Source: a virus. Taken from it: a DNA stretch of 23,151 bases. This document shows, one piece after another, positions 1-23,151 of this stretch. Under the pieces are notes generated by a model. That model ran no database searches. It had not been told where the DNA came from and saw only the letters and a program-made list of their open reading frames with translations. Made by a program: the position numbers and the translations under genes. The number at the start of each line of letters is the position of its first letter. Positions within the stretch are counted from its first letter, which is position 1. The stretch spans positions 1-23,151 of the IMG/VR virus record IMGVR_UViG_3300039159_000196; one strand, given 5' to 3'.

Positions 1-76
1 GATCTTTCTTGCCACCTGATTCTTCCAGAATATACTGGATTCCATTTGGCTCTACGTATTCTTTAAGTAAAATCAT
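1..76 (-). CDS. gp21: Prohead core protease gp21, N-terminal fragment
   Basis: Only the first 25 codons lie in the window; the gene runs off the low-coordinate edge. The peptide begins MILLKEYVEP and continues to EESGGKKD, which resembles the start of gp21-type prohead proteases of marine T4-like phages as I recall them. The family cleaves scaffold and capsid proteins during head maturation. The ATG overlaps the TGA of the preceding 300-aa gene (ATGA, 4 bases), so translation is probably coupled. Position after portal and prohead-core genes is the T4 position of gene 21. No catalytic residues are in view, so the call rests on synteny and a short N-terminus. Confidence 0.7.
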   Translation of the reverse strand, partial: MILLKEYVEPNGIQYILEESGGKKD

Positions 77-975
77 TTCGATTCCTTGTTTGACTCGTCC
101 GTTCTCTTACCGAATGTGTCATGCACCAATGAGTCGAGTTTCTCGTGAAACTTAGTTTCCTTCTTTGCACTAATGCCTTCCTTATTCTTATTCAGAGCTT
201 TAGCGACTATTTCCTTAACAGACTCAGTTATTTTCCGACCAGTAGCTGCGTTTTCTGTACGAACTGTATCAACATAATCGTCAAAATTCTTATAGCCTGC
301 ATGCTTTAGCTCTTCCGATTCTTTCTGCATTGCATAAGATTTGTTCTTATTCTTATTTGGGCTAAGGGTCTCATACTCTGCAGCAACATCCTTGTGTGGG
401 TGCTCAGACTCAGTGCCGTCTTTGTGTTTGATACGTGTCAGTGCATTACCAACACGGAGTACTTTACCAGTGTGGACTTGAGCTTTATTTGAAGAATCTC
501 TAGCCCAGACAGTGTCACCTACCTTGTGTGACGGTGCAGGAGCAGCTTCAATTAATTCAGATTCTTTAACTTGCTTCAAACCACCTTTGTTACGATAGTA
601 GAGTACTGTGCTAGCATCGTTCATTTGATCAAGATACTTACCTTCTACACCAGGCTGCCCATTTTTATTTGCTTTAGCGGCTTCACCCGCGTCTTTAATA
701 ATATACTTAAGTTCTGCATCAGATTTGGTATGATAACTGTGACCTCTTAAAGGCATTACTGATCGTGATTCAAGAATCGACAAAGCCTTCTCGATCTTAT
801 TAGCATTCTCAATGTCAAGCACAGAACCACGCACATAACTGTGCTGATTAGAACGTGCTTCGTAGATGACACCTTTCAACTCAGTATCAGTTAAATTTGA
901 TAGCTCAGACTCACCTAGCAACTGCTTGTCGCGATTTGCTAGGAATTCTTTGATTTCGTTGATTAATGTCGACAT
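73..975 (-). CDS. Lys/Glu-rich protein in the prohead core block, function unknown
   Basis: This 300-aa protein is not recognised. It is strongly charged: a helical Lys/Glu-rich N-terminal half, a middle segment (about residues 148-205) reading HKVGDTVWARD...TGKVLRV...THIKHKDG-like beta strands that resemble a small SH3/Tudor/KOW-type barrel, and a Lys-rich helical C-terminus with K-N-K repeats. It lies between the gp68-like core protein and gp21 and overlaps gp21 by ATGA. It has an AAGG ribosome site 6 bases before the ATG and a late promoter (AATAAATA) just upstream. Context suggests a prohead scaffold or core component, possibly packaged or cut by gp21; that is inference. T4 has no gene of this size between 68 and 21. 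Confidence 0.75.
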   Translation of the reverse strand: MSTLINEIKEFLANRDKQLLGESELSNLTDTELKGVIYEARSNQHSYVRGSVLDIENANKIEKALSILESRSVMPLRGHSYHTKSDAELKYIIKDAGEAAKANKNGQPGVEGKYLDQMNDASTVLYYRNKGGLKQVKESELIEAAPAPSHKVGDTVWARDSSNKAQVHTGKVLRVGNALTRIKHKDGTESEHPHKDVAAEYETLSPNKNKNKSYAMQKESEELKHAGYKNFDDYVDTVRTENAATGRKITESVKEIVAKALNKNKEGISAKKETKFHEKLDSLVHDTFGKRTDESNKESK

Positions 976-999
976 TTGCGGCCTTAAGTTCTTTATGAA

Positions 1000-1419
1000 T
1001 TATTTATTAAGATGTTCTTTATTAATTTTAGCATATTGTTTGCCGGCACGATCAGCTGCATTGGAACCAATTTGCGTTAGAGCTTTCAGAAAAGCATCAG
1101 CATGAGCTACAGCATGTTCTTTAGTCTTATACGATTCTTGTCCAAGATATGAAGTCTTGCCAGTTTTTGTATTAACAACATGCGGACGGTGGCCGCCATC
1201 AAATGCACTTGGTTCAGATGTAGCGGTGTAATCAGTTTTAGTAGGGCCAAAATTTTCTTCAACGACTTCTGACTCAGCGAACATACTCTGAGCCATCTCC
1301 ATCTTACGATACTCAAGAGCGTCGTCCACACGGCTCTGAACCAACTCGGAGAACATCGTCTCAAGGTTACGGGTCTTACCTGATTCAATCGCATTAATTA
1401 GGTCTATAGTATTACTCAT
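1000..1419 (-). CDS. gp68: Prohead core protein, gp68-like
   Basis: A 139-aa protein beginning MSNTIDLINAIESGKTRNLE. The N-terminal helix pattern (short helix, ESG, then a helix with SELVQSRVDDALEYRK and MAQSMFAE) resembles gp68-type prohead core proteins of T4-like phages, which with gp22 and gp67 form the internal scaffold around which the head assembles. The ATG at 1419 is chosen rather than the in-frame ATG at 1449 because AAGG lies 7 bases before it, whereas the upstream ATG has no ribosome site and lies too close to the late promoter at 1463-1470. The C-terminal half is Lys/Ala-rich. It lies between the small beta-rich gene and the 300-aa gene in the T4 gene 67/68 position. Confidence 0.65.
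   Translation of the reverse strand: MSNTIDLINAIESGKTRNLETMFSELVQSRVDDALEYRKMEMAQSMFAESEVVEENFGPTKTDYTATSEPSAFDGGHRPHVVNTKTGKTSYLGQESYKTKEHAVAHADAFLKALTQIGSNAADRAGKQYAKINKEHLNK
1001..1008 (-). promoter_or_regulatory. T4-type late promoter, AATAAATA
   Basis: The minus strand reads AATAAATA, one base from the T4 late consensus TATAAATA. It lies 26 bases before the ATG of the 300-aa gene and supplies part of the TAA stop of the gp68-like gene (CTT AAT AAA TAA). Confidence 0.7.
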
Positions 1420-1448
1420 ATTTTCGCCTTCAGTATGTTGGGTTTGCA

Positions 1449-1862
1449 TTAAGCTACAATGCTATTTATATCGTCGTTAGGACCATAAGTTTCTGGTTGG
1501 ATCTTAGATTTGAAACCAGCAACTTTACGTAGCGTCAAGTAACATTCACCGGTGCCAGTTGTAGTCACTACGATGTTATCAGTGTTCTTTGTCGTTTCTG
1601 CCCAACCACCATTACCTGACATGTCAAGTTCACCAGCATTTTGTGCAAGGTTTAGAACTGTAGTTCCACCACGGACAACTACGATCTTATCAGATGCACC
1701 ACCACTAATGTTCCATTGTGCATAAGTGATGTTCACGGTTGGTGTACCCTGAACTACCATTGTAGGCGATAAGAGATTGGTTGCTAAAGTTAGCGTACCA
1801 CCAACACCATCAAATTTAACTACAGCTAAAGTTTCGGTTTGTTTTAGAATTGTGACTGCCAT
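1449..1862 (-). CDS. Small beta-rich probable virion protein
   Basis: A 137-aa protein with alternating hydrophobic/Thr/Gly pattern typical of an all-beta fold (TLTLATNLL, KIVVVRGGTTVLNL, NIVVTTTGTGECYLTL). I do not recognise a named family with certainty; small beta-rich structural proteins next to the portal gene are common in marine T4-like phages. It is separated by 8 bases from the portal stop, and its AGGG ribosome site overlaps that stop, so it is probably translated from the portal transcript. A head-associated or decoration role is a guess from position. No membrane segment or signal peptide is visible. Confidence 0.75.
   Translation of the reverse strand: MAVTILKQTETLAVVKFDGVGGTLTLATNLLSPTMVVQGTPTVNITYAQWNISGGASDKIVVVRGGTTVLNLAQNAGELDMSGNGGWAETTKNTDNIVVTTTGTGECYLTLRKVAGFKSKIQPETYGPNDDINSIVA
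1463..1470 (-). promoter_or_regulatory. T4-type late promoter, TATAAATA
   Basis: Perfect match to the T4 late consensus on the minus strand, inside the last codons of the 137-aa gene and 43 bases before the chosen ATG (1419) of the gp68-like gene. Confidence 0.75.
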
Positions 1863-1870
1863 GTTATTCC

Positions 1871-3517
1871 CTAAGCGTTGTTGTCATTTTGTTTACTAAT
1901 TAGCTTCTGCTGATGAAGGTCTTCTTTATGCGATAAGGCTTGCTGATGCATGTCATCAGCTTGAGCAGCTTCTTGATCTTGTTGTGGTTGCATAGCATCC
2001 TGTTGGATCTGCATCATCGTAACTTGATTGCTAATCTCTGTTGGCACCGCCTCTTCACCTTCAGCTTTGATTTCTTTGTCTATGTCAGAGATTTCATTAT
2101 CATTCATACGAAGAATATTCTTCATGACCCACTTCTTAGACACGTACTTACCAAGATATGGGTCGACCAATTGCAGAGTCTGCATCCGACCAGTTAATAT
2201 CTCAGATTCCTTCAGCTCAGTGAAATGGTTGTCTCTTTGGAAATCATATCGAATTTTTGATTTGATGTCATCCCATTCATCAGAACGAATAAGACCTTTA
2301 GCGATAAGCTGAATCCGCATCAGATCATGGAACAGTGCACTAAACCTGATACGCAACCGTCCAATGAATTTGTTGAACTTCAACTCATCACGCGTAATCT
2401 CTGAAGACCGACCCAAACTAAACCCAGTGTCAGGCTTCATGCGACCAATTGGTACATTCAGTGACTGATACAGTTTATTCTGAAAGTAATCTACAAACTC
2501 AGAACCGATCAGTGACTGAGAACCTTGCAACGTAGTGATCTCGGTAGTCTTACCGTCACCACGGCGAGGCATCCAAAAATCTTCAATCATACTAATGCTT
2601 TTCTTCGAGTCAGAGATCTCGCCAGTAGCAGCATTATAAACAAGCTTATTCTTAAACTTGTTCATGATGTCAGTCACATACTGTTCAGCTTTGATCTTCG
2701 GAAGATTACCAACGTCAACGTAAAACACGCGACGATCTGGTGCTCGAGTGATAGTGTGAATCACAACAGCATCTTCAAGCATCTTCAGCTGGTTTGCAGG
2801 CTTAATAGCTTTGCTCAAGTAACCAATCACTTGGCCTGTAGATGAATCGATGTTACCAGTGTGGCACATTACCATTGAGTCAGCCGACAGCTTAATGCCC
2901 TGAAGTGATGTCTCGTTGATACCTTTATCATTATAGATGTAGTATTCTTCAATTGAATCAACTACGTCGACACCACGAGAATTCTTTACCTTCTTTACAT
3001 TGCGAATCTTCTTGATCTTCATCGGATCAATCTGACGAAGTTCAGCAATGCCATTTTTTACATTGGTGTTTTCAAGTAGGATGTGATAGTAAATTTTTGA
3101 ATCAACATACCACTTACGGCAAATGTCATGCCCATTACTATTGAAGTCCAACTTATCCAAAATTTCTTGGAATGCTTGGTTAAACTTCTTTTTAAGCGGC
3201 TCACCGATCTTAAGATTGTCGAGTTCAAGAGTAACTGGATAGTCGTCTTGATCAGTCACCACCATCTCATTGACGATGTCAACAATTGCTGAGTCTACTT
3301 CAGGTTGTCTTGCGATGTCACGATACTTTAGAATTTGTTCGTTCTCTGTCTTAACAACATTATCGATGTCGTAAGCAAAGCCTTGCCAGCCACCTGACAC
3401 AACTGAGGTGTCAATGACAACAGCACCATCAGAAGTGTTGGGTGCAATCACTGATGGGATTTGTTTCCCATCAGAATTTTTTACGCGAAAACCGAAAGTC
3501 TCATACCAAGCAGCCAT
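1871..3517 (-). CDS. gp20: Portal vertex protein gp20
   Basis: A 548-aa protein, close to the 524 aa of T4 gp20. The portal forms the dodecameric ring at the special head vertex, nucleates head assembly and is the channel for DNA packaging by gp17. Features consistent with gp20: N-terminal MAAWYETFGF, a segment with RDIARQPEVDSAIVDIVNE, a central acidic/hydrophobic core with SKIYYHILLE and RQIDPMKIKKIR, PNRRVFYVDVGNLPK-type strand (here DRRVFYVDVGNLPK), and QSLNVPIGR...TGFSLGR. The C-terminus is Gln/His-rich and low in complexity. It follows gp19 and is preceded by its own late promoter and a hairpin, so it probably starts a transcription unit. Confidence 0.95.
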   Translation of the reverse strand: MAAWYETFGFRVKNSDGKQIPSVIAPNTSDGAVVIDTSVVSGGWQGFAYDIDNVVKTENEQILKYRDIARQPEVDSAIVDIVNEMVVTDQDDYPVTLELDNLKIGEPLKKKFNQAFQEILDKLDFNSNGHDICRKWYVDSKIYYHILLENTNVKNGIAELRQIDPMKIKKIRNVKKVKNSRGVDVVDSIEEYYIYNDKGINETSLQGIKLSADSMVMCHTGNIDSSTGQVIGYLSKAIKPANQLKMLEDAVVIHTITRAPDRRVFYVDVGNLPKIKAEQYVTDIMNKFKNKLVYNAATGEISDSKKSISMIEDFWMPRRGDGKTTEITTLQGSQSLIGSEFVDYFQNKLYQSLNVPIGRMKPDTGFSLGRSSEITRDELKFNKFIGRLRIRFSALFHDLMRIQLIAKGLIRSDEWDDIKSKIRYDFQRDNHFTELKESEILTGRMQTLQLVDPYLGKYVSKKWVMKNILRMNDNEISDIDKEIKAEGEEAVPTEISNQVTMMQIQQDAMQPQQDQEAAQADDMHQQALSHKEDLHQQKLISKQNDNNA

Positions 3518-3547
3518 TAATATAATCTCTTATTCAATTTAGTTGAC

Positions 3548-3555
3548 TATTTATG
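3548..3555 (-). promoter_or_regulatory. T4-type late promoter, CATAAATA
   Basis: NATAAATA box on the minus strand in the gp19-gp20 gap, 31 bases before the portal ATG. Confidence 0.7.
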
Positions 3556-3560
3556 AAGAA

Positions 3561-3580
3561 GGGTTACCGATCGATAACCC
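3561..3580 (-). terminator. Hairpin between gp19 and gp20, possible terminator
   Basis: The minus strand reads GGGTTATCGATCGGTAACCC: a 6-bp stem (GGGTTA/TAACCC) that can extend inward by CG pairs, followed by CTTCTTCAT. It lies 10 bases after the gp19 stop and just before the gp20 late promoter, where a terminator would be expected. The U tract is interrupted, so termination may be weak; it could instead stabilise the 3' end of the tube mRNA. Confidence 0.4.
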
Positions 3581-3589
3581 ATTCTCATA

Positions 3590-4114
3590 TTAGATCTTCA
3601 CCCAATAATTGTAAACAAACTGAACATTGAACAATTGAATCTGGTTGTTGTCAGCCCAGTCCAATTGGATTTCCGAGACGTTCATTGGATATGCATCAAC
3701 GAACTTGTACTTCTGAACAACTTGGTCAGCACGGTCAAGCTGATGAACTTCAAGATCGGTTTGATACGATTGTGGGAGCATCGTACCGTTCGTTGAGTCA
3801 GCATTAGAGATCGCGTTCACCCAGTTTTCAAACGCCGAACGAACCGTGAAGTCGTTGTCGTTGTAAACTGAGATCTGCCAAGGTTGGAATGTTCGCTCGC
3901 CTGCAAAGTGAACTTCACGTCCACGATACATCACAGGGACGTCAGCTACGTCGGCTGAAGGGATAGAAGCACCCTTAGCTAAGAACTGAATCTTTGAAGA
4001 CGCTAGTTGACCGTTCGCTACAAGCCCTTGAGGGAATGACGCTACAACCAAAAACTGGTTAGAGCGAGCACCACCTCGGCTCATCTGTGCGCGGAATGCG
4101 GAGATATCTGCCAT
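3590..4114 (-). CDS. gp19: Tail tube protein gp19
   Basis: A 174-aa protein, close to the 163 aa of T4 gp19. It forms the stacked hexameric rings of the inner tail tube through which DNA passes. Recognisable family features are the N-terminal MADISAFRAQMSRGGARSN, the NQFLVVASFP strand, AKGASIPSADV, the GERTFQPWQISVYNDNDF stretch around residues 72-90, and the C-terminal YPMNVSEIQLDW...FNVQFVYNYW. AAAGGA lies 8 bases before the ATG, and a late promoter lies upstream in the gp18-gp19 gap. It directly follows the sheath gene as in T4. Confidence 0.95.
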   Translation of the reverse strand: MADISAFRAQMSRGGARSNQFLVVASFPQGLVANGQLASSKIQFLAKGASIPSADVADVPVMYRGREVHFAGERTFQPWQISVYNDNDFTVRSAFENWVNAISNADSTNGTMLPQSYQTDLEVHQLDRADQVVQKYKFVDAYPMNVSEIQLDWADNNQIQLFNVQFVYNYWVKI

Positions 4115-4136
4115 GTTTATGTTCCTTTAGATGTAT

Positions 4137-4144
4137 TATTTATT
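4137..4144 (-). promoter_or_regulatory. T4-type late promoter, AATAAATA
   Basis: NATAAATA box on the minus strand in the short gp18-gp19 gap, 23 bases before the tube ATG, so the abundant tube protein has its own late start. Confidence 0.7.
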
Positions 4145-4148
4145 GTGA

Positions 4149-6368
4149 TTAGACCGCACCAGCAATTTCAGTGAAGTCAACGCCCGTACGAGTTGCGACA
4201 AAGTTGAGTTCGATGAAGTTGATTGAGCGAGCAGGTGACAAGAATATAGTCCCTGCGAAGCGGTTGCTGTCGATGACTTGAGGTGTGTTGTTAGTCTCAT
4301 CGCACACGACACGGAAGTCGTACAGACCACGGCGGCCTTTCACATCACGCAGGAACGGTTCCACGGTTGCACGGAACTGAGCACGAGTCTGGACATCGTT
4401 GATCTCGAACAACTGGTACTTAGCTGCTGTCGCGATCGCTTTTTCCAACACGATGAACAAGCGACGAACGTTGATACGATCGAATGCGCTTGGCTTAGAC
4501 AGACCAGTCTTGTCACCGTAAAGCACAACACCTTGACCTGGGAATGACACGACAGGGTTCACACCAACTTTGTACAGGTTGTCACGGTCAGTGCGAGTAG
4601 GACTGAAAGCAAGCTTCACAACGTTCTTGATCGAACCGCGAGTCAGACCAGCAGGAGAGAACCATGGGTCGTTCGTTTCGTCAGTGCGAGCACAGAGACC
4701 TGCGATGTCACCATTCAGAGGCACCCAACGGTACTTGTCAGAGTAACGGTCATACTGGTACTTGTAACCTGAGTCGATCACGAAGTAAGAGCTAGATGGC
4801 AGGGTGTTACGGTAAGCAATGATCTTATCTACGATCGCAGATGTGTTACCGATAAGAATATTACCTGAGGAAACATCTTGTGGGCTAACGAATGCCATAC
4901 AATCCTTACGGAATTCAGCTACATTCTGGATAACGTAATTAGCAACTGCAGAAGATGCTTTACCTGTGATGATCAAATTGACATCAAGTGCTTCATCATT
5001 CTGATAAAGGCTGAAAGCATTCATGCGCTGACCGTCAGTAGCTGTGTAGTGATCAACACCACCCGACAAGCTACGAGTGATGGCGGTTGCTCCGATAGAT
5101 GCGAAAGCAAATTGACCTGCTGGTTGACCCCAGTTTGTACCAACGGATGGGTGATCCATGTTCCAAACGTATGCAGACTGTTCTTTCAGGACTGAGCGGT
5201 AATAAGCAGATGAACCATCTTCCTTCTTAGCGTCACCAGCTTTTGACACATACTCAAATTTTTCAAGAACTGTTCCAGCTGTGCCAGACCATTTGCCTTC
5301 TTTGTCAACGATGACGATATGAAGTTCATCACCTGAAGTGAATGCACCAGCCCGAGCTGTAGCATACGTAGATGAACTTGGGGCACCGTTAAACAGGGAC
5401 TTGTATTCCCATGACTCGAATGAAGCACTGTCAGCCATTGACACTGTGAGTGAATTGCCAATTGAACCAGGATACTTAGCTGCAAATTCACCAACAGTAG
5501 CTTCACCATTTTCAAATGAAGCTGTGTAATGATTCAGGTTGTTAATCTTCAAACCAGCGGCGACAATGGTTGGTGTACCAAGAGAGCCTGGTGTGATTAC
5601 TTGTCCGCTGATAGCTACAGCATCAGTCAAAGTCACAGTAGGTACGGTGTAATAACCATAACCAGGATCAGTGATCTCAACGCTAGTTATAACACCATTA
5701 GAAATTACTACAGAAGCTTGTGCGACAAGTCCTGTACCAGTAAGTACTGTTGGTGAAAGCTGTGCTCCTGTACCACCACCACCTGTAAGTGATACGGCTG
5801 GGGGCACCAAGTAACCTGAGCCAATAGCGGTCATAGTAATAGAAACAACCATACCAGCAGTTGCACCACTACCAAGTACAGCCGTAGCTGTAGCATTAAC
5901 ACCACCGCCTGGAGCGGCTGCGATAGTAACAGCTGGAGGCGTGCCATAACCTGATCCACCTGATAGAACTTGAATTGGTGCAACACCACCGACTACAGCT
6001 GGTGGAGCAGAGACTGACACATTCACAGATTTATAATTAGTACCACCAGACACAACTGGGATTGAAGACACTGTGTAAGTTAATGCGGAAACAGCATTAC
6101 GTTGATTAGTTGTGTCTGAACGAACAACTAGCAAATTATTTGAATAAGCCAAAAAGTTAGCTGCAGACAACCAATTTGCTGCATTGCTATCAGTAGGTTT
6201 ACCAAATTGTGCCGCAAGGGTGTTCTCTGAATTGACAGTAGTCACTTCTTGAACAGGACCCCACCCAGCTTCAATGACGGCTGCGCCAATCGAGGTTGCT
6301 ACACCTGGGACGATGTTGGTCAAGTCCGTTTCTTTAACGACTACGCTTGGAGATAGTTGAATTCCCAT
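4149..6368 (-). CDS. gp18: Contractile tail sheath gp18 with inserted repeat domain
   Basis: A 739-aa protein, longer than T4 gp18 (659 aa). It polymerises around the gp19 tube and contracts to drive it into the host. The N-terminus (MGIQLSPSVVVKETDLTNIV, then GVATSIGAAVIEAGWGP) and the C-terminal half (VNPVVSFPGQGVVLYGDKT, INVRRLFIVLEKAIATAAKY, RSINFIELNFVATRTGVDF) are typical sheath core. Between residues about 105 and 262 there is a Gly-rich beta-repeat insertion with G-S-G-Y or similar at 138-141, 183-186 and 236-239, placed after the strand LLVVRSDT. The same repeat type occurs in two other tail proteins here. AAGGA precedes the ATG, and a consensus late promoter lies upstream. Confidence 0.96.
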   Translation of the reverse strand: MGIQLSPSVVVKETDLTNIVPGVATSIGAAVIEAGWGPVQEVTTVNSENTLAAQFGKPTDSNAANWLSAANFLAYSNNLLVVRSDTTNQRNAVSALTYTVSSIPVVSGGTNYKSVNVSVSAPPAVVGGVAPIQVLSGGSGYGTPPAVTIAAAPGGGVNATATAVLGSGATAGMVVSITMTAIGSGYLVPPAVSLTGGGGTGAQLSPTVLTGTGLVAQASVVISNGVITSVEITDPGYGYYTVPTVTLTDAVAISGQVITPGSLGTPTIVAAGLKINNLNHYTASFENGEATVGEFAAKYPGSIGNSLTVSMADSASFESWEYKSLFNGAPSSSTYATARAGAFTSGDELHIVIVDKEGKWSGTAGTVLEKFEYVSKAGDAKKEDGSSAYYRSVLKEQSAYVWNMDHPSVGTNWGQPAGQFAFASIGATAITRSLSGGVDHYTATDGQRMNAFSLYQNDEALDVNLIITGKASSAVANYVIQNVAEFRKDCMAFVSPQDVSSGNILIGNTSAIVDKIIAYRNTLPSSSYFVIDSGYKYQYDRYSDKYRWVPLNGDIAGLCARTDETNDPWFSPAGLTRGSIKNVVKLAFSPTRTDRDNLYKVGVNPVVSFPGQGVVLYGDKTGLSKPSAFDRINVRRLFIVLEKAIATAAKYQLFEINDVQTRAQFRATVEPFLRDVKGRRGLYDFRVVCDETNNTPQVIDSNRFAGTIFLSPARSINFIELNFVATRTGVDFTEIAGAV
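5583..6056 (-). repeat. G-[ST]-G-Y beta-repeat insertion in the sheath
   Basis: Codons for about residues 105-262 of gp18. The unit, roughly 45-50 residues, reads GSGY-x3-P-x-V-x-[LI] followed by a Gly-rich turn and a strand ending in VxSVxITxxGxGY. It interrupts otherwise conserved sheath core and probably projects from the sheath surface. Such repeats are familiar in marine T4-like tail proteins. Confidence 0.7.
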
Positions 6369-6393
6369 TCTGTTTCCTTATGAAATGTTTATT

Positions 6394-6406
6394 ATCACTT
6401 TGTGAT
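6394..6406 (-). other. Hairpin at the 5' end of the sheath mRNA
   Basis: The minus strand reads ATCAC AAA GTGAT (5-bp stem, 3-base loop). It begins about where transcription from the late box at 6413-6420 should start, so the sheath mRNA would carry it at or near its 5' end, upstream of the AAGGA ribosome site. Confidence 0.35.
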
Positions 6407-6412
6407 TACTAT

Positions 6413-6420
6413 TATTTATA
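6413..6420 (-). promoter_or_regulatory. T4-type late promoter, TATAAATA
   Basis: Perfect T4 late consensus on the minus strand in the 62-base gp17-gp18 gap, 45 bases before the sheath ATG. This is the clearest late promoter in the window because it is intergenic and exact. Confidence 0.85.
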
Positions 6421-6430
6421 CTTTTTGGAT

Positions 6431-8008
6431 TTAGGTAAACTTAAAATCGTCAAAGGCTTCTTCTTCAGTTCCGGTGCTATAGTACCCAATAGGGAGAGCA
6501 TCGGCTTCATCTTGAGCTTGTCTTTCAGCTATGATACGAAGTCTGACTTGGTCGTTCGTCAGCTCTTCGAACTTGATTGAAGTAACTAGATGACCGAACA
6601 TCACCAAACACATCGCCAAGTCGTCGTTTCCAGAGTCAGCCTCGTATGACCGCCCTTTGACGACGAAGTTGGCAAGCTCCAGAAGAATTTCAGCATCATT
6701 CAGAATCAGCTTGTCCATCTCGATCAGCTGCTTGAGTGTGTCGCATCCAACTCGCTTAGTCTTCACGGTCGTTCTGACACCTGGCAAACTGTTCCGGCCG
6801 CCCCAGATCACGATGTCTTTCGCATGAGAGAAGATGACATTTTCGTACTCTAAGTCGTAGTAGAGCGCATTCGCTACACCTTCACCGATGTCGTTCGTCT
6901 CAATGTAGACCGTTGCCTCGTTGTACTCATTGGCAATTTTGTATATGACTGATGGGTACAGCATACTAGAGATAGTGTTGTTGCGGTACTTGAAGACGAC
7001 TTGGTAAGGGACTGTAGTGATGTCGATGATTAAGAATGCCGAGTAGTCGCCACCAGTGCCACGAGAAGTGTCAACAGTCATGACATACTTACGACCAGAT
7101 TCTGGTTTCGCGTAGACTGAGGTCGTGCTATTAGTCATCAGCGGCTTTGCGATTGGAATCGTCGCAAGCTTGATACCGCTGATCAGAGTGTTTGAAGCAC
7201 CGGTGAAGACTCCCTCGAACTCTTGCATGAACTTCTGTTCACCTAGAACTCGACGTTGGTCATCAGCCCACTTGTCATCTCGCCAAGGCACAGCACGCCA
7301 GTTCGCGAAGACGTGTGCAAAGCCGTTGATGCCATTCAGAGCTTCCATCCAGTATTTGTAGAAGTGGTTCATCCCGTTTGGAGTCGAGACCATGATGAGT
7401 TTTGAATCCTTGCCTGAGGACAGTGTAGGATAGACTGAAGTGAAGAACTCGTCGGCTAGCTCAGTGCTTAGAAAAGCGAACTCGTCAAGTGCCAGAAAGT
7501 TGACCGAGTAACCACGGATCGCATCCCCGGACGTCGCAGATGCCAAGACACGAGAACCGTTCTCTAGTACGATGCTTCCCTTATTCCACTCGACGATGCC
7601 GTGCTGCAACCAAGTCGGTAACCGCTCGTAAGCAAACTTCACACGGGACAGAATCTCTCGTGCACCAGCAGCCTTGTTCGCCAGAATCGCGCAAGTCTTG
7701 TCGTCGTTGAAGATGATGTAGTGACAGAAGAGCGCTGCGAAAGTCGTCGACTTCCCGTTCTGCCGCGAGCAAGTTACGATAGTTCGGCTGTTTGTAAGAC
7801 TTTTCTCAATGATTTCCTTCTGGAAGTCGTAAGGGTTCATCGGTTGAACACCTTTATCTAGAGTAACGATCTTAACATACTTCTCAACGAAGTAGACAGG
7901 GTCATCCCTGCACTTGATCCACTCGCTAATTTGCTCAGCTGTGTAACCTACAGAAATTCCACCTCGACGTAAGAGTGTGTTGCCATTATAACTTTGCACG
8001 TTAGCCAT
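6431..8008 (-). CDS. gp17: Terminase large subunit gp17
   Basis: A 525-aa protein (T4 gp17 is 610 aa). It is the packaging motor ATPase and headful nuclease that docks on the portal. Visible motifs: Walker A-type SRQNGKST at 81-88, Walker B LALDEFAF with D175-E176, coupling motif VSTPNG at 207-212, then the RNase H-like nuclease with D313 in VDTSRGTGGDYS, E370 in YIETNDIG, and D462/D463 in GNDDLAM. The ATG lies 2 bases after the gp15 TAA. No separate small terminase gene lies between gp15 and gp17, where T4 has gene 16. There is no late promoter of its own, so it is probably read from the upstream neck operon. Confidence 0.97.
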   Translation of the reverse strand: MANVQSYNGNTLLRRGGISVGYTAEQISEWIKCRDDPVYFVEKYVKIVTLDKGVQPMNPYDFQKEIIEKSLTNSRTIVTCSRQNGKSTTFAALFCHYIIFNDDKTCAILANKAAGAREILSRVKFAYERLPTWLQHGIVEWNKGSIVLENGSRVLASATSGDAIRGYSVNFLALDEFAFLSTELADEFFTSVYPTLSSGKDSKLIMVSTPNGMNHFYKYWMEALNGINGFAHVFANWRAVPWRDDKWADDQRRVLGEQKFMQEFEGVFTGASNTLISGIKLATIPIAKPLMTNSTTSVYAKPESGRKYVMTVDTSRGTGGDYSAFLIIDITTVPYQVVFKYRNNTISSMLYPSVIYKIANEYNEATVYIETNDIGEGVANALYYDLEYENVIFSHAKDIVIWGGRNSLPGVRTTVKTKRVGCDTLKQLIEMDKLILNDAEILLELANFVVKGRSYEADSGNDDLAMCLVMFGHLVTSIKFEELTNDQVRLRIIAERQAQDEADALPIGYYSTGTEEEAFDDFKFT

Positions 8009-8010
8009 GC

Positions 8011-8805
8011 TTATGGCCCAACATCATCGCTTGGTATGATACGCTCGCCTAACGCGTCCCACACATTCTGGTTCCCAGGTGGCTGATCGACCCACCCTGG
8101 ATATTCTGTGATGACACGTGTAGCTAGATCACCTGTCGTTGTGTAGGTAACCGTAGTGTTAACTGGCGCAATGATCGGCACATCAACACGAGTGATGAGA
8201 TTGGCATTTCCAGGATTACCAAACAGGTTCAACTTCAGTGTGAAATCGAACTGGTGAGTCGTAAGCTGAGTTGATCGGAAATCACCTTCATATTCCTGCT
8301 GTGCATTGACAGAATTCAGAATGACTGGCACATCTTGAGTCACGTCCAGCCCAGGCACAGTGTTGATTGACATAATGTAATCTGGCATGAATATTGGTAG
8401 AATCTGTTCGACGACAGAATGCCCATCCAAAGTACCTTTAGTAAGCAGATACATTGAGATCGAAATGTTGTAAGGCGCTGGAGTGAATACACCTAGCACT
8501 GAGCCGTCAGGCTTCTTCCAAGTAACTTTCTGATTCTTAGTATGCACACGCGACCCATCATACGTGTACCCAGTGATCTCGTAGGCAAGCCGAGGGACGG
8601 TGACTCGAACTTGGTGCTCTAAATCAGGGTCTTGATTTACACGTACAAGCATGTTATCCTTTGGCCCATAGTTAATTGGCACGTTGACAGTCTGAACGAT
8701 AGCACCAGAATTGTCACGACGAATCACTTTCAATCTAGAGAACAGCGCACCAAAAGCAATCACCGATTGGCTGATTGTCTGATGAAAGAATTCTTGGTTA
8801 AAAAT
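8011..8805 (-). CDS. gp15: Tail sheath stabiliser gp15, probable ATT start
   Basis: Caps the completed tail and joins it to the head neck. From the only conventional start (GTG at 8763) it would be 250 aa, but the open frame continues upstream and encodes MFNQEFFHQTISQSVIAFGA if initiated at ATT 8805-8803, giving 264 aa against 272 in T4. That N-terminus has the aromatic-rich pattern of T4-type gp15 (MFxxFFxxxxxxxxxxxGxLF). GGAG lies exactly 7 bases before the ATT, whereas GTG 8763 has no ribosome site. No ATG, GTG or TTG is in frame between the GGAG and GTG 8763. Other family features: EQILPIFMPDY in the middle and QFDFTLKLNLFGNP near the C-terminus. Identity is firm; the start is inference. 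Confidence 0.88.
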   Translation of the reverse strand: MFNQEFFHQTISQSVIAFGALFSRLKVIRRDNSGAIVQTVNVPINYGPKDNMLVRVNQDPDLEHQVRVTVPRLAYEITGYTYDGSRVHTKNQKVTWKKPDGSVLGVFTPAPYNISISMYLLTKGTLDGHSVVEQILPIFMPDYIMSINTVPGLDVTQDVPVILNSVNAQQEYEGDFRSTQLTTHQFDFTLKLNLFGNPGNANLITRVDVPIIAPVNTTVTYTTTGDLATRVITEYPGWVDQPPGNQNVWDALGERIIPSDDVGP

Positions 8806-8812
8806 TTTGAAA

Positions 8813-8816
8813 CTCC
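8813..8816 (-). promoter_or_regulatory. Ribosome binding site deciding the gp15 start
   Basis: GGAG on the minus strand, 7 bases before the ATT at 8805. It is the only good Shine-Dalgarno sequence in the gp14-gp15 junction and points to ATT rather than GTG 8763. Confidence 0.6.
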
Positions 8817-8822
8817 AATGTA

Positions 8823-9479
8823 TTAAAACGAGCCGAATGGGTTGCCGGTTTCCACAATAAATGTTGATGCCTTATCAAGCAAGTCTCGGTTATTCTGTGC
8901 ACCTTTAGCAGTCCCTGGGTCCGATCTAACGGACTTACTCTGTGATAACAAATCTTCAAACTCATTGATCTCAGGTGTGTCAGTATTCATGCGCTCAGAA
9001 CTATAAACGAATAACTCAACATTCAGCTTATAAGTGTAGAACTGGCCTAATTGATAGAAAGGCGCTTGGTGATCGACAAACTTAATCTCAAACAACCCTT
9101 TACTGAAGTCAGCATAAATCAAATCACCTTCACTAGGCCTATTAGGTAAGATAGATGTTCCATACTTACCAACTGCATTAGCCCAACCTAACTTGCTAAT
9201 CTGAAAGACTGCTTGACTATCAATTTGAAGTCCAAATTTGGAAGCAAACGCATTTTGACCAGTAAAACCATCAAATGATTCAACATACAAGTCTACTGGG
9301 TATGCATGTTCATAAGTGCTTAACCGATCTTCACCTAAAATCTTATCCTCAGCAAACAAGTTTCTTGGAATGTAAAACATGCCAGGAGTAGAATGAATTT
9401 GAATCGCCTCATGTTGAAGCTTTTCCAAAATCAAATTCTGATTCTGATTATTCTTAGATAACAGTCTTAAGGTGGTCAT
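8823..9479 (-). CDS. gp14: Neck protein gp14
   Basis: A 218-aa protein (T4 gp14 is 256 aa). With gp13 it closes the portal after packaging and provides the tail attachment site. Family features: QHEAIQIHSTPGMFYIPRNL followed by EDKILGEDRLSTYEHAYPVD, the GFTGQNAFASKFGLQIDSQA region, and DHQAPFYQLGQFYTYKLNVE, which matches the gp14 core as I know it. AGGA lies 6 bases before the ATG, and the ATG is only 3 bases past the gp13 TAA, so the two are translated together. Confidence 0.9.
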   Translation of the reverse strand: MTTLRLLSKNNQNQNLILEKLQHEAIQIHSTPGMFYIPRNLFAEDKILGEDRLSTYEHAYPVDLYVESFDGFTGQNAFASKFGLQIDSQAVFQISKLGWANAVGKYGTSILPNRPSEGDLIYADFSKGLFEIKFVDHQAPFYQLGQFYTYKLNVELFVYSSERMNTDTPEINEFEDLLSQSKSVRSDPGTAKGAQNNRDLLDKASTFIVETGNPFGSF

Positions 9480-9482
9480 GAA

Positions 9483-10226
9483 TTATCCTACAAAAAATCC
9501 AAGAGGTGACTGATTGTTAATCATGTTTTCCTCGATGTCGGCGAGCTCTTGCTTTGCTTCATTATAGAGCTCAGACCCATCAATCGTTACGCCACCTGGC
9601 AGACTAATGTTTGAATATTTTTTGTAAGCCATTGCCCACTTCATTTTAATACGAGCGACACAGTAGTCTTTAAACTCACGATTATTATAGAATTTTGTGT
9701 TGGTCTCAGGATCAAGGATTGAGTAGCAGTCAATCATTAAGTAATTACCAATTGACACTCGTTGTGCCCAATTCATATCAATGAATAGTCGTCCAGAATT
9801 TCTATTGAACCGATAAGAGTGCTGGATACTTAGCAGATTTTGCGCTAGTGATAGATGCTGCATCATCTGAGTGTAATAAATCAAATCCGAAGACTGAAGA
9901 TTACGCATCATGTCAGAAGCTCTAAACTGGTATTCAAAGTCGAAGATGTTTGCTTGGGATGAGCTTGTGTTCGTCATTTGGAAAAGAGCGTTCACTCCCC
10001 AAATGTGATCAGGCAACAAGATCGACCCAGTGTCCAAATCATTTTGCGTTACCAAATGTTTGTAGAAGAACCTATCAGAACCATCAAAATAATACTCTTG
10101 AAAGAATTCTAAAGACTCTTCAATCGCATCATCCAACGAGTCTGGGGTGACATCAATCTCAACCAATGGTGCCCCAAGGGATCTTAAGCAATATGCTTGT
10201 AGTTCTTCTTTAGATGAAATGCTCAT
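9483..10226 (-). CDS. gp13: Neck protein gp13
   Basis: A 247-aa protein (T4 gp13 is 309 aa), head-completion/neck component acting with gp14. The N-terminus has the family pattern ELQAYCLRSLGAPLVEIDVT followed by DSLDDAIEESLEFFQEYYFDGS, and a central PDHIWGVNALFQM. The C-terminal part with KDYCVARIKMKWAMAYKKYS and PGGVTIDGSELYNEA is also typical. Its ATG overlaps the TGA of the 76-aa gene (ATGA), and gp14 follows after 3 bases, forming a compact neck operon. Confidence 0.92.
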   Translation of the reverse strand: MSISSKEELQAYCLRSLGAPLVEIDVTPDSLDDAIEESLEFFQEYYFDGSDRFFYKHLVTQNDLDTGSILLPDHIWGVNALFQMTNTSSSQANIFDFEYQFRASDMMRNLQSSDLIYYTQMMQHLSLAQNLLSIQHSYRFNRNSGRLFIDMNWAQRVSIGNYLMIDCYSILDPETNTKFYNNREFKDYCVARIKMKWAMAYKKYSNISLPGGVTIDGSELYNEAKQELADIEENMINNQSPLGFFVG

Positions 10227-10453
10227 TTTGATACCAAAAGTTGAAGTAATTGCTTGATCTCCGACATCTCAGAAGTCAAAGTCTTAACGGTGACATCAAG
10301 CTGAGCAATTTTATTTGCCTCGTTCTTAACTCTATCTGCCTCAGCGGCTGCTCGATAGAAGGCAGAGTTGTCATTTACAATGATCGCCCCATTCCCATCC
10401 CGCAAAATGTTTGGGATGACACGACCATTTTCATCTTGAATGACACTGCTCAT
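10223..10453 (-). CDS. Small coiled-coil protein at the fibritin position
   Basis: A 76-aa protein. Residues 1-30 (MSSVIQDENGRVIPN...) look like a short beta hairpin; from about residue 34 to the end there is a continuous amphipathic helix with heptads (RVKNEANKIAQLDVTVKTL, then MSEIKQLLQLLV), typical of a small coiled coil that could trimerise. Not assigned to a named family. It lies directly before gp13, where T4 carries the long coiled-coil fibritin gene wac, so a collar/neck or tail-fibre attachment role is possible but unproven. TAATG overlap with the upstream 872-aa gene and ATGA overlap with gp13. Confidence 0.75.
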   Translation of the reverse strand: MSSVIQDENGRVIPNILRDGNGAIIVNDNSAFYRAAAEADRVKNEANKIAQLDVTVKTLTSEMSEIKQLLQLLVSK

Positions 10454-13071
10454 TAGGTTGCCAGAATGATTACGCGATAACTATTTATCGTTGGAACAAT
10501 CATCCGGTTTGTACTGCGAAGTACAAGTTTGATGTCGTACACATCGAACGGTGGCAAGTCAGGTGTAGTGAAAGTGTAATCGAGTTGTTCTGTCGGTGTT
10601 CTAGACCGATTCCGTTCAACTTCGCAACTCATTTTTGTCCAATTTTGATTAGTATGAATAAGACTGTTAGAAGTCAGTGAGGTGCGAATGTACACATCAA
10701 CATTGGATTCTGGCATTGAAATAGCCGTAAGAATGACTTGAGCTCCCTTTGAAACCTGGGCAAGCTGAAACTGCTTTGTAAGATACTTTGAACGAGCTGA
10801 ACCACCACTTGGTAATAGTTCTGAGTTAAAAGGACCAATACCTAAGATGCCAATAGCATTTTGGGTGCCGCCAGTTATGGTAATATTTGGAGTACGTAAG
10901 TAACCAGAACCCGGTGTAACAAGATTCAAAGAAGTCACCGTACCACCAACAATATTACCAGTCACAACAGCCTGAACTCCGCCCGCAATATGCGGTGGGT
11001 CAACTATGACAGAAATGTTTCCAACTGTAAAACCAGTCCCAAAATTTGATCCGACTATAGTTGCACTAATCACAGATGCAGATGCGTTAGACGAAGTTAA
11101 ATCTTCATCATTAGTTTGATTGTTGATAATATAAGCATATGTGGATAACTTAGGTTGCTCAGAGACAACTATAAGAGGAGACACATTAGGGTTAGATGAA
11201 GACATTTTCAATAACACTGATGTACCTGCTGGTTCAATTGAATTATTGATGTTTGCAATTGAATTTTGCGGTGACACTAAAATTGATGGGGATTTTGGTT
11301 CATAGTAACCATCTTCGATAGTCGTTGCTGGAGAAACCGTATAAGTCTCTGATGTGGTGATAAGATCCGTTGAAATGCTGCATTCTGCAGGAACGTGTGT
11401 AACCACTTGTGGTTGATAACCAGCCACAATATTGTTAGTCGTTAACACGAAGATGGATTCACATACCAACTTGGCTTGTACTTCCATGTTAGCAGTATGA
11501 GTACCTAGAACGGTGACCGTAGGTGCAACCGTATAACCGCTACCAACGTTAGTTAGATTGATTGCTACGATTTTGCCACCAACGATGACAGGTACTGCCT
11601 GAGCTGGTGATGTGAAAATACCACCAGATATTTGAACGCTGCAGTCAAGTGTGTTGTATCCTGTGCCGCCGTCATCGACAATAATTTCATTAACAAAACC
11701 TGGACACGCTAAAGTCCCATCTGATGTTGCGACTGACGCACACTGGAATGAAAACACATAATCAGAAATTAATGTTATGCTAAAATTACCAGTCAAATTT
11801 GCTTTTGGGATACCTCTAAATACGCCGCCTTCTTTAGCAGCAAGAGTAATCACATCGTTGGTTTTCATGCCGTGCTGATGCATTGTGCATACTGTAATAG
11901 TGTTGCTTCCAGCTTTTACTAAAAAGTTTGAACCCATTAATAACAACGGTGTCGCTTTTGCTATAAATTTTATAGAAGATGTAGTCGATGAAGTATCAAA
12001 TTTTGCTTGGTTAAGTGTAAACTTAATGTCTTCTGATTGCTCAGCGGTCCATGTAAAATCATTTTGCGATTTGAACATAGAACCTAGGAATGGCTGTTCA
12101 AAAATGATCAGATTATTTTCAAGAGCTCTCTCACCTATTTTTGACGTATAGATGTTATAGCCACTAGAATTTGACCGTACGACGAAACAATAATCAGAAT
12201 TTTCTTTAAGATAAAGCGGAATATCAAATGTGAATCGTGTTGCGACAGATGAATTTGCCGACACATTTACTGAAGCTGGTTTCAGTGTGCATGTTGCGAA
12301 TGGGTTTACTAGAGAACGCCCCGGATAGCCATTCACCATTTCGCGAATTTCAACCCAAACTGGAAGTGTAGTATCTTTGGTAGCAAAGAATAGGTCTAGT
12401 GATGTTATAAACACTCCACCAGATACCCCATGAGTAAAGAATGATTGTGCAAGCGGGTCAGCTGGACCTCGACCAGTATTTCGTTGCACTTGCTGAAATG
12501 TAGTCGTTGTAGTTATAGTTGTGACTTCATCAATGACATCAGCTGGTGGTGGGTCAATGATGTTTAGGGTGATCGTTTGTAGTGAGTCATGAGTAGTCTT
12601 GTAGGTTTCTTTAACACCTTGAGTGCTATAAGTGGCTGATGCAGACCCAACCATTGACCCAGGAACTGTAGACGTGTCTAAGATGGCTGTGTCTTGCAAC
12701 CTTAATACGCGTTGACCAGTTCTAAATTTATTACCTTTAATAGTGAATGTTGCGTTAAGCTGACCAGTAGCATCAGTGATAAGTGGATCGCCCATGGCTT
12801 TACCATTTTGCTGCATCCATTCGCCAACAGCTTCACCATCAAAAAAAGCATATAGTCTAGTATTAGGCTTAGTGTCTACAACATTCACATTCACCACATT
12901 TGATCGAATCCAAGCAATTGGTGTAGACCCAACCAGATCAGTACGAGATGTAGTGATCGTTGAAGATTGCGCATTGGATGTGAATGCCTGCGTGGTGTTT
13001 ATCTGAGAACCGGGTAGATTACCAGCATTTGTAGGGTTGCCCCAAAAGGTGTTACCTTCTTGATTAGCCAT
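10453..13071 (-). CDS. Large tail/baseplate structural protein
   Basis: An 872-aa virion protein of a kind seen in marine T4-like phages. Its most recognisable part is residues about 205-315: DPLAQSFFTHGVSGGVFITS, LDLFFATKDTTLPVWVEIRE, MVNGYPGRS and KENSDYCFVVRSNSSGYNIY, a beta-sandwich region often seen in baseplate or fibre-associated proteins. G-[ST]-G-[YF] repeats occur at 469-472, 510-513, 678-681 and 721-724. The C-terminus (LTKQFQLAQVSKGAQVILTA onwards) is another beta domain. It occupies the T4 region of genes 11/12 before the neck genes, but I do not equate it with either. A late-promoter-like box lies 153 bases upstream in the preceding gene. Expected location: baseplate or tail tip. 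Confidence 0.85.
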   Translation of the reverse strand: MANQEGNTFWGNPTNAGNLPGSQINTTQAFTSNAQSSTITTSRTDLVGSTPIAWIRSNVVNVNVVDTKPNTRLYAFFDGEAVGEWMQQNGKAMGDPLITDATGQLNATFTIKGNKFRTGQRVLRLQDTAILDTSTVPGSMVGSASATYSTQGVKETYKTTHDSLQTITLNIIDPPPADVIDEVTTITTTTTFQQVQRNTGRGPADPLAQSFFTHGVSGGVFITSLDLFFATKDTTLPVWVEIREMVNGYPGRSLVNPFATCTLKPASVNVSANSSVATRFTFDIPLYLKENSDYCFVVRSNSSGYNIYTSKIGERALENNLIIFEQPFLGSMFKSQNDFTWTAEQSEDIKFTLNQAKFDTSSTTSSIKFIAKATPLLLMGSNFLVKAGSNTITVCTMHQHGMKTNDVITLAAKEGGVFRGIPKANLTGNFSITLISDYVFSFQCASVATSDGTLACPGFVNEIIVDDGGTGYNTLDCSVQISGGIFTSPAQAVPVIVGGKIVAINLTNVGSGYTVAPTVTVLGTHTANMEVQAKLVCESIFVLTTNNIVAGYQPQVVTHVPAECSISTDLITTSETYTVSPATTIEDGYYEPKSPSILVSPQNSIANINNSIEPAGTSVLLKMSSSNPNVSPLIVVSEQPKLSTYAYIINNQTNDEDLTSSNASASVISATIVGSNFGTGFTVGNISVIVDPPHIAGGVQAVVTGNIVGGTVTSLNLVTPGSGYLRTPNITITGGTQNAIGILGIGPFNSELLPSGGSARSKYLTKQFQLAQVSKGAQVILTAISMPESNVDVYIRTSLTSNSLIHTNQNWTKMSCEVERNRSRTPTEQLDYTFTTPDLPPFDVYDIKLVLRSTNRMIVPTINSYRVIILAT
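10482..10489 (-). promoter_or_regulatory. T4-type late promoter, GATAAATA
   Basis: NATAAATA box inside the last codons of the 872-aa gene, 29 bases before the 76-aa ATG; it would drive the 76-aa/gp13/gp14/gp15/gp17 unit. Confidence 0.6.
10837..11070 (-). repeat. G-[ST]-G-[YF] beta repeats in the 872-aa protein, second cluster
   Basis: Codons for about residues 668-745, with GTGF at 678-681 and GSGY at 721-724; same unit type as in sheath and gp8-like protein. A first cluster (GTGY 469-472, GSGY 510-513) lies at about 11452-11694. Confidence 0.6.
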
Positions 13072-13080
13072 TTACATCTT

Positions 13081-16000
13081 TCAGTTTAGAATTCGGGCAG
13101 TGGCCCCGAGAGCTTTAAGGGCATACTTGAATAGAATATGCGCACCGGTTTTAGCACCGATTTGCTTGGATGCTTCAGCCAACATCCAAGTAGTGAATTT
13201 CATATTGATACGTCCGACAGCTTTATTTATAATATAGATACCATACATAACATTTGCGTCTGAAATATAAGATTCAAAACAAGCTGTGATGCCAGCTTGA
13301 TCGATGTAGCCCGCCTCAAATGCTAGCAGAGCACCAGCTGGGTCACCGATGATAGAAGTCGTACCATACCCATTGACTTGATAAGTGTAATCACCATCAG
13401 TCCAAAGATTGTACACATAATCAACTCGATCATATGATTCAACCCATACTGCTAGTTGGCTAACATCTTTAAGCCATGGGTATATAGACTTGGTCTTTTT
13501 AAGGTTAGCCGAGCTAAGCTGTCCGTCAATATATAGCGGGTGATCATCTGTCGCGAAAGGAGACATAATTTTATCAGGTGAGTACAACTTAGAATCAGGT
13601 CTCATTTTGACATGTTCTAGCAACTTGACTTGATTAATCCGAAGACCTGATGCAGAGAGAACCATGTCACCAATAACTACGTCTTCGATTGCTCTCAAGC
13701 TTCCGTCAGCCATAGTGACTTTAGAACCAGCGATGAAACAGCCGCTTGAACTAGATGATGACACCGGTGGTGGAGGTGGTGGTAATGATGTGACAGACAC
13801 TACACGACCATTGAGTGAGGATTGAACTGTTGTAGAAACAGAAGTCCCAACTATTTGCGAAGTGCTATTCCAAAATGTCCCAGTATCGCCAACGGAGACT
13901 GCAACGTTTTTAGTTACTTTATTGATAATTGGAGGCGGCGCCGGAGAAAATTGTACTAGAGCACCAACCGGCTGCGGCTGCCACCCAAATGGGCGATGCA
14001 CGACGATGGTCTGTGACTTAGTGTCATTAGTTTGCGCAGGAAGATAATCGTAATCAATCCAGTTATCAAATGATGGTGTTAATCTCATCAACCCAGTCCA
14101 ACCAAATGACATGAATGGGTTAATGTTTGTAGTTCGCGATGAAAATGGCTGTTTAGCAAATTCAACTGTAGTGTAAGGCAATGTGTGAACAACATTACTT
14201 GTACTAAGTCTAGTATTTGTGGCCTCAGTCAAAGTAAGGTCAACAAGCTGACGCTCAATTGTAGGGATTAATCCACCAGCGGCATAAGAAGTTGTAAACT
14301 CTGGATTTTTAATATCAGAAATAGTGTCTGGGTTATCGAAAGTATCGACCAAATATCCAGACTTGAATCTGCTCAAACCAGTTGCGGCATCAATCACATC
14401 ATAATTGATAGTTGATTTTTCCGATTGTGTTAGAAGTGTAAAATCTTCAATGTTCATGACACGAGATTCAAGCTTACCGATCTCAGCCATCGTGTACCCA
14501 CGATTATTTGTGGCTTCCAAATAAATCTCATCAAGTTTTGAAGTGTACGCAGGAATGTACATCTTAGCTAGTATGATCGCATTCATAGGTATGACTGGCA
14601 ATTGAGGATTTTCCCCAGGTGCACCAGTTACCACACTAACCTTACTAGATGGGTCCATCACCACAGCAGCTATTTGCGGTACATAGAAAGAAATTGTACT
14701 AGAAAAACGCGATTCAGGTATGATTAGCTCAGATGTGCTGATGTAACCTGTGCTAGTATCATTTTCACGTGGGCGAAAGTCGATACAGGTAGCTAAGTCA
14801 TATGTAGTACCATCTGTTGGTGATTTGAATGATGGTATAGTTTCATAGCGACCATTAAGTGCAGTCGTGTAAGACTCAGGCCCAAAGAAATCACCGCTAC
14901 CACTATGTGTGAAATAATCATACACTACAGTCAATGTGCCAGTGACAGGCAGACCAACTAGAACTAACCTACCACGTAGATAAGCATAATCCCTTTGCCC
15001 ATTGTCAAGTACATATCGATCAGTAACATTGCCAAGAGTGGTTGACACTACAGAAATTAAACGATAAACATCTGCTTCCTTTAGCATAACAATAGGACCA
15101 ACCGCCAATCCTGTTTCAGTTTTTGGTGGAGCAAGAGCTTTGGTTTTACTAACTATATTTACTTTAGAGCAAGCAACGACTGCTTGAATTGGTAACCCTG
15201 CAGCCCAAGTGCCGCTAACAGTTATAGCTGTTCCAGGACCATTCAATGTCAGACCTGTACTTTGAACACCTGTTGGGCCAACGATAATGAAATTTCCAGC
15301 CTCTAACGGATCAATTGTAATGCCTGTCACGTTACCAATAGACAAAGTAGCACTATTAAGTGTCGTGGATGCTGATATAGACTTATAGACTTTATAAGAC
15401 ACATTAGTCGTACCGACTGTTTTCAATGCTGGAATGTTTAATGGGATTACTGATGAATTCCCAAGGTAATTACCAACAGTTGTGACCGTCGCAACAGTAG
15501 CTGAACCAGCAGAGCTTACGATTAAGTCATTAACGATCGGGATTGAGTTAGCACCACTTCTATAAACATACATCTCACCAAGTGTTTTGTCCCATTTCCA
15601 AACGATGGCTGATCTAGACAAACCAGTAACCGTGATAGTGCTATCTTTAACAAAGTTAACACCTGAGCTTGGTACACTAAATTTATGAAGAACTTTACCA
15701 ATGCTTGCTCCTATAGCAGACTTCATGTAACCTACACTTGTCAAGGAAGCCCCACCTGTCATCACAACATCAGTAATGAAAAACTTATAAATCCAATTCT
15801 GATTGACATCATTAGCGTCTTGGAAATCAACCGCGATGACTTTTGCAGTTCCAACTTCAGTACCACCAACATAAGAAAATAATTTGACCGTCTCTCTTGC
15901 ATTAGTGTCAGGTAATTTAAGAATGTCTGACACATATAGGAACTGACCAAACGATGGTGTAATCGTGATTGCTCGTGTTTTTACGTGATCAGCCGTTCTG

Positions 16001-17040
16001 GCTTTAGCAACAGCAAACGCTGACTTGGCCAATAATTCAGTTTCAAATCCTTTAATGTAAGCTTTACCTGGCGCTACATTTACAGCAAATAAAGATGAGT
16101 CTCCACCCTGAGCTTCATTAAACAGACCAGTATTGAATCTGGTTTTAAGGTGTTCTCGGATAGAAACATCAAGACCATTAGCTACATAATCACCAGACTC
16201 ATCGTATGTACGACGAGCTAGGGATTTTTCCAATTCGTTGTACTTGGCAAACCTAGCATGCTCTTCCAGAATACCGTCACGGAATCGCATCAGTTCAATA
16301 TAATCTTCAGTCACATTCGAACCAACATCATTTAATACTGGCAATGACGTCATAATCAGAGACAACTTGAAGCGGTCCGCACCTGGTGCCGAAAAGTTAT
16401 ATGAACCGTTAGCTGGGTCTAATAGTGTGGTGTCAAGGTCGGAGTTAATGACTTCTTCAATAATTTGGAGCAACACATGGCAGCTAGGAGTTGTTGTGTA
16501 CTTACCGATCACAACAGTTTGTTTTGCGACATTAGCAAAGATGCCATTTACATAGTAAACGCCGTCGGTTATAGATGCTACAGACCCTAAACCGGTAGAA
16601 TTGTTAGATGCAGCATAAAGCGTTGTTGAGCCAATAGTCAAAGGCTCGCCATCAAGAAATGCACCTGAGCCTGACATATAACCAACATACAATGTGTCTG
16701 GGTCAGTGTCAATTGCCTTTGTAGCCAATTTGATAACTGCAACCACACCTGAAGTAGACCCGGTAATTTTTTCACCAATTAGAGATGTTACATCAAGCAA
16801 CCCGGTTGGCTGCAACTTAACATACGGAACCGCCAAATCGGAGTAACTGTTGCCAGGCACAACCAACGATCCTTGACGAAATACATGATTGCCAAACGAC
16901 TTAACTTGGTTTTGCAGAATGCTTTGGATTTGTGTCAACTCTCGGGCTTGGACAGAATATCCAGGCTTGAATAAGATCTTATAGTAATCCTTATCGGCCG
17001 AGTAGTCATCAAAGTATGGGCTGTAATTAAATGTGGTCAT
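13081..17040 (-). CDS. DUF4815-type baseplate protein with C-terminal Hint domain
   Basis: A 1319-aa protein. The N-terminus (NYSPYFDDYSADKDYYKILF, then PGYSVQARELTQIQSILQNQ and FGNHVFRQGSLVVPG) is the hallmark of DUF4815 virion proteins of T4-like marine phages, which lie in the baseplate gene cluster. Long beta-rich middle. Near the end come six Pro (1087-1092), Val, six Ser (1094-1099) and Gly1100, then a Hint domain starting at Cys1101: CFIAGSKVTMADGS with GDMVLS, TDDHPLY with His1167, and a late strand VYNLWTDGDYTYQVNGYG. A roughly 90-residue helical tail follows. Hint domains cleave at the residue before the Cys, so self-release of residues 1-1100 is plausible. No terminal Asn splice block is evident, so protein splicing is unlikely. 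It sits between gp8-like and 872-aa genes. Confidence 0.9.
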   Translation of the reverse strand: MTTFNYSPYFDDYSADKDYYKILFKPGYSVQARELTQIQSILQNQVKSFGNHVFRQGSLVVPGNSYSDLAVPYVKLQPTGLLDVTSLIGEKITGSTSGVVAVIKLATKAIDTDPDTLYVGYMSGSGAFLDGEPLTIGSTTLYAASNNSTGLGSVASITDGVYYVNGIFANVAKQTVVIGKYTTTPSCHVLLQIIEEVINSDLDTTLLDPANGSYNFSAPGADRFKLSLIMTSLPVLNDVGSNVTEDYIELMRFRDGILEEHARFAKYNELEKSLARRTYDESGDYVANGLDVSIREHLKTRFNTGLFNEAQGGDSSLFAVNVAPGKAYIKGFETELLAKSAFAVAKARTADHVKTRAITITPSFGQFLYVSDILKLPDTNARETVKLFSYVGGTEVGTAKVIAVDFQDANDVNQNWIYKFFITDVVMTGGASLTSVGYMKSAIGASIGKVLHKFSVPSSGVNFVKDSTITVTGLSRSAIVWKWDKTLGEMYVYRSGANSIPIVNDLIVSSAGSATVATVTTVGNYLGNSSVIPLNIPALKTVGTTNVSYKVYKSISASTTLNSATLSIGNVTGITIDPLEAGNFIIVGPTGVQSTGLTLNGPGTAITVSGTWAAGLPIQAVVACSKVNIVSKTKALAPPKTETGLAVGPIVMLKEADVYRLISVVSTTLGNVTDRYVLDNGQRDYAYLRGRLVLVGLPVTGTLTVVYDYFTHSGSGDFFGPESYTTALNGRYETIPSFKSPTDGTTYDLATCIDFRPRENDTSTGYISTSELIIPESRFSSTISFYVPQIAAVVMDPSSKVSVVTGAPGENPQLPVIPMNAIILAKMYIPAYTSKLDEIYLEATNNRGYTMAEIGKLESRVMNIEDFTLLTQSEKSTINYDVIDAATGLSRFKSGYLVDTFDNPDTISDIKNPEFTTSYAAGGLIPTIERQLVDLTLTEATNTRLSTSNVVHTLPYTTVEFAKQPFSSRTTNINPFMSFGWTGLMRLTPSFDNWIDYDYLPAQTNDTKSQTIVVHRPFGWQPQPVGALVQFSPAPPPIINKVTKNVAVSVGDTGTFWNSTSQIVGTSVSTTVQSSLNGRVVSVTSLPPPPPPVSSSSSSGCFIAGSKVTMADGSLRAIEDVVIGDMVLSASGLRINQVKLLEHVKMRPDSKLYSPDKIMSPFATDDHPLYIDGQLSSANLKKTKSIYPWLKDVSQLAVWVESYDRVDYVYNLWTDGDYTYQVNGYGTTSIIGDPAGALLAFEAGYIDQAGITACFESYISDANVMYGIYIINKAVGRINMKFTTWMLAEASKQIGAKTGAHILFKYALKALGATARILN
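13224..13231 (-). promoter_or_regulatory. Possible late promoter inside the Hint-protein gene, TATAAATA
   Basis: Perfect T4 late box on the minus strand, within codons ATT ATA AAT AAA, 153 bases before the 872-aa ATG. It could drive that gene, which otherwise lacks a nearby late box; a chance match in coding sequence is possible. Confidence 0.5.
13351..13740 (-). other. Hint (hedgehog/intein-type) autoprocessing domain
   Basis: Codons for about residues 1101-1230 of the DUF4815-type protein. Catalytic Cys1101 is encoded by TGT at 13740-13738 and follows a Pro6/Val/Ser6/Gly linker. Block A (CFIAGSKVTM...IGDMVLS), block B (ATDDHPLY, His1167) and the late strand block (YNLWTDGDYTYQVNG) are present in order. 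Confidence 0.8.
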
Positions 17041-17049
17041 ATCGGCTTT

Positions 17050-19101
17050 TTAGAATTGTAGAACTGTTCGAAATGAAACTGTTTGGTCAGATGTTTGAGT
17101 GAACGCAGGCCTATTGTCAATCAACAGCATGCTCCCAGTAGTTTTATCTACATTTGGCGGCATCACTGTAAGTGCCGTCATTGTAGTTGGAGTACTTGGT
17201 ATATTTATCACTTCTCCTGGAGAAATTGAACCGGAATTCAACGGCAGAAGAAGCATTCTATTAACACCTGCATTGCTAAGCTCTGTAGACACTACAAGGA
17301 ATTTCTTAGAACCAATTTCTACCCTGGTGTCAGCTGCCCAAAGAGAATTGTTGAATACCCCTGAAACGGAATAACATGCGCACGCGATGTCAGAGTCAAT
17401 CGGCAATTTTGACTGTGAGCTATTGATAAGCAAGCTCTTTGCAGTTGTTGTCGATGTAGTTGCGGTTATGGTTGGATTACTTGGTGCTGTCGTATGACGT
17501 AGCACAGCTCCATTAGCGATAGTAGTTCCGTTTACAGTAAAGACTTCCATCGTTGTTGATGTGACACCATACACAATAATTTTATTTAGAGCAATATCAG
17601 TCAAAACTGAACCGACAGCAAATGTCGTAGTGTTGAACCCAGTACCAGTAAGATGAAATAGATTTTTGGATGTTAAGTTTGTGCTTGACATCAGTTCAAC
17701 ACCAGTTAAAGCAGTCAACACCATACCTGAAGTTGGTCCAACTACTACTGCCGTAGATTGATAAGTAGCTAAAGATGGAGCACTAAATATAGTACCAACT
17801 GGGAAATTGGTTATGTTTGAACCACCAGTAAATTGCACAGTCACTGCATAAGAGTTTGTGCTAATTGGGTCCGAAAGATTTGTTCCGTAAGTAAGACCAC
17901 GAGGCGATCGAATTATTCCATATTGGCGATAGTCATTATTGATCTTAACGCCGCCATAAGACTCTCGTGTAAGATTTCCATAAAACATTAATGCTGAAGC
18001 AAATAGCTCTTCCGATGCATTACGACCATGACCTAGCGGCGGACTAACATTAGCTACTGCTGAAGCTAGAACTCCAGTACTAGTTAGATTTGCAGTAATG
18101 ACAATGTTAGCATAATTGTAATTTCGCCCTGGGTTCGTAATCGTAATAAAAGCGATAGAGTTGTTGGTAGCATTCAGTGCCCATGACAGTTCAGCACCAG
18201 TGCCGTCACCTTCAATAGTGACAGAAATATTGCTCATTCCGCTTCCACTATTTCTAAGAATGATATTATCGATAGTGCCTGGTACAGCTAACATTTCAAC
18301 CACAGCCTGAGATGATGTGTAATCGCCTGTAGATAAATTGATAGCCAATTGTGCCCCCATACCAGCTGAAGCACCGGGGTTAACTGTAGCTACAGCGTGG
18401 GTATAACCAGACCCAGCCTGTGTGATTGTTGCCGATACTAATTGTCCACCAACGATAATTGGTTCAAGAATAGCGCCAGTACCATCGCCTGAAACCGTGA
18501 TGGTGGTTTCTCCCTGAGAATATCCAGATCCAGCACCTTCAATGTTCAACGAATCGATAGACCCATTTGAGAAAAATCGAGACCGTAAAGATGTGGTGAC
18601 AGGCATGTACTCACCAGTTAGGAACTTGTTGCGAAGACTTAGCGGTAGGTTATACATGAACTTCCAAACATACCCGTCAGCCATCGTCTGCGGCGCTAAG
18701 TCAGTTGTGTTAGGCTCATTAACCGATGGGATACCACCAGCATTCCAAAGACACTTGTATACGTTATTGGTGGCATTACTTAAGCAATATATCTGATGCA
18801 CAGTGTCAACTGTTTCGGCAGCAGACACGTCGTACATATTAAAAACTTTACCATATTCCCAGTTAACACGAGGCAACACAAGACACACATCAGCAGGACT
18901 AATAAGCTTAAGCAACACCATATTCGTGCGAGCTTTAGACTCATAGTCAACATTAGATTCAGGTGTTTCAACTATGTCCGGCCCTGCAATAAAATCAACT
19001 GTGCGTCCCATGTAATAGTAGTACCGGGCTTGCTTCGAAGCGATTTCAGAATAGATTGCCTCAATGATTGTTCGCTTAAGAGCCTGTTTAACGATAGCCA
19101 T
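17050..19101 (-). CDS. gp8: Baseplate wedge protein, gp8-like, enlarged
   Basis: A 683-aa protein, about twice T4 gp8 (334 aa). gp8-type features: an N-terminal helix followed by ARYYYYMGRTVDFIAGPDIV, SPADVCLVLPRVNWEYGKVF, a DTVHQIYCLSNATNNVYKCL strand pair, MADGYVWKFMYNLPL, and after the insertion GHGRNASEELFASALMFYGN...NNDYRQYGIIRSPRG. A beta-repeat insertion occupies residues about 185-350 with GSGY at 191-194 and 230-233 and variants at 286-289 and 325-328. The C-terminal 270 residues are beta-rich and not assigned. AAGGA lies 6 bases before the ATG, and a late box lies 20 bases upstream of it. Place in the cluster (before DUF4815 and neck genes) agrees with T4 gene 8. Confidence 0.85.
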   Translation of the reverse strand: MAIVKQALKRTIIEAIYSEIASKQARYYYYMGRTVDFIAGPDIVETPESNVDYESKARTNMVLLKLISPADVCLVLPRVNWEYGKVFNMYDVSAAETVDTVHQIYCLSNATNNVYKCLWNAGGIPSVNEPNTTDLAPQTMADGYVWKFMYNLPLSLRNKFLTGEYMPVTTSLRSRFFSNGSIDSLNIEGAGSGYSQGETTITVSGDGTGAILEPIIVGGQLVSATITQAGSGYTHAVATVNPGASAGMGAQLAINLSTGDYTSSQAVVEMLAVPGTIDNIILRNSGSGMSNISVTIEGDGTGAELSWALNATNNSIAFITITNPGRNYNYANIVITANLTSTGVLASAVANVSPPLGHGRNASEELFASALMFYGNLTRESYGGVKINNDYRQYGIIRSPRGLTYGTNLSDPISTNSYAVTVQFTGGSNITNFPVGTIFSAPSLATYQSTAVVVGPTSGMVLTALTGVELMSSTNLTSKNLFHLTGTGFNTTTFAVGSVLTDIALNKIIVYGVTSTTMEVFTVNGTTIANGAVLRHTTAPSNPTITATTSTTTAKSLLINSSQSKLPIDSDIACACYSVSGVFNNSLWAADTRVEIGSKKFLVVSTELSNAGVNRMLLLPLNSGSISPGEVINIPSTPTTMTALTVMPPNVDKTTGSMLLIDNRPAFTQTSDQTVSFRTVLQF
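17212..17219 (-). promoter_or_regulatory. Possible late promoter inside the gp8-like gene, GATAAATA
   Basis: NATAAATA box on the minus strand within coding sequence, 171 bases before the ATG of the DUF4815-Hint gene, which has no closer late box. It may be chance. Confidence 0.4.
18052..18549 (-). repeat. G-[ST]-G-Y beta-repeat insertion in the gp8-like protein
   Basis: Codons for about residues 185-350, splitting the gp8 core. Units read GAGSGYSQGETTITVSGDGT, then QAGSGYTHAVATV, and two degenerate copies. Confidence 0.65.
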
Positions 19102-19120
19102 GGAAATTCCTTATTTAGAC

Positions 19121-19128
19121 TATTTATT
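19121..19128 (-). promoter_or_regulatory. T4-type late promoter, AATAAATA
   Basis: NATAAATA box on the minus strand 19 bases before the gp8-like ATG and just past the second radical SAM stop. A CTAAATA sequence lies a few bases further downstream (19112-19118) and may be an alternative. Confidence 0.65.
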
Positions 19129-19136
19129 AAGCATTA

Positions 19137-20477
19137 TTAATCTGAAGCTACAACCTTAATTGGGAATGGCTTGCGGATTTTTGATGACTGACGTTCAGTG
19201 TGAGTGAACAGTTTTTGCCGATACTCAGGAAGGTCTTTATTATATATCTTATATGGAGCATACCCAGTGAGAGATTCTATAGCGATAGCGAATAGAGGTA
19301 TAGCATCAGAGTAAGCGTTATCACACGAGGTATTGAAAAATTCATCTTGCAAAAACATACAAGAACCACCACATAAGGCTAATACAGGGCATTTTTGACA
19401 TTGCGATCTTTCAGTCCAATGTGTAGCTGTGTTTAATACAATATTGGATGTATCTGATAGATGACCAATCTTATGTGAAGTGCCTAAAGCCGATACCTCG
19501 TTAGACGATGTATTTTGGCAGGTGATAACATTACCTGTTAAATCGATAGCCATTATATCTTCTTTATCCATACCACATTTTTGGCCACGAGAACCCATAT
19601 ACTTTTTAGAAAGTAAGGAATCCCTAAAACCATCTATCTGTGACTTCTGCCCAGGTATTCGAATTAGCTTAGGCATATTTTCTCTAATCTCTAGCCAATT
19701 GTTTCTACGACGATCAATATCTTCTTCACTTGAAAGAAGTGATAGAGGAACTGAAGCATCATTATATGTATCAACCCAAACCATCTCATAATGAGAGATG
19801 TTAATCGTCGGGAATTTTTCTGCAAACCAATCGATGATGGCCATCCTAGATTGGTTATCTTTGTTTAACATCGATGAAACGCCAACGGGTCTACCTGCTT
19901 TCTGGGTTTCAGTAAATAACCTTAGGATCTGATCCCAATTATCTTCAAGCAGTTCATCACCACGAACATACTGTCCAGGCCCATCATGAGAAATTGAAAA
20001 CCCAATTTTGTTATCTAAGATCCAATCTACTTTCTCAGCATTCAATAAGCTACCGTTAGTTATAATCGAAAAAGTAACTTCACTTCCAAGCACGGCTTTC
20101 AGTGCTTCATGAAGCGGCTTTAAAGTTTTCCAATAGACAAATGGTTCACCCCCCCAATATTCAAGTCTGTTGACCATACTAAGATCTAGGTTTTTTAATT
20201 TCTCAATAAATGCTTCTATATCATTAGCAGAAGTCGATTCCGGTGCTTCAACAAACCGCTGTGAACAATACTCGCATGAATAGTTGCATGATAGTCCTAA
20301 CTGAACTTTCAAGACTTTTGGCGTTGATGATTTTTTCTTAAACGATACTGGATCAAGAACTACATCATCAGGGTATAGCAATGGTTCGTCACTTAACTCG
20401 GAGTTTAGATTGTCAAAATAAAAGTTTCTCTTAGTCCCATCTTCAAGACTTTCGCATTCAATAATAAAATGTGCCAT
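19137..20477 (-). CDS. Radical SAM/SPASM protein-modifying enzyme 2
   Basis: A 446-aa radical SAM protein. Residues C64, C68 and C71 form the CxxxCxxC motif that binds the SAM-cleaving 4Fe-4S cluster; GGEP at 109-112 is the SAM amino-group motif. The C-terminal SPASM domain is complete: C301-x13-G315-x4-C320, then C360-x2-C363-x5-C369-x3-C373 and C385, ligands for auxiliary clusters. SPASM enzymes modify peptides and proteins (thioether, C-C or ether crosslinks; formylglycine in anSME). A ~60-residue N-terminal extension precedes the barrel and is absent from its partner. The ATG lies 20 bases inside the end of radical SAM 1, so the two are translationally coupled. The substrate is not known; the Cys-rich 138-aa protein is the obvious neighbour candidate. 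Confidence 0.93.
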   Translation of the reverse strand: MAHFIIECESLEDGTKRNFYFDNLNSELSDEPLLYPDDVVLDPVSFKKKSSTPKVLKVQLGLSCNYSCEYCSQRFVEAPESTSANDIEAFIEKLKNLDLSMVNRLEYWGGEPFVYWKTLKPLHEALKAVLGSEVTFSIITNGSLLNAEKVDWILDNKIGFSISHDGPGQYVRGDELLEDNWDQILRLFTETQKAGRPVGVSSMLNKDNQSRMAIIDWFAEKFPTINISHYEMVWVDTYNDASVPLSLLSSEEDIDRRRNNWLEIRENMPKLIRIPGQKSQIDGFRDSLLSKKYMGSRGQKCGMDKEDIMAIDLTGNVITCQNTSSNEVSALGTSHKIGHLSDTSNIVLNTATHWTERSQCQKCPVLALCGGSCMFLQDEFFNTSCDNAYSDAIPLFAIAIESLTGYAPYKIYNKDLPEYRQKLFTHTERQSSKIRKPFPIKVVASD

Positions 20478-21480
20478 TTAAAAATCCATTTTGAGTTAGT
20501 TGCTCGTTAAAATCTTGAAGATCAAGATATTCATATACATTTGCTTTAATCTTTTCCAGCTTACAATCGATTGTATGTGTCTGACTTAGATGACAGTTAC
20601 CTTGACATAAACTTCGAAGTTTACAGGATTTACATTCGGTGCTATCAACAAATTTTCGTGAATTTGTATCAGCTAAGAATTCATTTGGTTTTGCTAACTT
20701 TTGGAACGTAATTACATTCTCTACCTTATTAACATCAGTACAATTATGGTGACACGTATATCTATTACCATCCAATGTGACATTTAGTTTGTCAGCCCCA
20801 TGACACAACCCATCGGTTCTATAATCAGTAATAGCGAGACTCTTTTTCCATTTTATATAATGAGGTATGAAAAAGTTTATAGAACTAGGTTCACCATTCA
20901 AAGCATCCTTTGCAACGTTCAATAGATTTAAGTGGAGACTTGGTAAATGTTCTTTGGTAAACCAAAATTCCTTTGGAGTTTCTTTTGTTGACCTGACCCA
21001 GTGACCATACAAATGGACATGCTTTTTCATTAGATGCTGAATGTCATTATTCCACTTGAAAGTATCATAGATGTTAAATCGTTGTCCATGCAATACATAA
21101 GACACCCCAAAGTCATCAACATTTTTTAGTTTGTCAAATTTGATTGAAGATAGATCATCATGATAACTTAATCGTAAAGATGCTCTCCACTTATTTACAT
21201 CACTAACACATTCATCGGTAATCAAAGACCCATTAGTCATGATTTTAATTAATGGAGATTTAACCCCTGCAGCATCAAACCTATTCTGAATAGCTTGGAT
21301 GTCTTTCCAATATAAAAGCGGTTCACCACCCCAATAAGATATACCACCTGAAGCATACTGAGAGAATGTCTCAACGAATTTGTCATAATCAGGGGTCTTA
21401 ACTCTATTTGGTGATTCTTTACCTTGTAGACAGTATGCACAATTGAAATTGCATGCTGACCCTAAAAAGATATTCAGCAT
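20458..21480 (-). CDS. Radical SAM/SPASM protein-modifying enzyme 1
   Basis: A 340-aa radical SAM protein starting directly with the barrel: C10, C14 and C17 form CxxxCxxC (CNFNCAYC) and GGEP lies at 51-54 in YWGGEPLLYW. The SPASM domain is complete: C226-x11-G238-x4-C243, an extra C247, then C283-x2-C286-x5-C292-x3-C296 and C306. The motif spacing closely follows the SPASM consensus, so it should carry auxiliary 4Fe-4S clusters. Its middle is shorter than in enzyme 2. The ATG overlaps the stop of the 307-aa gene by one base (TAATG). It is strongly AT-rich: the 60 bases from 21121 hold 14 G+C, against 31 of 60 in a terminase stretch from 7681, suggesting an acquired accessory gene. Confidence 0.93.
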   Translation of the reverse strand: MLNIFLGSACNFNCAYCLQGKESPNRVKTPDYDKFVETFSQYASGGISYWGGEPLLYWKDIQAIQNRFDAAGVKSPLIKIMTNGSLITDECVSDVNKWRASLRLSYHDDLSSIKFDKLKNVDDFGVSYVLHGQRFNIYDTFKWNNDIQHLMKKHVHLYGHWVRSTKETPKEFWFTKEHLPSLHLNLLNVAKDALNGEPSSINFFIPHYIKWKKSLAITDYRTDGLCHGADKLNVTLDGNRYTCHHNCTDVNKVENVITFQKLAKPNEFLADTNSRKFVDSTECKSCKLRSLCQGNCHLSQTHTIDCKLEKIKANVYEYLDLQDFNEQLTQNGFLNGTFYY

Positions 21481-22403
21481 TAGTTTATTACCGTCATAGT
21501 GTGTTCAGCAACCCCAGTGAAATTTCTAAAACCGACCTTGACCCTAATCTCGTCACCTGCAAGTAGACCTAATGCCATGACTGGAATTTTAATTTGTCCA
21601 GCTTGAACTCTAGTTTTGGGTAAATAACCTGCAGTGGATTCCAAATAAACATCTGCAGTTTCTTCATCAAGCAATTCACCATCACTATTGATAAGTTCTA
21701 AGTCTAAGTATGTTAATTGATCTTTTAGAATAACTACAGGTCCAGTTAACCGTAACGAAGGGAAAAATCTACCGTTATATCTATTCTGCGTAACGGCAAC
21801 AAAATCTGCTTCGGAAAACGCTACATTGGATGACATCCCATGTCTTTGGTCATAACAAACTGAGACAGAACAATCTTTTACTTTTCTATTAGCAAAAGGC
21901 ACTATGAGCTGGGCGACACATGAGGTATTACCTTTTAGAAGATACCGCATAGACTTAGCACGAGAAATGAAAGAATCCGTGAATGCACTTATTGGGCTAT
22001 TTGCTAATCGACCACCCTCAAATAAAAAGAACCAATTAGAATAATCAGCCCATTCACCTTTTCCTAAGGGTCTAACTGGGTCATCTGTTTTGAGTAAAGA
22101 TCTAGCTTGAATTCTATACAAAAGTTCAGGTGAATTTGAACCGATGATTTCGCCACCGATAAGAGTGCCAAGATCAGGATAGTTAATCTCACGGTTTGCC
22201 CATTGAGCTTCGGATATGAAGACCCACCCACACTCTGGTTCTGGTTCTATTAGAAGACTCGAGTCTGAAGATAAACTTCTATTGTTTATTTTGACCGGTT
22301 TAAGTTCATAGACCATAATTTCATTTTCTAAGATGATTATATCTAAGAAATGATCTAATGCACTACCGGCATACTTGTGGCGTGATACTTTTAATGTTGT
22401 CAT
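21480..22403 (-). CDS. Unknown protein in the radical SAM operon, Ig-like C-terminus
   Basis: A 307-aa protein I do not recognise. Residues 1-60 include a helix and short strands; a middle region with GWVFISEAQWANREINYPDL and EWADYSNWFFLFEGGRLAN is aromatic-rich; the last ~85 residues (TYLDLELINSDGELLDEETA, VYLESTAGYLPKTRVQAGQI, DEIRVKVGFRNFTGVAEH) read like an Ig-like or invasin-type beta sandwich, common in virion proteins. It has no signal peptide or membrane segment. It has five Cys only (58, 163, 177, 183 area) and no Cys repeats. It sits between the Cys-rich protein and the two radical SAM genes and overlaps the first by TAATG, so it may be a virion partner, a modification substrate or an accessory of the pathway. 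Confidence 0.75.
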   Translation of the reverse strand: MTTLKVSRHKYAGSALDHFLDIIILENEIMVYELKPVKINNRSLSSDSSLLIEPEPECGWVFISEAQWANREINYPDLGTLIGGEIIGSNSPELLYRIQARSLLKTDDPVRPLGKGEWADYSNWFFLFEGGRLANSPISAFTDSFISRAKSMRYLLKGNTSCVAQLIVPFANRKVKDCSVSVCYDQRHGMSSNVAFSEADFVAVTQNRYNGRFFPSLRLTGPVVILKDQLTYLDLELINSDGELLDEETADVYLESTAGYLPKTRVQAGQIKIPVMALGLLAGDEIRVKVGFRNFTGVAEHTMTVIN

Positions 22404-22407
22404 AATT

Positions 22408-22415
22408 TATTTATC
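22408..22415 (-). promoter_or_regulatory. Second copy of late box, GATAAATA
   Basis: NATAAATA box on the minus strand only 4 bases before the 307-aa ATG, part of a 36-base tandem duplication. Too close to the ATG to leave a ribosome site, so it is probably an unused duplicate; its GGAT more likely serves as a weak Shine-Dalgarno for the 307-aa gene. Confidence 0.35.
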
Positions 22416-22443
22416 CATCGTTACAATAGCAATTGCTATAATT

Positions 22444-22451
22444 TATTTATG
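22444..22451 (-). promoter_or_regulatory. T4-type late promoter, CATAAATA
   Basis: NATAAATA box on the minus strand that contains the TAA stop of the 138-aa gene. It lies 40 bases before the 307-aa ATG and is the likely late start for the 307-aa and two radical SAM genes. Confidence 0.6.
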
Positions 22452-22863
22452 AATCGCCACAAATGCAATTGCACTGGCTATAATTGCAATTGCATACGAA
22501 GCAATTGCAATTGCAGTTACAGTTTGCTTGTAGATAAGTCCCATGAGAATATGTACCAACGTTACAATTTATAGCATACCTAAGTGTGCAATTAGCATAG
22601 CTATATTGCATGTTGTCATCATTTGCTTGTACCGCAGTCTGACTTGGGGTGCAGTTTGTAGTCGTCCCTACAGCTGTAGCATTAATCCAGTTAGTGCTAG
22701 AAAAAGCAGTGAAGTATGCATACCCTCGTATTGACTGCAGATCACTATAAGTGAACCTAGTAGCTCCACGAATCCAAAGGAACTCTCTATAAGTAGCTGC
22801 TGCAGCTCCAATTTCGACGTTGACTTGGTCTATCCCAATAGAACCACTTGCGGGTAAAGTCAT
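22447..22863 (-). CDS. Cys/Asn-repeat protein with phage tail-fibre-type N-terminus
   Basis: A 138-aa protein with two parts. The N-terminus (MTLPASGSIGIDQVNVEIGA, with RGYAYF near 46-51) matches the short motif found at the start of many phage tail-tip and fibre proteins (TLPASGxIxxxQVNxE). The rest is Cys/Asn-rich: Cys at 71, 92, 100, 115, 117, 119, 121, 124, 126, 131, 133 and 135, nine of them preceded by Asn, ending in consecutive Asn-Cys pairs at 114-121. C71-T-P-S-Q resembles a C-x-P-x sulfatase-type motif. AGGA lies 8 bases before the ATG, which overlaps the stop of a 15-codon ORF. Possible roles: substrate for the radical SAM enzymes just downstream, a metal-binding CxC tip, or a disulfide-rich adhesin. 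The function is not established. Confidence 0.85.
   Translation of the reverse strand: MTLPASGSIGIDQVNVEIGAAAATYREFLWIRGATRFTYSDLQSIRGYAYFTAFSSTNWINATAVGTTTNCTPSQTAVQANDDNMQYSYANCTLRYAINCNVGTYSHGTYLQANCNCNCNCFVCNCNYSQCNCICGDS
22465..22515 (-). repeat. AATTGC hexanucleotide repeats encoding Asn-Cys
   Basis: Repeated AATTGC units (two runs of two, plus singles) encode the Asn-Cys tail of the 138-aa protein. The unit is nearly self-complementary (GCAATTGC is a palindrome), so replication slippage could change Asn-Cys number without breaking the frame. Confidence 0.7.
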
Positions 22864-22907
22864 TTATGAATTCCTGTTATGTGATAGGACCAGTCTGTGT
22901 GTGCCAT
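22860..22907 (-). CDS. 15-codon micro-ORF before the Cys-rich gene
   Basis: Encodes MAHTDWSYHITGIHK. It has the best ribosome site of this region (GAGGAAA, 6 bases before the ATG) and its TGA overlaps the ATG of the 138-aa gene (ATGA). It could be a leader that couples translation of the Cys-rich protein, a free small peptide, or chance. No homology is claimed. Confidence 0.35.
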   Translation of the reverse strand: MAHTDWSYHITGIHK

Positions 22908-22927
22908 ATGTTTCCTCGTGCTATGAT

Positions 22928-23148
22928 TTATTTAATAGCATAGTTTCCAGATAATGCAACTGAGTTGCCAAAATAATCATCTTTACTTGTACCGTATGCA
23001 TTAGGGTTAAATAATGTTTTTAATCCAACTTTTGTTGAAGTATTATATGCCCCACCAGAATAGTATTCACTTAATGAAATTGGAGCAGCGCCCCAAATTC
23101 AGACTGAATTTGGCCCAGTGAAATTGCCCCAGAAGCCTGTAATGTCAT
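22928..23148 (-). pseudogene. Short tail-fibre-type protein with a one-base frameshift
   Basis: Begins MTLQASGAISLGQIQSEFG, a textbook start for phage tail-tip/fibre proteins and a relative of the neighbouring 138-aa N-terminus. The reading frame then breaks at a run of four G (23091-23094 on the plus strand). Adding one G restores GGAAPISLSEYYSGGAYN and an open frame to TAA at 22930-22928, ending NSVALSGNYAIK, for a 73-aa product. As given, translation would stop after 26 codons. A sequencing or assembly error in the G run, or a genuine inactivation, are both possible; the intact-looking downstream codons favour error or a very recent loss. Confidence 0.65.
22929..22936 (-). promoter_or_regulatory. 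Weak late-promoter-like box, ATTAAATA
   Basis: One mismatch to the ATAAATA core, fused to the stop codon of the preceding ORF (ATT AAA TAA) as at two other late boxes here, and 22 bases before the micro-ORF ATG. It is the only candidate promoter for the Cys-rich gene inside the window. Confidence 0.35.
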
Positions 23149-23151
23149 TAC

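What the first reader, a model, noticed from the sequence alone, without database searches (positions are those of the whole stretch)
13081..13740. Hint autoprocessing domain fused to a baseplate protein through a Pro6-Val-Ser6-Gly linker
Cys1101 after a flexible low-complexity linker begins a recognisable Hint domain followed by a 90-residue helical tail. Hint domains (hedgehog, bacterial intein-like) perform N-to-S acyl shift and cleavage or ligation. In a baseplate protein this could release the tail, or attach residues 1-1100 covalently to another molecule, as hedgehog attaches cholesterol. It could act as an assembly checkpoint or a linkage to a fibre or receptor.
Basis: partly seen in the sequence, partly recalled or inferred. 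Interest (0 to 1): 0.65.

Follow-up and report, generated by a model that had tools for sequence, protein, structure and literature searches.

The report
Self-cleaving tag on phage baseplate protein
A baseplate protein of an uncultured T4-like phage ends in a conserved chemical module, built like the self-cleaving half of the animal Hedgehog protein, that probably cuts itself off and may leave a new chemical group on the baseplate protein; sister copies sit on other phage tail parts, and none has been tested.

Summary
The 1319-aa ORF at 13081-17040 (-) is a VrlC/VriC (DUF4815) baseplate protein. After a Pro6-Val-Ser6-Gly linker, a Hint domain starts at Cys1101 and is followed by an 87-residue helical tail. 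AlphaFold2 folds residues 1099-1319 at pLDDT 91.7, and the Hint part matches Vint, BIL, intein and Hedgehog Hint structures.

It is not an isolated oddity. About 40 uncultured viral contigs carry the same Hint+tail module ('Hint-T'), always at the extreme C-terminus, on VrlC and on unrelated tail proteins. Cys1, the block-B Thr/His and a Glu aligned with Hedgehog's general-base Asp are invariant in 33 distinct sequences. The intein C-terminal His-Asn is absent. On VrlC, the rest of the protein follows as a separate ORF at one of two joints; A-type Hints lie in frame at one of those joints in sister phages.

Most likely mechanism: an N-to-S acyl shift at Gly1100-Cys1101 releases the 219-aa module. 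The tail probably steers which nucleophile, water or an adduct, takes the thioester. Splicing is unlikely. Cleavage and any adduct are inferred, not shown.

Novelty: a new Hog-like variant of a known superfamily.

The parts
13084..17040 (-). VrlC/VriC (DUF4815) N-terminal part plus linker plus Hint-T module, 1319 aa
   Evidence: Pfam DUF4815 8e-48; phrog_358 residues 2-1085; ORF
13741..13782 (-). Pro6-Val-Ser6-Gly linker, residues 1087-1100
   Evidence: read from sequence
13345..13740 (-). Hint domain, residues 1101-1232
   Evidence: Pfam Hom_end_hint/Hint; AF2; Foldseek
13738..13740 (-). Cys1101, predicted N-S acyl-shift nucleophile, preceded by Gly1100
   Evidence: Cys in 33/33 distinct Hint-T sequences
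13615..13617 (-). Glu1142, aligned with Hedgehog general base D46 (fly D303)
   Evidence: Glu in 33/33; alignment to 1at0
13540..13551 (-). block B T-D-D-H, Thr1164 and His1167
   Evidence: Thr and His 33/33
13084..13344 (-). helical C-terminal tail, residues 1233-1319, predicted adduct-recognition-like region; no known fold
   Evidence: conserved with the Hint in all relatives; AF2 helices; no PDB fold match
10453..13071 (-). C-terminal part of VrlC as a separate ORF (872 aa), starts 9 nt after the stop of the Hint-T ORF
   Evidence: phrog_358 positions 1316 onward; C-half profile

Best explanation
Residues 1101-1319 are a self-removing C-terminal module of the Hog type (Hint plus helical tail). 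After folding, Cys1101, with Thr1164 and His1167, shifts the Gly1100 carbonyl onto its thiol. The thioester is then attacked by a nucleophile and the 219-aa module leaves the baseplate protein. Because the module has no His-Asn it cannot splice or cut its own C-terminus. The conserved tail, packed against the Hint, most likely recruits or admits the nucleophile, activated by Glu1142, as the sterol/adduct recognition region does in Hedgehog. Shown: fold (predicted), conserved active site, module integrity, position. Inferred: cleavage. Inferred with less confidence: a specific adduct other than water.
For: Fold with pLDDT 91.7 and pTM 0.86, matching Vint, BIL, inteins and Hog. C1101, F1102, E1142, T1164 and H1167 are invariant in 33 distinct sequences, while mean column identity of the 30-row alignment is 48%. 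E1142 falls on Hog D46, the residue listed with Cys, Thr and His in the SHH active site (D243; PMC7906309). HN is absent from all Hint-T; the last strand reads TYxVNGxGTTSI, nearer to Hog TIVVNSVAAS than to intein VHN. Architecture matches Hog: C-terminal position, Hint ~130 aa plus helical region 80-100 aa (SHH SRR 97 aa). Hint and tail travel together on non-homologous proteins, both under purifying selection (dN/dS roughly 0.05-0.4 in informative pairs). The tail folds less well alone (pLDDT 77.7). Linkers before Cys1 are Pro/Gly/Ser-rich, 52% of the last 14 residues, and Gly is at -1 in 19/33.
Against: No biochemistry exists. The tail has no sequence or fold match to SRR or anything else, so its role is by position only. 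In HNK Hints of the same phages the E1142 position is also often acidic (14 of 23), so the Glu does not by itself prove adduct chemistry. Sequence scores to the Pfam Hog Hint model stay below its cut-off. Water could be the only nucleophile.
Confidence: 0.55

Rival explanations
1. Plain hydrolytic self-cleavage: the Hint-T module is an assembly aid, like the intramolecular chaperones at the C-terminus of tail spikes, that cuts itself off with water as the acceptor. The tail is a folding or oligomerisation domain, not an adduct site.
For: Extreme C-terminal position on many unrelated structural proteins and a helical tail mirror the known C-terminal chaperone pattern (established knowledge of Peptidase_S74). 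No adduct-binding fold recognised.
Against: The invariant acid at the Hog D46 column and a tail modelled as one unit with the Hint suggest more than hydrolysis. The basic, amphipathic helices (net charge positive in 32 of 33, no transmembrane segment) are not typical trimerisation stalks.
Confidence: 0.25
2. Protein ligation: the thioester at Gly1100 is handed to the N-terminus of the separately encoded second half of VrlC, restoring one chain in trans.
For: Hint-T on VrlC always ends an ORF and the rest of VrlC follows, in most loci 3-35 nt later, at one of two joints; HNK (A-type) Hints sit in frame at one of those joints in unsplit relatives. A BIL domain can trans-splice without a nucleophilic side chain (2013 study cited in PMC4031507).
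Against: No His-Asn and no C-intein piece. The second chains start MAN, MAT, MPY, MSY, MKP, MAK, never Met-Cys. VrlC split at joint 1 also occurs without any Hint (Xanthomonas phage X1, L069). The module also sits on proteins with no second half (L131, L168, L194, L201). Hint-bearing VrlC has extra Pro/Gly linkers that splicing would leave behind.
Confidence: 0.1
3. A retained but inactive Hint fold used as a structural or binding domain at the baseplate tip.
For: Cleavage has never been shown; Hint-like folds without catalysis exist (AXH domains, established knowledge).
Against: Complete invariance of Cys1, Thr and His in 33 divergent sequences, and Gly or small/charged rather than beta-branched residues at -1.
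Confidence: 0.1

Closest known systems
Hedgehog Hog domain (Hint plus SRR/ARR)
   Same: C-terminal module; Cys-Phe start; TxxH; acidic residue at the general-base column; no His-Asn; helical region of about 90 aa after the Hint; Gly at -1 in the window
   Different: phage structural proteins instead of secreted signals; Glu instead of Asp or His; tail not related in sequence; cholesterol implausible in a bacterium; Pfam Hog score below cut-off
Bacterial intein-like domains (BIL A and B)
   Same: Hint in variable, linker-rich parts of non-housekeeping proteins; best PDB sequence hit of the family profile is the C. thermocellum BIL (2lwy, 4.6e-5); B type also lacks block G
   Different: window lacks the type A His-Asn; carries a conserved helical tail not described for either type in the papers read; no C-flank to cut
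HNK-type Hints in phage tail proteins
   Same: nearest sequence relatives of the Hint part; in VrlC they occupy joint 2 in frame; sometimes in tandem directly before a Hint-T
   Different: end in His-Asn-Lys and have no tail; A-type chemistry expected
Vint domain (8r2c)
   Same: best fold match (E 6.7e-7)
   Different: eukaryotic VWA fusion; no such partner here
VriC/VrlC baseplate protein of Ackermannviridae and cyanomyoviruses
   Same: window residues 2-1085 are this protein; it is abundant in virions (311 spectra in phage Sajous1, PMC10892097) and suggested to form baseplate prongs (PMC11721090)
   Different: in 66 of 69 unselected loci VrlC is one ORF, and only 2 carry any Hint, both of HNK type

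Membership tests
Hint superfamily | Hint fold with block A nucleophile and block B TxxH | tested here: met
   AF2 and Foldseek; C, T, H 33/33
DUF4815/VriC baseplate protein | Pfam DUF4815 and phrog_358 match | tested here: met
   8e-48 and 5.8e-224
Hedgehog Hog family | C-terminal Hint followed by SRR/ARR | tested here: inconclusive
   Hint plus helical tail of similar length, but tail has no sequence or fold match
Hedgehog Hog family | Asp or His general base at D46 | tested here: inconclusive
   invariant Glu at that column; acid conserved, identity differs
Hedgehog Hog family | Pfam Hint (PF01079) above gathering score | tested here: not met
   window 18-21 bits against 29.7
Hedgehog Hog family | transfer of a sterol or other adduct | not testable with these tools
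   needs mass spectrometry
Intein | His-Asn and Cys/Ser/Thr at +1 with a C-extein | tested here: not met
   GTTSIIG in place of HN; protein ends with the tail
BIL type A | C-terminal His-Asn | tested here: not met
   no HN in any Hint-T
BIL type B | no block G similarity | tested here: met
   definition from PMC4031507
BIL type B | sequence membership and C-terminal cleavage | not tested
   no BIL-B reference set at hand; reaction needs biochemistry
Vint | fusion to VWA and Vwaint domains | tested here: not met
   no such domain in window or the relatives scanned
Peptidase_S74 intramolecular chaperone | S74 sequence domain | tested here: not met
   no Pfam match in window or family

The most novel reading that the evidence does not exclude
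Phages have their own Hedgehog-like chemistry: a portable Hint+tail module uses thioester transfer to attach a specific nucleophile (lipid, sugar, amine or protein) to the C-terminus of baseplate, spike and tail-tip proteins, sometimes right behind Cys-rich tips that sit in radical-SAM gene clusters.
Probability: 0.35. Interest if true: 0.85.

Novelty: new variant of a known kind. Interest (0 to 1): 0.62.

Why it matters
Virion proteins were not known, in the papers searched, to be processed by Hedgehog-type autoprocessing. If the module leaves an adduct, baseplates of a large group of uncultured T4-like phages would carry covalently attached groups at the surface that meets the host. If it only cleaves, it is a new kind of self-removing tail-assembly module. 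Either way it is a compact, genetically encoded thioester former that can be tested by itself in E. coli, and it could help explain where Hog domains came from, a question Burglin 2008 (PMC2362128) leaves open.

Tried and rejected
Searching viral contigs with the window protein alone gave nothing useful (one helicase intein, then no hit); the relatives appeared only after alignments of relatives were used. No Hint-T in INPHARED phages or PLSDB plasmids, and one bacterial MAG hit only, so there is no cultured Hint-T phage to check against. Canonical intein: rejected, no HN, no C-extein. Trans-ligation through an N-terminal Cys: rejected, no Met-Cys start in any second chain. S74 chaperone membership: rejected, no match. 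A profile comparison of the family with Hedgehog aligned only the first 30 residues, so the Glu1142-D46 correspondence rests on a MAFFT multiple alignment plus matching spacing to TxxH, not on a residue-level structure superposition. The tail alone gave no fold match. An early coordinate slip gave out-of-frame queries, which were discarded.

Full report
OBSERVATION. The ORF at 13081-17040 (-) is intact and 1319 aa long. Residues 1-1085 belong to the VrlC/VriC baseplate family: Pfam DUF4815 at 8e-48 and phrog_358 at 5.8e-224. Published work finds VriC abundant in virions of a Vi01-like phage (311 spectra, PMC10892097) and suggests that it builds prongs under the baseplate (PMC11721090). Single-sequence Hint scores are modest (Hom_end_hint 3e-6, below Pfam's cut-off; PI-SceI 0.002), so the case was built from relatives.

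A FAMILY OF HINT+TAIL MODULES. Of 80 VrlC loci from viral contigs, only two carry a Hint, and theirs ends in His-Asn-Lys in the middle of the C-terminal part of VrlC. An alignment of those two with the window reached a large set of phage Hints. Among these was a subset sharing the window's peculiar end, VNGYGTTSI(I/V)GDGG plus about 90 residues. A second search with that subset gave about 40 loci. In all that are complete the module is 210-232 aa long and ends the protein. I call it Hint-T.

CONSERVATION. Over 33 non-identical sequences Cys1101, Phe1102, Glu1142, Thr1164, His1167, the YNLW and D-x-D-x-T strand motif, Thr1227 and tail Gly1267 are invariant, while mean column identity in the 30-row alignment is 48%. 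No member has His-Asn at the Hint end. Close pairs show purifying selection on both Hint and tail where they differ enough to measure, for example L170/L171 dN 0.03 and dS 0.18 for the Hint, 0.12 and 0.56 for the tail (near-identical pairs are uninformative).

STRUCTURE. AlphaFold2 on the window with 30 rows gives pLDDT 91.7 and pTM 0.86: a beta Hint followed by five helices. Foldseek finds the Vint domain (6.7e-7), BIL2, BIL4, inteins and, lower, Hedgehog. The tail modelled alone is less certain (77.7, pTM 0.62) and matches nothing in the PDB, which suggests that it is an integral part of the module with no solved counterpart. It is basic in 32 of 33 members and has no transmembrane stretch.

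COMPARISON WITH HEDGEHOG. I wrote the fly Hint sequence from memory and verified it as identical to 1at0. In a multiple alignment Hedgehog D46 falls on Glu1142, which is Glu in 30 of 30 Hint-T rows there and 33 of 33 in the full set. D243 in SHH, with C198, T267 and H270/271 listed as the active site, is the corresponding residue (PMC7906309). The spacing from this acid to the TxxH Thr is 22 residues here and 23 in Hedgehog. HNK Hints also often have an acid in this column (14 of 23), so this is supportive rather than diagnostic. Layout and length of the C-terminal region agree with SRR/ARR (SHH SRR 97 aa; the ARR term is from PMC2362128).

POSITION IN VrlC. In 66 of 69 unselected loci VrlC is one ORF. 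Wherever Hint-T is on VrlC it ends an ORF, and in the loci long enough to see it the rest of VrlC follows as the next ORF, usually 3-35 nt later. There are two joints. Joint 1 lies before the PF(I/M)R domain: window, L170, L171, L175, L183, L186, L191, L192, L195, L200, L202. Joint 2 lies just before the DPLAQTF motif: L174, L177, L178, L181, L188, L190, L141. The nearest relative, L202 (N-part E ~1e-280), has exactly the window's arrangement with a 763-aa second ORF. In-frame HNK Hints (L021, L089, L093, L105, L125) sit at joint 2, mostly between flexible linkers; L185/L187/L189 have two HNK Hints followed by a Hint-T there. My reading is that VrlC tolerates, and perhaps requires, a chain break at these hinges. 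Because breaks at joint 1 also exist without a Hint (Xanthomonas phage X1, L069), the Hint is not needed to rejoin the halves.

OTHER CARRIERS. The same module ends non-homologous proteins: a protein that looks like a gp5-type spike by its N-terminal sequence (L168/169; my reading, no Pfam match to that part), a single VrlC sub-domain (L178, L188), a small beta protein with a hydrophobic stretch before Cys1 (L131, L172), large Gly-rich proteins (L194, L204), a protein with seven Hint domains (L176) and a Cys/Asn-rich tip protein (L201).

MECHANISM. The active site predicts thioester formation at Gly1100-Cys1101. Without His-Asn there is no splicing and no C-terminal cut, so the thioester must be resolved by an outside nucleophile. 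A-type BILs, by contrast, have His-Asn and can splice; B-type lack block G and only cleave (PMC4031507). A dedicated, always-present tail argues that resolution is controlled. I favour a Hog-like role (confidence 0.55 for the combined statement; about 0.8 that the site is catalytically active; about 0.4 that the product is a specific adduct rather than an acid). Hydrolytic release as an assembly aid is the main rival (0.25).

NOVELTY. Phage 'Hint domain' proteins are already in databases by automatic annotation, and BILs and Hog are well known. Within the literature reachable here I found no description of a tailed Hint module on virion proteins. I therefore rate it a new variant of a known kind.

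LIMITS. All Hint-T members are metagenomic contigs apart from one bacterial MAG. Host, virion composition and any reaction are unknown. Conserved counts are not independent events.

Noticed in passing
window 19137-22863 (-): Two radical SAM/SPASM enzymes most like peptide (RiPP) maturases such as PapB lie beside a 138-aa protein ending NCNCNCFVCNCNYSQCNCICGDS, a candidate substrate. Among all loci fetched here, the three with long Cys-x-Cys repeats all carry a homologous radical SAM gene (L042, L201, Achromobacter phage JWF).
   Followed up: partly
L201:9518-10660, L148 (Hint ORF), L235:3811-5262 (Achromobacter phage JWF PJWF_00028): A Cys/Asn repeat is followed directly by a Hint domain and sits near the radical SAM gene; in the cultured phage JWF the Hint Cys is the last Cys of the repeat. 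The Hint could be a self-removing follower of a modified tip.
   Followed up: partly
L174, L175, L177, L178, L181, L188, L190, L201 just before the Hint-T Cys: Cys-Gly-Cys-Gly or similar in the 12 residues before Cys1 in 8 of 32 distinct loci, against about 1.4 expected from the Cys content of the rest of the proteins.
   Followed up: partly
HNK-type Hints, loci L089-L167: Lys follows His-Asn in 46 of 76 motif matches (a loose regex, so a few matches are spurious), and 17 of the 76 lie within 4 residues of the protein's end. Lys at +1 is unexplained.
   Followed up: partly
L176:1574-7084: One 1837-aa protein has six HNK-type Hints in tandem, several joined as HN-K-C, then a final Hint-T.
   Followed up: no
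L234:1-1026: A Burkholderiales MAG carries a Hint-T behind a very long poly-Pro linker, with ParM-like and recombinase-like ORFs nearby (by eye), possibly a mobile element.
   Followed up: no
L007 and L069: VrlC is split into two ORFs near joint 1 without any Hint.
   Followed up: no
window 4149-6368, 10453-13071, 17050-19101 (-): The tail sheath, VrlC second half and gp8-like wedge proteins share short repeats of the form GGxGYxxxPxVTI, as in many head/tail proteins (phrog_460/701 matches for the last two; sheath by eye).
   Followed up: no

Follow-up and report, generated by a model that had tools for sequence, protein, structure and literature searches.

A tailed-phage gene module that may chemically mature an Asn-Cys-rich fibre tail with radical SAM/SPASM enzymes

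The 23,151-nucleotide stretch of viral DNA analysed here (the window; IMG/VR record IMGVR_UViG_3300039159_000196) carries a four-gene module in which a 138-aa fibre-type protein with an Asn-Cys-rich (NC) tail is accompanied by two radical SAM/SPASM enzymes, rSAM-A and rSAM-B, and a 307-aa protein, p307. We put at roughly three in four the probability that this module is a phage-encoded, RiPP-like system for maturation of the NC tail of the fibre, with a thioether as the likeliest bond. Since many tailed phages pair an NC-rich fibre-type protein with a neighbouring radical SAM enzyme of a kind that modifies peptides, the phage, judged from its genes, probably rewires its own fibre chemically, as bacteria do when making crosslinked peptides. 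The known targets of radical SAM crosslinking are bacterial peptides and a few enzymes, and no report of radical SAM modification in a phage or virion was found in the literature searched, which mostly excluded subscription journals and preprints. If the reading is correct, it would reveal a new route to tough or receptor-specific fibre tips, explain PHROG 1802, a phage enzyme family without assigned function, and provide peptide chemists with hundreds of natural pairs of enzyme and substrate; it would also mean that host recognition by viruses can depend on chemistry invisible to sequence alone. The cultured phages JWF and 2-1 carry the module, which makes the reading directly testable.

Table 1. 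Features of the module and its immediate surroundings, in window coordinates
Feature	Position	Strand	Basis
138-aa NC-rich fibre-type protein, probable substrate	22447-22863	minus	12 Cys, 9 Asn-Cys
Residues 1-20 of the 138-aa protein, virion/fibre-type N-terminus presumed to serve for attachment	22804-22863	minus	by-eye similarity
NC tail at the C-terminus (residues 114-138, NCNCNCNCFVCNCNYSQCNCICGDS), the region presumed to be modified	22450-22524	minus	read from sequence
p307, 307-aa conserved module protein	21480-22403	minus	relatives in other loci, AF2 model, Foldseek
rSAM-B, 340-aa radical SAM/SPASM enzyme	20458-21480	minus	PF04055, TIGR04085, arrangement repeated in other loci
rSAM-A, 446-aa radical SAM/SPASM enzyme	19137-20477	minus	PHROG 1802, SPASM Cys, fold
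Baseplate wedge (T4 gp8-like) protein, context only	17050-19101	minus	PHROG 438 baseplate wedge subunit, E 9e-79

A sequence-only reading that preceded this analysis had described four minus-strand genes joined by a TAATG and a 20-base overlap; the four reading frames were recovered at the same positions and lengths (138, 307, 340 and 446 aa), and both junctions were found, the overlap at 20458-20477. The neighbours of the module are virion genes: the baseplate wedge gene comes first on the downstream side and is followed by the gene for a DUF4815 protein, while genes for a tail sheath stabiliser, for head closure and for terminase lie farther along the window. The module had also been labelled late-expressed, which the promoter search did not bear out: no exact T4-type late promoter (TATAAATA) occurs inside it and one-mismatch matches are at chance level, leaving its position beside the baseplate genes as the sole pointer to late expression. 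The DUF4815 tail protein (1319 aa; 13081-17040, minus strand) ends in a Hint (intein-like) domain after a Pro/Ser-rich stretch, and a control scan with this protein as query returned no relatives. At the end of the window (22880-23151, minus strand) a second fibre-type N-terminus, MTLQASGAISLGQIQSEFGA, begins and carries on in another frame as APISLSEYYSGGAYNTS, a break suggestive of an indel or a mistake in assembly.

The 138-aa protein contains 16 Asn and the 12 Cys and nine Asn-Cys dipeptides counted earlier, the last of these far above the 1.4 expected; no shuffle out of 20,000 had as many. Its N-terminus (MTLPASGSI..VNVEIG) is, by eye, common to NC-rich proteins found beside enzyme relatives elsewhere, with similar beginnings in the partners of loci L018, L024 (MTLPASGSISFSTINVEIG), L048, L062 and L073, and the window's partner and the freshwater partners share the fibre-type pattern MTLPASGSI...EIG, again by eye. 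A tblastn search with the 138-aa protein itself gave no matches, probably because low-complexity filtering masks the NC tail; a counterpart of that tail is present near the enzyme relatives with full flanks.

The repeat was characterised in 89 non-redundant partner ORFs holding 726 clustered Cys. Asn occupies position -1 in 76% of these Cys, 3.0 times its share, and position -3 in 48% (1.9 times), while Ala, Gln and Asp replace it in places, so that the acceptor of a modification may not be Asn. Within the repeats both AAT and AAC encode Asn and both TGT and TGC encode Cys; this mixture of synonymous codons indicates selection on the protein, and a DNA-level repeat, considered since GCAATT repeats are self-complementary, was rejected on this ground.

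The partner proteins range from 81 to 616 aa, are fibre-like, lie among baseplate and tail genes and contain up to about twenty Cys; most of them are of fibre type. It is likely that the modified protein sits in the particle. That the module should instead make a small secreted RiPP, a toxin or signal cleaved from the 138-aa protein and acting outside the particle, seems highly improbable given the size, character and genomic position of the partners, and no transporter or protease was found in the window or the inspected phage modules. The one arrangement that speaks for export occurs in Sulfuritalea (L226:2416-8176), where a distant rSAM-A relative has genes for a C39-peptidase ABC transporter and an HlyD protein as neighbours, and which by its gene content is like a bacterial peptide-export cluster. 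No separate or cleaved leader is evident in the module; under fibre maturation, the fibre part would stand in its place.

The association between enzyme and NC protein was assessed from both sides. Relatives of rSAM-A were collected from viral contigs with the protein as query (11 loci) and with an alignment of its relatives (the best 80 of 377 relatives), as well as from bacterial genomes (32 loci); removal of near-copies of the enzyme left 62 loci, 27 of which had at least 4.5 kb upstream and at least 2 kb downstream. A same-strand NC-rich ORF lay within 5 kb of the enzyme in all 27 fully flanked loci and on the opposite strand in none, and the nine loci lacking such an ORF were all broken by contig ends. 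One of the 27 (L046) may be a weak positive: an earlier screen accepted it solely for a 2084-aa tail protein with a pair of NC dipeptides, and nothing within about 7 kb is convincing as an NC protein, so that the strict count may be 26 of 27. All ORFs were counted, as in several prophages a frame-shifted ORF (LQLQLQ...) outlasts the true NC ORF. When a CxCxC motif was required near the C-terminus, a matching protein was found in only 25 of 92 loci; this low figure is due to the filter, as the NC protein of the freshwater group is encoded downstream of the enzyme and has a further domain behind the repeat.

The reverse scan, independent of the enzyme, looked for DNA coding NCNCNC followed by TAA and returned 107 stretches. 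ORFs truly ending in NCNCNC were sorted into groups on their final 30 residues: 40 groups lay beside an rSAM-A relative and four did not, the latter belonging to a few unrelated protein families, with 15 further groups at contig edges. In 14 larger records scanned whole, the NCNC-coding pattern clustered at the module and occurred elsewhere at about the frequency of a backward-read control. The sequence-only reading had proposed such a neighbourhood search, naming enzyme relatives away from Cys-repeat proteins as the outcome that would speak against it; the opposite was found, with linkage in both directions across very different phages and prophages. Adjacency, kept from genome to genome, of a ribosomal substrate gene and the gene for the enzyme that modifies it is a hallmark of RiPP systems, and both the forward and the reverse counts agree with it. 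From this sequence evidence the enzymes very probably modify the NC tail in some way, and the earlier interpretation that the phage modifies a fibre or tail-tip protein is supported.

The more distant radical SAM neighbours in Campylobacter phage CP220 and Burkholderia phage FLC6 lack an NC protein and fall outside this group. A locus cut by the contig end (L014:7160-7981) speaks against a general pairing, since its radical SAM gene comes after a gene for a 273-aa protein that is very rich in Gly and has no Cys; this protein may represent a different type of partner.

The NC partner was retained over a tree of 81 divergent enzymes while its position and shape varied, as an enzyme-substrate pair should behave. 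Three architectures were seen: an upstream partner with a free NC C-terminus; an upstream partner in which a Hint domain follows the tail immediately (JWF, phage 2-1, Burkholderia paludis MSh1 and Magnetospirillum); and a downstream partner with a further C-terminal domain containing a hydrophobic helix. The window's own rSAM-A forms a long branch, which makes its exact placement unsure. Within the phage collection, close enzyme relatives were found only in the Achromobacter phages JWF and 2-1, the former a named member of PHROG 1802 and the latter annotated with that family. JWF, a temperate siphovirus grown on A. xylosoxidans CCUG 48386 (PMC3899368), has the NC region ..KPRQNCNCDCNCNCS in its tail protein PJWF_00028, and its radical SAM enzyme is PJWF_00030. 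In L015, L205, L215 and L231 the Hint domain begins right after the NC tail (NCNCDCNCNCS followed at once by CFPAGT), so self-cleavage could free the modified NC end.

Both enzymes contain CX3CX2C, GGEP, CX9-15GX4C and CX2CX5CX3C motifs plus a last Cys, that is, the full seven-Cys SPASM set, and exceed the cut-offs of the domain models, with 48.6 and 29.7 bits for PF04055 (Pfam; cut-off 29.5) and 35.7 and 35.2 bits for the SPASM model TIGR04085 (cut-off 27); the complete motifs noted by the sequence-only reading thus hold. The SPASM Cys are invariant in 20 relatives of rSAM-A and in five of rSAM-B. The rSAM-A protein matches PHROG 1802 over residues 47-405 (E 2e-57, 196 bits), a family named 'radical SAM domain-containing protein' that is listed as 'other', without function, and has no recorded link to NC-tail proteins. 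The two-enzyme arrangement recurs in L076 (a complete four-gene set), L222, L229 and L231, and most phage modules have rSAM-A alone.

Neither enzyme scored above the cut-off of any of the curated maturase families listed. The best of these for both was PapB (NF047865; 74.5 and 48.1 bits, cut-off 340); QhpD (TIGR03906; 62.7 and 40.1 bits, cut-off 453) and the anaerobic sulfatase maturase (TIGR03942; 44.3 and 36.8 bits, cut-off 349) scored lower. PapB/freyrasin-type maturases resemble the module's enzymes as SPASM proteins with a Cys-rich substrate nearby, but their substrates have CX3D spacing compared with the alternating XC seen here. The AlphaFold2 model of rSAM-A (pLDDT 80, pTM 0.81) had as its nearest PDB structures in Foldseek anSMEcpe, at the top, and CteB, SuiB, ChlB, SkfB and TigE, a predicted fold that matches most closely SPASM enzymes acting on peptides or proteins.

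These comparisons bear on the kind of bond. The enzymes could act on the NC tail with other chemistry, without thioethers: they might form C-C or cyclophane links, epimerise or desaturate residues, or turn Cys into formylglycine in the manner of anSME, and the top structural match, a Cys-type anaerobic sulfatase-maturating enzyme, would fit the last of these; cyclophane-type and sulfatase-maturase models also score in the same range as PapB. We consider this unlikely, as the NC tails lack the sulfatase C/S-x-P/A-x-R motif, the dense spacing of Cys, one in every two residues, suggests that sulfur is what reacts, and the thioether maker PapB is the best model for both enzymes. A thioether is somewhat favoured as the bond, and the enzymes may work like thioether-forming maturases, although their scores are far below the PapB cut-off.

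A close chemical precedent is the ranthipeptide NxxcA, in which a thioether connects Cys23 with Asn20 (PMC8326336). As in NxxcA/NxxcB, the module combines a radical SAM enzyme with Cys three residues after Asn, and because (NC)n holds overlapping N-x-x-C units, a Cys-Asn thioether of this known type is favoured; NxxcA is, however, a short bacterial peptide with one bridge, whereas the candidate substrates here are fibre-type proteins with many Cys and often accompanying hydroxylase genes. QhpD makes Cys-Asp/Glu thioethers in a protein (PMC8326336), and SPASM enzymes are thus able to form thioethers inside proteins and not merely in peptide natural products; its target is an enzyme subunit, of quinohemoprotein amine dehydrogenase, rather than a virion-type protein. 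In thuricin CD two radical SAM enzymes act together (PMC12093266). The paired genes TrnC and TrnD, both required for thioether crosslinking, resemble the window's pair, but they serve a bacterial two-peptide sactibiotic and most phage modules make do with one enzyme.

The proposed maturation would proceed as follows. The 138-aa protein would be a fibre or tail-tip component attached to the particle by its N-terminus, with its C-terminal NC tail as the substrate. The rSAM-A enzyme, helped by rSAM-B, would reduce SAM to give a 5'-deoxyadenosyl radical, which would take a hydrogen from a carbon of a tail Asn (or Ala/Asp), and that carbon would be joined to a nearby Cys sulfur, the likeliest link being N-x-x-C, to build a thioether ladder. 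The outcome would be either a rigid tip able to withstand proteases and redox change, or fibre chains locked to one another covalently.

In this scheme p307 would be a module-specific partner, possibly a chaperone, a recognition protein or a co-structural protein. Its relatives occur in 108 of the loci fetched (67 non-redundant), and by its recurrence it is a conserved third gene of the module. The AF2 model (pLDDT 76.7) is beta-rich with a C-terminal Ig-like domain, and in Foldseek it matched Ig/MG-like domains as well as uncharacterised proteins from phages. JWF gp29, checked as a candidate relative of p307, proved not to be one. In families with a free NC C-terminus, p307 is linked nearly as constantly as the enzyme, which could be taken to suggest that the enzymes modify another protein, such as p307, or load or protect an NC tail serving as a metallothionein-like metal or iron-sulfur element, CxCxC repeats being good metal ligands. 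We regard this as improbable: p307 is missing from whole module groups that retain the NC protein and the enzyme, the strong preference for Asn at -1 is unexpected for a simple metal site, and SPASM enzymes are otherwise known for chemistry on peptides, proteins or cofactor precursors.

Further genes accompany the modules in part. Putative 2-oxoglutarate (2OG-Fe) oxygenase genes occur in 34 of the 81 modules, and in 11 of those 34 they are of the Asp/Asn beta-hydroxylase type (PF05118, E 1.7e-9 for the one gene tested; examples at L031:11975-12772, L042:11475-12263 and L062:6466-7248). Asn hydroxylation beside an Asn-Cys repeat would be in keeping with a modified tail, but oxygenases of this kind are frequent in other phage settings as well, and the hydroxylase genes are accordingly counted as supporting evidence only. 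In L018 a JmjC gene adjoins the NC protein, and a B12-binding radical SAM gene is found in three of the 81 modules, L031 and L073 among the carriers. A small gene of 61-74 aa directly precedes rSAM-A in the prophage modules L219 (6624-6833), L228 (6594-6818) and L210 (6819-7004); a Pfam scan of the L219 gene gave no match, and a separate recognition protein is possible. More broadly, and with slightly less than even confidence, these modules might represent a tailed-phage class of virion RiPPs distributed over many phages and prophages, in which dedicated radical SAM and 2-oxoglutarate enzymes make the NC tail into a many-fold thioether polymer, in some cases also hydroxylated on Asn, with Hint domains sometimes releasing the tail.

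Related domains and repeats also occur in other settings. In Synechococcus phage SynMITS9220M01 (L204:4669-6519) the KIIC-type domain that freshwater NC proteins have at their C-terminus follows a long poly-Pro/poly-Arg stretch, with neither an NC repeat nor a nearby radical SAM gene. A prophage-like locus of Parasutterella muris (L229:3680-8227) encodes three tandem Cys-rich proteins with CSYCSYCTYCSQC repeats in place of NC, together with a p307 relative and two radical SAM genes.
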